Source of the DNA: Rheinheimera texasensis DSM 17496
GTDB taxonomy: Bacteria > Pseudomonadota > Gammaproteobacteria > Enterobacterales > Alteromonadaceae
Reading direction: 5' to 3'
Length of the DNA: 64,000 nt
NCBI RefSeq assembly: GCF_000711985.1
Contig: NZ_JONU01000007.1
Location: forward strand, 1-64,000
Position numbers and translations under genes: made by a program. Under the pieces are notes generated by a model, which searched no databases, had not been told where the DNA came from, and saw nothing but the letters and a program-made list of their open reading frames with translations. Numbering within the stretch: the stretch's first letter is position 1; each line of letters starts with the position of its first letter. Shown here piece by piece: positions 1-64,000 of the stretch.

Positions 1-5
1 GAGGT

Positions 6-103
6 AGTACAGTGAAATCGGGCTTTCAAAAAGCCAATAGTTTGGCTTTTTGCCGATTGAACGGCCCTGAGCTCTGCGAAGGGCATCAAGGCTCCCAATA
101 CAC
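6..103 (+). repeat. Structured repeat unit A (second-type unit)
   Basis: This is the first of several similar non-coding units. Hairpin 1 has arms AAAAAGCCAA (28-37) and TTGGCTTTTT (42-51) around a TAGT loop. An outer stem AATCGG (16-21)/CCGATT (53-58) encloses it with a six-base bulge on the 5' side. Hairpin 2 has stem GCCCT (64-68)/AGGGC (80-84) closing the loop GAGCTCTGCGA (69-79). The tail ATCAAGGCTCCCAATA leads into an intrinsic terminator. I read this as the 3' unit of a transcript that begins outside the window. The secondary structure is seen in the sequence; that it is an RNA on the plus strand is inferred from the terminator direction. The family is not recognised. Confidence 0.6.
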
Positions 104-133
104 AAACCCCGCTCAGAGAGCGGGGTTTTTTGT
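104..133 (+). terminator. Intrinsic terminator after repeat unit A
   Basis: CCCCGCTC (107-114) pairs with GAGCGGGG (118-125) across an AGA loop and is followed by TTTTTT. A-rich sequence on the 5' side makes it partly bidirectional. It directly follows the tail of unit A. Confidence 0.85.
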
Positions 134-166
134 ATTTAGATTCTGGCGGTTTTACTTCGCGTAGAG

Positions 167-275
167 TAGGACAGCGACACCGGGAATTAATGATGCCAAC
201 AGTTTGGCATCATTCCGGGGGAGCACACCCGAAGCTCTGCGAGGGTGCAGACTATCAAGAAGCCGCGATGTTGAA
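167..275 (+). repeat. Structured repeat unit B (first-type unit)
   Basis: Hairpin 1 is a perfect 11-bp stem, AATGATGCCAA (189-199)/TTGGCATCATT (204-214), with loop CAGT. An outer CCGG (180-183)/CCGG (215-218) stem leaves a five-base bulge on the 5' side, the same layout as unit A. Hairpin 2 is CACCC (226-230)/GGGTG (243-247) with loop GAAGCTCTGCGA. The tail (248-275) differs from that of unit A and has no terminator; the next unit starts within about 20 bases. Positions 221-275 recur exactly at 612-666. Confidence 0.6.
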
Positions 276-377
276 GCCTTAAAATCTCCAACGCCAACAG
301 TTTGGCTCGTCTGGCCGTAACACGGCGGCTGAACAATCCCGAGCTCTGCGAGGGATATGAAGGCTCCCAATAAAGCC
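276..377 (+). repeat. Structured repeat unit C (second-type unit)
   Basis: Hairpin 1 keeps GCCAA (293-297)-CAGT-TTGGC (302-306) with weaker outer pairing. Hairpin 2 is ATCCC (336-340)/GGGAT (352-356) closing loop GAGCTCTGCGA (341-351). The tail ATGAAGGCTCCCAATA matches the tail of unit A at all but one position and runs into a terminator. Units B and C therefore look like one two-unit transcript. Confidence 0.6.
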
Positions 378-407
378 AAAAGGCCCACTCATTCGAGTGG
401 GCCTTTT
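378..407 (+). terminator. Intrinsic terminator after repeat unit C
   Basis: AAAAGGCCCACTC (378-390) and GAGTGGGCCTTTT (395-407) form a perfect 13-bp stem with loop ATTC. The symmetrical A/T ends let it act in both directions. Confidence 0.85.
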
Positions 408-420
408 GCTTTATGGCATC

Positions 421-540
421 CTGACGGTCTATTGCTCAGCCGGACGTCGCACGGGGGCAATCGCATGCGACAAAAACGTCTGGAACGTTTTTGGACCGCT
501 TCAGCGGGCTGCGAAGCGGCAAACCCCATGGATGGGCTGA
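421..540 (+). repeat. Diverged structured repeat unit between C and D
   Basis: AAAAACGT (472-479) pairs with ACGTTTTT (485-492) across CTGGA, taking the place of hairpin 1. CCGCTT (496-501) pairs with AAGCGG (514-519), and its loop ends in CTGCG, as the conserved loop of the other units does. Flanking GTCGCA/TGCGAC copies may add an outer stem. The order and spacing match the other units but the loop sequences differ, so membership of the family is an inference. Confidence 0.35.
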
Positions 541-546
541 GCAACC

Positions 547-666
547 AGTACAGTGAATCAGGGCTTTCGAAACGCAAACAGTTTTGCGTTGCTGGCTGTC
601 ACACAGCTGATGAGCACACCCGAAGCTCTGCGAGGGTGCAGACTATCAAGAAGCCGCGATGTTGAA
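547..666 (+). repeat. Structured repeat unit D (first-type unit)
   Basis: The leader at 547-568 matches that of unit A at 6-27 with only two small differences. Hairpin 1 is a perfect AACGCAAA (571-578)/TTTGCGTT (583-590) stem with loop CAGT. Hairpin 2 is CACCC (617-621)/GGGTG (634-638) with loop GAAGCTCTGCGA. The last 55 bases are identical to the end of unit B. As in B, there is no terminator directly after it. Confidence 0.6.
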
Positions 667-869
667 TTACAGTGCAGCAAACAGTTTTGTGTTCTTCCTA
701 CAAAGAAACCCAGATAGCGAATGGCTTGATTATTAATAAGCTACCCACAGATTTACGAATGTGGCTTAGTTAAAAATTTCCAAATATCTCCGGCATAGCC
801 GACTGTTCGCTGGTTGATCGCGCTAGGTTGTGGCATAAAGGAGATCTTTTTTCACTGCTTTCTGAATTT
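667..869. other. Decayed repeat unit E and gene-free stretch
   Basis: A short remnant of hairpin 1, CAAA (678-681)-CAGT-TTTG (686-689), follows unit D where the second-type partner unit would be expected. No conserved loop or terminator follows. The rest up to the lipoprotein gene is AT-rich, with no gene or clear promoter that I can support. Confidence 0.4.
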
Positions 870-2558
870 ATGCGTTTTTTCCTGAGTCAGTTCTGGATTG
901 TCATCGTTACCATTTCTGTCTTGCTAGGCTGTCAACAAAGCCCGGTTGCGTTGTTGCCAGTATCTGAAGCTGAGTTAGTTGTTACTCCGGCACTTTTAAA
1001 CGTCGCTAATCATGACCATGCAGCGCAATGTTCAGCGGTTGGCGGCGTGGCTGATCCTCTCTATGTACTCTTCTGTACTCATCATGCCTTACACCAGCCT
1101 GTTACAAATTCCGGCCAGTTCCAGCAATTACTGAATGCGCAGCAATCTGCACTGCAGCAATTAGTGCAGCACCACCTGGTTGACGGCCAATGGCGTATTA
1201 GAGGAAAGGGCTATCAGCTTCAGTTAGATCTCCCAACCGACGAACATGGTATGCGATTTCTTCGTTATACGCCGGTGCAACAACTCAAGTTTGCCGATGT
1301 TGCTTATCAGCCTACTCCCCAAGACCCGGCTGCTTATGGTGTGGCGCTTGTCGCGGAGCGTCCACACAGCAAAAACGTGTTTGATCAGTATTATCCGCAC
1401 GAAGGTATATTTCGCAGTGTTACTGTGACCCTGCAAGACATCCTAATCGACCAGCAGCAGTTGCTGATCAAGCTCAAAGGCTACTATCTGACCGCGCCGC
1501 AGCAAATTGATGTGGCCGGCCGATCAATACCGCTCAGCTATGACCCCGCCAGCGCCACAATGTTGCTATTGCGGGACGCCCGAATCGACCAGTCGGCGTT
1601 TTCTGCGCTGCTGGATGGTAATAAACCAGGCTATGACTATGGCATCTTTAGCCCAGGCCCAATCCGGCCGGATCGCCGGCCTATACTGATGATCCACGGA
1701 CTGAATTCCAGCCCGATGATTTGGCTTAAACTGAGTCATGCAATCTATAAAGACCCAATTCTTTCAGCGCAGTATCAGGTCTGGCACGCGTTTTATCCTA
1801 GTGGTGCGCCGCCGTTTTTCAACGCAATGCGCCTTCGTCATGACGTTGATCAGATGCGCATGCAGTTGCAGCAAAGCGTCGGTTTGTCCAAAACAATGCC
1901 GATGGTCGTGATTGGGCATAGCATGGGGGGCATTATCGCCAAGACTTTTATCATCAACAGTGGTATGGCGCTATGGGATGAAACATTTTTATTCCGACCT
2001 GATACATGGCCAGGCAACGATAAAGATTTGCAGCGTTATCGCGATGTATTTTTGTTTAATGCCCACCAAGATGTTGATTCAGTGTTCTTTTTAGATACGC
2101 CGCATCATGGCGCTGAGATAGCCGAAGCCTGGTACAGCCGGCTGGCGAGTAAACTGATCACTATCCCCGAGATGTTCGCGCGGCTAAACCGAAAGTTATT
2201 TCAGCGGATCCGTATTGAAACGGTCACACCGCAAATGCAACCTTATTTGGCAGACGGCGGCCCTAACAGCGTGCAGGTATTGTCGCCACAGCACCCGTTA
2301 TTACGCAAAATAGCAACGTTGCCGTATCAAAGACCGGTATATTCGGTGGTTGGCAGCGACGATAAACCTTATTGTTATGATGAAAAGGCGTGTGCTCAGT
2401 TATCAGACTCTGTGGTTCCGTTTTTCAGCGCACATGAACCGCGTGCTGACGAACAGATCATAGTGCCATCCCGGCATGATTCTTATCAAAGCCCGGAAGC
2501 CATTGCTTTTATCGTGCAGCAGTTACGCCAGCGGCTGGACGCAGGCGTACCCCATTAA
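870..2558 (+). CDS. Lipase/esterase-like alpha/beta-hydrolase lipoprotein
   Basis: Predicted 562-residue secreted lipoprotein of the alpha/beta-hydrolase fold. From the ATG at 870 it begins MRFFLSQFWIVIVTISVLLGC, a signal peptide with a lipobox whose cysteine is residue 21. A TTG at 828 would also be in frame but would put charged residues before the signal peptide. Visible catalytic features are an HGLNSSP oxyanion segment near residue 275, the nucleophile elbow GHSMGG (serine near 351), a DTPHHG segment after it and a late SRHDS histidine near 533. These resemble PGAP1/DUF676-type lipases. The natural substrate cannot be told from sequence. The last 50 bases overlap the 3' end of the convergent transglycosylase gene. 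Confidence 0.8.
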   Translation: MRFFLSQFWIVIVTISVLLGCQQSPVALLPVSEAELVVTPALLNVANHDHAAQCSAVGGVADPLYVLFCTHHALHQPVTNSGQFQQLLNAQQSALQQLVQHHLVDGQWRIRGKGYQLQLDLPTDEHGMRFLRYTPVQQLKFADVAYQPTPQDPAAYGVALVAERPHSKNVFDQYYPHEGIFRSVTVTLQDILIDQQQLLIKLKGYYLTAPQQIDVAGRSIPLSYDPASATMLLLRDARIDQSAFSALLDGNKPGYDYGIFSPGPIRPDRRPILMIHGLNSSPMIWLKLSHAIYKDPILSAQYQVWHAFYPSGAPPFFNAMRLRHDVDQMRMQLQQSVGLSKTMPMVVIGHSMGGIIAKTFIINSGMALWDETFLFRPDTWPGNDKDLQRYRDVFLFNAHQDVDSVFFLDTPHHGAEIAEAWYSRLASKLITIPEMFARLNRKLFQRIRIETVTPQMQPYLADGGPNSVQVLSPQHPLLRKIATLPYQRPVYSVVGSDDKPYCYDEKACAQLSDSVVPFFSAHEPRADEQIIVPSRHDSYQSPEAIAFIVQQLRQRLDAGVPH

Positions 2559-3180
2559 AGCGCTTTTGCTGGCGCGGACCACAAAACGGCAGGCCACGGG
2601 TAAACTCCGCGATAGCGCTGACTTTGCCGTTCTGCGCCCGCAGCGTAGACCAATAACGACCGCCGCCCTGATGCTGTATTGGGCTGCGACTGGCGATCAC
2701 GCCGTCAGTACTGACCCACTTTGATAATATTCGTACGCCACAAGCCAGATTAATCACCGGGTCGTGTAACAACGCAGGATGGCGGATATCGCAGTCATAG
2801 CGTTTTTGGTTGGCACTTTCGATAGAAATTTGCAGTAGACCACGCGACACCACTGGCCGGCCTTTAGCGTCACGAAACCGCTCACGGTAAGTCGCTTCCG
2901 GTTTAAAGTTACTTTCAGGTTTGCTCATCGCTGACAACAAACCGACCCAGAATTTGCGCCGTTCCGGCTTGGCTAACTTCGGGTAATTGGGGCAAAACTG
3001 GGTGATATCGGCCGGATTTAAGCGGATCAACGGCGAACTGGCAACTGCCGACTCGGCTGCGCGGGTCCAGCTGCCATCCTGATTTTTCGTGGCCCAGGCG
3101 GCGTAATCCAAAGACGCCAGACAGGCGGGCGCAAAGCACGTCAGCAATAAAATCAGTGAAAAATAATAGCGCGGCTGCAT
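2509..3180 (-). CDS. Periplasmic lytic transglycosylase-like protein (SLT type)
   Basis: Predicted 223-residue exported protein. The N-terminus is a signal peptide (hydrophobic residues 7-22 ending in ALAS-like residues). The SLT-type pattern is visible: a PESNF segment with the presumed catalytic glutamate at residue 89, then SRGLLQIS around 112-119 and an NLACG segment, as in Slt70/MltC-type enzymes that cleave peptidoglycan to 1,6-anhydro products. It lies 23 bases downstream of the MltA-like gene and is probably co-transcribed, so this is a small cell-wall operon. Its 3' end overlaps the convergent lipase gene. Confidence 0.75.
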   Translation of the reverse strand: MQPRYYFSLILLLTCFAPACLASLDYAAWATKNQDGSWTRAAESAVASSPLIRLNPADITQFCPNYPKLAKPERRKFWVGLLSAMSKPESNFKPEATYRERFRDAKGRPVVSRGLLQISIESANQKRYDCDIRHPALLHDPVINLACGVRILSKWVSTDGVIASRSPIQHQGGGRYWSTLRAQNGKVSAIAEFTRGLPFCGPRQQKRFNGVRLRPAAGVTAAR

Positions 3181-3203
3181 TGGCAGTCGGGTCTCCGGTT
3201 CAG

Positions 3204-4337
3204 TTATTTTTTCAGTAACAGATATGCCTGGCTATAATCGCCACGGTGTTTATTGGCAGCGAAATAATCCGGCCAGCCCCGATAATAACCGCTTAACCAG
3301 TCGAGTTGAAACAGATTATTGGCAAAAGCGCCACCGGTGTCCGCCAGAATGGTTAATCTGTAGTGCATCACACCGGATTCTGGTGTCGCCAACAGAATCA
3401 ACTTGCCTAAACCGAGCTGCGGGATATCACCGGCCACTGTCACTTCTGGTTTAATCGGAATTTTGTAGTCTGCATCTTTGCCATAACCCAGCACACTCTG
3501 TACTTCTTTGAAGTACCAGTACCGTTGTTGCTGTTCCGGTGTTTTAGTGCGGTCATAAGGGATGCCATTGGTGCGGTGCACATTATAATAACGATAGCCC
3601 TGACCCGATGGTACCACCGCAGTTCCTTGTAATAAGGCACCTTCCAGATCCTCACGGCTTAGCCAAAACAGTGCCGGTGCGCGCAGCGGTGGTTTTTCCA
3701 GCGCGCCACGTACTATGTCTTGTTTGCCCAGCTGAAAGCGGGTGATTTTGTTGCCAAGCGCATCCGCTGTAGCGAGATCGAGCTTGGCTTCATCATAAGG
3801 CAGCCCATATAGCGCCTGATTTTGCTTTGCGGTTTTCTCAGGGCTGCCATCGGCTATTTTGACAAAATATTTGGTTTGCAGAATTTTGTCTGCGGGTAGG
3901 TTTTGCAGCAAAGGTTTATTTTTCGCCAATTTTGCCGCGCCAGTCTGGTCTGGCAGCCAACGCACGAATTGGAAATGTTGCTGGATAAAGGCCGGATCCG
4001 TCAGACGTGATTTGCGCCCGGCGGCCTGGTCTTCATTGGCAATTTGACAGATATAGAGCAGGGTGTTGCGGATCTGTGCAACCGGGACAGTTGCGCCGGG
4101 GACTTTGCCGCCGTGAATAGCCGCCGGGTCATAAGTTTGGCCTTTATCGATATACTTCAGCGTTTCAGTAGCCACCTGACACAGATCTTTACTTCGATCC
4201 GGCCATTGCCCGGCGACAAATTGCGGATGCTGCTCAGTAAAAGTGGCTGCCGCTTTTGCAGGTGCCAGGGCAGAGAGTGGCAGTGCAGTCAGCAACAAAG
4301 AAACAGCAAGTTCAGGGCGGCGATCAAAACCAGACAT
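3204..4337 (-). CDS. 3D-domain (MltA-like) periplasmic protein
   Basis: Predicted 377-residue exported protein. The ATG at 4337 (MSGFDRRPELAV) is preferred over an upstream in-frame TTG at 4352. A hydrophobic signal sequence (residues 10-29, ending AKA) follows. The C-terminal part contains ADTGGAF near residue 333, followed by LDWLSGYYRGW. This is the 3D-domain pattern of MltA, whose aspartate is catalytic in membrane-bound transglycosylase A. There is no lipobox, so it is probably soluble in the periplasm. It precedes the SLT-type gene by 23 bases. MltA-like transglycosylase activity is inferred from the motif. Confidence 0.7.
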   Translation of the reverse strand: MSGFDRRPELAVSLLLTALPLSALAPAKAAATFTEQHPQFVAGQWPDRSKDLCQVATETLKYIDKGQTYDPAAIHGGKVPGATVPVAQIRNTLLYICQIANEDQAAGRKSRLTDPAFIQQHFQFVRWLPDQTGAAKLAKNKPLLQNLPADKILQTKYFVKIADGSPEKTAKQNQALYGLPYDEAKLDLATADALGNKITRFQLGKQDIVRGALEKPPLRAPALFWLSREDLEGALLQGTAVVPSGQGYRYYNVHRTNGIPYDRTKTPEQQQRYWYFKEVQSVLGYGKDADYKIPIKPEVTVAGDIPQLGLGKLILLATPESGVMHYRLTILADTGGAFANNLFQLDWLSGYYRGWPDYFAANKHRGDYSQAYLLLKK

Positions 4338-4535
4338 AAAGAGACTCGGCAAATTAAATTGCCAGCAGACTAACGCAGCTGAAGCCTGTGCTCAAGGCAG
4401 AAGCGGATTGTCGAAGTTTAACTGCTGAAATGACAGGCAAAATTGCTTGTATTTCGCCATAGCAGCTTTTATGGTGATTTGTCTTTGGCTGCGTCTGTCC
4501 ATGTCAGGCAACAGCTGTTCGTTACGGAGTCCGCA

Positions 4536-5510
4536 ATGCCGCACGACCATCATCATCACCATGAGAGCCAGAATATCGCCACAGCGTTCTGGCTGAACTT
4601 TAGTTTTACCCTGATTGAAATTGTCGGCGGCCTGCTGACCAACAGTGTGGCGATCCTCGCCGATGCTGTGCATGACCTCGGTGATAGCCTTGCGATTGGT
4701 TTTGCCTGGGTGGCGAGTAAAATTGCCGGAAAAGAGGCAAACAGCCGTTATAGCTATGGTTACCGGCGCTGGTCGTTGTTAAGTGCTTTGGTCACTGGCG
4801 TGGTACTGGTGGTGGGCTCAGTGTTGGTGTTGATAACTGCTATTCCGCGGTTATGGGAGCCGGTGCTGCCGCATGCGCCGGGTATGATAGCCCTGGCAGT
4901 GCTCGGTGTGGCGGTGAACGGCGCGGCGGTGCTGAAGCTTAAACGCGGCAAAACCCAGAATGAGCAGGTGCTGAGCTGGCATTTGCTGGAAGATGTGTTG
5001 GGCTGGGCTGTGGTGCTGATTGGCAGTGTGCTGATTTATTTCACCGGCTGGGCCTTTCTCGACCCTTTGCTGTCGATTGGTTTTACTTTGTTTATTCTGC
5101 TAAACGTTTGGCGTAGCCTCAAACGCACCATAGCGCTGTTTCTGCAGGTGACGCCTGATGCGCAATTGATGGCGCAGCTGGAGCAGGCGCTGACCGCTTT
5201 GCCTTTTGTCGAAAGCGCCCATCATCTGCATCTGTGGTCGCTGGACGGCGAGCAACATGTGCTGACGGTGCATTTACGGCTGAAAGAGAATGCCGACAGT
5301 CAGAAGCTCAGCCATTACAAAGAAGATGTCCGGGCGGTGTTAGCGCCGCATCAACTGGCGCATACCACAGTAGAGTTTGAGGGACCGGCAGAGCTTTGTC
5401 GTGATGACAACGGTATTCACGCGCAACACGCTGCACACGACCACGACCACGACCACGACCATCAGGGCTGCAATCATCAGCATGGCGCTTTAGACCCGCA
5501 TCGACATTAA
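4536..5510 (+). CDS. Cation diffusion facilitator (zinc/cobalt-type metal efflux)
   Basis: Predicted 324-residue inner-membrane antiporter of the CDF family (ZitB/CzcD type), exporting divalent metals such as zinc. The ATG at 4536 follows GGAG with seven bases between and gives a histidine-rich start, MPHDHHHHH. About six membrane helices are visible, with the two metal-site pairs HDLGD in helix 2 (ADAVHDLGD) and HLLED in helix 5. A cytoplasmic ferredoxin-like domain follows (HHLHLWSLDGEQHVLTVH). The C-terminus has a tandem HD tract coded by repeated CACGAC (about 5437-5460) and ends HQHGALDPHRH, a likely metal-sensing tail. The upstream in-frame extension to 4443 lacks family features. Confidence 0.9.
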   Translation: MPHDHHHHHESQNIATAFWLNFSFTLIEIVGGLLTNSVAILADAVHDLGDSLAIGFAWVASKIAGKEANSRYSYGYRRWSLLSALVTGVVLVVGSVLVLITAIPRLWEPVLPHAPGMIALAVLGVAVNGAAVLKLKRGKTQNEQVLSWHLLEDVLGWAVVLIGSVLIYFTGWAFLDPLLSIGFTLFILLNVWRSLKRTIALFLQVTPDAQLMAQLEQALTALPFVESAHHLHLWSLDGEQHVLTVHLRLKENADSQKLSHYKEDVRAVLAPHQLAHTTVEFEGPAELCRDDNGIHAQHAAHDHDHDHDHQGCNHQHGALDPHRH

Positions 5511-5541
5511 TGGCGCTACCAGCTGAATACCAAAAATGAAG

Positions 5542-5566
5542 CAGGGCACCGCAGTGCCCTGTTTTT
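5542..5566 (+). terminator. Intrinsic terminator between the CDF gene and yfbR
   Basis: CAGGGCAC (5542-5549) pairs with GTGCCCTG (5554-5561) across CGCA and is followed by TTTTT. It sits between convergent genes and could also serve yfbR from the other side. Confidence 0.85.
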
Positions 5567-5586
5567 CAATCGGCCCTCAAGCAGCC

Positions 5587-6195
5587 TTACAGTAAACCTT
5601 CTTGCTCCAGGCTGATCTCGTCCAGTGATAAGGCAAAACTGGGTACAAAAGTGTCGAGAAAATACTGTACCGCCGGCGATTGTGTGGCGGTCAGCATTTT
5701 TTCCAGCCGGCGTTTGGCAATCGTAAACTCGCGGTTGCCGGCAGTAATTTCTTCCAATGTTTTTAGATAAGCACAAAGATTATCTGCGGCTTTAACCAGC
5801 AGTTTTTCCTCTGCGCTGTAACATTCACCGAGCAAATATTCGCGATAGACGCTCTGCAGCTCAGGCGGCAGCATCGACAACAGTTTTTGCTCAGCGATGG
5901 CTTCAATCTTTTTATACTCATCGGCAATTTGCGGGTTGAAGTATTTGACCGGTGTTGGTAAATCACCGGTCAGTACTTCGCTGGCATCATGAAACAGCGC
6001 CAGCGTTGCGACGCGCTCCGGGTCGAGCTTGCCGGCAAAATACTGGCGGTCAATCACCGCCAGCATATGCGCCACCAGCGCGACCTGATGGCTGTGCTCA
6101 GCGACATTTTCCGTATTGATGTTGCGCATCAGCGGCCAGCGGTTAATCAGCTTCATCCTAAACAGATGGGCGAAAAAGTGGCTATGAGCGGTCAT
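5587..6195 (-). CDS. yfbR: 5'-deoxynucleotidase YfbR
   Basis: HD-domain phosphohydrolase that removes the 5' phosphate from deoxyribonucleoside monophosphates, acting in cytoplasmic nucleotide salvage and pool control. The 202-residue length is close to the 199 of E. coli YfbR. The start at 6195 ([20 protein letters not shown]) has GGAGG six bases upstream; the longer open frame does not look like protein. Metal-binding residues are visible in AEHSHQV and [19 protein letters not shown], and the late [12 protein letters not shown] segment supplies the last aspartate. It lies 25 bases downstream of alaA, the same pairing as in E. coli. Confidence 0.92.
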
Positions 6196-6220
6196 ATCAG
6201 CCTCCGGTAACAAATCGGCT

Positions 6221-7438
6221 TCACAGCTGCTGATAACCCGGCAGGAACTGCGCCAGCTTGCCAATCGCCTGTTCCAGCACTTCTTTATGTGGCAGCAGCA
6301 CAATGCGGAAGTGGTCCGGCTCCGGCCAGTTAAAGGCACGGCCATGGACCAGCAGTACTTTATGCTGGCGCAGGAAATCCAGCACCATCAGCTCATCGTC
6401 TTTGATCGGGAATTTTTTCCGGTCAATTTTCGGGAATAAGTACATCGCGCCTTTAGGTCTGACACAGCTCAGGCCGTCGATTTCATTCACCAGACGGTGC
6501 GCGACATCCATCTGGTCGTATAAACGACCGCCGGGAACCACCAGCTCATTGATACTCTGGTAGCCGCCAAGCGCGGTTTGCACGGCATGTTGTACCGGAA
6601 CGTTCGCGCAAAGCCGCATTGAGGCCAGAATGTTCAGGCCCTCGATATAAGGCCGGGCACGTTGTTTGGCGCCGGAGATAAACAACCAACCCACACGGAA
6701 ACCGGCGATGCGGTAGTTTTTCGACAGCCCGCCAAAAGTCAGGATCACCAAATCATCGGCCAGCGCTGCGGTTGGCGTGTGGGTGGCGCCATCGTACAGA
6801 ATTTTGTCGTAGATTTCATCGCTAAGCACCACCAGGCCATGCTCACGGGCAATGCTCAGAATATCAAGCAACAGCGCGTCGTTATAAACGGCTCCGGTTG
6901 GGTTGTTCGGGTTAATCAGCACTATGGCTTTAGTGTTGCTGGTGATTTTGGCGCGGATATCCGCGATGTCCGGATACCAGTCGGCGGCCTCATCACAACG
7001 ATAATGTACGGCTTTACCACCGGCGAGGTTTACCGCTGCCGTCCACAGCGGATAATCCGGCGATGGGATCAACACTTCGTCGCCGTTATTGAGTAAGCCC
7101 TGCAGTGCCATCAGAATAAGTTCAGATACACCATTGCCAATGTAAACGTCGTCGGCGTCGGCACCGCGGATGCCACGGGACTGATAATATTGCGCCACTG
7201 CAACGCGGGCCGGATAAATGCCCTGAGAATCGCTGTAGCCTTGCGCTGTAGGCAGATTATGGATCACATGTTTGAGGATCTCGTCCGGCGCCTCAAAACC
7301 GAAAGGGGCGGGATTACCGATATTGAGCTTTAAAATGCGATGGCCTTCTTCTTCCATCCGCTTCGCTTCGCGGGCTACCGGGCCGCGAATGTCATAACAA
7401 ACACCATCTAACTTGGTCGATCGCTCAATTGGTTTCAT
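6221..7438 (-). CDS. alaA: Glutamate-pyruvate aminotransferase AlaA
   Basis: PLP-dependent class I/II aminotransferase that makes alanine from pyruvate with glutamate as donor. At 405 residues it equals the E. coli protein in length. The start [20 protein letters not shown] matches the family. The substrate/PLP motif [10 protein letters not shown] and the PLP-lysine segment [16 protein letters not shown] (lysine near 240) are intact, as is the late FRIVLLP segment carrying the substrate-binding arginine. It heads a two-gene operon with yfbR, and its promoter should lie in the 126-base divergent gap before the LRAT-like gene. Confidence 0.93.
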
Positions 7439-7564
7439 AACCCTTACTTTACAGCCTCCGCATCATGAGCCTAAATAATCTGTAATTTTTGCTTACACCC
7501 TGAAACAGTGTCCTGTACTGTTCATCCCCATACTGCCAGAAAAAACCAGCATTCGGGAGTCTGG

Positions 7565-7981
7565 ATGGTTAAATTGTCAGAAGTTCCTGCCGGCGCTTTA
7601 ATGGTTTGCGAGATTTTTCACCTGTTTGAGCATACCGGTATCTATATTGGTGACGGTCAGATTGTCGAATTGCAGGGCACTGGCCTGATTCGCAGCGTCT
7701 CAACTGGCCGTTTTATGCAAAACCGCAGCGGCGAGGAATTATTAGTCGCCTGCGACAGCCGTGGTAAACCCTATGCGAATACGTCTGCAGCTGAGCGGGC
7801 TGTTAGTCAGATTTTCACGTTTCAGAGCTATGATTTAATCAGCAATAACTGCCATCGTTTTTGTGTGCATTGTCTGACCGGACGCAGCTGGCCCGTCACC
7901 AGTTTTTTTGATCTCAGACAAGTGCTGGAACAACAATTACGGCAAGAAATCCGCTTCGAAAGAGTTCAGCTGTATCGATAA
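7565..7981 (+). CDS. LRAT-like (NlpC/P60-related) domain protein
   Basis: Predicted 138-residue cytoplasmic protein starting at the ATG at 7565, with GGGAG just upstream. It is a nearly stand-alone LRAT domain. FEHTGIYIGDGQIVELQG supplies the first histidine box, and NNCHRFC supplies the cysteine of the circularly permuted papain-type fold (NCEHF in the eukaryotic family). In LRAT/HRASLS enzymes this fold performs acyl transfer or lipid deacylation; bacterial members are mostly uncharacterised. There is no signal peptide or membrane segment. Function is not assignable beyond a possible thiol hydrolase or acyltransferase. Confidence 0.7.
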   Translation: MVKLSEVPAGALMVCEIFHLFEHTGIYIGDGQIVELQGTGLIRSVSTGRFMQNRSGEELLVACDSRGKPYANTSAAERAVSQIFTFQSYDLISNNCHRFCVHCLTGRSWPVTSFFDLRQVLEQQLRQEIRFERVQLYR

Positions 7982-8060
7982 CGCCCGTATTAATAATCAA
8001 TAAAAACAACAGGATATAAATATTTCGATAAATCGTTCGGCGTGTTCAGGGAATTTTTAG

Positions 8061-8089
8061 TCGAAAAAAGCGTCGGAAGCAGCTAGAAT
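8061..8089 (+). promoter_or_regulatory. Candidate promoter upstream of the bax-like gene
   Basis: TAGAAT (8084-8089) is a good -10 followed by a GC-rich discriminator (ACGCCCCC), with TCGAAA (8061-8066) a weak -35 at 17-base spacing. A GC-rich discriminator is typical of stringently controlled promoters. About 170 bases of leader separate it from the gene. Confidence 0.4.
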
Positions 8090-8100
8090 ACGCCCCCTTT

Positions 8101-8163
8101 GCGTCAGAGTTATGCAGCTGCGTATGGTTACGCAGACGCCTGAAACCGGAGTTTTTGGCCGGT
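8101..8163 (+). other. Possible structured leader of the bax-like gene
   Basis: GCGTC (8101-8105) pairs with GACGC (8135-8139) and encloses the hairpin TGCGTA (8119-8124)/TACGCA (8129-8134) with a 12-base 5' bulge. ACCGG (8145-8149)/CCGGT (8159-8163) forms a second stem. It begins just after the candidate promoter. It could be a leader element or a small RNA; no known riboswitch class is recognised. Confidence 0.3.
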
Positions 8164-8261
8164 CAGACCCTGGGGTTTTGTGGTGTTGAATTGTGGTGAT
8201 GTGCTGATATTTTGGCCAAAGCCCGGCAGCGCCAACAGGCCCCGATAACGAGGAACTACCG

Positions 8262-9134
8262 ATGAACAACTTGCTTAAACTGAGCGGCCTCGGCCTGGCT
8301 ACCGTCCTGGTAGGCTGTGCTGCGGTTTATCCCTTTATGCAGGCTGATCCACGCGTTGATGCGCAACAGCTGGCAGAATGGCAAATGCCAAGCAAACTGT
8401 CAGCACTGGAATCCGAAGACCAGCTTAAGTTGCTGTCCCGCCTGACTTATCCCGATGCTATGCCCGCACTGAAAGCAGTGCCTGATTTTTCTGCCATTAA
8501 AGACACCGATAGCCGGAAAAAGGCCTTTTTTGATTATCTGACTCCATTTATCGAGCGGGAAAACGCCCGCATCATCAAACTGCGCAGCCAGATTGAAGAG
8601 CTCGAAGGCAAGTTGCAAAAGCAGCAACAGCTGACCGTTGAAGAATATGCCTTTATTTACAGCCTGTTTGATGAATTTAAAATCGACATGATGGATGCCG
8701 ACCTTGATGGTGTGCGTGAACTACTGGCCCGCGTCGACGTGCTCCCTGTGAGTCTGGTACTCACTCAGGCGGCAAAAGAGTCGGGTTGGGGCAGCAGTCG
8801 TTTTGCTGTCGAAGGGTACAACTTCTTTGGCCAATGGTGTTTTAAATCCGGTTGTGGCGTGGTGCCATCCAAACGCGGTCAGGGCAAATATCACGAAGTG
8901 GCTGTGTTTGATCACGCTGGTGACAGCGTCAACGCCTATTTCTACAACCTCAACACCTTTTATGTTTATGAAGAGTTGCGCGCCATCCGGGCGAAAACAC
9001 GCCGGGAGCATGGCCATGTGGTGCCGGAAAAACTGGCCGCCGGTCTGGCGCGTTATTCCGAGCGCGGTCAGCAATATGTTGAAGAGATCACCGCGATGAT
9101 CATCGCAACCCGCAAAATGATTGGACAAAGCTGA
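8262..9134 (+). CDS. bax: Bax-type glucosaminidase-domain lipoprotein
   Basis: Predicted 290-residue lipoprotein with the lipobox LVGCA (cysteine at 19), similar in size to E. coli Bax (274). The C-terminal half is a glucosaminidase (mannosyl-glycoprotein endo-beta-N-acetylglucosaminidase-like) domain. Its signature LTQAAKESGWGSSRFAVEGY gives the presumed catalytic glutamate near residue 171, followed by NFFGQWCF. It probably acts on peptidoglycan in the periplasm. Residues 98-125 are a charged, probably coiled-coil segment. The stop overlaps the next start by the TGATG junction at 9134, so the two genes are translationally coupled. Confidence 0.8.
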   Translation: MNNLLKLSGLGLATVLVGCAAVYPFMQADPRVDAQQLAEWQMPSKLSALESEDQLKLLSRLTYPDAMPALKAVPDFSAIKDTDSRKKAFFDYLTPFIERENARIIKLRSQIEELEGKLQKQQQLTVEEYAFIYSLFDEFKIDMMDADLDGVRELLARVDVLPVSLVLTQAAKESGWGSSRFAVEGYNFFGQWCFKSGCGVVPSKRGQGKYHEVAVFDHAGDSVNAYFYNLNTFYVYEELRAIRAKTRREHGHVVPEKLAAGLARYSERGQQYVEEITAMIIATRKMIGQS

Positions 9135-9799
9135 TGCAGCGCTATTTTCAACGCCTCAGCGCCATGGCCGTGCTGTCTATCCTGGCCATGTTGATGCCGG
9201 CGCAGGCCGATACCGTATTTAATTACGACGGCTTTTACGCCCGGATGAAGAAAAGTGAAAAGCCGGAATACAGCGAGATCACGCTGGCGTTTTTGCTGCA
9301 AAAAGCGGGGAGTACTGAGCGCTGCCAAATCGACTCGGCGGCCATCACAACCGATATCAGTTCAGAGCCGCTGACCCTGGCGGCCAATGGTGAACTGATC
9401 CTGCCTTACAATGAATTACTTAATAGCCGTAAAGCATTGATCCAACTGAAACAACAACCGGATGCAGTGCCTTGTGATTTAAACTTCCGCCTGCGCAGTC
9501 GCTTGCCGCTGGACAAAACGCTGCAGCTGGCGCAGCTGCAGAAAACCCATCAGCAGTTTGATGGTTTATTAAAAGACCTCGCGGGGTTAGGCAAATATTT
9601 CCTGCCCGACATGACTGGTGTGACGGTGTTATTTAGCGGCGAAGCGCTGGTGCAGGATATATCGCCGGCGTTATTAAGCCGGGTCAAATGTGAAGGCAAA
9701 CAATGCCATATCGATTTGACCGGGCTTGATACCAGCACTGCGGCTAGCGTCAGTTTTACCCAGACACCAGATTATCTGGTGCCGTTATTGCAACGCTAA
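9134..9799 (+). CDS. DUF2987-family exported protein
   Basis: Predicted 221-residue periplasmic protein with a signal peptide (MAVLSILAMLMPAQA, cleavage after residue 25). The segment FNYDGFYARMKKSEKPEYSEI is typical of the DUF2987 family found in Shewanella and Alteromonadales. Two or three cysteines (QC, PC, KCEGKQC) may form disulfides. The family has no known function. It is coupled to the bax-like gene by an overlapping stop/start, suggesting a shared envelope role. Confidence 0.7.
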   Translation: MQRYFQRLSAMAVLSILAMLMPAQADTVFNYDGFYARMKKSEKPEYSEITLAFLLQKAGSTERCQIDSAAITTDISSEPLTLAANGELILPYNELLNSRKALIQLKQQPDAVPCDLNFRLRSRLPLDKTLQLAQLQKTHQQFDGLLKDLAGLGKYFLPDMTGVTVLFSGEALVQDISPALLSRVKCEGKQCHIDLTGLDTSTAASVSFTQTPDYLVPLLQR

Positions 9800-9811
9800 G
9801 CAGCTCCTGCA

Positions 9812-10363
9812 GTGCCTGAACTGGTCCTGCTGACCCACGCCACTGAATTTGAACGGCCGACCAATACCGGCCGTTTAGTGCTGCAAACTGCGCAGTCCAG
9901 TTGTCCCAATGAAGCGCAGACTGCTGGGAATGGCTGGCTGGTACGGGCGCCGCTATGGCAGCGCAGATGCCCGGATGCGGCGCTGATCGCCAGCATTGAA
10001 GCGGCAGCTGATAATCCCCGACAGCATTACGTGCTGCTGTATCCTTCGCCAGATGCCCTTATCGTTGATGTCGACCTGCCTCATAGTTCAACAAGCGCAA
10101 CCCCTGATTTTCCAGCTGGTTTTATTCTGCTGGACGCGACCTGGCAACAGGCGCAAAAAATGTATAACCAAAGCCCGTATCTGCATGCGTTGCCAAAATG
10201 GCAAATTCAGTCAACACATGCTTCGGCGTACAAACTGCGGCGTAACCAGAAACAACAGGGCTGGTGTACCGCTGAGTTGGTGCAGCTGTTATGGCGCTAC
10301 TCAGGTGCCAGTGAAAGCGCGGCCGAATTAGGCCGGCGCTTTTTCGATTTTAATCAAAGATAG
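9812..10363 (+). CDS. DTW-domain tRNA-uridine aminocarboxypropyltransferase-like protein
   Basis: Predicted 183-residue member of the DTW family, whose characterised members (E. coli TapT/YfiP) put the acp group of S-adenosylmethionine on a tRNA uridine. LLTHATEFERPTNTGRL and LLDATWQQAQKMYN (the DTW motif) are clear, followed by YKLRRNQKQQGWCTAELV. The start must be GTG at 9812, because an in-frame stop lies at 9797. This makes it shorter than TapT and without the N-terminal cysteine cluster, so it may be a distinct subfamily. It follows the DUF2987 gene by 12 bases. Confidence 0.75.
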   Translation: MPELVLLTHATEFERPTNTGRLVLQTAQSSCPNEAQTAGNGWLVRAPLWQRRCPDAALIASIEAAADNPRQHYVLLYPSPDALIVDVDLPHSSTSATPDFPAGFILLDATWQQAQKMYNQSPYLHALPKWQIQSTHASAYKLRRNQKQQGWCTAELVQLLWRYSGASESAAELGRRFFDFNQR

Positions 10364-10373
10364 TCGCGGCTAA

Positions 10374-10396
10374 AGTGACAAAACCTGCCTGTCACT
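10374..10396. terminator. Weak hairpin between convergent genes
   Basis: AGTGACA (10374-10380) pairs with TGTCACT (10390-10396), overlapping the stop of the O-antigen ligase-like gene. No clear T-run follows, so termination is only possible. Confidence 0.3.
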
Positions 10397-11732
10397 GCGC
10401 AGAATAACTATCAGCCCGGCGGCGCGTCAGCTTTGCCGGTTGCGCATGGCAGAGCAGGACCAACATCAGAATGGTCAGAAACAACAGCGCATTGGCTGGT
10501 GCCTGCAGGCTGAAATCGACAGTGCTGTGCAGCGCCATGTGACATAACGCCATCAGTGCCGCAAAGCTCAGGCCACGCTCCAGTTTATGATCATGGGTCC
10601 GCATCACGTGCAGCGCCAGATAACTCAACCAGAGCAACCAGACCAGCAATAAGCAGGTGACAGGGATACCCAGTTCAATGGCAAACTGCAGATAGTCGTT
10701 GTGGGCATGGTCATAAAATCCGCTGTACGCCTGGGGTTGAACTGCAGGGAATATGGTGTAGAAGGTACCACCTCCGGAACCTGTCCAGGCGTGCTCGCTG
10801 AGCAATGGTAGCGAATCCCGCACCACCTCGTCGCGGGCCTCACTGACAAAAGAAGTGTCCTGATAACGTTCCTGCAGTTTTTCCAGACCAAACATCGAAC
10901 TGACCAGCAGCATATCCAGCAGTAAAATACTCACAACTAACGGTTTTAACAGTGCCGGCGGTCTTTTGTAAAACCAAAGCGCCAGCAGCGCGACCAGAAT
11001 GAGCGCGGTGAAAAACGCCGCATTGCCCATGCGCGAGCGCGACATCACTAAACCAATTACCATCAGGATCATCGCCAGGCGCAACATCATTTTAGCGCTG
11101 AGCATAGTGCTTAAAATGTCGCGGAACAGCTGCCGCCAGTTGCGCTGCGTGCGTTCACTGGACAGTTGTGATAACAACAGGCCAATAGCGACCGACAACG
11201 AAAGTGCCAGATAGTTAGCGAAGTGATTCTGGTATACAAAAGAGCCGCGGGCACGTGAGCCTTCACTCATTCCGATCACTGGTGAAGCTTCAATGTTGGC
11301 AAGTTGCACCACCACGCCGTAAAAAGCCTGCAAGGCTCCGGAGATCACAATCACCAGCGCCAATAAACGGATACGTTTATGTCCGCTGCAATAATTGAGT
11401 AGTAATGAACACCACAACAAAAAAAACAGAGTTTTGCTGGCCATAATGCCGGTCTGATAGCTATCGGCACTGGGCAAAATCTGCTGGCTTTGCAACACTA
11501 ACCAAAGTAGCAATACACCAAGTGGGGCAAGTGCTAACCGAAATTTTCTGGCACTAAAGAGTGGGGTTGAAGCCTGCCAGCAATGCAGCAAATGCAGGCA
11601 GAATGCGCTGCCGATCAGCACTTGCAACAAACTCCATGCCCAGGCCCGGTTAGAACCGAGTGGAATTGGCGCCCAGAGCAGAATGCCGCAGAGCATGACA
11701 AAAATGATTCGGCTTAACATGCTGTTTTGCAT
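10392..11732 (-). CDS. O-antigen ligase/polymerase (Wzy/WaaL) family membrane protein
   Basis: Predicted 446-residue inner-membrane protein with about 10-12 hydrophobic helices. The Wzy_C/O-antigen ligase pattern is visible: GSFVYQNHFANYLALSLSV in the middle and the large periplasmic loop with GGGTFYTIFPAVQP and DHAHNDYLQFAIELGI, whose histidine/asparagine region is conserved in WaaL-like enzymes. It would join or polymerise lipid-linked saccharides at the periplasmic face. It stands alone 5 kb before the exopolysaccharide region, so the substrate may be that polymer or O-antigen. Confidence 0.8.
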   Translation of the reverse strand: MQNSMLSRIIFVMLCGILLWAPIPLGSNRAWAWSLLQVLIGSAFCLHLLHCWQASTPLFSARKFRLALAPLGVLLLWLVLQSQQILPSADSYQTGIMASKTLFFLLWCSLLLNYCSGHKRIRLLALVIVISGALQAFYGVVVQLANIEASPVIGMSEGSRARGSFVYQNHFANYLALSLSVAIGLLLSQLSSERTQRNWRQLFRDILSTMLSAKMMLRLAMILMVIGLVMSRSRMGNAAFFTALILVALLALWFYKRPPALLKPLVVSILLLDMLLVSSMFGLEKLQERYQDTSFVSEARDEVVRDSLPLLSEHAWTGSGGGTFYTIFPAVQPQAYSGFYDHAHNDYLQFAIELGIPVTCLLLVWLLWLSYLALHVMRTHDHKLERGLSFAALMALCHMALHSTVDFSLQAPANALLFLTILMLVLLCHAQPAKLTRRRADSYSAQ

Positions 11733-11865
11733 TACAAATTAGACTCTTAACCGGGAATACAGCCTGATTGTAACAAGCCCGTAGAGGTAGTACAGAATTT
11801 TCTGCCTGGTTAGTCAGCAGAGAAAAATGTGCCTGTATTATCCATGTACTTTTTTCTTCAGGCAT

Positions 11866-11890
11866 AAAAAAAGCCCCGTTGAACGGGGCC
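11866..11890 (-). terminator. Intrinsic terminator after the small secreted-protein gene
   Basis: On the minus strand, a GCCCCGTT/AACGGGGC stem (plus-strand 11873-11889) is followed by a run of T (plus-strand A at 11866-11872). It lies about 25 bases past the stop of the 150-residue protein and would end the lapG-lapD transcript. Confidence 0.85.
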
Positions 11891-11913
11891 TTTTAAAGAA
11901 GCTATATAACGGC

Positions 11914-12366
11914 TCAGTTGCCGGAAGCCAGTGTGGCATTACCGGTACCGGTACCACCACCAGCGCCAACTCCGCCAGGAGCTGGTGCTAAGGCTAATGC
12001 GGCCGGAGCGCCGGCCGCTGGGCCTGCTGCGGTAGCACTGCTAATCAGTGCCGGGTCAAGGTTTGCCGCAATAGCCAGGGTCGTTAATGTGTCCTGATCA
12101 ACACAAGCTGTGTTGACTGCACGCAGCACTTCCTCTGCTTTTACCGGGTCGTTGCCCGCTTGTTCCAGTGCGAACTCGACAACTTTCTCCGCCAGCTGCG
12201 GATTACAGGTTTTTAAATCTGTCATCTGTGCAACAAATTCGCCGGCTGTTTTACCTTCGGCTTGTGCACTTGCATACATAGCTGATACATCTGCCTGCTG
12301 AGCTAAGGCCTGGAAAGCCAGAACCTGTGTTACAGCGGCGACTAACGCGATCTTTACAACCTTCAT
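11914..12366 (-). CDS. Small secreted Ala/Gly-rich protein next to lapD
   Basis: Predicted 150-residue exported protein. The ATG at 12366 gives a signal peptide (MKVVKIALVAAVTQVLAFQALAQ), with GGGGT upstream; the longer frame runs into lapD and is not credible. After the signal comes an alpha-helical region of about 90 residues with two cysteines (KTCNPQ, TACVDQ). The last 45 residues are low-complexity Ala/Pro/Gly/Thr. I do not recognise the family. It lies 40 bases downstream of lapD on the same strand, ahead of a strong terminator, so it may share the lapG-lapD transcript and act at the cell surface. Confidence 0.65.
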   Translation of the reverse strand: MKVVKIALVAAVTQVLAFQALAQQADVSAMYASAQAEGKTAGEFVAQMTDLKTCNPQLAEKVVEFALEQAGNDPVKAEEVLRAVNTACVDQDTLTTLAIAANLDPALISSATAAGPAAGAPAALALAPAPGGVGAGGGTGTGNATLASGN

Positions 12367-12406
12367 ATGCGACCCCGCATAAATACTGAACAAAAATCCT
12401 TTTGCA

Positions 12407-14482
12407 CTATAACTGACTATTGTTGAAATTGCAGCCGTTTTTTTGGCTAAATTGTTGAAAACTGACAGGGTGATGTAACGCCCGGCCTTGCAATGCGTCG
12501 ACATGCAAACTCTGACAATGTGCAATTTGCGCGGCAGTTTCAACCTGCGCAGCAATCACCCGGATGCCAATGCCGTGGCAAATACGCGTCATGGTTTCCA
12601 CAAAGAAACGGGTATCGGCCTCTTCCAGTGCCCGGATAAAGCTGCCATCGATTTTAATAAAGTCGACGTTAAGCCCTTGCAGGTAACGAAACGAGCTGAA
12701 ACTGGCGCCAAACCGTTCGATGGTCACAGCAGCACCGGCAGCTTTCACACGGTCAAAGAATTGCTTGGCTGAACCAATAGCACCGAGCGTTGCCTGTTCG
12801 TTCACTTCAAACACCAGCTGCGGCAACTGTGCCTGATTACTGCTGATGGTATTAACCAGCCACCAGGTAAATTGCTCGTCATGCAGCGCGCTTTTGCTGA
12901 GGTTAATAGCAAAGCGGCCGCTGAGGCCACGTAACTGGCTGAGGATGTAACTGACCAATGCTTTATCAAGCAATAGAGACACACCAAGCCGCTCCGCCAT
13001 TGCGAATACATCGGCAGAGGCGAGTTGCTGGCCGTGGCTGGAAAAACGCACAAATGTTTCGATATAGACCAGCTCTTGCTGCTGATACACCGGCTGCACT
13101 TCCAGGCTGAACATCTGCGCCATTTCTGCGGAGACCTGCAGACTGGTGTCGGAGAAACCGGCGGAAGTGTCTGATACCACGGAGCGGGTGAACTGATGCA
13201 GGATATCCTGCCAGTGACTGCGGCTTAACGGCAGCTCAGCCCCGAGGCCCGGATTGGTATCCGCCGGATGCAGCTGTTGCCGTGCCTGTTCGCTGTCGAG
13301 CCGGCTTAATGTAGCGCTGAGATCTTCACCGGCATTCAGTTTACGCATCACGACGGCAGCAAAACCGTTTGGATACTGGTCGATACGGGCTATTTCAAAG
13401 GTTTGTTGTAAACCGTGCCGGAAGTCGTCTGCGCTGCTTTGGCCGGCCCGCAGCAAGACGGCAAATTCAGAACCGGAAATGCGGAACAGTTGAGCAGAGT
13501 CTTGCCCACGCACGTGGTGCAGCAGCAGATCAGCGGCTTTTTGCACATACAAATCACCGGCTGCATAACCTTGTTGGTCGTTGACATGCTTCAGTGAACT
13601 TAACGCCACCAGCATCATGTAATGCTGGTCATCCTCGTTGCCACTCAGTTGATTCAGCGCAGTAAACGACTGCATCAGCGCGCGGCGGTTTGGCAAAGTG
13701 GTTAGCGGATCGAGATACACCTGCTGATTGAGCTGCTCGGCACGGTCATTCATCTCATCGAAATTACGCCGAACATGCGCAACCATCCGGTTGAGTGCCC
13801 TAACCACGGCCTGCAACTCAGTGGTCATCGGCATATAGTCGAGCAATTCAAAGCGTTTTTCGGCCAGATGCTGTGCCTGTTTTTCGATATCTTTTAAAGG
13901 CTTGAGCACTACAAGCAGCAGTACGTGTACTGCAACCAGTGCCAGCAAACAAATCAGCAGGCTGTTCCAGAACACCGCTTTAGTGTGGCGCCACAGACTT
14001 TGGTAGGCGTATCCCGGGTGTGCCTGTACCTGCAGTGTGCCGGCGATGCGCCAGCCATCGTTCACTTCTGAGGTCATCACCGGTGGGTCGAGGTGAAACC
14101 AACGGATAAACCAGGCCGGCACTTCGTCCAGTTCTAACCGCGACGTCCGGTCAAACACCACTTGTTGCTTAGTGTCGGTATATTTCATTTTCAGATAAGC
14201 GCCGGAGTCAAAAATCGCCGACACCATAGTTTCCGCGACAGTGATGTCCGCACCGCCGACATAAGGTGAAATCGACAGACCCAGGCTATTAGCAGTGTCT
14301 TTAGCAGATTGCGACAGCTGTGTATCCAGATAACTGCGCATGTTGCTGGTGCTGACCAGCACGGATGAAACAAAGGTCAGTAACGCCAGCAACACCAGTA
14401 ATACGCTGAGTTGCAGGTTCAGAGAAATACCGCGGCCTGGAGCCGGGCTTTCGGCCAAAGAAGAATGTTGCTGATCGGTCAT
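12407..14482 (-). CDS. lapD: LapD-type c-di-GMP receptor (degenerate GGDEF-EAL)
   Basis: Predicted 691-residue inner-membrane receptor. Its order is TM helix (about 22-45), periplasmic LapD/MoxY-type domain (to about 170), second TM helix, HAMP (about 195-250), GGDEF-like domain and EAL-like domain. Both catalytic signatures are degraded: GGDEF reads SGSEF, and EALxR is replaced by ETFVR. This fits a protein that binds c-di-GMP but neither makes nor breaks it. In Pseudomonas LapD, c-di-GMP binding lets the periplasmic part capture LapG and protect a surface adhesin. The neighbouring lapG supports this reading. The adhesin itself is not in the window. Confidence 0.88.
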   Translation of the reverse strand: MTDQQHSSLAESPAPGRGISLNLQLSVLLVLLALLTFVSSVLVSTSNMRSYLDTQLSQSAKDTANSLGLSISPYVGGADITVAETMVSAIFDSGAYLKMKYTDTKQQVVFDRTSRLELDEVPAWFIRWFHLDPPVMTSEVNDGWRIAGTLQVQAHPGYAYQSLWRHTKAVFWNSLLICLLALVAVHVLLLVVLKPLKDIEKQAQHLAEKRFELLDYMPMTTELQAVVRALNRMVAHVRRNFDEMNDRAEQLNQQVYLDPLTTLPNRRALMQSFTALNQLSGNEDDQHYMMLVALSSLKHVNDQQGYAAGDLYVQKAADLLLHHVRGQDSAQLFRISGSEFAVLLRAGQSSADDFRHGLQQTFEIARIDQYPNGFAAVVMRKLNAGEDLSATLSRLDSEQARQQLHPADTNPGLGAELPLSRSHWQDILHQFTRSVVSDTSAGFSDTSLQVSAEMAQMFSLEVQPVYQQQELVYIETFVRFSSHGQQLASADVFAMAERLGVSLLLDKALVSYILSQLRGLSGRFAINLSKSALHDEQFTWWLVNTISSNQAQLPQLVFEVNEQATLGAIGSAKQFFDRVKAAGAAVTIERFGASFSSFRYLQGLNVDFIKIDGSFIRALEEADTRFFVETMTRICHGIGIRVIAAQVETAAQIAHCQSLHVDALQGRALHHPVSFQQFSQKNGCNFNNSQL

Positions 14483-14557
14483 GAGGATAATGCCTTAGCG
14501 GCTGTGGCCGTCTTTTTTGTTGTTATATCAATAAGTGCATAAGCAGCAAACATTTTT

Positions 14558-15250
14558 TTATTGACCCCGTTCAATTTTTTCCAGCACTGCCAGCCAGTGA
14601 CTGTTGCCTTTATGGTTTTGTACTTTATGACCCAGACCACCAGCACGTGCCAGCCACAGGCCGCTGGCGTTAAAACTGTATACTGGTCTTAAGTCGGTCC
14701 GCTCAGAAGCGGGGCGGATCTCGGTTTCAAGATTGTCCAGCACCAGCGGGTAATCCTGCGGGTTTTCGAAATAAACCAGCACCATATGCGGTTCATTTTG
14801 CCGTAACGCGCGCACGTACATCAGTCTTAATTTGTCATCGGGAATGCCAAGGGCGCGCAGCATAAAATATTTCAGGATGCTGTAATCTTCACAGTCGCCG
14901 GCGCCGTTGCCGAGAGATTCAAGCGGCGAGGCCCAATAATCATTTTGGCCCCACTGTTGTTGATCACTGACAAACCGCACCTGACGATTGGCGAATTGAT
15001 TCACCTGATGCAGTTTGTTCCAATCCGACTCTTGTTGATGTTGGCTGAGAAAGTCACGCAGGGCGACGACGCGCTCAAAACCATCGTCGTCATATTGCTG
15101 GCGGGCTTGTTGCAGTGTGCTGTCCGGCAATGTGTAGACAGCGCCGGGCGGTGAGGGCGCCAGCGTCTGAAACACCAGAGGTAACCACAGAGCAAGACGG
15201 TTGATAACCGGTTTCCTTCTAAACGTCAGCGCATAAGTGTTAGTGCGCAT
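14558..15250 (-). CDS. lapG: LapG-type periplasmic cysteine protease
   Basis: Predicted 230-residue bacterial transglutaminase-like cysteine protease (BTLCP) that cleaves LapA-type adhesins to release biofilm cells. The ATG at 15250 gives a signal peptide (residues 10-33); a TTG ten codons upstream is less likely. The Cys-His-Asp triad can be read as GAGDCEDYSILKYF (cysteine near 123), EPHMVLVYF and PLVLDNLE. In LapG the protease depends on calcium. It is 75 bases upstream of lapD on the same strand, the arrangement known from Pseudomonas, Legionella and Shewanella. Confidence 0.88.
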   Translation of the reverse strand: MRTNTYALTFRRKPVINRLALWLPLVFQTLAPSPPGAVYTLPDSTLQQARQQYDDDGFERVVALRDFLSQHQQESDWNKLHQVNQFANRQVRFVSDQQQWGQNDYWASPLESLGNGAGDCEDYSILKYFMLRALGIPDDKLRLMYVRALRQNEPHMVLVYFENPQDYPLVLDNLETEIRPASERTDLRPVYSFNASGLWLARAGGLGHKVQNHKGNSHWLAVLEKIERGQ

Positions 15251-15649
15251 TGACGGATTATGGCAAGGGATAAGTGCCAAAGATTAGCACAATGGCAAAG
15301 AGGGCAGCAATGACCCGACTTTGCAGCAACTCAGTGAAAATACGATGGTTTTAGGCAAAAAATGGCTGCATACCAGCACAGCATTGCGCGATTTATCAGC
15401 AAAAGCGAAAACAAATGCACAAAGGGCATGCTTCAGTCGCACCAATGCAATAAAATTCATCCGTAATTAGGCTGTAAAGGCCGGTTTTCATTGCCTTAGC
15501 ACCGTTAAATACGGTATAAATTCTGCCTGTTCAGGCTTATCGCAGCCGTTTTTTAAAGCCTGATACACACCCGGATGGTGTTGTTGCTTTTCTACTTCGC
15601 TGCAGTCTGATAAGGAAGATCAGGGTTTAATTCAACAGAAGAGTGTTTC
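15251..15649. other. 399-base intergenic region, lapG/galU divergent control region
   Basis: No gene is seen. It must carry both the lapG promoter and the galU promoter. ACCGTTAAATACGGT (15501-15515) is a small inverted repeat that overlaps the galU -10. Confidence 0.5.
15491..15520 (+). promoter_or_regulatory. Candidate galU promoter
   Basis: TTGCCT (15491-15496) and TATAAA (15515-15520) are separated by 18 bases, about 130 bases before the galU start. The inverted repeat ACCGTTAAATACGGT overlaps the spacer. Confidence 0.45.
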
Positions 15650-16591
15650 ATGGAATCAAATAAAGCTGTATCTGCAACAACCCGTCTGATTGAAGATCGC
15701 GCTGTCACGCGCGCGGTGATCCCGGTAGCGGGCCTTGGCACCCGCATGTTGCCGGCCACTAAAGCGATGCCAAAAGAAATGCTGCCGATTGTTGATAAGC
15801 CATTGATCCAATATGTGGTACAGGAAGCTATCGCCGCCGGCATTACCGAAATAGTGCTGGTTACCCACTCCTCAAAAAACAGCATTGAAAACCATTTTGA
15901 CACCTCGTTTGAACTCGAGGCCACGCTGGAAAAACGCGTCAAGCGCCAGCTGCTGGATGAAGTTCGTAATATTACGCCGAAAAATGTCACTGTGATTTCA
16001 GTGCGCCAGCCGCATGCGCTGGGCTTAGGCCATGCCATTTTGTGTGCGCGGCCTGTGGTACGAAACCACCCGTTTGCAGTGCTGCTGCCGGACGTCATTA
16101 TCAATCAGTACCAAAGCAATCTGAAAAAAGACAATCTGGCAGAAATGATCAATCGCTATGAAGCAACCGGTCATAGCCAAATCATGGTAGAGCCGGTGCC
16201 GGCCAACATGGTGAATCAATACGGTATTGTTAATGTCGGTGGTGTGGCGTTAAACCCGGGCGACAGCATCAAAGTCAGCGATATGGTCGAAAAACCGGAT
16301 ATCGACGAAGCGCCAAGCAATTTGTCTATCACCGGCCGTTATGTGTTGTCGCCGGCAATTTGGGATTTACTTGAATTCACCCCACCAGGCGCTGGTGATG
16401 AAATTCAGCTGACAGACGGTTTGCATCAGTTACGGTTGTTAGAAACCATCGAGGCGTATCATATCAAAGGCAAATCCCATGATTGCGGCAGCAAAATCGG
16501 TTATGCCCTGGCCAATGCCGAATATGCGCTGAATGCATCCTTTGGTGCAGAATACAAAGCCCGACTGCTGGAGCTGTTAAACGGCCAGTAA
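15650..16591 (+). CDS. galU: UTP-glucose-1-phosphate uridylyltransferase
   Basis: Makes UDP-glucose from UTP and glucose-1-phosphate, feeding UDP-glucuronate (through ugd) and other glucosylated envelope polymers. At 313 residues it has the usual GalU length. The nucleotide-binding signature [20 protein letters not shown] and [10 protein letters not shown] are intact, as are the VEKP segment ([13 protein letters not shown]) and late GDEIQLTDG. The ATG at 15650 follows AGAAGAG. It opens the exopolysaccharide region, with ugd about 0.9 kb downstream. Confidence 0.95.
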
Positions 16592-16648
16592 TTCCGTCCA
16601 AATTTTGCCGGTGCCAGACGCCGGCGCGGTGAGAGAAGGAGTGCAAGG

Positions 16649-17434
16649 ATGCTGTGTCTAGTGACCGCAGTCACCAGCCCGGTCGGCCGGAAGGTCGCTG
16701 CAGCTTTGCTTGGTGCCGGCTATCAGGTGCTGGGCGTAGCTGACACCGGGGCGCACTCAGCGAACGAGGCTGCCAATCATGTCTTCGACTCCTTTCTGCC
16801 GCAACAGCCAGGGCTGCTGTTTTGCGAAACGGATTTATGTTGCCGTAGTGCAGTTATGCAGCTATTCGCGCAGCACCAACCAGATATTGTGCTGCATCTG
16901 GGCGGGCGTTCTGGTTTATGTTTTCTTGATAAGAACAATCAGCATTGTGTCGATGCGTCTCAGCGCATGATGCAAAATCTACTGGAAGCTGCGGTGAAAT
17001 GGCAGAGTCGGCATTATGTGTATACGCAAGCAGTGGCTTTGTATAGCGATTGCTTGAGTGGCAGGGCCCGCCATCAGGCGTCTTTGCATCAGGTTGAAAG
17101 TCGCCAGCAATTGTTGGCACACACTTATAGTGCCATGTATCGGCTTTACACCACGGGATTGTGTTTAAGCATGCAAAGCCAGGAATCACAATTGCAGCAG
17201 CCTTGCGCGCGCTACTATGGCCGGGAACGTATTCCGCTGGCACTGCAGCTGCTGCGGCTGGTAAAAACCGGGCCGGTTTTTGCCGAACAGGCCAACCCTT
17301 ATTTTGCGTTGTATCAGGCGGCGGACCACTTTGTAACCCGCTGGGGCGGACGAAAAAAGCGACCAGCCCAGCCGCAAGTGGAGCTGCAAGACCAACAGAC
17401 GCAGCGCGTCACACAGCATAAATTCAGCCAATAA
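16649..17434 (+). CDS. Degenerate UDP-glucuronate epimerase-like protein
   Basis: Predicted 261-residue protein resembling an extended short-chain dehydrogenase but with its key residues lost. The N-terminal Rossmann start reads VTAVTSPVGRKVAAALLGAGY, where TGxxGxxG would be expected. The segment LLAHTYSAMYRLYTTGLCL closely recalls the AHTYSHLYGLPTTGLRF stretch of UDP-glucuronate 4-epimerases. The YGASK catalytic Tyr/Lys just before it is replaced by HQASLHQVES. The frame is open throughout with a good AGAAGGAG ribosome site, so it is a maintained gene rather than obvious debris. It sits between galU and ugd. Enzymatic activity is doubtful; a binding or regulatory role is possible. Confidence 0.55.
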   Translation: MLCLVTAVTSPVGRKVAAALLGAGYQVLGVADTGAHSANEAANHVFDSFLPQQPGLLFCETDLCCRSAVMQLFAQHQPDIVLHLGGRSGLCFLDKNNQHCVDASQRMMQNLLEAAVKWQSRHYVYTQAVALYSDCLSGRARHQASLHQVESRQQLLAHTYSAMYRLYTTGLCLSMQSQESQLQQPCARYYGRERIPLALQLLRLVKTGPVFAEQANPYFALYQAADHFVTRWGGRKKRPAQPQVELQDQQTQRVTQHKFSQ

Positions 17435-17466
17435 CTGGCATTGACTAAAACAGGTTTGTATCGCGG

Positions 17467-18633
17467 ATGAAAATAGCAATTGCAGGTACCGGGTATGTTG
17501 GCTTGTCCAACGCGATTTTACTGGCCCAGCACAATGAAGTGGTCGCCCTGGATATCCTCCAGAGCAAAGTCGACAAACTCAATCAAAAACAATCTCCGAT
17601 AGTCGACACTGAAATCGAAGATTATCTCGCCAACAAACCGCTGAATTTTCGCGCGACTACCGACAAAACCGACGCCTACAAAGACGCGGCTTTTGTCATT
17701 ATCGCCACACCAACCGACTATGACCCGGACACCAACAAGTTTGACACCAGCTCGGTCGAATCTGTCATCAGCGACGTGATGGCGATAAACCCAACCGCGG
17801 TGATGGTGATTAAATCGACGGTGCCGGTTGGCTACACCAAAAAAGTGAAGCAAAAGCTGTGCTGCAATAACCTGATGTTTTCACCGGAATTTTTACGTGA
17901 AGGACGGGCCCTATACGACAACCTGCATCCGTCACGCATTATCGTGGGTGAAAAATCAGCCCGCGCTCAGCAGTTTGCCGACTTGTTAGCCCAGGGCGCT
18001 ATCAAACAAAATATTCCAACCTTATTGGTCGACAGCACTGAAGCTGAAGCGGTGAAGTTGTTTTCCAACACCTACTTAGCGATGCGGGTGTCGTTTTTTA
18101 ATGAACTGGACACTTACGCCGAAACGCATGGCTTAAACAGCCGCCAAATTATCGAAGGGGTGGGTTTAGACCCGCGGATTGGCAACCACTACAACAACCC
18201 GTCATTTGGTTATGGCGGTTATTGTTTACCCAAAGACACCAAACAATTGCTGCGTAACTTTGACGATGTGCCAAACAACCTGATCCAGGCCATTGTCGAC
18301 GCCAACACCACGCGCAAAGACCATATCGCTTTTGCCATTTTAAACCGCCAACCCAAAGTGGTGGGTGTGTACCGGCTGATTATGAAAGCAGGGTCCGACA
18401 ATTTCCGCGCCTCCAGCATCCAGGGCATTATGAAACGCATTAAAGCCAAGGGCGTGGAAGTGATTATTTATGAGCCGGTACTGACCGAAGACAGCTTCTA
18501 CAACTCCAAGGTCATTCGCGATTTAGCCGAATTTAAGGCAAAAAGCGATGTCATCGTCACCAACCGCATGGTGCCAGAGCTGGATGATGTGAAAGAGAAG
18601 ATTTACACGCGGGATTTGTTTGGTAGTGATTAA
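17467..18633 (+). CDS. ugd: UDP-glucose 6-dehydrogenase
   Basis: Oxidises UDP-glucose twice with NAD to give UDP-glucuronate, the acidic precursor of many capsules and exopolysaccharides. The 388-residue length is that of the E. coli enzyme. [20 protein letters not shown] is the NAD-binding start, FSPEFLREG and the [14 protein letters not shown] segment with the catalytic cysteine are present, and the C-terminal UDP-binding domain follows. It is 32 bases after the degenerate epimerase-like gene and probably in one operon with galU. Confidence 0.95.
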
Positions 18634-18719
18634 AAAATGCGCACTTTGCAGTGGCCAAATTCACCTGATGTGCTGAACGTATTTGGTGAATGTAGTACGT
18701 AACAGGATTTGATTACCAA

Positions 18720-19991
18720 ATGAACGTAGTAAGGATACTGAAGCTATCTGTATTGACATCCCTGATGTCGAAAGGAACAGGGATCCTGTTTCAGATAGCT
18801 GCGATCCCATTAGCCCTTGCTGCACTTGGGACTGATGGTTTTGCACTCTTTATGATCTATACAGGATTAACGACCTGGGTTGGCTTGTGCGCAACTGGTG
18901 TTGCGCCTAGTTTAACCGCTCGTGTCGCAGGTGGTATTGATGCCAAAACTACCGCACAGTACTACATAAACGCTGTTTTTTTCATCTCGGCAGTTATCTT
19001 ATGTATTGGCCTGCCCCTGTTTACAGCAGCCCTTGCTGTCATCGATTCGATGGCAGACTCGGTACGTTATGGTGAACTGCTCACGGTCTATCTCTTCGTT
19101 GCTCTGTTAATCGTTTCCAGTGTCGTTGATTCGGTCAATGCCGGGCGCAACCAACTTCACGTCACAAATTTGTTCTTCTCGTTGGGCAGTCTATTGAATT
19201 TGGCTTTGATGTTTATTGCCACAGATTTGCTTGAAAACAAAAGCCCATTTTTTGTTTTTATCATGAGTCAGACTGGCCTTGTCATCGCCCGAATATTGAA
19301 CAGTGCCTATCTGTTGAGCAAGCTTGAATGCGATAGGAGTAGCCTGCGGATTGACAAAAATATGGTCAAGGAACTGCGCTCAAACTTTGGTTCTTTTTTC
19401 TTTATTCAACTGTCGGTTGCAGTGAGCCAGCAAGCGATAGTGCTTTTTACTTATGGACAATCGAAAGAGTTGTCGGCTGCTCTTAGCGTGATTTATCGTA
19501 TTTACGCGCTGATTGGCAGTTTGCTTACGATGGTATCGCAACCGCTGTGGCCAATGATTATCAGAGCCAGAACTGCGGGCAATAGTTTGGTACTTAGGCT
19601 TTGGTATCAACGCTTGATTGCCTATAACCTTTTTGCATCACTAGTGTTCGGAATCGCTATTTACCTGTTTAGAGAAGGTCTCAATCAATATTGGTTAAAG
19701 GGCCAGTTAGTGCTGGCGGATTTGGAATACGCAGCCTTTTTAGCCAATTACCTGCTCATCGCGTTAGGACAAGTCAACATTACCTTCTTGATGGGTTATG
19801 AAAAATTTTCACTTATCGCAGCTATGTTATCGATAGAAGCTTTGATTCTGGTAGTTTTACTGGGTCTATATTCGAGTCTTAGCGAACTCTCGGTGACAGG
19901 TATTATGACAGTCAGTGCAACCGCATTTTTGCTGACATCCTGTTGGATAGGTTTTATGCATGTCAGGCAGCAATTGAGATCAGCCCATTGA
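18720..19991 (+). CDS. Wzx-type polysaccharide flippase (first of two)
   Basis: Predicted 423-residue inner-membrane protein with about 12 helices, of the oligosaccharide-flippase (MOP/PST) superfamily that moves undecaprenyl-linked repeat units across the membrane. The start MNVVRILKLSVLTSLMSKGTG and the first-helix pattern fit the family. It begins the variable glycosyltransferase block. A second Wzx-like gene lies at 30156, so two different saccharides, or a redundant flippase, may be present. Confidence 0.75.
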   Translation: MNVVRILKLSVLTSLMSKGTGILFQIAAIPLALAALGTDGFALFMIYTGLTTWVGLCATGVAPSLTARVAGGIDAKTTAQYYINAVFFISAVILCIGLPLFTAALAVIDSMADSVRYGELLTVYLFVALLIVSSVVDSVNAGRNQLHVTNLFFSLGSLLNLALMFIATDLLENKSPFFVFIMSQTGLVIARILNSAYLLSKLECDRSSLRIDKNMVKELRSNFGSFFFIQLSVAVSQQAIVLFTYGQSKELSAALSVIYRIYALIGSLLTMVSQPLWPMIIRARTAGNSLVLRLWYQRLIAYNLFASLVFGIAIYLFREGLNQYWLKGQLVLADLEYAAFLANYLLIALGQVNITFLMGYEKFSLIAAMLSIEALILVVLLGLYSSLSELSVTGIMTVSATAFLLTSCWIGFMHVRQQLRSAH

Positions 19992-20794
19992 AAACCGTAT
20001 TAGTGAATTGCTCTGATGACAATTTCCTCAAACAAAGAAATCTCAATAGTCGTTCGGCCAGGCTGTTTGGTGGTTTTGATCAAATCTACAGTTTTTCTAC
20101 GTCAGATATTGATCCGGCGTTTAGAGCGGAACACGATAAGATCTTGTCGCAGAAACGCGGCGCAGGCTATTGGCTCTGGAAGCCGTATTTTATCAATAAG
20201 GTTTATCAGGAATTAAACGAAGGTGACTATCTGTTTTATTGCGATGCAGGCGCTTTGTTTATCAATAACGTCAGACACTTGATCAAGGCACTTGAGCAAA
20301 CGACGCAAAGCGTAATGCCGTTTGAACTGCCGCTCATCGAATATGAATGGACAGCCGAGAGTGTATTACGTGACTACCGAGCGTTTGAAACCGGTGCCGC
20401 CTTTAGTAATCAGATTTGTGCGACCTATTTACTGATTAGAAAGTCGGAGCAAAGCGATTTATTTATCCAGCGCTGGTTTGCAGCATGTCAACGAGCCGAC
20501 CATATTACCGATGATGTAGTGCTAGGGCCTCTGGCCAAAGCTCATCGCCATGACCAGTCGGTATTGAGTTTGGTTTGTAAAGAATTTGGCTTGCAAACTT
20601 TCAAAGATCCGTCTGATTATGGGCGTTTTCCTTGGCGGTATTTTGCCTCTGGTAGGACATTTAGAACTAATAGTCTCAAGCATTTACCTGTTATCGTTTT
20701 ATCTGTTAGAAAAAGCCAGCCTTTTATATATTTGTTTAAGTATTTTGCTCGGGTTTTTGTTGTTTTCTTTACAAGGCGTAAGCATGAAGTTTAA
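19988..20794 (+). CDS. Putative capsular glycosyltransferase
   Basis: Predicted 268-residue protein from a TTG at 19988 that overlaps the flippase stop; an ATG at 19943 would add 15 residues read inside the flippase gene. It has the GAGYWLWKPYFINKVYQEL and GDYLFYCDAGALF segments seen in nucleotide-sugar transferases of capsule loci, where the aspartates of YCDAG may act as a DxD-like metal site. The C-terminus is hydrophobic and basic (YFARVFVVFFTRRK), probably for membrane association. Donor and acceptor are unknown. Confidence 0.6.
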   Translation: MKTVLVNCSDDNFLKQRNLNSRSARLFGGFDQIYSFSTSDIDPAFRAEHDKILSQKRGAGYWLWKPYFINKVYQELNEGDYLFYCDAGALFINNVRHLIKALEQTTQSVMPFELPLIEYEWTAESVLRDYRAFETGAAFSNQICATYLLIRKSEQSDLFIQRWFAACQRADHITDDVVLGPLAKAHRHDQSVLSLVCKEFGLQTFKDPSDYGRFPWRYFASGRTFRTNSLKHLPVIVLSVRKSQPFIYLFKYFARVFVVFFTRRKHEV

Positions 20795-21743
20795 CTTCTA
20801 TAGTAATAATGATGATGGGCATCGTCGCGAATATGCGGATTTTACTCAAAAATATCTCCATGGAACGAGGGTTTCATTAAGAGACGGTACTCTAAGAAGA
20901 GATCCTCTACTTTTTTTAATGGTCGAAGATGACTTTTTCAAATTTTTTATAGTGTCCGTGGTGAGGTCATTGTTTGGTCTAAAAACTTCAGGGCTAACAT
21001 TTAGAGCTCATTACTGTATCGGCTCACATAGTCCAAAGCATATTGTGAAATTCGCAATGATGAAGTTTTTGAATTTTTTTAGATATACTAACACTATTTC
21101 AATTATTCCATTTGAAATTGAACCTCGCTTAAAGGGGTTGTGTCGAAGTAGTTTGTATGATTTTCAGTTTTGGGATTTATCGTATTGCATTTCAAATGCT
21201 AATGCTGAAGAAATTGAGCATTTTTACTCAAAATTTCTATCGGTTTCTGCAGGTAAGATTTTGGTTTCTGCTATTGGGAAACAAAACAAGGATAAAGGCG
21301 TTGATAGCTTCATTAAACTCTATAACGAAAATGAAAATATCAGAAGTAAGTTCTGTTTTCTAATCGCTGGAAAAATCACTGATGTTGAAGAAGCTGAATT
21401 AGATGAATTTGTTCGCAATGGTGGTGTTGCGATTAATCGATATGTAAGTGATGAGGAAATATTCGCAGTATACAAAGCATCTGGTTTTATTTGGTGCGCA
21501 TACTCACCTAGTTACGATCAATCGTCTGGCGTTCTTGGTAGGGCATTACAGTTCGGTAAAACTCCAATAGTAAGATCAAATTCTGTTGCAGAGAGAATAT
21601 GTAATTACAATAATATAATTTCCATCCAGAGTGATCATTTTTCTAAAATTGATTTAGTCGGGGGTGAAGCTACCGCCAAACCTGATGGGGTTTTGCTATG
21701 TAGCCCTGAATCTTTCAAAAAAATTGCTTTTCACGTTGAATGA
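20784..21743 (+). CDS. Putative glycosyltransferase (GT-B, family 4-like)
   Basis: Predicted 319-residue protein from the ATG at 20784, which overlaps the previous gene by 11 bases. Features include ILVSAIGKQNKDKGVDSF and FLIAGKI, then a late VLGRALQFGKTPIV segment matching the donor-sugar part of GT4 enzymes. The DNA is markedly AT-rich compared with the genes at both ends of the region, and this marks the start of a foreign-looking core. The specific sugar cannot be assigned. Confidence 0.65.
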   Translation: MKFNFYSNNDDGHRREYADFTQKYLHGTRVSLRDGTLRRDPLLFLMVEDDFFKFFIVSVVRSLFGLKTSGLTFRAHYCIGSHSPKHIVKFAMMKFLNFFRYTNTISIIPFEIEPRLKGLCRSSLYDFQFWDLSYCISNANAEEIEHFYSKFLSVSAGKILVSAIGKQNKDKGVDSFIKLYNENENIRSKFCFLIAGKITDVEEAELDEFVRNGGVAINRYVSDEEIFAVYKASGFIWCAYSPSYDQSSGVLGRALQFGKTPIVRSNSVAERICNYNNIISIQSDHFSKIDLVGGEATAKPDGVLLCSPESFKKIAFHVE

Positions 21744-21747
21744 TCTT

Positions 21748-23028
21748 ATGAAAAAAGAACATTTCATTATAATCCTTTTTTCAATGTACCTACTGCCATT
21801 AGCATTTGACTTTAAAGGTGAAGATGATGGCGGCGGAGTATCTCAATTAATTTTGATCCTTATAACATGTTTGAGCTTTTTGCTGCTTCTGTTTTTTTGT
21901 TCTAAGCAGGCGACTGTTAATAACATTCCTACATCAGCAAAAACAAGTATAAAAGTGTGGTGGGCTTTCCTATTTTTTACAATTTTGAGCGCGTTTATAA
22001 ATTCGGTTCCCTTGGCACAGTACTTTAGGGTTGTATTGCCTTTCTTACTGTGTGGGATGTCCATGGTTTTAGTCGCTTTGCTTTACTCAAAAGGAATTCG
22101 GTTAAGTATTTTATTTTCATGTTTTTTTGTTTCGGCTATTGCTTCTGTAGTGTGGACCCCGATTTATCAGGTAGGTATCATTGGCGGAGATATCAATTTA
22201 TTAAGGCATCAAATCGTAGGTCCGTTGCTTCCTTTGGTTTTTGCTTTTGCTTTTTCATATATTTTCAGTAGCGATGGAAATAAACTAAAGGGCGTGCTTC
22301 TGATACTGTTTTCGCTTGTTGTAATATCTGTGAGTGTAACAAGGAACTATCTACTTGTGCCGTTTTCGATCTTGTTGTTTTTTATTCTATTTGCGAGGCG
22401 GAGCTTTAAATCAACCATCTGGCTCCAATTGCTTGGCTCAGCTAAATATTTGATTGTATTTTCTTTCTTTGCTATCCCACTAGTTGGATATATTAAACCA
22501 GGTGTTTTTGACTTTTGGAGCTACAGGCTTTTCGGTTTGACGGATGACTTCGGTTTTGATCCAACTACATATACAAGACTGGCTGAATATACGGCTCAAT
22601 TTAATATTCTTGTTGAAGATCCTCTGAAATTCCTGACAGGTGCTGGTATGGGGTCTGAGTATTATTGGGACTCTAGTTATTTCTCAGATTTATCACAAAT
22701 ACTGCCTTTGTGGTATTTGGAAGACTTGAGGCCGTGGGTTGCTGGACACTCTTCATGGGTGTATTCATTTTATTCTGCAGGGCTTGTATTTGGTTGTGCT
22801 TTGCCATTTGTATATTTTAGGAGTGTAATAGCAAGCTGCCGATTAATTAGTGCGAATATTGTGCCACCATCAAAGAGCTTTGTGTTTTATAATTCCGTTA
22901 TTTTTGCATATCTTCCCCTTACAGTTATCGCTAATCCATTTGGTTCTCGAATTAGCTCACTAGTGATTGGTGTTTTTTTAATCGTTCCATTGTTGTACGA
23001 ACAAAATCGAGCGCGAAACGATGAATAG
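21748..23028 (+). CDS. Wzy-like polysaccharide polymerase
   Basis: Predicted 426-residue inner-membrane protein with about 10-12 helices, starting at the ATG at 21748, five bases past the previous stop. A large loop between late helices carries TTYTRLAEYTAQF, GAGMGSEYYWDSS and VAGHSSWVYSFYSAG, resembling the conserved loop of O-antigen polymerase/ligase proteins. It would polymerise the undecaprenyl-linked repeat units in the periplasm. The DNA is AT-rich. No other polymerase lies in the glycosyltransferase block. Confidence 0.7.
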   Translation: MKKEHFIIILFSMYLLPLAFDFKGEDDGGGVSQLILILITCLSFLLLLFFCSKQATVNNIPTSAKTSIKVWWAFLFFTILSAFINSVPLAQYFRVVLPFLLCGMSMVLVALLYSKGIRLSILFSCFFVSAIASVVWTPIYQVGIIGGDINLLRHQIVGPLLPLVFAFAFSYIFSSDGNKLKGVLLILFSLVVISVSVTRNYLLVPFSILLFFILFARRSFKSTIWLQLLGSAKYLIVFSFFAIPLVGYIKPGVFDFWSYRLFGLTDDFGFDPTTYTRLAEYTAQFNILVEDPLKFLTGAGMGSEYYWDSSYFSDLSQILPLWYLEDLRPWVAGHSSWVYSFYSAGLVFGCALPFVYFRSVIASCRLISANIVPPSKSFVFYNSVIFAYLPLTVIANPFGSRISSLVIGVFLIVPLLYEQNRARNDE

Positions 23029-24115
23029 TAATCTGATTATTGTTCAGGCAGTTGTCCCTGACTATCGCGTTGGACTATTTGAAAGTTTGGCGGTTAATTC
23101 AGTTGTGAAAATCGTGTGCGGTGAAGAGTACTTTTCTTCGGTTAGTACTTGTGATGATGTTTGGGAGCTAAAATATTTTCTTAGATCTAAGAATTACTAT
23201 TTCTTAGGCCGAAGAGCGCTTCTACAGGTTTGGCCAAGTTATTCAAAAGATATTTTTACTAGTAACATCAGAGTGGTAGAACTCAATCCCCGTTGTATTA
23301 CCAGTTGGTTGTCTTTGCTCAGCAGTCGCTTGCTAAAGCGCGGAAAGACGGTGGTGTGGGGTCATCTGTTAAATCGTGCCGGTGAGCAAAAGCGTTTTAG
23401 TGCCAGACAGCTCATGCTCAAACTGGCCAACGGTGCTCTGTTTTATACCAAAGGCCAGATGGACGCATTCAGGGCTACTTCCGTCGGTCAATCAACCATT
23501 AGTGGTTACGCGCCAAATTCGGTGGTTTATGCCGATCAGGTCACACATTTCAACGAGGCAGGCCGTGACTTTCTCTATGTAGGGCGCTTAGTTGCAGAGA
23601 AAAAACCATTGGTGCTGCTCAACGCATTTTTACTGGCTTGTGAACAGGGACTTATTGACTCTCGTTTGCATTTTGTCGGCGCGGGCGATCAGCTGGAAGC
23701 GTTGCAGCAAAGACTTGCACAAAGCCCGTTCCGTGATCGTGTCCTATTGCATGGTCACAACAATGATTACGCATTTCTGCGCGAGCTCTATAAAGGCGCG
23801 GTTTGCTCAGTTTCGCCAGGTTATGTAGGACTTTCGATCACGCAGTCGTTGTCGTTTGGCCGTCCTATGCTGATCTCTGAACATGAGCCCCATGCGCCGG
23901 AAATTGAAGCTTTTATGCCAGGCGTGAATGGACGTTTTTTCCGTACTGACGACGCGGAGGATTTAGCCCGGCATTTAATGGCGTTTTATCTGGAGCGCGA
24001 TTTTTGGGCGGCGAAGTCTGCTGAACTATCAGCACAGGTTTTAGAAAAATACACCTACGAGGCTATGGCAAGAGGCTATCTGGCATTGATTGAAGAGGTG
24101 CGCCTGCATGGCTGA
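23021..24115 (+). CDS. Glycosyltransferase family 4 protein
   Basis: Predicted 364-residue GT-B enzyme, overlapping the polymerase gene by eight bases. The C-terminal GT4 domain shows DFLYVGRLVAEKKPLVLLNAF, LHFVGAGDQLEALQQRL and VSPGYVGLSITQSLSFGRPM. The EPHAPEIE segment replaces the more usual ExxxxGxPEV. The first third is AT-rich and the last two thirds return to the local base composition, so a composition boundary falls within the gene. Confidence 0.75.
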   Translation: MNSNLIIVQAVVPDYRVGLFESLAVNSVVKIVCGEEYFSSVSTCDDVWELKYFLRSKNYYFLGRRALLQVWPSYSKDIFTSNIRVVELNPRCITSWLSLLSSRLLKRGKTVVWGHLLNRAGEQKRFSARQLMLKLANGALFYTKGQMDAFRATSVGQSTISGYAPNSVVYADQVTHFNEAGRDFLYVGRLVAEKKPLVLLNAFLLACEQGLIDSRLHFVGAGDQLEALQQRLAQSPFRDRVLLHGHNNDYAFLRELYKGAVCSVSPGYVGLSITQSLSFGRPMLISEHEPHAPEIEAFMPGVNGRFFRTDDAEDLARHLMAFYLERDFWAAKSAELSAQVLEKYTYEAMARGYLALIEEVRLHG

Positions 24116-25154
24116 AAAAGTGCTGATGATTGGCCAGTTTCCGCCTCCGGTAACCGGTGAAGGCAAAATGAATTTGCAAGTGCAAGGCATGTTGCAGCAA
24201 GCCGGCTTTGAAGTGTCCATTCTAAATAGTTGCATCGTGGACAGTGTCAACGACGTAGGCCAGGTCAACATCGTAAAGTTGTTACGAATGTTTAAATTGC
24301 TGTGGCAAGGGCTGTGGCTGCAAATGGGTGTTGGCATTCTTTACATGACACCAGGGCAGACCCTGATGGGGCTGTTACGTTTCTTACCGCTGCTATTGGC
24401 AGCGCGATTGTCCAGAAAAAAAATCATTTTGCATTGGCATGGTTATGGTGTGCTCAGTGCCTGTCTCAAATACCCTCGTTTAGCTCGCTGTTATTTGTCG
24501 GCTGCGGTTTTAAACATCGTGTTGACTGAGGACCTGCGGTTAAAGCTGCAGCAGCTGGGCTTTGCGGTAGAGCGAGTCAAAGTGCTTGGAAATTTCAGCG
24601 AGTTACCAGCGGTGATGCCAGTCCCGCGTGCAGACAGCCAAAAGCTCAAAGTAGTTTTTCTTGGCGGATTAATGCCAGAAAAAGGCGTTGACACCTTTTT
24701 GCAATTAGCAGCAAAGACGCAGCAATTTGAATTTGTGTTGTGCGGTGCAGGGAATGAATTCATTACTGCCAGTGCTAAGGCGTTGGCGCAGCGAGGGCTT
24801 TTGACATTCCCAGGTCTGATTGATGGTGAAGAAAAACAGCAGTTGCTAAAAGATGCTGATATTTTTGTGTTGCAAACACACCATCCGACAGAGGGGGTTC
24901 CGCTGACCATTCTGGAGGCCATGTCCTGTGGTTGTGCAATCGTCACTACCCGGCATAACGGTATTCCAGAAACTGTTGGTGACGCTGCGTTATTTATTGA
25001 AGCCAAATCAGTAGATAGTTTACTCGCCGGATTGCAATTGCTGGATGCTGATCGCAATCAACTGAGATTGTTAAAACACAAAGCGTTTGAGAGAAGTCAA
25101 AATTTTTCAGCTGCGTCATTCAGGGAAGAATTGGTAAGGTTATTCAGGATTTAA
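24108..25154 (+). CDS. Glycosyltransferase family 4 protein
   Basis: Predicted 348-residue GT-B enzyme. The ATG at 24108 overlaps the previous stop (ATGGCTGA). The N-terminus IGQFPPPVTGEGKMN is the acceptor-side glycine loop. The C-terminal half contains VVFLGGLMPEKGVDTFLQLA, FVLCGAGNEF and PTEGVPLTILEAMSCGCAIVTT, the EGxPLxxLEAMxxG motif typical of GT4 retaining transferases. It is part of the repeat-unit assembly block; the sugar is unknown. Confidence 0.8.
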   Translation: MAEKVLMIGQFPPPVTGEGKMNLQVQGMLQQAGFEVSILNSCIVDSVNDVGQVNIVKLLRMFKLLWQGLWLQMGVGILYMTPGQTLMGLLRFLPLLLAARLSRKKIILHWHGYGVLSACLKYPRLARCYLSAAVLNIVLTEDLRLKLQQLGFAVERVKVLGNFSELPAVMPVPRADSQKLKVVFLGGLMPEKGVDTFLQLAAKTQQFEFVLCGAGNEFITASAKALAQRGLLTFPGLIDGEEKQQLLKDADIFVLQTHHPTEGVPLTILEAMSCGCAIVTTRHNGIPETVGDAALFIEAKSVDSLLAGLQLLDADRNQLRLLKHKAFERSQNFSAASFREELVRLFRI

Positions 25155-25166
25155 TCAGAGGTCGCC

Positions 25167-26447
25167 GTGAAATTTCTACTCTACAGCATCAACCACGCTC
25201 CGGAATTGACCGGGATTGGTAAATACAATGGTGAGATGGTGCAGGCGCTTGCGCAGCAAGGGATTGACTGTCTGGTGGTGACAGCGCCGCCGTATTATCC
25301 GGAGTGGCAAGTGCATGCCGGTTTTAGCAATGCTTACTGCACGGAACAACAAGGTAAGGTGCGGGTGCTGCGTAATCCGCTGTATGTGCCAAACAAAGTC
25401 ACAACATTAAAGCGTTTAGTGCACCTCGCCAGCTTTGCGCTCAGTTCTTTTGGCCGTTTGCTCACGTTACTGCGCGAAAAACCCGATGTGGTGATGCTGG
25501 TGCAGCCTACTTTATTCTGCGCGCCCGGTGCCTTGATTTATAGCCTTTTGACCGGCGCCAAAACCGTTTTGCATATCCAGGATTTTGAGGTCGACGCGAT
25601 GTTCGGCCTCGGTATGGCTGGCAAGGACAGTCTGGCACCAACGCCTGATGCTCCTTCGCAGCCATCGGCGAAAAAACGCCTGATTCTGGGTATTGAGCGC
25701 TGGTTGATGAACCGCTTTGACAAAGTGTCGTCGATTTCGCACAGCATGCTGGCCAAAGCCAGTCAGAAGGGCGTCGCGAAGGACAAATTGCTGTTTTTCC
25801 CAAATTGGTCAGATACAGGTTTTGTTAATCCGGCGGTGGATAGCAGCGCGTTACGGGCGCAGTGGGGTTATGCCTGCGACGATAAAATAGTGCTGTATTC
25901 CGGCAATATCGGCCAAAAACAAGGGCTTGAGATTGTGCTGGACGCAGCAGCGGCACTGGCCGACCAGCCGCAGGTGAAGTTTGTCATTATCGGCAATGGC
26001 GCTTATCGCGACACTCTTGCCTTAGAGGCCGCCCGCCGGGGGTTAACCAACGTTGAATTTAAGCCGCTGCAGGCCTGGGAGTTAGTCCCGCAAATTCTGG
26101 TGATGACCGACGTGCATTTAGTAGTGCAGAAAAAAGGCGTGGCTGATGCCGTGTTACCGTCAAAGCTGACCAATATTCTGGCCGCTGGCGGCCATGCACT
26201 GGTCACTGCAGAGCAAGACACTGAACTGGGCGAGCTGGCCCGGCGTGTGCCCGGCATTTATCACTGCATTGAACCGGAAGACAGCAATGCTTTTATCAAC
26301 GGTCTGCGCCAGTGTCTGGCACAAGATACCCGCAGTACCAATACCATCGCACGGCAATATGCCGTCGACCATATCAATAGTGAGCAGGTGCTTAGCCGCT
26401 TCGCTCAAGACCTTGTCGAATTAGTCAGTAAGGAATTTATACGATGA
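25167..26447 (+). CDS. wcaI: WcaI-like colanic acid-type glycosyltransferase
   Basis: Predicted 426-residue GT4 enzyme starting with GTG at 25167 behind AGAGG. The N-terminal sequence ([56 protein letters not shown]) closely follows what is known of E. coli WcaI, which acts in colanic acid assembly, where fucose is a constituent. The C-terminal donor domain includes [12 protein letters not shown] and [17 protein letters not shown]. It overlaps gmd by four bases (ATGA), consistent with fucose use in this polymer. Confidence 0.85.
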
Positions 26448-27565
26448 CGCAAAAAGTTGCCTTAATTACCGGTGTCACCGGCCAGGACGGCTCTTATCTG
26501 GCAGAGTTTCTGCTGGAAAAAGGTTATATCGTGCACGGCATTAAACGCCGCGCGTCTTCATTTAATACCCAGCGCGTGGACCACATTTACCAGGACCCGC
26601 ACATCGAAAACAAAAACTTTATTTTGCACTACGGTGATTTGACCGATTCGTCAAATTTGACCCGTATTTTGCAGCAAGTACAGCCGGACGAAGTGTACAA
26701 CTTAGGCGCGCAATCGCATGTGGCGGTGTCGTTTGAAAGCCCGGAATACACTGCTGATGTCGATGCGATGGGGACTCTGCGTTTACTCGAAGCGATTCGT
26801 TTGCTGGGTCTTGAGAAGAAAACCCGTTTTTATCAGGCGTCTACCTCGGAACTTTATGGTTTAGTGCAGGAAATTCCGCAAAAAGAAACTACGCCGTTTT
26901 ATCCGCGTTCGCCTTATGCCGTGGCCAAGCTCTATGCCTACTGGATCACGGTGAACTACCGCGAATCTTATGGCATGTATGCCTGTAACGGCATTTTGTT
27001 TAACCACGAATCGCCACGCCGTGGCGAAACTTTCGTGACCCGTAAAATTACCCGCGCTATTGCCAATATCGCTTATGGCCTGGAGCCGTGCCTTTATCTT
27101 GGCAATATGGACGCGCTGCGCGACTGGGGCCATGCCAAAGACTATGTGCGGATGCAGTGGCTGATGCTGCAGCAGGACCATGCCGAAGATTTTGTTATTG
27201 CCACCGGCAAACAAATTTCAGTGCGTGAATTTGTCCGGATGACTGCGCAGCAAGCCGGCATCACACTGGCGTTTAGCGGTGAAGGCGTCAATGAAATTGC
27301 CACAGTGACGGCAGTAGACAGCACGCTGGCGCCGAAAGTGAAAGTCGGTGATGTCATCGTCAAAGTTGACCCACGTTATTTCCGCCCGGCGGAAGTGGAA
27401 ACGTTGCTCGGTGACCCGACCAAAGCCAAACAAAAGCTCGGTTGGGTGCCGGAAATTACCGTCGAAGAGATGTGCGCCGAGATGGTGGCACACGACCTGA
27501 ACAAGGCCAAACAACACGCCTTGTTAAAACAACATGGTTATGACGTCAGCGTGTCGCTGGAATAA
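26444..27565 (+). CDS. gmd: GDP-mannose 4,6-dehydratase
   Basis: First step of GDP-L-fucose synthesis: GDP-mannose to GDP-4-keto-6-deoxymannose. The 373-residue length is that of E. coli Gmd. [21 protein letters not shown] is the NADP-binding start, [11 protein letters not shown] and the [10 protein letters not shown] (YxxxK) catalytic motif are intact, and [17 protein letters not shown] is diagnostic. It overlaps wcaI by ATGA and is followed by fcl, the next enzyme. Confidence 0.96.
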
Positions 27566-27606
27566 TAGCGTTTAACATTGGCGCGACGCCGTTTTTTGCA
27601 TGGCGC

Positions 27607-27627
27607 GGCCAGCTGCAAAAGCTGGCC
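27607..27627 (+). other. Perfect hairpin in the gmd-fcl gap
   Basis: GGCCAGCT (27607-27614) pairs with AGCTGGCC (27620-27627) across GCAAA, 14 bases before the fcl start. There is no T-run, so a role in mRNA processing or translation control is more likely than termination. Confidence 0.35.
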
Positions 27628-27641
27628 CGATGGAACAGAAC

Positions 27642-28613
27642 ATGACAGTGAAGAAAAACCGAATTTTTGTTGCCGGTCACAACGGCATGGTGGGGTCTGC
27701 CATTGTGCGGCAATTGCAGCAAAACCCGCACAATGAGCTGGTGCTGCGTAGCCGCCGAGAGCTGGATTTAACTTCGCAGGCGCAGGTCAGCGCTTTTTTT
27801 GCCGCAGAACAAATCGATCAGGTGTATCTGGCGGCCGCAAAAGTGGGTGGTATTGTCGCCAACAACACGTATCCGGCGGATTTTATCTACGAAAACCTGA
27901 TGATCCAGTGCAACATCATCCACAGCGCCCATCAGGCCGGTGTGCAAAAGTTGTTGTTCCTCGGTTCCAGCTGTATTTACCCTAAGCTGGCGGAACAACC
28001 TATGACAGAGCAGGCGCTGCTTACCGGCACGCTGGAGCCAACCAACGAGCCTTATGCCGTGGCAAAAATCGCCGGGATTAAGCTGTGTGAAAGCTACAAC
28101 CGCCAGTTTGGCCGCGATTACCGCTCAGTGATGCCAACCAACCTGTACGGGCCGAATGACAATTTCCACCCGCAAAACAGCCATGTGATCCCAGCGCTGT
28201 TACGGCGTTTCCACGAAGCCAAACTGGCTGGCGCAGAAGAAGTAGTGGCCTGGGGCAGTGGCAAACCGATGCGCGAGTTCCTGCATGTCGATGATATGGC
28301 AGCGGCCAGCGTATTTGTGATGGATCTGGATGGTGAGGTTTATCAGCAGCATACCGAAGCCATGCTAAGCCACATTAACGTCGGTACCGGTGTCGATTGT
28401 ACTATCCGCGAGCTGGTGGAGACGGTGGCAAAAGTGGTGGGTTACCAGGGCCGTATTGCCTTTGATGCCAGTAAGCCCGACGGTGCACCGCGCAAGCTGA
28501 TGGACGTCAGCCGGCTGGCGGCGCTCGGCTGGAAAGCCGGTACTTCGCTGGAACAAGGCCTTGCCAGCACTTACCAGTGGTTTTTGGCCAATCAGGATTC
28601 ATTCCGGGCCTGA
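27642..28613 (+). CDS. fcl: GDP-L-fucose synthase
   Basis: Epimerase/reductase that converts GDP-4-keto-6-deoxymannose to GDP-L-fucose with NADPH. From the ATG at 27642 the 323 residues match the 321 of E. coli Fcl; an upstream ATG at 27630 is possible. [17 protein letters not shown] is the dinucleotide site, [10 protein letters not shown] and [16 protein letters not shown] carry the catalytic Ser and Tyr/Lys, and [14 protein letters not shown] is diagnostic. It is followed by gmm, as in colanic acid loci. Confidence 0.95.
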
Positions 28614-28624
28614 CGGAGGCGCTG

Positions 28625-29083
28625 ATGTTTTTATCCGATAGCGTTTTTAGCACTGTCATCGACGCGACGCCGCTGGTGTCGCTCGATTTGATTGTGCGAA
28701 ATGGCGCGGGCCAGATTTTACTGGGAGAGCGGATGAACCGGCCGGCGCAGGGATATTGGTTTGTGCCCGGTGGCCGGATCCGCAAAATGGAAAGCCTGAG
28801 CAGCGCCTTTGAGCGCCTGACCCGGGAAGAGCTTGGCATCGGCTTTGCGCTGGCGGATGCACAGTTGCTGCGGCCTTTTGACCATTTTTACAGTGATTCT
28901 GTGTTTGGCGAGAGCCCGTCGACGCATTATGTCGCCATCGCCTACGAGCTGGCGGTTGGTGATCGGCTCAACGATTTACAGGCGTTGCCGCAGCAACAAC
29001 ATGGCCGCTATCGCTGGTTCAGCGCTGCTGAGTTGTTGGCTGACGCGCGGGTGCATCCGCATACCAAAGCATATCTGGGCTGA
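28625..29083 (+). CDS. gmm: GDP-mannose mannosyl hydrolase
   Basis: Nudix-family enzyme that hydrolyses GDP-mannose (and GDP-glucose) at the sugar carbon, tuning sugar-nucleotide supply. It has 152 residues from the ATG at 28625, behind GGAGG. The Nudix box reads GGRIRKMESLSSAFERLTRE followed by ELG. This is the shortened, altered version seen in GDPMH, which lacks one of the usual glutamates and so cleaves carbon-oxygen rather than phosphate bonds. It follows fcl directly, as in E. coli wca operons. Confidence 0.9.
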   Translation: MFLSDSVFSTVIDATPLVSLDLIVRNGAGQILLGERMNRPAQGYWFVPGGRIRKMESLSSAFERLTREELGIGFALADAQLLRPFDHFYSDSVFGESPSTHYVAIAYELAVGDRLNDLQALPQQQHGRYRWFSAAELLADARVHPHTKAYLG

Positions 29084-29100
29084 CTGATGGATATGCTCTG

Positions 29101-30156
29101 ATGCCAGGCGCAGCGCCGCAGTCTGCACTCAGCCCGACGGTGAGTCAGGCCATTCATCGCTTGCGGGTGCCATTGCTCCTCGCGGTGTTGATGTTACACA
29201 CCTTGCCACTGCTGCGGCTTTCGCAATCATCGTTGTGGCTGGTGCTGGAACAAACCCTGCGCGTGGCGCGGCCGTTATTTTTCTTCTGCGCCGCTTATCT
29301 GCTGTTCCGACACTGGCAAACCGGCTGGCGGGCTTACCAACAACTGGCACAGCACCGGCTATTGCGGCTTGGTCTTCCGCTGTTGGTGTGGGGGCTGTTG
29401 CTGTTTTGCGCCTATAACCTGCTGTTGCGATTTGGCCCGGCGCATTGGGTGAATAATCCTGCGGGTGCTAAAGCAGATTCAGTGGCCGAGTTTATCGCTT
29501 TGATTATTGGCATTGAGCGCAATCCGCTGGCTTATCAGTTCTGGTTTATACGCGATTTATTATTCCTGACCTTGCTGGCACCGCTGTTTTACTTGCTATG
29601 GTGCTTGCTGCGGCTGACTTTTGCGTTGGTGTTGATTGCCTTATTTCTGTTCCAGCAATGGCCGTGGTTTCAGCCGGCGTTGGTATCAGTGGTGTTTTTC
29701 GGTCTGGGCGCTGTGGCCGCGCTGGAAGGTGTTAGCCTGAAACTACCGGAACTTAGTTATCGCTGGGGCTTGTTGCTTTGGTTTGGTTTGATTGGATGTT
29801 CGGTACTAGCTGCAGCTTTTGCGGTACCTGTTGATTTGTCATGGGCACGGCCTGTGTCGATTTTAGTGGGGACGCTTTGCGTCTGGAACCTGGCTCTGCG
29901 CATCGCCGGTACTACAGAGCAGTCCCCCGGCGCCTCGGCAGGCGTGCGCAGTGACACAGTGTTTTTTGTCTTTGCGGCGCATGAACCATTGTTGACGCTG
30001 GCGGGCAAGTACTGGTATCAACTGGTGCAACAACCTGCCTGGGATATCCTGCTGATGAGCCTGCCGTTTGTGCTGTTTTATCTGTTATGTCACGTTTACC
30101 GCTTGTTGGTGCGGCCAGTGCCGCTGCTCAATCTGCTGCTGGTAGGTCGGCGCTGA
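29101..30156 (+). CDS. Acyltransferase-3-family membrane protein
   Basis: Predicted 351-residue inner-membrane protein with about 10 helices. The pattern IHRLRVPLLLAVLMLH near the start, ARPLFFFCAAYLLF, and YQFWFIRDLLFLTLLAPLFYLL matches the acyltransferase-3 family (WecH/OafA type) that adds acetyl or other acyl groups to polysaccharides. FFVFAAHEPLL near the end is the late family motif. It probably decorates the repeat unit. Its stop overlaps the start of the next gene (TGATG at 30156). Confidence 0.75.
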   Translation: MPGAAPQSALSPTVSQAIHRLRVPLLLAVLMLHTLPLLRLSQSSLWLVLEQTLRVARPLFFFCAAYLLFRHWQTGWRAYQQLAQHRLLRLGLPLLVWGLLLFCAYNLLLRFGPAHWVNNPAGAKADSVAEFIALIIGIERNPLAYQFWFIRDLLFLTLLAPLFYLLWCLLRLTFALVLIALFLFQQWPWFQPALVSVVFFGLGAVAALEGVSLKLPELSYRWGLLLWFGLIGCSVLAAAFAVPVDLSWARPVSILVGTLCVWNLALRIAGTTEQSPGASAGVRSDTVFFVFAAHEPLLTLAGKYWYQLVQQPAWDILLMSLPFVLFYLLCHVYRLLVRPVPLLNLLLVGRR

Positions 30157-31391
30157 TGGCGCTCTGGCAAGACCGCCGCTTATGGGCATTGTTTGCCAAT
30201 GCAGCTTATGCCTTGTCGTCTTTTGTGCTGGGTTATCTGTTATTGCTGCAGGGTAGCCAAGAGCAGTATGGGGCTTTTGCGTTTTATCTGTTGTTTCAGG
30301 CTTTTGGTTATAGCCTCATCAATGCGCTGTTTGGCGCGCCTTTGTTGATCGCCGCACGCGACGGTACTGTTGCTGCTGGCGGACTCAACCCGATGTTACG
30401 ACTGGCGCTGCTACTGGCGCTGCTTGGTGCTGCAGTGCAGGCCTTATTGCTTTTGCAGCAAGGCATTGCCGCCGATGTCATCGTGCTGCTGGCGCTCAGT
30501 GCTGCATTGTTGCTGCTGCGCTGGTTTTGCCGCTGTGTACAGCAAAATGACGCGCCGGAGCAGGTGATGCTGGCAGATCTCAGTTTTAGCCTGGTGGCGT
30601 TGCCGGGCGCGGCGCTGCTGTGGCAGCAAGGCTTAGTATCGTTGTGGAGCCTGAGTCAGTTGCTGTTGCTGGCTGCAATAGTGAGTTTGTTGCCCGCCGG
30701 GCGGCTGCTTTGGACTGTGATCCAGACAGAACCAGATGGGCGTTTATGGTCTGCCGGGTACGCGCAGCAAGGCAAACCGGCGCTCGCAGGCGTTGTCACC
30801 GTCGAAGTTACTGCCAATTTTCATCAATATGTGTTGATACTGCTGCAGGGTGCGGCGGCTTTGGCGCCTGTCGCTGCGGCTGGGTTGTTTTTGCGCCCGA
30901 TGACTTTAGTGCAAAGCAGTCTGGCGCAGATCGAGCGGCCGCGGCTGGCGCGGGCTGTTGCCGCAGCGGATTGGCCTGGTTTACAGCGGATCTGGCGCTC
31001 GTTTCTTTGGCTTAGTGCCTGGGCTTATTTGCTGAATCTGCTGGCGATACTGATATTGTTATGGCTGGCACCAGCATGGCTGTGGCCGGATTTGCTGACC
31101 TTGCCACATTTTATTGCTTGTGGTGGTTTTGTCGCGCTGGCAGCGTTATTGCGCAGTCTACGGGGGCCGGCTAGCACTTTGTTACAAGCCTTTGATCAAT
31201 TTCATTTTTTAGCCAGCGTAACCTGGCGCGCCAGTCTGGCTACTGTACCTTTGGTACTGCTTGGCCTTTATGCTGGTGGGATTTATGGCGCTCTGCTGGC
31301 CATGTTGCTGGGGGAGTGTGTAGTCGCTATTCCGATCCTCCGGCAATGCCAGCAAACGTTACAGACGCAGGCTGGCTTTTCCGGCAGATAA
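30156..31391 (+). CDS. Second Wzx-like polysaccharide flippase
   Basis: Predicted 411-residue inner-membrane protein, very rich in Leu and Ala, with about 12 helices. The start MALWQDRRLWALFANAAYALSSF and the layout resemble the polysaccharide flippase (MOP) superfamily. The ATG at 30156 is coupled to the acyltransferase stop; the frame upstream lies inside that gene. Assignment rests on topology and general pattern, so it is less certain than the enzymes around it. Confidence 0.6.
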   Translation: MALWQDRRLWALFANAAYALSSFVLGYLLLLQGSQEQYGAFAFYLLFQAFGYSLINALFGAPLLIAARDGTVAAGGLNPMLRLALLLALLGAAVQALLLLQQGIAADVIVLLALSAALLLLRWFCRCVQQNDAPEQVMLADLSFSLVALPGAALLWQQGLVSLWSLSQLLLLAAIVSLLPAGRLLWTVIQTEPDGRLWSAGYAQQGKPALAGVVTVEVTANFHQYVLILLQGAAALAPVAAAGLFLRPMTLVQSSLAQIERPRLARAVAAADWPGLQRIWRSFLWLSAWAYLLNLLAILILLWLAPAWLWPDLLTLPHFIACGGFVALAALLRSLRGPASTLLQAFDQFHFLASVTWRASLATVPLVLLGLYAGGIYGALLAMLLGECVVAIPILRQCQQTLQTQAGFSGR

Positions 31392-31477
31392 GGGTCGGAC
31401 TTCAGCCATAGTTTTATGATAATGTTGATGCAATTCAAGGTGTTTGCCTGAGAACAGACAAATCAAAAGGGGCAGGT

Positions 31478-32077
31478 GTGAAAGGTGTTCTGGTCTATCG
31501 CTGTTTTCTGCTACAGCAACGGGTCTCGCGTGTCGTCAGCAGCCTGCTGATGCGCGGTTATGGCTGGTTGTGGGGGCTGGAGTTTCAGGGACCTGCTTGT
31601 TTCTATGGTCTGGCACGGTTCGTCCGGCATCCGCAGGGCCGCATTCTGCTGGGCAGTGATTTAGTGTTTCGCTCTGCGCCGTCCTCAAACACTATTGGGC
31701 TGAACCGTCGTTGTTTTTTCAGTGCAACCGCAGGCGCGACGCTGCAAGTCGGTGATGGTTGTGGCTTCAGCGGTACTGTGATTGCTGCGCAGCAACAGAT
31801 CACGCTGGGCAATGGCGTGATGTGCGGTGCTAATGTGACTATTACCGATGCCGACCGGCATCCGCTGGACGCTTTAGCGCGCCAGCGCGGTGAGCCGGGG
31901 GCCTGTGCGCCGGTGGTAATTGGTGATCAGGTTTGGCTTGGCATGAATGTGGTGGTGCTCAAAGGGGTCACTATTGGTGCAGGCGCAGTGATTGCCGCCA
32001 ATTCGGTGGTGGTCAGCGACATCCCGCCGGGCTGTCTGGCCGGCGGGCAGCCGGCAAAAGTGCTGAGGATGTTATGA
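31478..32077 (+). CDS. Left-handed beta-helix acyltransferase (hexapeptide repeats)
   Basis: Predicted 199-residue O-acetyltransferase-like protein with hexapeptide repeats, similar in type to WcaF/MaaT. It starts with GTG at 31478 behind AAAGGGGCAG. The late pattern GNGVMCGANVTITDADRHP, then VVIGDQVWLGMNVVVLKGVT, and the ending GGQPAKVLRML are characteristic; the DADRH histidine is the likely catalytic base. It probably acetylates a sugar of the repeat unit. It overlaps the next gene by four bases. Confidence 0.85.
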   Translation: MKGVLVYRCFLLQQRVSRVVSSLLMRGYGWLWGLEFQGPACFYGLARFVRHPQGRILLGSDLVFRSAPSSNTIGLNRRCFFSATAGATLQVGDGCGFSGTVIAAQQQITLGNGVMCGANVTITDADRHPLDALARQRGEPGACAPVVIGDQVWLGMNVVVLKGVTIGAGAVIAANSVVVSDIPPGCLAGGQPAKVLRML

Positions 32078-32949
32078 CACGCCGCATTGCTGTTTTACTG
32101 ACTTGTCATAATCGCAAGGCGAAGACTTTGTCTTGCCTCGCTTCGTTGTTTGCGCAGCAATTTACTGATCTGAGCCTGGACGTCTGGCTGGTTGACGATG
32201 GCTGTACCGATGGCACCGCTGAGGCTGTGCGGGCTCAGTTTCCTAAGGTTCAGCTTATCAGCGGCTCCGGGCATTTATTCTGGAACGGTGGGATGCGCTT
32301 ATGTTGGCAACGGGCGATCCCAACCCAGCCAGATTTTTATTTGTGGCTGAATGACGATGTGACGCTGTTGCCGGACGCTGTGAGCCGGCTGGTGGCTTGT
32401 GCTGACCAGCAACATCAGACCGGGAGTCAGGTCGGGGCAGTGGTTGGAACCATGCAGGACCCGCAGTCGCAGCGGCTCAGTTATGGTGGGCGCTGTGCAC
32501 GTTATCCCTGGTTACCGCTGGCGATTGGCGCGGTAGTGGTACCGCAACAACAAGCGTTAAGCTGTGATTACGTCAACGGCAACTTATGTCTGGTGCCGGC
32601 CGCTGCGGTAGAGAAAATCGGCATTTTGTCAGAGCGTTTCACCCACAGCATGGGCGATTTCGATTACAGCATCCGGCTGCGCCGGGCCGGTTTACAACTG
32701 TGGATAGCGCCCGGTTTGTTTGGTGCCTGTGAGTTAAATCCGGTAAAAGGTTCAATTAAAGACCCAGCCATCCCACTATCGGTCCGGGTCGGTTGGATGC
32801 ACAAACCGACCAAATGCCCACCATTGTCGGAATGGTTATTTTTTATTCGCGAACACGGCGGTCCTTTGTGGCCTTTATTGTATTTCAAAGCAGTGATGGG
32901 GCGGCGATTTCCACGCTTATGGCTGCTGCTTAATCAGCATAAGGCCTGA
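32074..32949 (+). CDS. Glycosyltransferase family 2 protein
   Basis: Predicted 291-residue GT-A enzyme from the ATG at 32074, which overlaps the previous stop. AVLLTCHNRKAKTLSCLASL is the nucleotide-binding start, WLVDDGCTDGT gives the first aspartate motif, LWLNDDVTLLPD the metal-binding DD motif, and FDYSIRLRRAG the late acidic motif. This is typical of rhamnosyl- and related transferases. It adds one sugar of the repeat unit at the cytoplasmic face; the specific sugar is unknown. Confidence 0.85.
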   Translation: MTRRIAVLLTCHNRKAKTLSCLASLFAQQFTDLSLDVWLVDDGCTDGTAEAVRAQFPKVQLISGSGHLFWNGGMRLCWQRAIPTQPDFYLWLNDDVTLLPDAVSRLVACADQQHQTGSQVGAVVGTMQDPQSQRLSYGGRCARYPWLPLAIGAVVVPQQQALSCDYVNGNLCLVPAAAVEKIGILSERFTHSMGDFDYSIRLRRAGLQLWIAPGLFGACELNPVKGSIKDPAIPLSVRVGWMHKPTKCPPLSEWLFFIREHGGPLWPLLYFKAVMGRRFPRLWLLLNQHKA

Positions 32950-32978
32950 GCCATGCCGGGTCTCAAGGGAAACCTGTA

Positions 32979-33404
32979 ATGCGATATCTGAGCCTGCGAA
33001 AGTTTTTGCACCGCTGCCGGATTGTGCTGGATCTGTTAGTCAGTATTTTCCTGTTGATCCTGCTAAGCATCTGGGCAACCCGTTATTTGTTGGTCGGCGA
33101 TCCGGTTGTTGCTCAGATTGAGCAACTGTTTGGTACCGATAAGGCGATGCATCTGTTGCTGGGTTTTTTCCTGCCGTTGTGTGTAGGCTGGTTGTTGCGG
33201 ATCTATCGTCGCCGCAGACTGACACAAGCTGGCTGTTTTCTGCTGGTGGCAGTAGCCTACGCGGCGGATGAATGGTTTCAGTCGACGCTGAGTTATCGTT
33301 CAGCATCTTTAGATGATTTTCTGATGTCTGTCACCGGTCTTCTGTTGGCGGTTGCAGTTTGGTATTCGTTGTTGAGCCTGACTTCGCCGGTGTACCAGGA
33401 CTGA
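32979..33404 (+). CDS. VanZ-like membrane protein
   Basis: Predicted 141-residue inner-membrane protein with three or four helices. DKAMHLLLGFFLPLCVGW and ADEWFQSTLSYRSASLDDFL are the two conserved VanZ-family segments (KxxHxxxF and DExxQ...R..SxxD). VanZ proteins lower teicoplanin susceptibility in enterococci, but in exopolysaccharide loci their job is unknown. It ends the first gene block and is followed by a terminator. Confidence 0.8.
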   Translation: MRYLSLRKFLHRCRIVLDLLVSIFLLILLSIWATRYLLVGDPVVAQIEQLFGTDKAMHLLLGFFLPLCVGWLLRIYRRRRLTQAGCFLLVAVAYAADEWFQSTLSYRSASLDDFLMSVTGLLLAVAVWYSLLSLTSPVYQD

Positions 33405-33481
33405 GTCAGCCCGGTTGAGTGTCAGCGTCAGATGTGCGGCACAGGTTGTTCGCTGCAGGCAGCATGAAGAAGTAGGCAAAC

Positions 33482-33511
33482 AAAAAAGGAGCCATCAAGG
33501 CTCCTTTTTTT
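33482..33511. terminator. Bidirectional intrinsic terminator
   Basis: GGAGCC (33488-33493) pairs with GGCTCC (33499-33504) across ATCAA, flanked by six A on one side and seven T on the other. It lies between the VanZ-like gene and the convergent PEP-CTERM-like gene and should serve both. Confidence 0.9.
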
Positions 33512-33524
33512 ATTGTCGGTTTAA

Positions 33525-34286
33525 TTATGCTTTGCGACGACGCAGCATCAGACCAAGCGCTGCCAGACCGAACAGGCCGACAGTGGCAGGTGCTGAAACC
33601 GGAGCAGAGACGAATTCCAGACTGACGTTGTCCAGTAAACCGCCTTTACCGTTACCATTTGCCGCTGCATTGGCATTATAGAGCTTGTCGCCTAAACCAC
33701 CGAAACCCAACACCATTTGGTTGGCAGAAGCGACCAGCGTTACTTTGTACTGCGTCCAGGCTTTGTCGTTACCGGCTTGTGCATCGTAATCGACTTTGCT
33801 GATGTAGCTGGCCTGATTCAGTAAACCTGCGTTTGGTTTCCAGTAAACGCCTAAGCCGTTATCATCTGCTGCGGTGGTGCGTGAACGGTACCAGAAAGAC
33901 AGTTCGTAAGTGGCGCCAACCTGCAGACCAGTTAATTGCTGGAAAATACCAGAGTTACTGTTGCCAGGTGTGCTGTAGTTAAAGTGAGTGTCCAACTCCA
34001 GATAGCGGCTGCCATCCTGAGCATTAAAACCTAAGGTGTTGTTGAACTGCGTCTCTACACCTGGGCCGTAAAACACTGTCCAGCCTGGTAAAGACGCTGA
34101 TACAGCCCAGCTGTAGCCTTTGCCCAGCGTGCCGTAATCGTCGAATGAATTGATTGGTTTGTTTTGTGCGTTGCCGTTATAGACAATTGCAGAATCCGGA
34201 TTGCTTTCAAAGCTGCCGTTAGTGACTAAAGTTGCGCTTGCCTGACCTGCGGCCAGTGCCGCGACTACGATTAATGCTTTATACAT
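33525..34286 (-). CDS. PEP-CTERM-like exported protein with DUF642-like jelly-roll
   Basis: Predicted 253-residue exported protein from the ATG at 34286. A signal peptide (MYKALIVVAALAAGQASA) is followed by a beta-rich domain. Its LVTNGSFESNP, LPGWTVFYG, GSRYLELD, YELSFWYRSR and GLLDNVSLEF segments fit DUF642/carbohydrate-binding folds. The C-terminus SAPATVGLFGLAALGLMLRR followed by RKA is a short motif, membrane helix and basic tail, as in PEP-CTERM proteins that exosortase anchors or processes. Such proteins are typically linked to exopolysaccharide loci, which is the context here. No exosortase is in the window. Confidence 0.75.
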   Translation of the reverse strand: MYKALIVVAALAAGQASATLVTNGSFESNPDSAIVYNGNAQNKPINSFDDYGTLGKGYSWAVSASLPGWTVFYGPGVETQFNNTLGFNAQDGSRYLELDTHFNYSTPGNSNSGIFQQLTGLQVGATYELSFWYRSRTTAADDNGLGVYWKPNAGLLNQASYISKVDYDAQAGNDKAWTQYKVTLVASANQMVLGFGGLGDKLYNANAAANGNGKGGLLDNVSLEFVSAPVSAPATVGLFGLAALGLMLRRRKA

Positions 34287-34481
34287 TTGATTGCTCACTC
34301 CGGACACTCCTGTGACAGATTTAAATCTCACTACTTATTGTCTAGGCAATTAACATGCCATAGGTGATAAGTCATTGATTTAGTGGATTTTAATTCCTGG
34401 TAAAATCAGGTACATGTAAACAAAACTGACAAAGGCGTGATGTTTCACTTCAGACTGCCAGAAACACATACACACTACAAT

Positions 34482-34487
34482 ATTATA
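34482..34487 (-). promoter_or_regulatory. Candidate -10 of the PEP-CTERM-like gene
   Basis: A perfect TATAAT on the minus strand (plus-strand 34482-34487) lies about 190 bases upstream of the ATG, with no convincing -35. If used, it gives a long 5' untranslated leader. Confidence 0.35.
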
Positions 34488-34531
34488 GCGGTCTGATACG
34501 CGGAAAAATATGTTTATATTTGTGAAATTTT

Positions 34532-35446
34532 TTAATCTGTTGCGCTGAGTAGTGTCGACAACGCCCCCCAACGCCACATTTTTGCTTTGTGATGTGACGA
34601 ACTTTCCTGTGATAACCAGATATTTTGCGTGTCATCCAGACAAACCGCCTCAAGCTGACCACCAGTCGGGATCTGCACTGAGGTGATTAACTGATACTTA
34701 GCGTCCAAAACAGCGATAAATGGTGCAAAGTCGCCACTCAGCATAAACGTCAGCGGGTTGAGGCGGAAATTTTCATAGCCGGCGACGACAAAGACCTGCT
34801 GCTGCGCAGAATAGGCGACGTCAGTGATCACTCCGGGCAAAGCACTGGTTACGCCGACTTGCGCTAATGTGCTGGCTTTTGCGTTGGTATCAACGGCGTA
34901 TACGCGGCTTTGTAGCCCGATCCAGTTTTTTGAAAAAATCAGCAGAGAATCGCCGGTACTGACTAAAGCCTCGGCATCCAGTTCATGTTGATAAAACGAC
35001 GGCTTTGTCATTGGCGCTTGCGGATAACGTAACTCAAGCCTGTCCACCATCAACTCTTTGATCTGACCTTGAGGTATCGGCGCGTGGTATAAGTCCAATG
35101 TCGCCCGTTGGCCACTATTATTGCCGATATCTGCAATCCACAGCCGGCCCTGATGCAGTGCGAGTGCTTCCCAATCCTGATTGCGGCCGTTGGTTGCATA
35201 CCTGTTGATGATTCGGCCTGAGGCATCGAGCTGATACACAGTCGCCGCATTGCCTGAATCGTTGATAGTCAGAAACTGGTTGTTTCTGAGGCAGGCTAAT
35301 CCGGACGTCTCTGCAATTTCCGTACTGAGCTGTTGTTCTGGGGCCTGATCATCGGTTGCCCGTGGTGCTTTATTGTCCGGTTGCTGGCTGCAACTGCAAA
35401 CCAAAAAACCACACAGCAGGAGAGGTAACAGCTGAAATTTCTGCAT
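34532..35446 (-). CDS. Hypothetical lipoprotein, beta-propeller-like
   Basis: Predicted 304-residue lipoprotein: MQKFQLLPLLLCGFLVCSC is a signal peptide with a lipobox (cysteine at 17 or 19). The body has repeated beta-strand motifs (LTINDSGNAATVYQLD, LWIADIGNN, DAEALVSTGDSLLIFSK, LEAVCLDDTQNIWLSQE) that suggest a propeller fold. The D-N-D/E-rich turns could bind calcium or a ligand. I do not recognise a family name. It lies between the two halves of the polysaccharide region, divergent from the vps-like operon. Confidence 0.65.
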   Translation of the reverse strand: MQKFQLLPLLLCGFLVCSCSQQPDNKAPRATDDQAPEQQLSTEIAETSGLACLRNNQFLTINDSGNAATVYQLDASGRIINRYATNGRNQDWEALALHQGRLWIADIGNNSGQRATLDLYHAPIPQGQIKELMVDRLELRYPQAPMTKPSFYQHELDAEALVSTGDSLLIFSKNWIGLQSRVYAVDTNAKASTLAQVGVTSALPGVITDVAYSAQQQVFVVAGYENFRLNPLTFMLSGDFAPFIAVLDAKYQLITSVQIPTGGQLEAVCLDDTQNIWLSQESSSHHKAKMWRWGALSTLLSATD

Positions 35447-35637
35447 CTGTTGGCGGCCATCTGTGGCGAAGGGGATTTGACTGATATCATAACATTGTCA
35501 CAGTTTAGCGAAAGTCTGTGGTTATTTGATCGCAATATGGGCCTGGGCCCAATCGGTGCCGAACAGGTAAGTTTCGGTTGGCAAGCTGTTGTTTTCAGGG
35601 GTAGAATCGCACAGTGACGTCTCGATACAACTTATTC

Positions 35638-37053
35638 ATGGAAGATAGCGTGCCGAAAAAGTCCAGTCATTTTGAGTCTGCAGATAACGGCTTCGCCTTT
35701 ATACACCGCTTGTTAGATATCACGATTTACATCGCAGTCTTATTGCTCTGCTGTCAGTTGTACGGTGTGCCTTTTGATAAAAACTACCTGATATTGTTGC
35801 TGGCGCACATTGCCGGCGCTTCATACATCGCTGAAGCCTTGCAGCTTTACCGTCCCTGGCGCATCAATCAGTTCAGATACATGTTATGGCAGGTCTGCCT
35901 GCTGCTGGCGATTTGCTTTGCCGGCATGCTCAGTGTGTTGTTTCTCTTTAAGGTCAGTGAGACCTTCTCCCGGGTCGTGGTCGTTGCCTGGTACAGCAGT
36001 TCTGCATTATTGATGTTGAGCTGGCGGCTGGTGTTTCGCACTGTTCGCAAAATTCAGGTCGAACATGGTGTTAATTTACAACGGATGGCGATTGTGGGTT
36101 TGACACCTCGCGGCATTCAGCTGTACCACGAAATCAAGCAACATCCTGAGCTTGGCTTTGAATGCATTGGCTTTTTTGACGACCGTGAGATGGAACGTTT
36201 TCCGGCTGAGTATCGCGGATTGTTGCTCGGTAACGTTACTGAATCCGTCATGACTGCACAATCTGGGGTGATTTCCCGTCTTTACATCGCATTACCGTTA
36301 CATGCGGATAAACGCATCCAGCAAATTGTGGAGCAACTCGGCGACACAACACTAAATGTGTACCTGGTGCCAGATTTCCTGCTGATGAGCATGATGCATG
36401 GCCGTCTGAGTAGTGTCGGTGAAATCGACACCATTTCCGTCTTCGAGTCGCCGCATTATGGTGTGCAGAACTATATAAAACGCACCTTTGATATCGCCTT
36501 CAGCCTGTTTGCCCTGTTATTGCTTGCACCACTAATGATTGTGATTGCCATAGCCATCAAACTGACTTCAAAAGGCCCGGTGTTTTTTGTGCAGGATCGT
36601 TATGGTCTGGATGGTAAGAAAATCGGCGTGTTTAAGTTCCGTACCATGAAAGTCATGGAGAATTCTGATACGGTAGTGCAGGCCAGTCGCAATGACCCGC
36701 GAGTGACAGTTTTAGGCGCGATGTTACGCCGGACGTCGCTGGATGAACTGCCACAGTTTTTAAATGTGTTGCTGGGGCAGATGTCAGTCGTAGGGCCAAG
36801 GCCACATGCGGTCGCACACAATGAGCAATATCGCAGTCAGGTGTCGTTTTATATGCTGCGACACAAAGTAAAACCCGGCATTACCGGCTGGGCGCAAGTA
36901 AATGGCTGGCGTGGTGAAACGGACACGCTGGATAAAATGGAAAAGCGTGTTGAATATGATCTGTATTACATCCGTAATTGGTCGTTGTGGTTTGATATCA
37001 AGATAATTTTCAAAACAGTATTTAAGGGATTTAGTGGTCAGCATGTGTATTAA
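35638..37053 (+). CDS. Initiating undecaprenyl-phosphate sugar phosphotransferase (WcaJ/VpsL-like)
   Basis: Starts repeat-unit synthesis by moving a sugar-1-phosphate (probably glucose) from a UDP-sugar to undecaprenyl phosphate. It has 471 residues from the ATG at 35638; a GTG at 35614 is also possible and neither has a strong ribosome site. The order is four N-terminal helices, a CoA-binding-like Rossmann region (MAIVGLTPRGIQLYHEI), a fifth hydrophobic segment near 290, and the bacterial sugar transferase domain (FKFRTM, RRTSLDELPQFLNVLLGQMS, VGPRPHA, KPGITGWAQVNGWRGET). It heads a vps-II-like operon. Confidence 0.9.
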   Translation: MEDSVPKKSSHFESADNGFAFIHRLLDITIYIAVLLLCCQLYGVPFDKNYLILLLAHIAGASYIAEALQLYRPWRINQFRYMLWQVCLLLAICFAGMLSVLFLFKVSETFSRVVVVAWYSSSALLMLSWRLVFRTVRKIQVEHGVNLQRMAIVGLTPRGIQLYHEIKQHPELGFECIGFFDDREMERFPAEYRGLLLGNVTESVMTAQSGVISRLYIALPLHADKRIQQIVEQLGDTTLNVYLVPDFLLMSMMHGRLSSVGEIDTISVFESPHYGVQNYIKRTFDIAFSLFALLLLAPLMIVIAIAIKLTSKGPVFFVQDRYGLDGKKIGVFKFRTMKVMENSDTVVQASRNDPRVTVLGAMLRRTSLDELPQFLNVLLGQMSVVGPRPHAVAHNEQYRSQVSFYMLRHKVKPGITGWAQVNGWRGETDTLDKMEKRVEYDLYYIRNWSLWFDIKIIFKTVFKGFSGQHVY

Positions 37054-38284
37054 AACAGTGGTAGGTCGTAAAACTGGGTTTCATCTGAACTGTGTTGCTT
37101 TAGTCCTGGTATCGGGTCTGGTACAGGCGCAGGAGCAGGAAGGGGTGATTCGGACTGAGTCCGGTATTGATTTCATTCCATCGCTGCAGGCGGAGCTGAA
37201 ACATGATGACAACGTGGTCAGGGATGCAAATGCCACAATTTCCAGCTGGGTTTCCACATTAGCCCCGACACTGAAAGCCAATCTCATTGATGGCCCGAAT
37301 AGTTATAGTTTTGCCGCAGCGGCGAAAAACGCCGTGTATTTTGACAGCAGTGCCGACAATTTTACCGATGGCTATTTGGATGCCGAAGCGAAGTTGTCTC
37401 CAGCCAGTTCGCATAATCTGAAACTGAAAGCGAACAACAGCTGGTTGCATGAAGACCGTGGCACCGGGATTTCGGAAGGTCGTGGCAACCTGCAAGCTGA
37501 GGAAACACGCTTTAATGCGCAAACGCTGAACGCAGAGTACGAATACGGCAGTTCCGGTTCCATCGGTAAACTGCGCGCCAATACGCGTTTTTACAACAAA
37601 GACTACAAAAACTTCCGCGATCTGACGCAATACCGTGATTTTGATTCGCGGCAAATTGGCGGTGGTTTTGTTTATCAGACGCCTGGCGCCTTCAAGCTGG
37701 TGGCGGAACTCTCAACCGCTGACATCAATTTTAAAACAGAAGATTTATCCGGTTCACGCAATAACACTGATAACAACTATCGGTTAGGTGCAGAATGGGA
37801 CATCTCCGCACTGACGACCGGTATTCTGAAGCTCGGTTATCAAAATAAAGATTTTGATCTGGCAGCGCGGGAAAAGTTTAATGGTTTCTCCTGGGAGGCC
37901 ATAGTGCAGTGGTTACCGCTGACCTATTCCGGTTTTGATTTTTCCACTGGCCGTCGGGCGAAAGACATAGACGCACTGAATATTAACTCTGACTATATCC
38001 TTGAAACGACCTATGCCATCGGCTGGAATCATCAATGGTCAGAGCAATTAACCAGTAAGCTGGCGTATGAGTATCAAACCGACGAGTACAACCGCGTCAT
38101 ACAGGCCAATTCGGTGCTGGGGCGTGAGGATACCCGCAAAATTATTACCGGTGAGCTGGAGATGAAGCCGCTGCGCTGGTTAACTTTGAAAGGTTTTGTC
38201 AATCTGGAAGACCGGTCATCCACGTTGGGAGTGATCGTTTATGACCGGACTGTGTACGGTTTGAATGTACAAATGACGCTGTAA
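37043..38284 (+). CDS. Outer-membrane beta-barrel of exopolysaccharide export (VpsM/EpsL-like)
   Basis: Predicted 413-residue exported protein. The ATG at 37043 overlaps the previous gene by 11 bases; a GTG at 37034 is closer to the AAGGGA ribosome site and may be the true start. A signal peptide ends at VQA. The rest is made of alternating amphipathic strands with many aromatic residues and short turns, ending RTVYGLNVQMTL, which is typical of outer-membrane barrels. Its place second in the operon and its size match VpsM/EpsL-type barrels thought to carry the polymer through the outer membrane. Confidence 0.8.
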   Translation: MCIKTVVGRKTGFHLNCVALVLVSGLVQAQEQEGVIRTESGIDFIPSLQAELKHDDNVVRDANATISSWVSTLAPTLKANLIDGPNSYSFAAAAKNAVYFDSSADNFTDGYLDAEAKLSPASSHNLKLKANNSWLHEDRGTGISEGRGNLQAEETRFNAQTLNAEYEYGSSGSIGKLRANTRFYNKDYKNFRDLTQYRDFDSRQIGGGFVYQTPGAFKLVAELSTADINFKTEDLSGSRNNTDNNYRLGAEWDISALTTGILKLGYQNKDFDLAAREKFNGFSWEAIVQWLPLTYSGFDFSTGRRAKDIDALNINSDYILETTYAIGWNHQWSEQLTSKLAYEYQTDEYNRVIQANSVLGREDTRKIITGELEMKPLRWLTLKGFVNLEDRSSTLGVIVYDRTVYGLNVQMTL

Positions 38285-38293
38285 AGGAAACTG

Positions 38294-38842
38294 ATGTTGA
38301 TGAGATATCTGAGCTTAGTGTTAGTGTTGATGTTCAGTCTGGCTGCATTCGCGCAGCAGGCTGAACCTGTCGCGGCAGAGGGCGCTGACAACTACGTTTT
38401 AGGCCCGGGGGATGCGATCCGCATTAAAATTTTCGGTGAACCAGAATTAGATTTGGATGTTCAGCTGACGGATAGCGGTACGTTAAACTATCCGTTTTTG
38501 GGTACGGTGAAAGCAACCGGGATGACATTAAAGCAGCTGGAACAGCGGATTTATGACGGCCTTAAAGGCGATTATTTCGTTGAACCCAATGTTTTTGTTG
38601 GCATGGTGCAATACCGGCCATTTTATATTCATGGTGAAGTGAAAAAGCCAGGTGGTTACCCTTACCAACCGGGGATGACCATTGATCAGGCAGTTGCTCT
38701 TGCGGGAGGGCTGACCGAGCGTGCATCGAAAGAGAAAATCTTTGTTGCCCGTGAAGGAGACAAGGCAAATAAGCTGGCGGCAGATCTGAACAGCAAAATC
38801 CGCGCTGGCGACACTGTGACTATTGAACAGAGATTTTTCTGA
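38294..38842 (+). CDS. Polysaccharide export protein, short Wza-like (VpsN-like)
   Basis: Predicted 182-residue periplasmic protein with a signal peptide (ending AAFAQQ). The polysaccharide-export domain is clear (YVLGPGDAIRIKIFGEPELD, NYPFLGTVKATGMT), followed by one SLBB domain (FYIHGEVKKPGGYPYQPGMT, AVALAGGLTERASK). It lacks a lipobox and the C-terminal amphipathic helix that forms the outer-membrane pore in E. coli Wza (379 residues), so it probably works with the preceding beta-barrel. The ATG follows AAAGGAAACTG. It is coupled to the next gene by TGATG. Confidence 0.88.
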   Translation: MLMRYLSLVLVLMFSLAAFAQQAEPVAAEGADNYVLGPGDAIRIKIFGEPELDLDVQLTDSGTLNYPFLGTVKATGMTLKQLEQRIYDGLKGDYFVEPNVFVGMVQYRPFYIHGEVKKPGGYPYQPGMTIDQAVALAGGLTERASKEKIFVAREGDKANKLAADLNSKIRAGDTVTIEQRFF

Positions 38843-41028
38843 TGACAATCACCCCAGAGCAAACTCAGGCCTCCGCTGAGGAAGTAATTGATTTACGTAA
38901 ATATTTTAATGTTATTAGTCGGGCGAAATGGCGCATTTTAGCTCTGGCAGTTTTAGTGTCAGCACTGACAGTATTTGTCGTGCTGAATATGAAACCGGTT
39001 TACAGTTCAAAAGCGACGTTGCTGATTGAAGCGCAGCAAGCCAAAGCCGTGAAGATAGAGGAAGTGTACGGGATCAATTCGGGCCAGCAGGAATATTACC
39101 TGACCCAATTTGAGATCCTCAAATCGCGCAGCATCGCCGAGACTGTGATCGACAAACTGCAGCTGGCTAAACATCCGGAATTTATCGCAAAACCGGGCCT
39201 GCGCGACAGTATTCAGCAGTTGATGCCTTTTCTTGCCAATAATCGCGAAAAAGTGTCAGCAGAAGTCCAGCAGTTACGCGATCGGGAGCGCTTAGTCTCC
39301 GCCTTTGTTGAGCGCCTGTCGATTGAACCTGTGCGTAAAACCCAGCTGGTGAATATTGTTTACGAAGCCAATGACCCGCAATTAGCCGCCGATGTTGCAA
39401 ATGCGATTGGTGAAGCCTACATCGACAGCCAGTTGTCGGCCAAAATGGGCATTACCCAAAAAGCCAATGACTGGTTAGGTGGCCGCTTGGGCGAATTGCG
39501 CTTACAGCTGGATGCGTCAGAAAAGGCCCTGCAGGAATTCCGGTTACGTGAGGGCCTGGTTGATGTTGCCGGCGTCCGTAGTCTCGGCAGCCAGGAATTA
39601 GAACGCCTCGGTGCTGAAATCACGCTGATGCGCAGTAAAAAAGCCCAAATTGATGGTTTTGTCCGGGCGGTCCGCCAATTTGGTGCCAAGGACATGAGCC
39701 GGCTCGAAACCTTACCCGAAATTACTGCGCATCCGGGTGTGCAGCAAGTGAAAGCTGAAGTCATTTCCGCAGAGCGCAAGGTGTCAGAACTGAGCAAGTT
39801 TTATGGCCCCAAGCATCCGAAGTTAATTTCAGCACGCTCAGAACTGACCACTATCCAGCAAAATCTGCATGAGCAAATTCAGAAACTAATCAATGGTATC
39901 TCGGAAGAAGCCAATACCGTCAGTCAAAATCTGGCGGCGCTCGAAGCTGAGATGCAACGCTCGAAAGGTCAGTATCAGGATTTAAGTGGTAAAGAGGCGG
40001 AGTATCAGCGTTTGGCCCGTGAAGTAGAAACGAACCGGCAGCTGTTTGATACCTTTATGGCACGGCAAAAAGAAACCGAAGTGACCGGTAACTTTAACTC
40101 TGCTGTGGCACGTTTTACTGATTTAGCGGTTGCGTCGGTAGACCCGATTAAGCCGAATAAAAAGTTAATTGTGGTGCTGGCTTTTGTCGCTGCGGTCGGT
40201 TTTGGGGTGATCGTCGCATTTGTCATGGAATCGCTGAACGACACAATCAAAACAACACGTGAAGTCGAGGCTATCCTGCAGCAACGCTCGTTGGGCATAG
40301 TGCCAAAAATCGTTGGCAAAAAACCTATGGCTGAAATGAACCGGGTGTTTTTCGCTGAAGACGCCCGTCAGTTCTCTGAGTCGGTTCGCTCTGTGCGCAC
40401 CAGCTTGTCATTGCTTGGTTTAGACCGGCCTTTGCAGGTGTTGATGGTGACATCTTCTATCCCGGAAGAAGGGAAATCGACGGTTGCCAGCAACCTGGCA
40501 TTTGCCTTTAAACAGCTGGAATCTGTGCTGCTTATTGATGCGGATATGCGCAAACCGACTATCGCCAAGCGCTTTGGTGTGCCGTCATTTCAACCAGGCC
40601 TGGCCAACTATCTGACCGGGACCGAAAACTTGGATGATTGTATTGTCACCGACGAGCAATCAGGCATCGATATCCTGCCAGCTGGCTCTATTCCATTAAA
40701 TCCACTGGAGTTACTATCGGGAAATAAGTTGCCGGAATTGCTGGAACAGCTGCGTGGCCGTTACCAGAAAATCATTATCGATACGCCGCCGGTGCAGGCG
40801 GTCAGTGACGCGTTGGTTGTATCCACTCAGGTCGATGGTGCTGTGATGGTCGTGCGTGCCGACCAAACCCGTTCTGGTTTGATCCAATTGTCATTAGCGA
40901 AGTTGGTCAATGCGCACGCCAGGGTCGTAGGTGTGGTGTTAAATGATCTTGATTTAAAACTTGCCGAGCGTTATTACGGTAACTTTGGTTATTACCGTTA
41001 TTACGCGGAAAACACGGACAAGGAATGA
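38842..41028 (+). CDS. Wzc-type chain-length regulator and tyrosine autokinase (VpsO-like)
   Basis: Predicted 728-residue inner-membrane BY-kinase that controls polymer length and export. The order is first TM helix (about 32-50), periplasmic Wzz domain with long coiled coils (about 200-390), second TM helix near 440, then the cytoplasmic kinase. The kinase shows Walker A SSIPEEGKSTVASNL, Walker A' VLLIDADMRKP and Walker B KIIIDTPPV. The tail ERYYGNFGYYRYYAE is a tyrosine cluster, the usual autophosphorylation site. The PHP phosphatase gene overlaps its end and is the expected partner. Confidence 0.93.
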   Translation: MTITPEQTQASAEEVIDLRKYFNVISRAKWRILALAVLVSALTVFVVLNMKPVYSSKATLLIEAQQAKAVKIEEVYGINSGQQEYYLTQFEILKSRSIAETVIDKLQLAKHPEFIAKPGLRDSIQQLMPFLANNREKVSAEVQQLRDRERLVSAFVERLSIEPVRKTQLVNIVYEANDPQLAADVANAIGEAYIDSQLSAKMGITQKANDWLGGRLGELRLQLDASEKALQEFRLREGLVDVAGVRSLGSQELERLGAEITLMRSKKAQIDGFVRAVRQFGAKDMSRLETLPEITAHPGVQQVKAEVISAERKVSELSKFYGPKHPKLISARSELTTIQQNLHEQIQKLINGISEEANTVSQNLAALEAEMQRSKGQYQDLSGKEAEYQRLAREVETNRQLFDTFMARQKETEVTGNFNSAVARFTDLAVASVDPIKPNKKLIVVLAFVAAVGFGVIVAFVMESLNDTIKTTREVEAILQQRSLGIVPKIVGKKPMAEMNRVFFAEDARQFSESVRSVRTSLSLLGLDRPLQVLMVTSSIPEEGKSTVASNLAFAFKQLESVLLIDADMRKPTIAKRFGVPSFQPGLANYLTGTENLDDCIVTDEQSGIDILPAGSIPLNPLELLSGNKLPELLEQLRGRYQKIIIDTPPVQAVSDALVVSTQVDGAVMVVRADQTRSGLIQLSLAKLVNAHARVVGVVLNDLDLKLAERYYGNFGYYRYYAENTDKE

Positions 41029-41762
41029 TTGATCTGCATTGTCACATATTGCCCGGTCTGGATGACGGCGCAGCTACTGCGGAAGAAACGCTCGCGCTGC
41101 TGCGATTAGCAGTGGCCGACGGCATCAGCCGGATGGTGGCTACGCCGCATATCAATCCCGGGTATTTTGACAACAAGCCGCAAACAATTCAGGCGGCGCT
41201 GCAGGATGTCAGACAGCTGATTGCGGCCCATCAGTTACCAATCGAAATCTCAGCTGCCGCCGAAGTACGTTTGACAGACCAGCTGATGCCGGCGCTGGAA
41301 ATGGGTTTATTACCTTTTCTCGGCGTCTGGCAAGGCCAAAAAGTGTTATTACTGGAATTACCGCACAGCCATGTCCCGGCTGGCACCGACAAATTACTGA
41401 AATGGCTGGCACGGCATGATGTCATCGCGATGATTGCCCACCCAGAGCGTAATCGTGACATTCAGGCCAATTTCCAGTGTCTTGCACCGCTTAAGCGCGC
41501 CGGTTGCCTGTTTCAGCTAACCGGTAGTTCTTTGCTTGGGGATCTGGGCGCGCGGCATCAGCAATGTGCTGAATATATGGTCGCGCAGCGGCTGTTTCAT
41601 GTCGTCGCGAGCGATTGCCACAATGTCGATCGGCGGCCGCCGAAACTGAGTGCTGCTGTACAACGTTTGACCGCTTTGGCCGATGAGCAATATGCCGTCG
41701 AACTGTCGGTACATAACCCGGAACTTATCACTCAATCACTGCGTTTTAAGGACGTGGCATGA
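41025..41762 (+). CDS. PHP-type protein-tyrosine phosphatase (CpsB/YwqE family)
   Basis: Predicted 245-residue metal-dependent phosphatase of the CpsB/Wzb-alternative family that dephosphorylates the tyrosine cluster of BY-kinases. MIDLHCHILPGLDDGA is the first metal-binding motif (HxH...DDG), ATPHINPGY the second, and AHPERN and ASDCHN supply the later ligands. Its start overlaps the kinase stop (ATGA). Such PHP phosphatases are best known from Gram-positive capsule loci; here one stands in a Gram-negative vps-like operon in place of a Wzb-type enzyme. Confidence 0.9.
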   Translation: MIDLHCHILPGLDDGAATAEETLALLRLAVADGISRMVATPHINPGYFDNKPQTIQAALQDVRQLIAAHQLPIEISAAAEVRLTDQLMPALEMGLLPFLGVWQGQKVLLLELPHSHVPAGTDKLLKWLARHDVIAMIAHPERNRDIQANFQCLAPLKRAGCLFQLTGSSLLGDLGARHQQCAEYMVAQRLFHVVASDCHNVDRRPPKLSAAVQRLTALADEQYAVELSVHNPELITQSLRFKDVA

Positions 41763-42454
41763 ACCGCTTGCTGTTGCGCCGTGGCTTGATCCTCAGTGGG
41801 TTGTGCATGCTCTTGGCCCTGATGTGGCCTGTGATCAAATCCGGTGTGGCCAGCTTTTATTATTTTCCGGCGGCTTATGCTGTAGAGCAATGGCAACAAT
41901 CATCCGGTAAACCAGAAGCTGCGCAACTACAAAGTGCGCAGGAACAAATCAGTGCTGCGCTGCACTGGCAACCACAGAATCCACACTATCAGCTGATGGC
42001 AGCAAAAATCGCCGAATGGGCCTGGTTTAGCGGTCAGCTGTCGACAGAAATCATCAGCAGAAATGAACAAATCTATCAGCATGCTATCGCTCAGCGCCCC
42101 AGTTGGGCGGTGGCTTATGCCGATTACGGCTATTTTCTGGCGACTGTGCAACTGCGGCTGGCGGACGCGTGGGGGCAGCTGCAGCTGGCTGAGCAACATG
42201 GTGCATATCTGCCCGAAGTACACGAAAAGATTTTATTAGTCGCGTTTTCAAATTGGCATGCATTGAGTGTGGCGCAAAAGGCAGCTGTGTTTGCCCGGGT
42301 CGCGGCCGCTATGGGCGGGCCCTTGCAAAACAATACGGTGCGATTGATTAAGCAATATCAGCTGGAGCGCCAGCAATGTATTTATCTGCGAAAAAAGCTG
42401 GCTGCTCAAAGCATCTGGACAGATGTGCAGCGCCAGTTGTGTCCTGCCAACTGA
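41759..42454 (+). CDS. VpsP-like membrane-anchored protein
   Basis: Predicted 231-residue protein with one N-terminal membrane helix (residues 9-30) and a periplasmic, helical, TPR-like body (SAQEQISAALHWQPQNPHYQ, AVAYADYGYFLATVQ). Its place after the Wzc-like kinase and its layout match VpsP of the Vibrio vps-II operon; the sequence similarity is from general knowledge and not tested. It overlaps the phosphatase gene by ATGA, so it belongs to the assembly operon. The molecular role is unknown. Confidence 0.6.
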   Translation: MNRLLLRRGLILSGLCMLLALMWPVIKSGVASFYYFPAAYAVEQWQQSSGKPEAAQLQSAQEQISAALHWQPQNPHYQLMAAKIAEWAWFSGQLSTEIISRNEQIYQHAIAQRPSWAVAYADYGYFLATVQLRLADAWGQLQLAEQHGAYLPEVHEKILLVAFSNWHALSVAQKAAVFARVAAAMGGPLQNNTVRLIKQYQLERQQCIYLRKKLAAQSIWTDVQRQLCPAN

Positions 42455-42544
42455 CCATCCTGGATACTTGAAAGGTACAAGGTTTGACAGGCAACCAGGC
42501 TTTCGACAGACTCGTTTTAATATTCGTATATACAGGACAAAACC

Positions 42545-43963
42545 ATGTTTATTCCCGTCATTATGGCTGGTGGTTCAGGGACGCGTTTATGGCCACTTTC
42601 ACGCGGCAATTATCCAAAACAATTTCTGGCACTGACAGGTGCCACCACGATGCTGCAGCAAACATTGCTGCGCCTGAAAGGTCTGGCGCATCATGCACCA
42701 TTGTTAATCTGTAACGAAGACCATCGTTTTATTGCCGCTGAGCAAGTTCGCCAGTTAGGGATCAGCGGTGCCTCAATTTTGCTGGAGCCGGTTGGCCGCA
42801 ATACCGCACCCGCTATTGCTCTGGCAGCATTACAAGCGATAGCGACACAGCCTGACGCTTTGTTACTGGTGTTGGCTGCTGACCATGTGATTGAAGACGA
42901 AGCGGCGTTTCGCGCTGCGGTACAGCAAGCTGAACCCTTAGCCGCCGGGGGTAAACTGGTGACTTTTGGCATAGTGCCGACAGTGCCGGAAACCGGCTAT
43001 GGCTATATCCGCCGTGGTGTCAGTACGGGCAGTGCTTATCAGGTAGACGCCTTTGTCGAAAAACCTAATTTGCCAACAGCAGAGCAGTATCTGGCCAGCG
43101 GCGACTATTACTGGAACAGCGGTATGTTTATGTTCCGCGCGGATCGCTATCTGGCGTTACTGCAAAAATACCAGCCGGCAATGCTGGCGGCCTGTACTGC
43201 GGCAATGGCAGAACTGAGCCCCGATTTAGATTTTGTCCGGGTGAAAAAAGCCGCTTTTGAAGTCTGTCCGGATAATTCGATTGATTACGCCATTATGGAA
43301 CCGCTGAGCCGGGATGAGCCTGAGAGCGTGGTGGTCGTGCCATTAGCGGCCGGCTGGAACGACGTCGGTGGCTTTGCCGCACTCTGGCAGGTCAGCGGTA
43401 AAGACAGTGACGGTAACAGCCATCAGGGTGATGTCTGGTCACAGAATAGTCAAAATTGTTATGTGCGCAGCGAACAACAGCTGGTCGCCACGGTCGGCGT
43501 GCAGGATTTAGTTGTGATCAGTACCAAGGATGCGGTTTTAGTCGCTCATAAAGATCAGGCGCAGGATGTGAAACACATAGTCGCGCAGCTCAAAGCCAGG
43601 CAACGGCCTGAAGTGACTTTCCACCGAGAAGTGTACCGGCCATGGGGTAAATACGATTCAGTCGATAACGGCGAGCGCTTTCAGGTTAAACGTATCACGG
43701 TCAAACCCGGCGCGAAGTTGTCGGTGCAGATGCACCATCACCGCGCTGAGCACTGGATTGTGGTATCAGGCACCGCCAAAGTGACCATTGATGGCGTTGA
43801 TCAGTACCTGACCGAAAATCAGTCGGTTTATATTCCAATTACTGCAGTGCATGCACTAGAAAACCCGGGCAAAGTGCCGCTGGAGCTGATTGAAGTGCAA
43901 TCGGGCTCTTATCTGGGAGAAGATGACATAGTGCGGTTTGAAGACCGCTATGGGCGGGCCTGA
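42545..43963 (+). CDS. manC: Mannose-1-phosphate guanylyltransferase / mannose-6-phosphate isomerase
   Basis: Makes GDP-mannose, the precursor for the gmd-fcl fucose branch. The 472-residue length is near the 478 of E. coli CpsB. The pyrophosphorylase signature [22 protein letters not shown] and [10 protein letters not shown] are intact, and the C-terminal cupin (isomerase) part has [30 protein letters not shown] and [19 protein letters not shown]. The start follows AGGAC. A 90-base gap before it suggests it may have its own promoter. Confidence 0.95.
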
Positions 43964-43964
43964 G

Positions 43965-45335
43965 ATGTACCGGAAAATTACTTGCGTCAAAGCATATGAC
44001 ATTCGTGGTCGGCTTGGCGACGAATTAGACGAAGATGTTGCCTACCGCATCGGCCGCGCTTTTGGTCAGTACCAACAGGCCAAAACTGTGGTGGTCGGCG
44101 GTGACGTCCGCGCGACTTCCGAAAGCCTGAAGTTAGCGCTGGCTAATGGCCTGATGGACGCTGGTGTGGATGTCATCGATATCGGTATGACCGGCACTGA
44201 AGAAGTCTATTTTGCGACTTTTCATTTAGGTGTGTGTGGTGGTATTGAAGTGACCGCCAGTCACAATCCACTGGACTACAACGGCATGAAGCTGGTGCAG
44301 AAGGGCGCCAAACCCATTAGCGGCGATAGTGGTCTGCATGAAATCAAGGCCATTGCGGAACAGGGCGATTTTGTGGCCGTTGCCAGACGTGGTGAGTACC
44401 GGCAGCAATCCGTGCTGGCGGATTTCGTCAGTCACCTGCTGGGCTACATTCGCCCGGCATTGTTCCGCCCGATGAAAATCGTGGTGAACTCTGGCAATGG
44501 TGCTGCCGGCCATGTGGTCGATGCGCTGGAAGCGCGTTGTGTTGATCTCGGCTTACCGCTGCAGTTTATCAAAGTGCATCACGAGCCGGATGCCACCTTT
44601 CCAAACGGTATTCCAAACCCATTGTTGCCGGAAAACCGCGCCGATACGTCCAAAGCGGTGCTGGCGCATCAGGCAGACTTTGGCGTGGCCTGGGACGGTG
44701 ACTTTGACCGTTGTTTCCTGTTTGATGAACAGGGCCAGTTTATCGAAGGTTATTATATTGTTGGTCTGCTGGCGGAAGCCTTTTTACAGCAGCATCAGGG
44801 CGCACGTATTATTCATGACCCGCGTTTAACCTGGAACACTATTGATTTGGTCAACAACGCCGGCGGCGAAGCTATCCAGTCGAAAACCGGCCATGCCTTT
44901 ATCAAAGAGCGGATGCGGCTGGAAGATGCGGTTTATGGTGGTGAAATGAGCGCACACCACTATTTCCGCGATTTTGCCTATTGCGACAGTGGCATGATCC
45001 CCTGGTTGCTGGTGGCTGAACTGATGTGCGTGAAGCAAAAGCCGCTGTCAGCCTTAGTTGCAGAGCGCATTGCCGCCTTTCCATCCAGTGGTGAAATCAA
45101 CTTCACTATCGCTGACCCTAAAGCCAAACTGGCGCAAATTCTGGCCCTGTATCAGCCGTTGGCTGACAAGCTGGATACTACCGACGGGATCAGTCTGGAG
45201 TTTGCCGACTGGCGCTTCAATCTGCGCAGTTCCAACACTGAGCCTTTGGTACGGCTCAATGTGGAAAGCCGGGGCGACATCGCACTCATGCAGGCAAAAA
45301 CGGCCGAATTGTCGGCTTTGTTGCAACAAGGCTGA
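43965..45335 (+). CDS. manB: Phosphomannomutase
   Basis: Converts mannose-6-phosphate to mannose-1-phosphate for GDP-mannose synthesis. From the ATG at 43965 it has 456 residues, the length of E. coli CpsG. The active-site phosphoserine loop [13 protein letters not shown], the metal-binding DGDFDRCF and the late [14 protein letters not shown] phosphate-binding segment are all present. It is one base after manC and coupled to the next gene by TGATG. Confidence 0.95.
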
Positions 45336-45757
45336 TGTTAATGACGGCTGCACCCAGCGACGATATTCGTAAGGACCCCGCTATCCAGAAGTTACTGGAG
45401 CGGATGCCGTCGGAGGTGCAGCAGAGCTTCACTGAGGCTCAGCTTAGTTATTTACGTGTCGCACTTGGTGCGCGGCAGTGGGGTAAACACAAGCTTGATT
45501 TACGCGGTACCCTGGGCCTTGGCAGCTGGCGCTATTATTACGTGCTGGTTGCCGGGCGTAATATCCGGGGTAGTCAGCGCAGTGAACATCTCAGCCATAA
45601 AACCGGGTTGCTGGTCAAAGCGGTATTGGTCAGTGTGCTGCTGATCATCAGCATAGTGCTGGGCTTATTGTTGCTGTATTTACTGAAATCCGCGCTAGGA
45701 ATAGACCTGTTTGCAGATTTCTCGTTGGGGATTTGGGGCTGGTTTAAAGAGTTATAG
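45335..45757 (+). CDS. Small conserved-looking membrane protein
   Basis: Predicted 140-residue protein (a second ATG lies at 45341). The N-terminal 85 residues are soluble and charged (KLLERMPSEVQQSFTEAQLS, LRGTLGLGSWRYYYVLVAGR). The C-terminal part has one or two hydrophobic helices (LLVKAVLVSVLLIISIVLGL). I do not recognise a characterised family. It is translationally coupled to manB, so it probably belongs to the polysaccharide region, perhaps as a membrane-associated accessory. Confidence 0.6.
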   Translation: MLMTAAPSDDIRKDPAIQKLLERMPSEVQQSFTEAQLSYLRVALGARQWGKHKLDLRGTLGLGSWRYYYVLVAGRNIRGSQRSEHLSHKTGLLVKAVLVSVLLIISIVLGLLLLYLLKSALGIDLFADFSLGIWGWFKEL

Positions 45758-45810
45758 TCCGAATACCGTGCAACCGAATCGCTCTGTTGCACGGCATCTA
45801 CAATTCGTCC

Positions 45811-46743
45811 TCAGAGGCTTATTTCCAACCGCTGAACGACCACACCGTTTTGTTGTTCTTCGTCGTCTTCTTCCAATAATCCGACCGGTTTCGCCGGCAC
45901 AGATTCTTTGTCAAACGCGGTATCGCCGGAAAATTCGGCAGCGCGGTCTTTACTGACTGCAGCGAAATCAAACAGGTTTTTATCAACCATGTGCGAGGGT
46001 ACGATGTTCTGCATGGCCTGGAACATAGTTTCGATGCGGCCCGGAAAACGTTTATCCCAGTCCTGCAGCATTTCTTTGACCACCTGGCGTTGTAATCCGT
46101 CCTGTGAACCACAGAGGTTACAGGGGATGATTGGGAATTCGCGCGCGGTCGAGTATTTTTCTATGTCTTTTTCCCGGCAGTACGCCAGAGGCCGGATCAC
46201 GATATGTTCGCCGTTGTCACTGATTAGCTTAGGAGGCATCGACTTCATTTTGCCGCCGTAAAACATGTTCAGGAACATGGTTTCAATCATATCGTCACGA
46301 TGATGACCGAGCGCGATTTTGGTGGCTCCGAGTTCTTTGGCAGTGCGATACAAAATGCCACGGCGCAGGCGGCTGCATAAAGAACAGGTCGTTTTGCCTT
46401 CCGGGATTTTTTCTTTGACGATGGAGTAGGTATCTTCTGTGACGATTTTAAAATCTACCCCAATGCTGCTCAGATAGTTTGGCAGTACTTCCGCTGGGAA
46501 ACCGGGTTGTTTCTGGTCCAGATTGACCGCCACAATGCTGAAGCTGATGGGGGCTGATTGCTGCAGATTCAGCAGGATATCGAGCAGGGTATAGCTGTCT
46601 TTGCCTCCAGACAGGCAGACCATGATTTTGTCACCGTCTTCAATCATGCCAAAATCAGCAATGGCCTGGCCAACGCCACGGCGCAGTCTTTTATGCAGTT
46701 TGTTCAGATTGTATTGCGCTTTGGCTTCGGCGGAGTGTGACAT
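45811..46743 (-). CDS. ttcA: tRNA 2-thiocytidine(32) synthetase TtcA
   Basis: ATP-dependent PP-loop enzyme that thiolates cytidine 32 of certain tRNAs, using a [4Fe-4S] cluster. It has 310 residues, about the E. coli length (311). The PP-loop [11 protein letters not shown], the cluster cysteine pair [10 protein letters not shown] and the late CNLCGSQ are visible. In E. coli ttcA lies next to the uspE-fnr area, the same as here, with all three genes on one strand. Confidence 0.94.
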
Positions 46744-46839
46744 TGTGCTACCCAGACTTTTAAAAGGCGCACATTATAGCGGATCAGCGCCGCTTGCCAA
46801 TTCCCTTTCGGGCAAGCGGGCCGGGTTTTTCCGCCAAAT

Positions 46840-47748
46840 CTAGTGTTCGGTTTTTAGCGCCAGTACGTCACAGTCCAGCCGGTCTATTACGTGCTCTGCC
46901 GTATTGCCGATAATCGCGGCCGACAAACCAGTGCGGCCTATAGTGCCAATCAGCACCATCTCAGCATCCAGCTCCCTGGCGATACGCGGGATCACATCCT
47001 CTGGCATGCCTTCGAGCACATGCACAGCGTCGCTGGTGATATCAAATTGACCCGCCAGTGCGTTTGCGGCGTCGACATGATGATGCCGCATGCTGTCGTT
47101 GTACTCGACCGGGTTAAATTCGGGGATCTCAATCGCCACATGGATAGGTGTGCCGGGGTAAGCGTTAACGAGGTGGACCTTGGCATTGAGCATCGCAGCC
47201 ATCGCTTTGGCCTGACGGATGATCAACTGATTCAGCGCCTTGTGATGCGGTTTTTCACTGCCGGCATTAACCGCGGCCAGAATATTGCCTTGCTCCGGCC
47301 AGGCATGTTCTTTTACCAGTAACACCGGGCAGGGGCATTTACGTAGAATATGCCAGTCGGTTGGGGTGAAAATCATCGATTTGAGCACGTCATGGTCGTG
47401 GGTGCCCTTAATCACCAGATCGTAACCATGTTCAGTCACTGTTTGCACTATGGCTTCAAAGGGCCGGTTATGCCAGACGACTTTGGCGCTGCAGGCGATA
47501 CCTTTATGGCGCGCCTGCTGCAGCAGTTCCTGGATCCAGATCTCCCGGTCCGTGATCACCGCCTGACGCATCGACTCACGCTCTTCGCCGGACAGCATCG
47601 TGGTCATTTCGTAGGAAAAATCGTAGATGGATAAAAAGGCGGTCAGTTTACAGGCAGTGTGTTCGGCCAGTTCTATGGCCCGGTCCAGTGCTTTTTGCTG
47701 TTCAGTGCTGGGGTCGAGTACGACCAGTACATCCTGATAAGTTGCCAT
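46840..47748 (-). CDS. uspE: Universal stress protein UspE
   Basis: Predicted 302-residue tandem-Usp cytoplasmic protein (two Usp domains, about 1-150 and 155-302). Of three successive ATG codons, the third (47748) has the best distance from AAAGGAG; the others add up to two methionines. The second domain ends in the nucleotide-binding pattern GTIGRTGLSAAIIGNTAEHV, and the first has the weaker KGTHDHDVLKS. It is next to fnr, as in E. coli, which fits a stress/redox response role. Confidence 0.9.
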   Translation of the reverse strand: MATYQDVLVVLDPSTEQQKALDRAIELAEHTACKLTAFLSIYDFSYEMTTMLSGEERESMRQAVITDREIWIQELLQQARHKGIACSAKVVWHNRPFEAIVQTVTEHGYDLVIKGTHDHDVLKSMIFTPTDWHILRKCPCPVLLVKEHAWPEQGNILAAVNAGSEKPHHKALNQLIIRQAKAMAAMLNAKVHLVNAYPGTPIHVAIEIPEFNPVEYNDSMRHHHVDAANALAGQFDITSDAVHVLEGMPEDVIPRIARELDAEMVLIGTIGRTGLSAAIIGNTAEHVIDRLDCDVLALKTEH

Positions 47749-47905
47749 CATCATTCTCCTTTGCATTCACAGATTTGATTTCAGTGTAGCTAAGTTAAAC
47801 CGGTTCGGAACTGCTGATGTTGTGTTGGATCAATACAGGGACTATTGGTTCCCGGCGCTGCACGCCCTATTGAGGCAAGATAAAAATACACAGGACAAAA
47901 ACAAC

Positions 47906-47928
47906 AACACCGCCAAAAAAGCGGTGTT
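47906..47928 (-). terminator. Intrinsic terminator after fnr
   Basis: AACACCGC (47906-47913) pairs with GCGGTGTT (47921-47928). On the minus strand it is followed by a T-rich tract (plus-strand ACAAAAACAACA). It lies about 20 bases past the fnr stop. Confidence 0.75.
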
Positions 47929-47948
47929 TGTCGTTACAGAATCAGTGA

Positions 47949-48668
47949 CTAGCGGCCAATTTGCGCCATACCGGCGACGCGGCTGAGTTCTTCAAAGTTG
48001 GTAATAGTAATGAGCTTGCCATCAACATGGATCAGTTCATCTTTGTGAAAACGTCCAAGCAGGCGGCTGATGGTTTCAACGGTTAAGCCGAGGTAATTGC
48101 CGATCTCACCGCGGGTCATGGTCAAACGGAACTCTTTGCGCGAAAAGCCACGGCTGCCAAAGCGTTGTGCCAGGTTGGTGATAAATGCTGCCAGCTTTTC
48201 TTCGGCGGTTTTACGGTTTAGTAACAGCATCATCTGCTGGTCACCATGGATGTCCTGACTCATCAGGCGCATCAGTTGCTGGCGTAATTTCGGCACCTGG
48301 TCTAACAGATGGTCGAGGTTGTTAAACGGGATCTCACAGACCATAGCGGTTTCTAATGCCTGCGCATAGCTCGGATGTTGTTGATCGCCAATGGCGTCAA
48401 AGCCAATCACGTCGCCCGGTAAATGGAAGCCGGTGATTTGTTCTTCGCCTTGCTCAGTCAGTGTGTAGGTTTTAAATGAGCCGGTGCGAACCGCGTACAA
48501 CGCCTGCAAAGGTTTACCGGCTTCGAATAAATGGTCGCCTTTGTGTGACGGGCGTTTGCGCTGGATGATTTGATCAAGCTTATCAAGCTCAGAGTCGTTG
48601 AGTGTGAATGGCAGACACAGCTGGCTGAAGCCACAGTGCTGGCAGTTAATACTTGAAGGTGAACTCAT
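47949..48668 (-). CDS. fnr: FNR oxygen-sensing transcription regulator
   Basis: Predicted 239-residue CRP/FNR-family activator that binds DNA when its [4Fe-4S] cluster is intact under low oxygen. From the ATG at 48668 the N-terminal cluster cysteines are [15 protein letters not shown], and the fourth lies in AMVCEIPF near residue 114. The recognition helix [15 protein letters not shown] contains the ETxSR residues that read TTGAT. It lies beside the cbb3 oxidase genes it would be expected to control and upstream of uspE. Confidence 0.96.
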
Positions 48669-48704
48669 CGCAGGTTTCCAAACTCCATCCAAAGTACGCC
48701 CAGC

Positions 48705-49376
48705 TTAAAAAACCAGAGCGCGAAGTGCAAGGTAAATTGTCTGAAATGCGTAAGCGGCCAATATTACCGCGAGCACATACCGCAGCCACAGTTGTTGCTG
48801 TAAACGGCGAAGCAGATCTGCCGCCTGACCGGCCAATAATACAGCCGGTAAAGTGCCAAGACCAAACAGTGCCATCCATAGTGCACCGTTGACTGCTGAG
48901 CCGCTGCCGAGGCTCCAGCTGAGCGCGGAATACACCAGACCGCAGGGCAGATATCCCCAGCACAAACCATAGGCATAGGCTTTGAATGACGAATCCAGCG
49001 GTAATAACTTTTGACTGAACGGCTGTACCAGGCGCCATAGCTTTTGGCCGGCTTTTTCCAGTCTGAGTAAACCAAACCACAAACGGCTGATATACAGTGC
49101 CATCGCCAGCAACATCAGGCCGGCAAACAGTTGTAAATATTGCGGCAGCAGACCAGTGCTGCCAACCATGGTGGCGCCAAGACCGCCGAACAAGGCGCCG
49201 GCGAGGGCATAACTACTGATCCGACCCAAGCCGAGCATCAGTTGCAACCAACCACGGCGCGTGCGCGAAGGTGGCATCAGCATTTGTAAGGCGCCTGCCA
49301 TACCGCCGCACATTAACAGGCAATGCGCACTGCCGAATAAACCGACAAAAAACGCAGCAAACAGCTCAGGATTCAC
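48705..49376 (-). CDS. SafE/TauE-like membrane protein of the cco locus
   Basis: Predicted 223-residue inner-membrane protein with six or seven helices, of the sulfite exporter TauE/SafE-related (DUF/UreH_2) family often found after ccoS. The GTG start at 49376 overlaps the ccoS stop; the longer open frame would lie wholly across ccoS and is rejected. FGSAHCLLMCGGMAGALQML near the N-terminus and YGLCWGYLPCGLVYSAL carry cysteines that could bind copper, supporting a role in oxidase metallation. This role is inferred. Confidence 0.75.
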   Translation of the reverse strand: MNPELFAAFFVGLFGSAHCLLMCGGMAGALQMLMPPSRTRRGWLQLMLGLGRISSYALAGALFGGLGATMVGSTGLLPQYLQLFAGLMLLAMALYISRLWFGLLRLEKAGQKLWRLVQPFSQKLLPLDSSFKAYAYGLCWGYLPCGLVYSALSWSLGSGSAVNGALWMALFGLGTLPAVLLAGQAADLLRRLQQQLWLRYVLAVILAAYAFQTIYLALRALVF

Positions 49377-49560
49377 GGGACTGCGGTGGCTGCTGTTCGT
49401 CAGACCTGGCGGAACTGGCTGGTTTTTCGTTAAACAGAATACTGAATCCTTCTTTATCAAGGTCATCAAACTGTTTGGAGCGCACCGCCCAGAAGAACAC
49501 TGCGATCCCGATCATCACAAAGATAATTGCGATAGGGATCAGCACATAGATAATACTCAT
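49366..49560 (-). CDS. ccoS: cbb3 oxidase assembly protein CcoS
   Basis: Predicted 64-residue protein with a single N-terminal membrane helix (MSIIYVLIPIAIIFVMIGIA) followed by FFWAVRSKQFDDLDKEGFSI, the CcoS family motif. CcoS is needed to build an active cbb3 oxidase with its haem and copper cofactors. It overlaps the ccoI stop by four bases, and its own end overlaps the next gene. Confidence 0.92.
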   Translation of the reverse strand: MSIIYVLIPIAIIFVMIGIAVFFWAVRSKQFDDLDKEGFSILFNEKPASSARSDEQQPPQSRES

Positions 49561-51950
49561 GCTTTGAGCAACCGTAATGAATTAGACACCACCAGCAATG
49601 AACTGCAGGACATGCCGATCACTGCGACATAAGGCGACACAAAGCCACATACCGCCAGCGGAATAATAACCAGATTATACCCGGCTGCCCACCACAGATT
49701 CTGTTTCACCACTGTACGGGCGCGGCGTGCACCGTCAATCAGTGTTTGCAGCTGTTGCAGGTCATTGTGCAGCAGCACCACATCGGCCTGATTCTTTGAC
49801 AATTCAGTACCGCTATCCAGCGCCACCGACACATGTGCCGCGTGGAAACAGGGGCTGTCGTTAATGCCGTCGCCAACCATCAACACAGTTTCACCATCTT
49901 TTACCGACTGCTGAATGGCTGCAACTTTTTGCTCCGGACTGCAGCCCTGCCAAAGTTCTGTGATCTGAAGCTGCTGTGCGACCGCGGGAGCCGCAGCAGA
50001 CCCATCGCCGGTCAGAATAGCGAGCCCGAGAAGGCGTTGCTTAAGTGCTCCGATCAGCGGTACCACTTCAGGCCGTAGCTGATCGGCCAGCTGTACTGTG
50101 GCCGCCAACTCGCCATCAATACTGAAGCAGACCTGAGTACCGGCAATTCTCGGGTCCTGCGGGTCCAGACCACAAAATTCCGGTCGGCCAATCCGCAATT
50201 GTTTTTGCTGATACGTGGCTGACAAACCTGCACCGACTGTAAGATTAACCTGTTCCAGTGCAACGGGCTGTTGGAAATATGGGCTAAAAGCCCGGGCGAT
50301 CGGATGTTCAGACTGTTGTTCAAGATTAGCCATCAGATTCAGCAGCTCGGTTTTTTGATACTGCTGGCTGAAGTTCTCTACTTCGGTCAGGCTAAAACGA
50401 CCCTGGGTTAGAGTGCCGGTTTTATCAAAAAAGACTTTGCTGAGCCTGGGTAATACATCGAGCACCTGCTGGTTTTTAATCAAAATACCTTTGCGGTTCA
50501 GCTGTGCCAGCGCGCAAGTGACCGCTGTGGGGGTGGCGAGGCTCAATGCGCAAGGGCAAGTCGCGACCAGCACCGATAAAGTGACCCAAAAAGCGCGGTC
50601 GGCATCAATCCAGAAGTACCAGACACAGAAGGTGACAGTGGCTATCACCAGCAGTCGCTGCACAAAAAAGCGCGCGATTCGGTCGGTTTTCTCCAGCAGC
50701 GCTGGTTTTTGATGCAGGGTTTGTTGTTGCAGCGCGATGATTTGGCCAAGCCGGGATTCAGTTAACGCACTGCGAACTTTCACCACCAGAATGCCGTCAT
50801 GGTTGATACTACCGGCCAGCACGCTGTCGCCGCTTTGCTTACTGATGGCTTTGTATTCACCGGTCAGCATCGATTCATCCACTGAACTGACACCGCTCTC
50901 CACCACGCCGTCGGCCGGAATGGTTTCTCCTGCTTTGACCAGAATGTGGTCGCCGCTTTGTAAACGCCGGGCTGATGTGGCTGTGCCATGCTCACCGTCC
51001 CACAGCGTCGCGCTGACTGGCATCACTTTGAGCAAATTACTGGTGGCGTCCCGCGCCTGTTTTCGCGCACGAAATTCAAAAAATTTGCCGAGCTGCAGCA
51101 AAAACACAAACATACAGACCGACTCAAAATACACTTCGCCGGTATCAAACACTGTGGCATACAGCGATGCGATAAAGGTGTAATACAAAGCCAGCGTGAT
51201 GGGCACGTCCATATTCAGCTGGCGGGCTTTTAAGGCGCGCCAGGCGCTGCTGCTAAACGGCAGCGCGGCGTATCCCATCACAGGTAAAGTGAGCAGCAGG
51301 CTGACCCAACGCAGGTAACCTTCATACTGTGCTTCAATGCCGCTGAATTCACCAAAATACAGACCAAATGCCAGCATCATCACTTGCATCGTCATGATGC
51401 CGGAAACCGCCAGCCGTTTCAGATAAGCGTTCATTTCCTGGCGGAAGTCTTGTTCTTCTAAGTCGGCGACAAAGGGGCTGGCCTGATAACCGAGTTCAGT
51501 GATTTGGCCCAATAACTGGCTGAGCGGGGTGGTGTTGGCATCCCAGACCAGTTCGCAGCGGGCGGTACCGGAATTGACACTGACTGCTTTAACCGCCGGA
51601 TTTTGTTGCAGCTGACGCTCAATCAGCCAGGCACAGGCGGCGCAGCTCATGCCATTGACCGATAACTCAATGCGCTGGGCATCGCCGCGCTGTTCCGTCA
51701 GGTCCTGTAGCACTTCGGTGCTGTCATAACTTTGCAGCTGAGTTTTCAGTTCGGCCGGCACCGCATTGGCTTTGTTCGCGGCTTTACTGCGGAATTTGTA
51801 ATAATCACTAAGCCCCTGCGCCACGATAGTTTCGGCCACAGCCTGGCAGCCGGCACAACAAAATACTTGTGGTTGACTGAGCACTTCACAGTGAAAATCG
51901 GTACCAGCCGGTACAGGTTCATGACAATGAAAACAACGCTGTTGCAGCAT
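49557..51950 (-). CDS. ccoI: Copper-transporting P-type ATPase CcoI
   Basis: Predicted 797-residue P1B ATPase that exports copper to the periplasm for the cbb3 oxidase. The N-terminus has a CcoI-type cysteine-rich region (CFHCHEP, VFCCAGCQ) and an HMA domain with MSCAACAWL. About eight helices follow, with the copper motif CPCALSLATP in helix 6. The ATPase has TGEYK, DKTGTLTQGRF, SEHPIARAF and VGDGINDSPC. The long N-terminal extension separates CcoI from CopA. It lies 16 bases downstream of ccoH. Confidence 0.94.
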   Translation of the reverse strand: MLQQRCFHCHEPVPAGTDFHCEVLSQPQVFCCAGCQAVAETIVAQGLSDYYKFRSKAANKANAVPAELKTQLQSYDSTEVLQDLTEQRGDAQRIELSVNGMSCAACAWLIERQLQQNPAVKAVSVNSGTARCELVWDANTTPLSQLLGQITELGYQASPFVADLEEQDFRQEMNAYLKRLAVSGIMTMQVMMLAFGLYFGEFSGIEAQYEGYLRWVSLLLTLPVMGYAALPFSSSAWRALKARQLNMDVPITLALYYTFIASLYATVFDTGEVYFESVCMFVFLLQLGKFFEFRARKQARDATSNLLKVMPVSATLWDGEHGTATSARRLQSGDHILVKAGETIPADGVVESGVSSVDESMLTGEYKAISKQSGDSVLAGSINHDGILVVKVRSALTESRLGQIIALQQQTLHQKPALLEKTDRIARFFVQRLLVIATVTFCVWYFWIDADRAFWVTLSVLVATCPCALSLATPTAVTCALAQLNRKGILIKNQQVLDVLPRLSKVFFDKTGTLTQGRFSLTEVENFSQQYQKTELLNLMANLEQQSEHPIARAFSPYFQQPVALEQVNLTVGAGLSATYQQKQLRIGRPEFCGLDPQDPRIAGTQVCFSIDGELAATVQLADQLRPEVVPLIGALKQRLLGLAILTGDGSAAAPAVAQQLQITELWQGCSPEQKVAAIQQSVKDGETVLMVGDGINDSPCFHAAHVSVALDSGTELSKNQADVVLLHNDLQQLQTLIDGARRARTVVKQNLWWAAGYNLVIIPLAVCGFVSPYVAVIGMSCSSLLVVSNSLRLLKA

Positions 51951-51966
51951 GGGGTGGTCTGAACGC

Positions 51967-52443
51967 TCAGTAAGTCAGTTTAATAGCTTCTGTTGCCGGT
52001 AAGCTTAAAGCAGCGCGCAGCTTCCACTGGTTGGCAGCATCGTGCACCACCAGGCTCCATTTGCCGGTTGGAGTGACGGGCAGCTCGGCAACATACATGG
52101 ATTCGCCGCTGCGCTCAGCAACGACTTTAAAATCTTTGCTGGCAATAGTGTTATGCACAAAATCCAGCGTCACTTGTTGGTCCAGCACTGTGCTGGTTTC
52201 AAAAGTCAGCACAGCTTTGTTGCCGGCTAACAGCACCTTCGCATGCAGATTGCGCGCGGCAGCTTCACGGTATAAAGATAAATTCTGATTAATCGCTTTA
52301 CCTTCGGCGTAGTAGTCGTCGACGACTAAATCCGGGCTTTGCTGGTTCATGATATAAACAGTGTGTACTGCTTTGAGGACTGAAAACACCGGCAGACTGA
52401 TCAACAGCCAGGGCCAGATTTGTTTATACCAGGGTTTTACCAT
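51967..52443 (-). CDS. ccoH: cbb3 oxidase assembly protein CcoH (FixH family)
   Basis: Predicted 158-residue protein with one N-terminal helix (WLLISLPVFSVLKAVHTVYIM) and a periplasmic beta-rich domain, matching FixH/CcoH. NQQSPDLVVDDYYAEGKAIN is the family segment after the helix. The ATG at 52443 has GGAAGG upstream. CcoH helps assemble the cbb3 subunits. In many relatives ccoG lies between ccoP and ccoH; it is absent from this position. Confidence 0.9.
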   Translation of the reverse strand: MVKPWYKQIWPWLLISLPVFSVLKAVHTVYIMNQQSPDLVVDDYYAEGKAINQNLSLYREAAARNLHAKVLLAGNKAVLTFETSTVLDQQVTLDFVHNTIASKDFKVVAERSGESMYVAELPVTPTGKWSLVVHDAANQWKLRAALSLPATEAIKLTY

Positions 52444-52482
52444 CACAACTTCCTTCCTCAATGAACTTCAGGCAGATAAAAC

Positions 52483-52503
52483 GAAGCCCCGCGAGGGGGC
52501 TTC
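52483..52503 (-). terminator. Terminator between ccoP and ccoH
   Basis: GAAGCCCC (52483-52490) pairs with GGGGCTTC (52496-52503). On the minus strand GTTTTAT follows. It would end the ccoNOQP transcript or reduce read-through into ccoHIS. Confidence 0.8.
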
Positions 52504-52525
52504 ATTGCAATGCCGGGGTCAGCAA

Positions 52526-53500
52526 TTATTTTGCTTCATCCGGACGTGACAAGCGGTATACGTATGCCGCGATCACGTGGATTTTATCTTCGCCTAAGGT
52601 GTCTTTAAACGCTGGCATCTGACCATTACGGCCCAGACGCAGAGTTTGTTCGATAGAACCGGCTGAACCACCATATAACCAGGTGCTGTCAGTCAGGTTT
52701 GGCGCGCCAAACGGCAGGTTGTGGGCTAAAGAGCCTTTACCATCCATACCGTGACAGGCCGCACACATGCCGAACTTGGCTTTACCGGCAGCCGCGTCGT
52801 TGTCGTTCACTTTACGACCAGACAGGCTCAGTACATAAGCGGTCATCTCTTTCACGCCCTGATCACCCAGCGCTTCGCCCCAGGCAGGCATCGCAGCTTT
52901 ACGGCCATGACGCAGCGTTTCAACGATCTTGTCCGCAGTACCACCATACAGCCAGTCGTTATCAGTCAGATTCGGGAAACCACGCTGACCGCGGGCGTCT
53001 GAGCCGTGACACTGCGCACAGTTTTGCAGGAACAGACGCTGACCGACTTTCAGTGCATCTTTGTCAAATGCCAGTTCTTCAACCGGGCGGCTGGTATATT
53101 TGGCAAACTCTTTGGCAAAAGTACTTTCCGCTTTGATGTATTCCGCATCCAGCTGAGAAGGTGTTCCTGCAGCTTTTTGCGCTTCGATCGCAGCTTTAGA
53201 CTCAGCCAGCGATTTCACACCCTGGTTGGAACTGGTCCAGCCAAACAGACCTTTCCAGTTACCCAGGCCCGGGTAGGCGGCAAAGTAATACACCGACCAG
53301 GCGAAGGTGGCGTAGAACATAATGGTCCACCACTTTGGCAGCGGATTGTTGATTTCGGAAATACCGTCAAACTCATGACCGGTGGTTTCGTTTTCTGCAA
53401 CGCCAACATGGTTTTTCAGGTTCCATGTCAGCAACACGAAGCATACAACCAGACATGCCAGTGTTAATACAATGATCCAAGCACTCCAAAAGCTACTCAT
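52526..53500 (-). CDS. ccoP: cbb3 cytochrome c oxidase subunit III (dihaem)
   Basis: Predicted 324-residue membrane-anchored dihaem cytochrome c. Two N-terminal helices (MSSFWSAWIIVLTLACLVVC and the WWTIMFYATFAWSVYYF segment) are followed by two haem sites, CAQCH near 179 and CAACH near 264. The ATG at 53500 overlaps the ccoQ stop by eight bases. CcoP passes electrons from periplasmic donors to CcoO and CcoN. Confidence 0.96.
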   Translation of the reverse strand: MSSFWSAWIIVLTLACLVVCFVLLTWNLKNHVGVAENETTGHEFDGISEINNPLPKWWTIMFYATFAWSVYYFAAYPGLGNWKGLFGWTSSNQGVKSLAESKAAIEAQKAAGTPSQLDAEYIKAESTFAKEFAKYTSRPVEELAFDKDALKVGQRLFLQNCAQCHGSDARGQRGFPNLTDNDWLYGGTADKIVETLRHGRKAAMPAWGEALGDQGVKEMTAYVLSLSGRKVNDNDAAAGKAKFGMCAACHGMDGKGSLAHNLPFGAPNLTDSTWLYGGSAGSIEQTLRLGRNGQMPAFKDTLGEDKIHVIAAYVYRLSRPDEAK

Positions 53501-53672
53501 GATCCGACTCCTGTTGTTGTTTTTGTTGTGGTTTTTTATCATCGGCAAATATTACATTTGCGACCTGGTCGAAGTCGGGTTTGCGCTTAAACGCAAACAA
53601 CCAGACCACCAGGCCAATAAAAGCCACAAAAATAATCACGGTGAAAATGCTGTGTACTGTCACGAAGTCCAT
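53493..53672 (-). CDS. ccoQ: cbb3 oxidase small subunit CcoQ
   Basis: Predicted 59-residue protein read from the ATG at 53672 to the TAG at 53493. MDFVTVHSIFTVIIFVAFIG and the following VVWLFAFKRKPDFDQ form a membrane helix with a basic then acidic boundary, the CcoQ/FixQ pattern. The C-terminus is Gln/Lys-rich (KKPQQKQQQESDHE). It stabilises the complex. It lies between ccoO and ccoP in the usual order and overlaps the ccoP start. Confidence 0.9.
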   Translation of the reverse strand: MDFVTVHSIFTVIIFVAFIGLVVWLFAFKRKPDFDQVANVIFADDKKPQQKQQQESDHE

Positions 53673-53678
53673 GGCAAA

Positions 53679-54320
53679 TTACTTCAGTGCTGTGCCCAAT
53701 GATTGCAGATAGGCAATCAGGGCCTGCATTTCAGTTTTACCTTTCACGGCTTCTTGTGCAGCGGCGATTTCTTCCGCTGAATACATCACGCCATCAGCAT
53801 CGTCTTTGTGCATTTTGCCTTTAGTCAGCACGTTAAATGTTGCCATTTTCTTCGCTGTCAGCTGACCATCCAACACATTGGTATCCAGCCATGGATAAGC
53901 CGGCATGTTGGACTGAGGCACAACAGAACGTGGGTCCATCAGGTGGGCATAGTGCCAGTCGTCACTGTAACGGCCACCTACACGGGCCAGGTCAGGACCT
54001 GTCCGTTTAGAACCCCACAGGAACGGGTGTTCCCAGACACTTTCGCCGGCAACAGAGTAGTGACCATAACGTTCGGTTTCATGACGGAACGGGCGGATCA
54101 TCTGGCTGTGGCAGTTAGTGCAACCTTCGCGGATAAACACATCACGGCCTTCCAGTTGCAGGGCAGTGTATGGTTTCAGGTTGTCGACCGGCTCAGTCGT
54201 TTCGTTCAGAAACATCAGCGGCGTGATCTCAACCATAGTACCGAAGCTGATTGCAACGACGGTCATGATGCCGAGCCAGCCGGCGTTTCTTTCAATAAAA
54301 TCGTGGTAATTCTTAGACAT
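53679..54320 (-). CDS. ccoO: cbb3 cytochrome c oxidase subunit II (monohaem)
   Basis: Predicted 213-residue membrane-anchored cytochrome c. One N-terminal helix ([20 protein letters not shown]) is followed by the haem site [20 protein letters not shown] and the later MPAYPWL methionine ligand region. The ATG at 54320 follows AAGGAG. It is 10 bases downstream of ccoN and six bases upstream of ccoQ. Confidence 0.96.
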
Positions 54321-54330
54321 GACTGACTCC

Positions 54331-55758
54331 TTATGCCGCTTCTGCGATTGGCTCTAACGTACCTTGTTTGGCACGCACAGTTTTAATCACGTTGTAAGCC
54401 ATAACCAGCATACCGGCGACGACGAAACAACCACCGATGAAGCGCATCAGGTAGAACGGGTAAGAAGCTTCCAGCGACTGGACAAAGCTGTAAGTCAGGG
54501 TGCCGTCAGTGTTAACTGCACGCCACATCATGCCTTGCATAATACCGCTGATCCACAGAGCGACGATGTACAGCACGACGCCGGTGGTGTGTAACCAGAA
54601 GTGAGTGTTAATCAGTTTGGTGCTGTACATGCGGCCTTGTGCAAACACTGCAGGGATCAGGTGATACAGTGCACCGATAGAAACCATCGCAACCCAGCCT
54701 AAAGCACCTGAGTGTACGTGACCAACAGTCCAGTCAGTGTAGTGAGACAAGGCGTTTACTGATTTGATTGCCATCATCGGGCCTTCGAAAGTCGACATGC
54801 CGTAGAAAGACAGAGAAACAATCAGGAAGCGCAGGATTGGGTCAGTTTTCAGTTTATGCCAGGCGCCAGACAGCGTCATGATACCGTTGATCATGCCACC
54901 CCAGCTTGGTACAAACAGAATGACTGACATCACCATACCGACAGACTGAGTCCAGTCAGGCAGGGCAGTGTAGTGTAAGTGGTGAGGACCTGCCCAGATG
55001 TACAGCGCGATCAGGGCCCAGAAGTGAACCACTGACAGGCGGTAAGAATATACCGGACGACCCGCTTGTTTTGGTACGAAGTAATACATCATACCCAGGA
55101 AGCCTGCAGTTAACAGGAAACCTACGGCATTGTGGCCGTACCACCATTGCACCATCGCATCGACAGCACCGGCGTAGATTGAATAAGATTTGGTCAGCGA
55201 AACCGGGATCACCATGCTGTTCACGACGTGCAGTGCCGCTACGGTAATGATGAAGCCGCCGTAGAACCAGTTAGCAACATAGATATGGCTGGTTTTACGT
55301 TTGATTAAAGTGCCGAAGAACACAATGGCATAGCTGACCCAGACCACAGTGATCAGTAAGTCGATTGGCCATTCCAGCTCGGCGTATTCTTTACTCTGGC
55401 TGATACCCATTGGCAGGGTGATAGCTGCAGCGATAATCACTGCCTGCCAGCCAATAAAGGTGAACATAGCCAGCTTCTCTGCATATAAACGCACCTGGCA
55501 GGTCCGTTGTACCACGTAATAAGACGTGGCGAATAAGGCGCTGGTACCAAACGCGAAAATCACCGCGTTGGTGTGAAGAGGACGAAGACGGCTATATGTT
55601 AACCAGGCAGTATCAAAGTTCAGTGCTGGCCAGTAAAGTTGTGCCGCAATTAAAACACCCACGCTCATGCCGACTATGCCCCACAACACTGTTGTGAGTG
55701 CAAATAGGCGGACAACTGTGTAGTTGTAGTCAACATTTAACGATTGTGTATGGCTCAT
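54331..55758 (-). CDS. ccoN: cbb3 cytochrome c oxidase subunit I (catalytic)
   Basis: Predicted 475-residue, 12-helix catalytic subunit carrying haem b, haem b3 and CuB; it reduces oxygen with high affinity and pumps protons. [13 protein letters not shown] gives the first haem histidine, [20 protein letters not shown] the CuB histidine/tyrosine region, [14 protein letters not shown] the further CuB histidines, and [13 protein letters not shown] the late haem ligands. It heads the ccoNOQP operon, expected to be used at low oxygen under FNR. Confidence 0.97.
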
Positions 55759-55938
55759 GTTGAGTTCCGCTGCAGTTTTTTGCTAGTTAGTAAATGAAAA
55801 CACCCGAGGGCGACCTTTCTTATTTTAGACAAGCTGCAACTGCTGCCAAACCACTGACTCAGCTAGCTTTCACAACCCATCTTTGCGCCCGATCATACGA
55901 GCTTTACCCCCAAAAAGATAGGCGAATGCGCCGGTTTT

Positions 55939-55952
55939 ATGATTTAGAACAA
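55939..55952. promoter_or_regulatory. Candidate FNR/Anr-type site upstream of ccoN
   Basis: ATGATTTAGAACAA matches the FNR consensus TTGATnnnnATCAA at 8 of 10 positions. It lies about 180 bases upstream of ccoN and 95 bases before the divergent lipoprotein gene. The linked fnr gene and the nature of the oxidase make this plausible, but the match is imperfect. Confidence 0.35.
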
Positions 55953-56046
55953 TGTTGCTGCTCACAAAATATTCAATTGAAGCAACAATTTCCGACACTC
56001 CGGAATTAGGATAGAATACCGGTCCACGCTGTAAAGGTGATTCCTG

Positions 56047-56487
56047 ATGGATCTGAAAATTGTTGGGCTGATGTTGCTGCTTTTCTGTTGTCAGGCCTGT
56101 ACGCCACAGTCGCAGGCTGATAGTAGTCAGCGCACTGTAGTCAGGCAAACGACCACTACCCAGATGCAAACCACAGAAAATATCGAATTGATCTACCAGC
56201 CAGCCCGAATGGTGACAGAGTCGCCCCTGGCGCTGGATATTCAGGCGCCGGCAGGCTGGCAGTTACAATCAGCGCGGTTGCTCGGCATCAGTATGGAGAT
56301 GCCGGTATTACCACTGTTTTTTACTAAAACAAACGCGACAGCTGTGACTAGTACCCGCTGGCAGACACAATTTTTACTCGGCGCCTGTGCAGACGAGCAG
56401 ATGACCTGGCGGCTGGAGTTAGTATTTAAAGACGAAACAGGCGCTGTGCAGCGCCTGTCCGATGAGTTTCAGGTGCACCGTCGCTAG
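56047..56487 (+). CDS. Small hypothetical lipoprotein divergent from ccoN
   Basis: Predicted 146-residue lipoprotein: MDLKIVGLMLLLFCCQAC is a signal peptide with the lipobox cysteine at 18. The body is beta-rich (SPLALDIQAPAGWQLQSARL, LGISMEMPVLPLFF, MTWRLELVFKDE) and ends in basic residues. I do not recognise the family. The ATG follows AAAGGTGATTCCTG. It ends 13 bases before the convergent mutarotase gene. Confidence 0.65.
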   Translation: MDLKIVGLMLLLFCCQACTPQSQADSSQRTVVRQTTTTQMQTTENIELIYQPARMVTESPLALDIQAPAGWQLQSARLLGISMEMPVLPLFFTKTNATAVTSTRWQTQFLLGACADEQMTWRLELVFKDETGAVQRLSDEFQVHRR

Positions 56488-56500
56488 GCCGGATACGCCA

Positions 56501-57322
56501 TCAACTACTGGCGATCGTCATTTGTAAATTCAGAGCGCTTTGGTCGCTCAGAGACAATCGCGCGGTTTCAGCACATATAAACTTCGACCATTGCTCCGGC
56601 CCCACTTCTTTGGCAGCACTGCCTTTCTGCTCACCCGGATTCCAAATCACTGATGCATCATGGCCCGCCTGCTGCAATTCTATCGTCGTCGGCGTCTGCA
56701 CTGTTAATAAGGCTGCGGTGTGTTGATAAATACGGTCCGTTTCTGTACCAAATTGCAGCGCGGAGTTGCTGTCGTCCGGCTCCACTTTATTGATAAAGGT
56801 TGCCGGTAATGGCGCCACCGAAGCTTTCCTAACATCGTCGCAGGCGAAGTAGGTATGCAGTGCCGCCTGCTGTTTGGTTAAATCAGCACAGTGCAGATGC
56901 AAATGCAGACCTTTGTGGCTGAGCAAATACTGACACTGCAGCCGCACTTTGCCGTTGTGCCACGGAATATTGTCAAATTCAGCCTGCAAAATCAGCAAGG
57001 AGTGGTCACTGCAACTTTCATCGGCAACCTGCTGCCACATGGCCGTGCGGGCCAGCCCGTGATTCGGCGCTGATTTTGTTGTCAATTCTGGACTCACCGG
57101 GCCAAACCAGGGCCAGCAAATCGGCACACCGCCGCGAATGGGCTGCTGATTTAACCATTCGGTAGTTGGCGATAACCAGAGTAATTCTTCGTCAGCTTTT
57201 TTCAGCGACAGCACTTGTCCGCCATAGAGCGAAACGACCGCACTGTAATCAGCAAAATGAAAACGAATACAAGGTAAAGCAGCGAGATGGGCGTAACCGT
57301 CCAGATGGATAAAATTGGCCAT
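56501..57322 (-). CDS. yeaD: D-hexose-6-phosphate mutarotase (YeaD family)
   Basis: Predicted 273-residue aldose-epimerase-like enzyme that interconverts alpha and beta glucose-6-phosphate. FADYSAVVSLYGGQVLSLK, PIRGGVPICWPWFGP and NHGLARTAMWQ are the YeaD-family segments, with the catalytic glutamate in VEPDDSNSA or the late VGPEQWSKFICAE region. As in E. coli, it sits directly after gapA on the same strand, linking it to glycolysis. A terminator-like palindrome separates the two. Confidence 0.88.
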   Translation of the reverse strand: MANFIHLDGYAHLAALPCIRFHFADYSAVVSLYGGQVLSLKKADEELLWLSPTTEWLNQQPIRGGVPICWPWFGPVSPELTTKSAPNHGLARTAMWQQVADESCSDHSLLILQAEFDNIPWHNGKVRLQCQYLLSHKGLHLHLHCADLTKQQAALHTYFACDDVRKASVAPLPATFINKVEPDDSNSALQFGTETDRIYQHTAALLTVQTPTTIELQQAGHDASVIWNPGEQKGSAAKEVGPEQWSKFICAETARLSLSDQSALNLQMTIASS

Positions 57323-57448
57323 AAATTGAAGCTCTTAGAGGTGAAATACGCCTTGATTGTGTGCTGCGCACTGCAGTTAAGCAAGCGCTGACGGGCAGAA
57401 TTTCACTGGTCGGTGCTGCTGTAAAATTGGTGGGTCTGCAGAAACAAC

Positions 57449-57470
57449 AAAGGCGACCGCGGTCGCCTTT
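57449..57470. terminator. Terminator-like palindrome between gapA and yeaD
   Basis: AAAGGCGACCG (57449-57459) and CGGTCGCCTTT (57460-57470) form a perfect palindrome followed by T-rich sequence on both strands. It lies just past the gapA stop and would end or weaken the gapA transcript. Confidence 0.8.
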
Positions 57471-57487
57471 TGTTTGTAAAAGTCTGC

Positions 57488-58495
57488 TTAAGACTTCATC
57501 AATTCCACAGTGTTGTCGAGCATACGGTTGGAGAAACCCCACTCGTTGTCGTACCAGGCCATCACTTTGACCAGACGACCATTCACCCGGGTTTCCGTCG
57601 CATCAAAAATTGATGACATCGGGTTGTGGTTGAAGTCGACTGACACCAGTGGCAGGTCGTTGACTGCCAGCACCTGATTCATCGGGAATTGCGCGGCCGC
57701 ATCGCGGATGATTTGGTTAACTTCTTCAATCGTCGTTTCGCGACCGGCAATAAAGGTTAAGTCAACTAACGATACATTGATTGTTGGTACCCGTACTGCC
57801 AGACCGTCGAATTTGCCTTTTAATGCCGGCACTACCAGACCTACAGCCGCAGCTGCGCCGGTTTTGGTTGGGATCATCGACATGGCTGCAGCGCGGGCAC
57901 GGCGTACGTCAGTGTGATACACATCAGATAAACGCTGGTCGTTGGTGTAAGCGTGGATAGTCGTCATCAGGCCAGATTCAATACCGAGAATGTCATTCAG
58001 CGGCTTGGCAATTGGCGACAGACAGTTGGTGGTACAGCTGGCGTTAGAAATAATGGTCATTTCTGGTGTGATGACGTCGTGGTTCACGCCATATACAACT
58101 GTGGCATCAACATCTTTCGCCGGGGCGGAAATGATGACTTTTTTCGCGCCTGCAGTTAAATGCGCGCCGGCAGACTGGCGGTCAGTAAACAGACCGGTAC
58201 ATTCCAGCACCACATCTACTTTTAAATCAGCCCATGGCAGATTTGCCGGGTTGCGTTCGCTTAAGGTCAGGATCTCATCCTGATTGACATAAATTGCTTT
58301 GTCAGAATGCTCGACGTTGGCAGCAAAGATACCGTGTGCCGTGTCGTACTTCAGCAGGTGCGCGTTGATTGCGGCATCACCTAAGTCGTTAATGGCGACG
58401 ACTTTAATGTCGTATGACTTCTTACTTTCATATAAAGCACGTAAAACATTGCGGCCGATGCGGCCAAAACCATTAATCGCGACACGAATTGTCAT
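57488..58495 (-). CDS. gapA: Glyceraldehyde-3-phosphate dehydrogenase, type I
   Basis: Central glycolytic/gluconeogenic enzyme. It has 335 residues. [17 protein letters not shown] is the NAD-binding start, VVAINDLGD has the aspartate that favours NAD, ASCTTNC carries the catalytic cysteine (near 155), and [12 protein letters not shown] ends the protein. The ATG follows AGGGGTGA. Two HexR-like boxes lie between it and divergent malQ. Confidence 0.95.
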
Positions 58496-58521
58496 AAGTC
58501 ACCCCTGATGCTGACGAATTG

Positions 58522-58536
58522 TGTAGTAAAATTACA
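58522..58536. promoter_or_regulatory. HexR-like operator, gapA-proximal
   Basis: TGTAGTAAAATTACA matches the HexR palindrome described for Shewanella and relatives (TGTARTwwwAyTACA). On the minus strand it overlaps a possible gapA -10 (TAATTT) set 16 bases from TTGAAA. HexR senses KDPG and controls central sugar metabolism genes such as gapA. Confidence 0.7.
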
Positions 58537-58584
58537 TGTTTTTGCGCCATTTTCAAGCGGAAAATTGTTATGCAATCGTATTTA

Positions 58585-58599
58585 TGTAATTTAATGACA
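58585..58599. promoter_or_regulatory. HexR-like operator, malQ-proximal
   Basis: TGTAATTTAATGACA matches the same palindrome with one mismatch. It overlaps a possible malQ -10 (TAATTT, 58587-58592) placed 16 bases after TTGTTA (58565-58570). This mirrors the arrangement at gapA and suggests joint control of the divergent genes. Confidence 0.6.
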
Positions 58600-58747
58600 T
58601 AATCCGCTATTTTGCCATCGACGCTGATTTTTAAAGTCTTATACTGCGGAAAGATTCTTAAAAAAGTCTCAAAAAAGCCGGAGCCGGGCACAGAACCCCA
58701 AGATAAATCCGGTATGGACAAAGCGACGAAACCGAGTTGGAGCCTGT

Positions 58748-60949
58748 ATGGATAAAACACTGCTTGCCGAATTGATTGGCTTTAATGGCATTGAGACCAA
58801 ATTCACCGATGCCTGGGGCGATCCGGCTGAAGTGGCAGAGAAGGATCAGCTGCGTATTTTATCCGCGCTGGGCTTTGACGTCAGCGACGAAACCAAAGCT
58901 GCGGCACAGCTGCGTCAGCGTCAGCTGTTGCACTGGGCAGAACCGTTAGATCCGGTGTCAGTGCAAAATCGCGGCGAAGAGTACAAACTCGAATTACGCC
59001 TGCCACTGGCATTGGTGCACCAGCAGCTGTCGGTTACCGTCACCGCAGAACACGGCCAGCAACAGCAATTTATCCTGGTCGCGGTTGAAGATGGTGAACT
59101 GACGCAGGTTTCAGTGTTCGACGAAGTCGAATATCAGCAATATGAATTCCAGCTACCAATGCAGCTTTCTTACGGTTATCACCAACTGGCGCTGAAGATT
59201 GAAGGCGATGACGATGATTTCAGTCAATCGCTGATCGTGGTGCCGGAACGTTGTTATCAGCCTGATACATTCCAGTCGCAAAAGCAGTGGGGCATCTCGG
59301 TCCAGTTGTATGCGGTCAAATCAGACAGCAACTGGGGCGTAGGTGATTTTGCCGATCTTGGCCGGCTGGTAAAGCATCTGGCGGCGCAGGGCGCTGATTT
59401 TGTCGGTTTAAACCCCATTCATGCTTTGTATCCGGCGATGCCGGAATCTGCCAGCCCGTATAGCCCGTCGAGCCGGCGTTGGCTCAACATCATTTATCTG
59501 AGCGTGGCACAAATGCCCGGTTTCGCGCAGTGTGCCGCGCTGCAGCAACAGCTGTCACAAGCCGACTTTCAGGCTCAGTTGCAGGCGCAGCGCGACAAAC
59601 ACTGGGTTGATTACAGCGGTGTGATGCAACTGAAATTGCCGGCACTGCGTGCTTTGTATCAGTGGTATCTGGACCAGGGCCAGAAAGACGTTGCGTTGGC
59701 CGCTGAATTTAACCGCTTTGTCGCGGAAGGTGGCGATAGCCTGCGGCAGCTGGCGCTGTATGACGCGTTACATCTGCATTTGATTGCTCAAGATCCGCAA
59801 GCCTGGGGCTGGCCAAACTGGCCGGAACAATACCGCAGTGCTGACAGTGACGCAGTACAACAGTTTGCGGCCGCCAATCAGCACGACATCGGCTTTTTCA
59901 GTTATCTGCAATTTTGTGCGCAGCAGCAGCTCGCGACCGTGCAACAACAAGCGAAAGACCATGGCATGTTGCTCGGTTTGTACCGTGATTTAGCTGTAGG
60001 CGTCAGTGAAGCCTCCACCGAAATCTGGGCCAATCCTGAACTGTATTGCCGCGACGCCAGTGTCGGCGCACCGCCGGATATCTTAGGACCTAAAGGCCAG
60101 AACTGGGGCCTGCCGCCGATGTATCCTTATGAGCTGTTCCGTCAGGCCTATCAGCCAATGATTGACCTGTTCCGCGCCAATATGCGCGACTCAGGCGCGC
60201 TGCGGATTGACCATGTGATGGCACTGCTGCGCTTATGGTGGGTGCCAAAAGGCTCGGCATCAGCCGGTGAGGGCGCCTATCTGTATTACCCCATCATGGA
60301 TTTACTCGGCATTCTGGCGTTGGAAAGTCAACGTCAGCAGGCGGTGGTGATTGGCGAAGACTTAGGCACAGTACCAGACGGGATTTTTGAGCTGTTGCAG
60401 CAATTTGGCATGTACTCCTACCGGATCTTCTTCTTTGAACAAGCGGAAGATGGCGGTTATACCTCGACTGCACATTATCCGGTGCAGGCGATGTCGGCGC
60501 TGACTACACACGATATGCCAACATTAATCGGCTTCTGGCACTGCTCAGATCTGAAACTCGGTCTGCAGCTGGGGCTTTATACCGAAGAAATTTTACCGGG
60601 TCTGTTTGCAGACCGGCATAAATCCAAGCAGCGTATTCTGGATTCGTTGCATGGCCACGGTATGTTGCCGGCAGATTATCCGCGCAGTGTCGAACATCTG
60701 GGCATGGACCGTACGCTCAGTTTCGCCTTGCAGCAGCATCTGGCGCGCGGTAGTTGCCAGCTATTGTGTCTGCAACTGGAGGACTGGATGGAGATGACTG
60801 AGCCGGTGAATGTGCCGGGTACCAGTGATGAATATCCGAACTGGCGACGCAAATTGAGCCTGACGCTGGAGCAGCTGGAGCAGCAGGAACACATCACTGC
60901 GCATCTGAAGCAATTGACAGCCAACCGCAGAACAGGGTTATATTCTTAA
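58748..60949 (+). CDS. malQ: 4-alpha-glucanotransferase (amylomaltase)
   Basis: Transfers alpha-1,4-glucan segments between maltodextrins in the cytoplasm. The 733-residue length is a little longer than E. coli MalQ (694). An N-terminal MalQ-type domain (to about 150) precedes the GH77 barrel: GISVQLYAVKSDSNWGVGDF, ASPYSPSSRRWLNIIY, ALRIDHVMALLRLWW (nucleophile aspartate), VVIGEDLGTVPDG (acid/base glutamate) and TTHDMPTLIGFW. The ATG follows GGAG. It begins a glycogen/maltodextrin operon with glgB and glgX. Confidence 0.95.
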   Translation: MDKTLLAELIGFNGIETKFTDAWGDPAEVAEKDQLRILSALGFDVSDETKAAAQLRQRQLLHWAEPLDPVSVQNRGEEYKLELRLPLALVHQQLSVTVTAEHGQQQQFILVAVEDGELTQVSVFDEVEYQQYEFQLPMQLSYGYHQLALKIEGDDDDFSQSLIVVPERCYQPDTFQSQKQWGISVQLYAVKSDSNWGVGDFADLGRLVKHLAAQGADFVGLNPIHALYPAMPESASPYSPSSRRWLNIIYLSVAQMPGFAQCAALQQQLSQADFQAQLQAQRDKHWVDYSGVMQLKLPALRALYQWYLDQGQKDVALAAEFNRFVAEGGDSLRQLALYDALHLHLIAQDPQAWGWPNWPEQYRSADSDAVQQFAAANQHDIGFFSYLQFCAQQQLATVQQQAKDHGMLLGLYRDLAVGVSEASTEIWANPELYCRDASVGAPPDILGPKGQNWGLPPMYPYELFRQAYQPMIDLFRANMRDSGALRIDHVMALLRLWWVPKGSASAGEGAYLYYPIMDLLGILALESQRQQAVVIGEDLGTVPDGIFELLQQFGMYSYRIFFFEQAEDGGYTSTAHYPVQAMSALTTHDMPTLIGFWHCSDLKLGLQLGLYTEEILPGLFADRHKSKQRILDSLHGHGMLPADYPRSVEHLGMDRTLSFALQQHLARGSCQLLCLQLEDWMEMTEPVNVPGTSDEYPNWRRKLSLTLEQLEQQEHITAHLKQLTANRRTGLYS

Positions 60950-60961
60950 TCTTAATGCAAT

Positions 60962-60988
60962 AAGCCCCGCCATTTTGCCGCGGGGCTT
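60962..60988 (+). other. Hairpin in the malQ-glgB gap
   Basis: AAGCCCCGC (60962-60970) pairs with GCGGGGCTT (60980-60988) with no T-run following on the plus strand. It may cut down read-through or protect the malQ mRNA end rather than stop transcription fully. Confidence 0.45.
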
Positions 60989-61023
60989 CGCAAGTTCCCG
61001 CTTTTAATGACACAGGATTTGTT

Positions 61024-63183
61024 ATGCCAAATCACTTGCTCCAAGCTCTGAACGACGTCCGTTGCGCCCAGCCCTTTGCTATTCTAGGCTGGCAAACTGC
61101 AGAAAAAGGCCTGTTGATCCGGGCCTTTTTGCCGTCTGCACTCAGGGTTAATGCTGTTGCACTGGATGATGGCAAAGCGTTAGGCGAGATGCATGCGGTA
61201 GCGGACGTTCCGGGTTTGTTTGAACTGCAATTACCGCGGCGCAAAAACCAGCTGCCATATCGCCTGGAAATGCAAAGCGCTAAGCACAGTTACAGCGTCA
61301 TCGACCCCTATCAATTTAAAGATGAAGCGTTTTTTGCCGTGCATTATGTCAACAGCCGGCCGGAAAATCTGTACCAGCAGCTCGGCGCGCAACTTATTGA
61401 ATTAAGCGCCGGGAAGCAGCGGATCAAAGCGACCCGGTTTGCCGTTTACGCGCCGCATGCCAGCAGCGTCAGCCTGATTGGCGATATGAACAACTGGGAC
61501 GGTCGTTGTCATCCGATGGAACGCACCGCTTGTGGCCACTGGGTGCTGGTGATGCCGGAAGTAGCGGCCGGTGTGCGTTATAAATTTGAAATCAAAGATG
61601 CATCCGGTCACCTGTTGCCACACAAAGCCGACCCGATGGCATTCGCCGCTGAGCAATTTCCGTCGCATGCCTCGCTGGTGTTTGACCACAGCCGTTACCA
61701 ATGGCAGGACAGTGCCTGGCAACAGCGGCAACACAACCCTTATCAGAGCCCGATGAGCATCTATGAGGTGCATTTAGGCAGTTGGCGCACCCATGCTGAC
61801 GGTTCAGCGCTGACTTATCCGGAGATGGCGGCACAGCTCATTCCTTATGTGCTGGATATGGGCTATACCCACATTGAATTATTGCCGGTGCTGGAACATC
61901 CGTATTCCGGTTCCTGGGGTTATCAGCCGCTTGGGATGTTCGCGGTGACATCGCGCTTTGGTACACCGGACCAGTTTAAAGCCTTTGTCGATGCGTGCCA
62001 TCAGGCCGGTATTGGGGTCATTCTGGATTGGGTGCCGGCGCATTTTCCGGAAGATGGTCACGGCTTAGCCCGCTTTGACGGTGGCCATTTGTATGAGTAT
62101 GCCGATCCGCGCCGCGGTTGGCATCCGGACTGGAATTCCTGCATTTATGACTTTGGCAAAGATTATGTCCGGCAGTTTTTAGTGGCCAGTGCTTTGTTTT
62201 GGCTGGATAAATTCCATATTGATGGTCTGCGTGTCGATGCAGTCGCGTCGATGTTGTACCTCGATTATTCACGCGAACACGGTGAGTGGATCCCGAATAT
62301 CGACGGTGGTAATCACAACTACGAAGCGATAAGCCTGCTGAAGTGGCTGAATCAGGAAGTCTACAGCAAGTATCCACATGCCATGACCATCGCTGAAGAA
62401 TCCACATCTTTTGCCGGTGTCAGCCGTCCGGTGGACATGGGGGGGCTCGGCTTTGGCTTTAAGTGGAATATGGGCTGGATGAACGATACGCTGCGCTATA
62501 TCAGCAAAGATCCGGCCTATCGCAAATACCACCACAGTGACCTGACCTTCTCGATGGTGTATGCCTATAACGAGAATTTTATTCTGCCGCTGTCACATGA
62601 TGAAGTGGTACATGGCAAAGGCAGTATTCTGAATAAAATGCCCGGCGACGAGTGGCAACAGGCGGCGAATTTGCGCGCCTATTACGCCTTTATGTTTGCC
62701 CATCCGGGCAAAAAACTGAATTTTATGGGTAACGAATTTGGTCAGGGCACCGAGTGGAATCACAATCTGGCGTTGCCGTGGTTTTTGCTGGATTTTGACA
62801 AGCATCGCGGCATTTCGCAGTTATTCCGTGACCTGAACCATACGTACCGTCGCTGCAAGCCATTGTATGAACTGGATCATCAGGGCGCTGGCTTTGCCTG
62901 GATAGACCATCAGGACGCCGATCACAGTACGGTGTCGTTCCGTCGTATCGACAGCGAAGGCGATGTGGTGTACGTCGTTAGCAATTTTACGCCGGTGCCC
63001 AGAACTACCTTTCGCCTGCCAGTGCTTACGGCAGGGCGGTATGAAGTGATCCTGAATTCGGATTCTGCCTATTATTGGGGCAGTAATTACCCGGTCGGGC
63101 CACAGTTGCAGGCTGGCGACGACTTGCAGCTGGCGCTGGAATTACCACCGTTATCGACCTTATACCTGCGCCAATGCCGTTAA
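61024..63183 (+). CDS. glgB: 1,4-alpha-glucan branching enzyme
   Basis: Introduces alpha-1,6 branches into glycogen. It has 719 residues (E. coli 728). The N-terminus holds two CBM48-like beta domains (about 15-110 and 130-225, the second with AVYAPHASSVSLIGDMNNWD). The GH13 barrel then shows YEVHLGSWR, LLPVLEHPYSGSWGYQ, DGLRVDAVASMLY (nucleophile aspartate), IAEESTSFAGV (acid/base glutamate) and LPLSHDEVVHGKGS. The ATG follows AGGA. It ends 12 bases before glgX. Confidence 0.96.
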   Translation: MPNHLLQALNDVRCAQPFAILGWQTAEKGLLIRAFLPSALRVNAVALDDGKALGEMHAVADVPGLFELQLPRRKNQLPYRLEMQSAKHSYSVIDPYQFKDEAFFAVHYVNSRPENLYQQLGAQLIELSAGKQRIKATRFAVYAPHASSVSLIGDMNNWDGRCHPMERTACGHWVLVMPEVAAGVRYKFEIKDASGHLLPHKADPMAFAAEQFPSHASLVFDHSRYQWQDSAWQQRQHNPYQSPMSIYEVHLGSWRTHADGSALTYPEMAAQLIPYVLDMGYTHIELLPVLEHPYSGSWGYQPLGMFAVTSRFGTPDQFKAFVDACHQAGIGVILDWVPAHFPEDGHGLARFDGGHLYEYADPRRGWHPDWNSCIYDFGKDYVRQFLVASALFWLDKFHIDGLRVDAVASMLYLDYSREHGEWIPNIDGGNHNYEAISLLKWLNQEVYSKYPHAMTIAEESTSFAGVSRPVDMGGLGFGFKWNMGWMNDTLRYISKDPAYRKYHHSDLTFSMVYAYNENFILPLSHDEVVHGKGSILNKMPGDEWQQAANLRAYYAFMFAHPGKKLNFMGNEFGQGTEWNHNLALPWFLLDFDKHRGISQLFRDLNHTYRRCKPLYELDHQGAGFAWIDHQDADHSTVSFRRIDSEGDVVYVVSNFTPVPRTTFRLPVLTAGRYEVILNSDSAYYWGSNYPVGPQLQAGDDLQLALELPPLSTLYLRQCR

Positions 63184-63195
63184 AGCGAGACTGAT

Positions 63196-64000
63196 ATGCA
63201 AGTTGTGCTGAGTACTGAATTTGGCGCTGCGGCCCCGTTGGGGGCCAGTTGTCTGGGCAACGACTGTTGGAATTTCGCCGTTTATGCGCCTGATGCCACC
63301 GGCTTGTCGTTATGTTTATTTTGCGCCGATACCGAAGAGGCGCTGGCTGAACTGGCTTTTGTCGCCAGAACCGGCGATATCTGGCATCTGCAGGTGCAGG
63401 GCGTGCCGGCTGGCAGCCTGTACCTGTTGCGTGCCGACGGGCCAGCTTTACCGTCCCAGGGCCTGACATTTGAGCCGCGGCATCTGCTGATTGACCCATA
63501 TGCCCGCCAGCTCAATCGCGCTGTGGTCTTTAACGAACGGCTGTATCAAAGCGATAGCCATTATATGCTGGCTAAAGCGGTATTAACGGACACTGATTTT
63601 GACTGGCAGGGCAGCCAAAAGCCGAAAATCCCACGTGAAAAAACCATTATCTACGAGGCCCATGTCAAAGGCCTGACCATGCAGCACCCGCTGGTGCCGG
63701 CCGAGCTGCGCGGTACTTATGCAGCCTTGTATCACCCGGCAGTTATCGCCCATTTAAAACACCTCGGCATCACCACGCTGCAGTTGTTGCCGGTCGCGGC
63801 TTTTATGACGGAGCCGAGGCTGGAAAAGTTAAAACTGACCAATTACTGGGGTTACAACCCGGTGTGTTTTTTCGCGCCGGACCCGCGCTATCAACATTCT
63901 GATGCTGTGCAGGAAATCAAAACGCTGGTGCGGACTTACCATCAGCATGGCATTGAAGTGATTCTCGATGTGGTGTTTAACCATACCGCCGAGGCCGACT
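63196..64000 (+). CDS. glgX: Glycogen debranching enzyme GlgX (5' part, cut by window end)
   Basis: The ATG at 63196 opens a frame that runs off the window; 268 codons are seen. The N-terminal CBM48 region (GASCLGNDCWNFAVYAPDAT, DIWHLQVQGVPAGSLYLLRA, LLIDPYARQLNR) leads into the GH13 barrel. KTIIYEAHVKGLTMQHPLVP, LRGTYAALYHPAVIAHLKHLG, LTNYWGYNPVCFFAPDPRY and IEVILDVVFNHTAEAD are the isoamylase/GlgX pattern. It removes alpha-1,6 branches left by phosphorylase. Its place after glgB supports the call. Confidence 0.93.
   Translation, partial: MQVVLSTEFGAAAPLGASCLGNDCWNFAVYAPDATGLSLCLFCADTEEALAELAFVARTGDIWHLQVQGVPAGSLYLLRADGPALPSQGLTFEPRHLLIDPYARQLNRAVVFNERLYQSDSHYMLAKAVLTDTDFDWQGSQKPKIPREKTIIYEAHVKGLTMQHPLVPAELRGTYAALYHPAVIAHLKHLGITTLQLLPVAAFMTEPRLEKLKLTNYWGYNPVCFFAPDPRYQHSDAVQEIKTLVRTYHQHGIEVILDVVFNHTAEAD

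What the first reader, a model, noticed from the sequence alone, without database searches (positions are those of the whole stretch)
6..690. Tandem structured non-coding repeats with a conserved GA(A)GCTCTGCGA loop and changing stems
Four clear units each carry two hairpins. In the second hairpin the loop is nearly invariant, while the closing stem changes in a compensated way: GCCCT/AGGGC, CACCC/GGGTG (twice) and ATCCC/GGGAT. In the first hairpin the core CAA-CAGT-TTG (TAGT in one unit) is kept while the flanking stem changes wholly but stays paired. Paired changes with a fixed loop are the sign of selection on RNA (or single-stranded DNA) structure. I recognise no Rfam family, attC, REP or retron element with this pattern. 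A protein-binding or base-pairing small RNA family is a fair inference.
Basis: partly seen in the sequence, partly recalled or inferred. Interest (0 to 1): 0.85.

Follow-up and report, generated by a model that had tools for sequence, protein, structure and literature searches.

The report
Structured repeat element after ribosomal RNA genes
A small two-hairpin element of unknown function, with a strongly conserved shape but freely changing letters, is repeated behind ribosomal RNA genes of Rheinheimera and also sits beside 5S, transfer RNA and other genes in more distant bacteria, so it looks more like a hairpin repeat that spreads than an ordinary small RNA gene.

Summary
Window 6-690 is the tail of a ribosomal RNA operon of a Rheinheimera genome: on another contig of the genome a true 5S gene is followed by a related array. 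The units carry an ~80-nt element, E, with two hairpins: H1 (tandem G.A foot, 6 bp, 5-nt bulge, 11 bp, 4-nt loop) and H2 (5 bp, tandem G.A, GC-TCT-GC tip). On 63 distinct copies 26 of 30 pairs change on both sides (covariation 0.545; slid controls at most 0.124). Rfam has no match. E was found in 22 of 22 genomes of the genus and, patchily, beyond it. It lies beside 5S or tRNA genes on either strand, abutting copies of the gene end, and after mRNA terminators; one such site is filled in 3 of 22 genomes. The arrangement is that of tRNA-linked repeats (E. coli rrA/rrB/rrF) and of published downstream 5S pseudogenes with insertions; E itself I did not find described. I judge E a structure-conserved interspersed hairpin repeat, probably mobile, that helps build such arrays. 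A small-RNA role is possible but unshown; no enzyme and no movement was seen.

The parts
12..84 (+). element E, unit 1: H1 12-62 (5-nt bulge 22-26, loop 38-41), H2 64-84
   Evidence: R2 match 6-86, 92.0 bits, E 1e-19
174..247 (+). element E, unit 2: H1 174-224, H2 226-247
   Evidence: R2 match 168-249, 76.8 bits, E 3.7e-16
251..358 (+). chimeric unit 3: H1 core 292-305, extra hairpin, H2 336-356
   Evidence: R2 match 20.0 bits, E 0.009; H2 good, H1 outer stem different
547..640 (+). chimeric unit 4: H1 core 574-587, extra hairpin, H2 617-638
   Evidence: R2 match 38.7 bits, E 3.6e-07; 612-666 is a perfect copy of 221-275
669..696 (+). degenerate H1 fragment (GCAAACAGTTTTGTGTT core)
   Evidence: 94% to the unit-4 core over 17 nt (D4); no R2 match
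89..152 (+). copy of the 5S trailer and terminator
   Evidence: 93.8% identity over 65 nt to the stretch behind the true 5S gene of contig C10
104..128 (+). intrinsic terminator stem-loop, T tail following
   Evidence: scanner hit (2 found in 1-900, 1.3 expected in shuffles); matches the 5S terminator of C10
361..372 (+). second copy of the trailer start AGGCTCCCAATA
   Evidence: 12 of 12 nt identical to the 5S trailer
377..408 (+). terminator-like stem-loop behind unit 3
   Evidence: perfect 14-nt inverted repeat; the scanner scores it as a terminator only on the minus strand, the plus-strand T tail being weak
430..546 (+). block of hairpins with GGA in two loops (471-493, 524-536), resembling E. 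coli RrB by eye
   Evidence: read from the sequence; folds with z -2.84; not tested further

Best explanation
The array is the far end of a Rheinheimera rRNA operon, built of partial 5S, trailer and terminator copies (an array of the tRNA-linked-repeat or 5S-pseudogene kind) that carry copies of an ~80-nt two-hairpin element E. E is a short interspersed repeat whose folded shape (H1 with a 5-nt bulge and a tandem G.A foot; H2 with tandem G.A and, mostly, a TCT tip) is kept while its stem letters change. Shown by calls: structure and covariation, rRNA context, spread, filled and empty sites, gene-end copies next to E. Inferred: E spreads as a folded single strand (hairpin DNA, or RNA copied back) and joins behind ...GG, often in hairpin loops or stable-RNA genes; the joined unit carries its own copy of the gene end, so the gene stays whole; arrays then grow by repeated joining and by exchange between rRNA operons. 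The enzyme is unknown.
For: Covariation on 63 distinct copies and on one copy from each of 17 genomes of 16 genera (29 of 30 pairs with both-side changes, 430 of 494 cells paired; alignment fitted to the model). Tandem G.A kept or replaced mainly by full Watson-Crick pairs. A true 5S gene lies in front of a related array. R1 matches in 22 of 22 genus genomes. Both strands relative to the neighbouring gene: 7 genomes same strand, 4 opposite, 1 both, among the 12 of 15 scanned genomes with a 5S or tRNA gene 43-335 nt from E. Gene-end copies beside E of at least 52, 13, 30, 16 and 15 nt. Filled in 3 and empty in 19 of 22 genomes at one mRNA 3' site. G precedes E in 39 of 53 flanks; joined flanks pair slightly better than re-paired ones, 0 of 200 permutations. 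5 of 6 and 1 of 5 rRNA loci carry E in two closed sister genomes.
Against: No mobilising enzyme, circle or movement was seen. In the genus arrays all 21 matches have the strand of the 5S gene, as an RNA role would predict. The three filled genomes at the one tested site are those nearest in sequence (100, 92, 86%), so it may be a single event. The joint at AGG|A was read by eye, holds in only part of the cases and not in the window itself (..TACA|GTGA). The joined-flank effect is small and includes related loci. 3 of the 15 scanned genomes have no 5S or tRNA gene by E, and 11 of 26 E-bearing genomes outside the genus were not scanned; the scanned ones were chosen by me. H2 has a GGA-type tip instead of TCT in G360 and G650.
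Confidence: 0.55

Rival explanations
1. E is a functional RNA module: a processed small RNA or protein-binding part of rRNA read-through transcripts (as RrA/RrB/RrF of E. coli), also used at other 3' ends.
For: RNA-like structure with tandem G.A pairs and deep covariation; all 21 matches at 5S loci of the genus are on the strand of the 5S gene; E. coli has Hfq- and CsrA-binding RNAs at the same place (PMC8144298).
Against: Antisense to the neighbouring 5S or tRNA gene in G068, G147, G577, G582 and partly G360; behind terminators at 6 of 9 dispersed sites of the own genome; missing from 4 of 5 rRNA loci of G021 and from 19 of 22 genomes at one mRNA site. No transcript data.
Confidence: 0.25
2. 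E has no mobility of its own: it is an old part of stable-RNA trailers, multiplied by tandem duplication and gene conversion among rRNA operons, and its dispersed copies moved inside larger repeats. Paired changes arise by palindrome-templated mutation.
For: Tandem arrays and exact 55-nt duplication; at least 52 nt of gene end plus terminator duplicated with E in G577; several dispersed copies lie in longer shared blocks.
Against: Templated correction (a process recalled, not tested) should remove the 5-nt bulge and the tandem G.A, which persist; E copies in the genus share letters at unlinked sites with different flanks.
Confidence: 0.15
3. E is a REP/BIME element moved by a RAYT (Y1) transposase.
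For: Short imperfect hairpins in mosaics with other hairpins at intergenic sites; Y1_Tnp genes in 19 of 22 genus genomes.
Against: No Y1_Tnp match in the own genome, G009 or G019, which have 19, 21 and 14 E matches; no E in 11 stretches (37 kb) around 11 of the 37 Y1_Tnp matches.
Confidence: 0.05

Closest known systems
tRNA-linked repeats (TLRs), rRNA type: E. coli rrA, rrB, rrF between terminators T1 and T2 (PMC8144298; abstract, introduction and found passages read)
   Same: Place behind 5S, terminators on both sides, a copy of the gene end next to the repeat, hairpins; the window block 430-546 also has GGA loops.
   Different: E has its own conserved structure; E. coli rrnB has no R2 match (E limit 0.05). 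E also occurs away from stable RNA genes and on the opposite strand.
5S rRNA pseudogenes with insertions behind rRNA operons, Pseudoalteromonadaceae and Peptococcaceae (PMC7812874; found passages, including part of the abstract, read)
   Same: 5S-like fragments with large hairpin insertions at distal ends of rRNA operons, several copies, each preceded by a terminator; thought untranscribed.
   Different: There the inserts were not described as one structural family or found beside tRNAs; whether any of those inserts is E was not tested.
REP/BIME interspersed palindromes with RAYT (recalled; PMC2817692 seen only as a search listing)
   Same: Short imperfect hairpins in intergenic mosaics.
   Different: No RAYT link found; stems vary with compensation instead of being near-identical copies.
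Integron attC sites and tRNA-end integrating islands (recalled)
   Same: Structure-driven hairpin with a bulge; a carried copy restores the end of the target gene.
   Different: No constant attC boxes seen in E; no integrase searched for; the unit carries no gene.

Membership tests
tRNA-linked repeat (rRNA type) | lies downstream of a 5S or tRNA gene | tested here: met
   related array behind 5S on C10; 12 of 15 scanned genomes outside the genus
tRNA-linked repeat (rRNA type) | 18-19 bp at its 3' end identical to the 3' end of the upstream gene | tested here: inconclusive
   10 of 11 rRNA loci of G015 and G021 have a downstream copy of 12 nt of the 5S end with at most 1 change; exact copies of 13, 15 and 16 nt in G582, G073, G360 and at least 52 nt (13 of them tRNA) in G577; in the window only the trailer and the first 8 nt match clearly
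tRNA-linked repeat (rRNA type) | transcribed and processed, binds Hfq and CsrA (E. coli rrA/B/F) | not testable with these tools
   no transcript or binding data
5S pseudogene with insertion | 5S-like fragment with an insert at the distal end of an rRNA operon, preceded by a terminator | tested here: met
REP/BIME with RAYT | Y1_Tnp (RAYT) gene in the genome, flanked by the element | tested here: not met
   0 in own genome; absent in 3 of 22 genus genomes rich in E; no E near 11 of 37 Y1_Tnp matches
known Rfam RNA family | match at gathering score | tested here: not met
   0 in the window; at E-bearing loci only rRNA and tRNA genes; one sub-threshold Trp_leader match, E 0.16, 24.8 bits against 41
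integron attC site | conserved R and L boxes and an IntI integrase | not tested
   no constant boxes seen by eye; integrase not searched

The most novel reading that the evidence does not exclude
E is a new kind of miniature mobile element: a folded ~80-nt strand that joins at GG (often AGG|A) sites in hairpin loops and stable-RNA genes while supplying a copy of the gene's end, and it is one source of tRNA-linked repeats, a class described since 1978 and long without a known function.
Probability: 0.3. Interest if true: 0.8.

Novelty: new variant of a known kind. Interest (0 to 1): 0.6.

Why it matters
It gives a defined, searchable structural family (an 80-position covariance model with tandem G.A motifs) for repeats that pile up behind rRNA and tRNA genes and coincide with contig breaks, links published 5S pseudogenes and tRNA-linked repeats to an interspersed element, and offers a concrete mechanism (a carried gene end) that can be tested.

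Tried and rejected
Known Rfam RNA: none at gathering score. REP/RAYT: not met. attC: considered from memory only. E. coli RrB as a homologue of E: no R2 match in E. coli rrnB. E as a purely tRNA- or rRNA-linked repeat: 36 of 40 fetched loci show no tRNA gene (several of those are rRNA-linked), and 9 of 14 R2 matches of the own genome lie outside the arrays at contig ends. Phage or plasmid carriage: no match in plasmids for two queries, none for one exact pattern in viral contigs, and one 42-nt phage-collection match to the terminator part. The idea of an invariant H2 loop was dropped for tandem G.A plus TCT. Literature searches that showed no description of E. The first genome contigs pattern had a wrong spacer length and found nothing; a corrected, slightly looser one gave 15 stretches. 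No candidate enzyme was found.

Full report
WHAT IS THERE. The window is G000:C5:1-64000, the start of a contig. Bases 1-696 hold an array of repeats. The genus is Rheinheimera, judged by contig-length matches of sister genomes to named records: G008 contig 288766 = R. mesophila IITR-13, G016 contig 615468 = R. faecalis YR1, G019 contig 76675 = Rheinheimera sp. 4Y26, G009 contig 65459 = a Rheinheimera MAG. Related array letters lie at the ends of contigs C4, C8 and C12, and at C10:343-658 behind a true 5S rRNA gene (RF00001, 86.4 bits, C10:232-346). So the finding is the tail of a ribosomal RNA operon; that contigs break there because the operons are repeated is my inference. Window 89-152 is 93.8% identical over 65 nt to the trailer and terminator behind that 5S gene; its first 12 letters recur at 361-372.

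THE ELEMENT. A structure-only scan showed that full copies share one geometry. With 23 chosen copies, 18 of 21 pairs had changes on both sides, covariation 0.606 against 0.075-0.109 for slid partners and 0.193 for shuffles; four of five measures beat every shuffle, the number of pair types did so in all but 7 of 500. A model from these (R1) found 65 matches with E at most 2e-10 in 50 chosen loci. On their 63 distinct rows I tested pairs not in R1: a foot of four pairs outside H1, an extra inner H1 pair, and four pairs inside the supposed H2 loop. Result for the whole structure: 26 of 30 pairs with both-side changes, 404 such cells, covariation 0.545 against 0.046-0.124 when slid, 0 of 500 shuffles reaching any of the five measures. 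The foot reads GTGA..GAAC (32 rows) or GCGA..GAGC (6), that is tandem G.A with a T-A/C-G pair that mostly switches in step, or is fully paired GTGA..TCAC (7); the other rows are singles or gaps. The H2 'loop' is GA/GA in 41 rows, a full Watson-Crick set in 15 (TT/AA 6, TG/CA 3, TC/GA 3, three singles) and something else in 7, then mostly GC-TCT-GC. With the best copy of each of 17 loci from 17 genomes of 16 genera, 430 of 494 cells pair and 29 of 30 pairs change on both sides (the alignment was fitted to the model, and five of the loci were in it). In G360 and G650 the H2 tip is of a GGA type instead.

WHERE IT OCCURS. R1: 31 of 98 relatives, including all 22 genomes of the genus; 10 of 68 genera. 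R2: 15 of 295 genomes of the order at E 0.001, 11 of 99 genera, and 8 of 369 of the class, 7 of 272 genera. These counts include the own genome. They are lower bounds: in each genome only the best 47, 15 or 12 candidates were scored with strict filters, and the own genome shows 19, 14 and 12 matches in the three calls. Of the 14 matches in the own genome, 5 are in the contig-end arrays and 9 elsewhere; 6 of those 9 have an intrinsic terminator within 110 nt upstream, read by eye. At one mRNA 3' site (gene recognised by me as rpoH from its last codons, not tested), E is present in G000, G009 and G018 and not found in the other 19 of 22 genomes. These three are the most similar sequences there (100, 92, 86%), so this may be one event. 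In the closed sister genomes E is in 5 of 6 rRNA loci of G015 and 1 of 5 of G021; all 21 matches at 5S loci of the genus have the strand of the 5S gene.

GENE ENDS. Outside the genus 26 genomes had a match. I scanned loci of 15 of them, chosen by me, for Rfam genes: 12 have a 5S or tRNA gene 43-335 nt from E, 3 do not (G072, G048, G114). Not scanned: G035, G060, G078, G082, G095, G139, G202, G381, G419, G647, G650. Relative to the gene, E has the same strand in 7 (G049, G073, G108, G115, G129, G149, G339), the opposite in 4 (G068, G147, G577, G582) and both in G360, with seven copies upstream in sense and two downstream in antisense. The gene-end copy beside E measures at least 52 nt at tRNA-Pro (G577, 13 nt of tRNA plus terminator), 13 nt at tRNA-Ser (G582), 30 nt of the 5' end upstream and 16 nt of the 3' end downstream at tRNA-Met (G360) and 15 nt at 5S (G073). 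Read by eye, the copy stops at ...GG and the intact gene continues with A in G577, G582, G073, G339 and G360; in G049, G115, G129 and G108 the 5S continues with T. In the window's genus the junction differs (..TACA|GTGA, or ..CCAGG|GTGA in G015). Among 53 flanks outside the genus arrays the base before E is G in 39. Joined flanks pair with each other better than re-paired ones (mean -13.5 against -12.55 kcal/mol, sd 0.31, 0 of 200 permutations), a small effect that includes related loci.

WHAT IT IS LIKE. E. coli rrnA, rrnB and rrnD carry tRNA-linked repeats between T1 and T2, with 18 bp of the 5S end repeated; their RNAs interact with Hfq and CsrA in vitro (PMC8144298; abstract, introduction and found passages read). 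Downstream 5S-like remnants with insertions, each preceded by a terminator, are reported in Pseudoalteromonas and called likely untranscribed and possibly pseudogenes (PMC7812874; found passages read). The window's array is of this kind. E, as a defined family with copies beside tRNAs and at unlinked sites, I did not find described (searches: in a library that lacks most subscription journals). The block at 430-546, with GGA in two loops, resembles RrB by eye; E. coli rrnB has no R2 match.

MECHANISM. The common architecture, intact gene - terminator - E - gene-end copy, is what integration of a small circle carrying a gene end would give, the logic of tRNA-end islands (recalled). I therefore favour a mobile, structure-recognised hairpin repeat, with later growth by exchange between rRNA operons. 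No enzyme, circle or movement was seen. A RAYT is unlikely. A small-RNA role is the main rival: sense orientation in the genus arrays and RNA-type structure favour it; antisense copies and patchy presence weigh against it. Palindrome-templated mutation (recalled process) could produce paired changes without selection, but should remove the bulge and the tandem G.A, which persist.

LIMITS. Sequences are related, so shuffles overstate significance; R-scape was not available. E-values of the models are rough. Single-sequence folding supports only some units.

Noticed in passing
window 430-546: Block of hairpins, two with GGA in the loop (471-493, 524-536), resembling the CsrA-binding RrB repeat of E. 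coli; similar blocks lie behind 5S in G015 and G021.
   Followed up: partly
L211 4390-5731 (genome G360, another family): tRNA-Met gene with seven E copies upstream, each with a copy of the first part of the tRNA, and two antisense copies downstream with copies of its last 16 nt.
   Followed up: partly
L069 (G009:C41:6206-6323, minus strand): 5S gene that runs directly into an E unit after GAGAGTAGTACA; its 5S score is 69 bits against 86 for other copies of the genome, perhaps a chimeric 5S.
   Followed up: no
L124 and L127 (own genome C8:23438, C4:1100406): Two E copies preceded by a second H1-like hairpin (32.9 and 30.1 bits) that begins GGTAAAAACGG, seemingly at the stop codon of the gene before it.
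   Followed up: no
L120, L122, L144, L157, L158: E inside a longer repeated block of several genus genomes, twice about 1.8 kb apart in G012; in L144 an upstream 94-aa open frame overlaps it.
   Followed up: no
L131-L134 (G016, G012, G014, G008): An E copy in the same place in four genomes, between a tRNA-Ser/Arg/Arg cluster and tRNA-Trp, on the strand opposite to the tRNAs.
   Followed up: no
L148-L150, L154, L156, L126, L129: E is embedded in mosaics of other short hairpin repeats of the genus (GTACAGGATGTAC, GTCCATGGAAGGAC, ACGTGGTACC runs) just behind terminators.
   Followed up: partly
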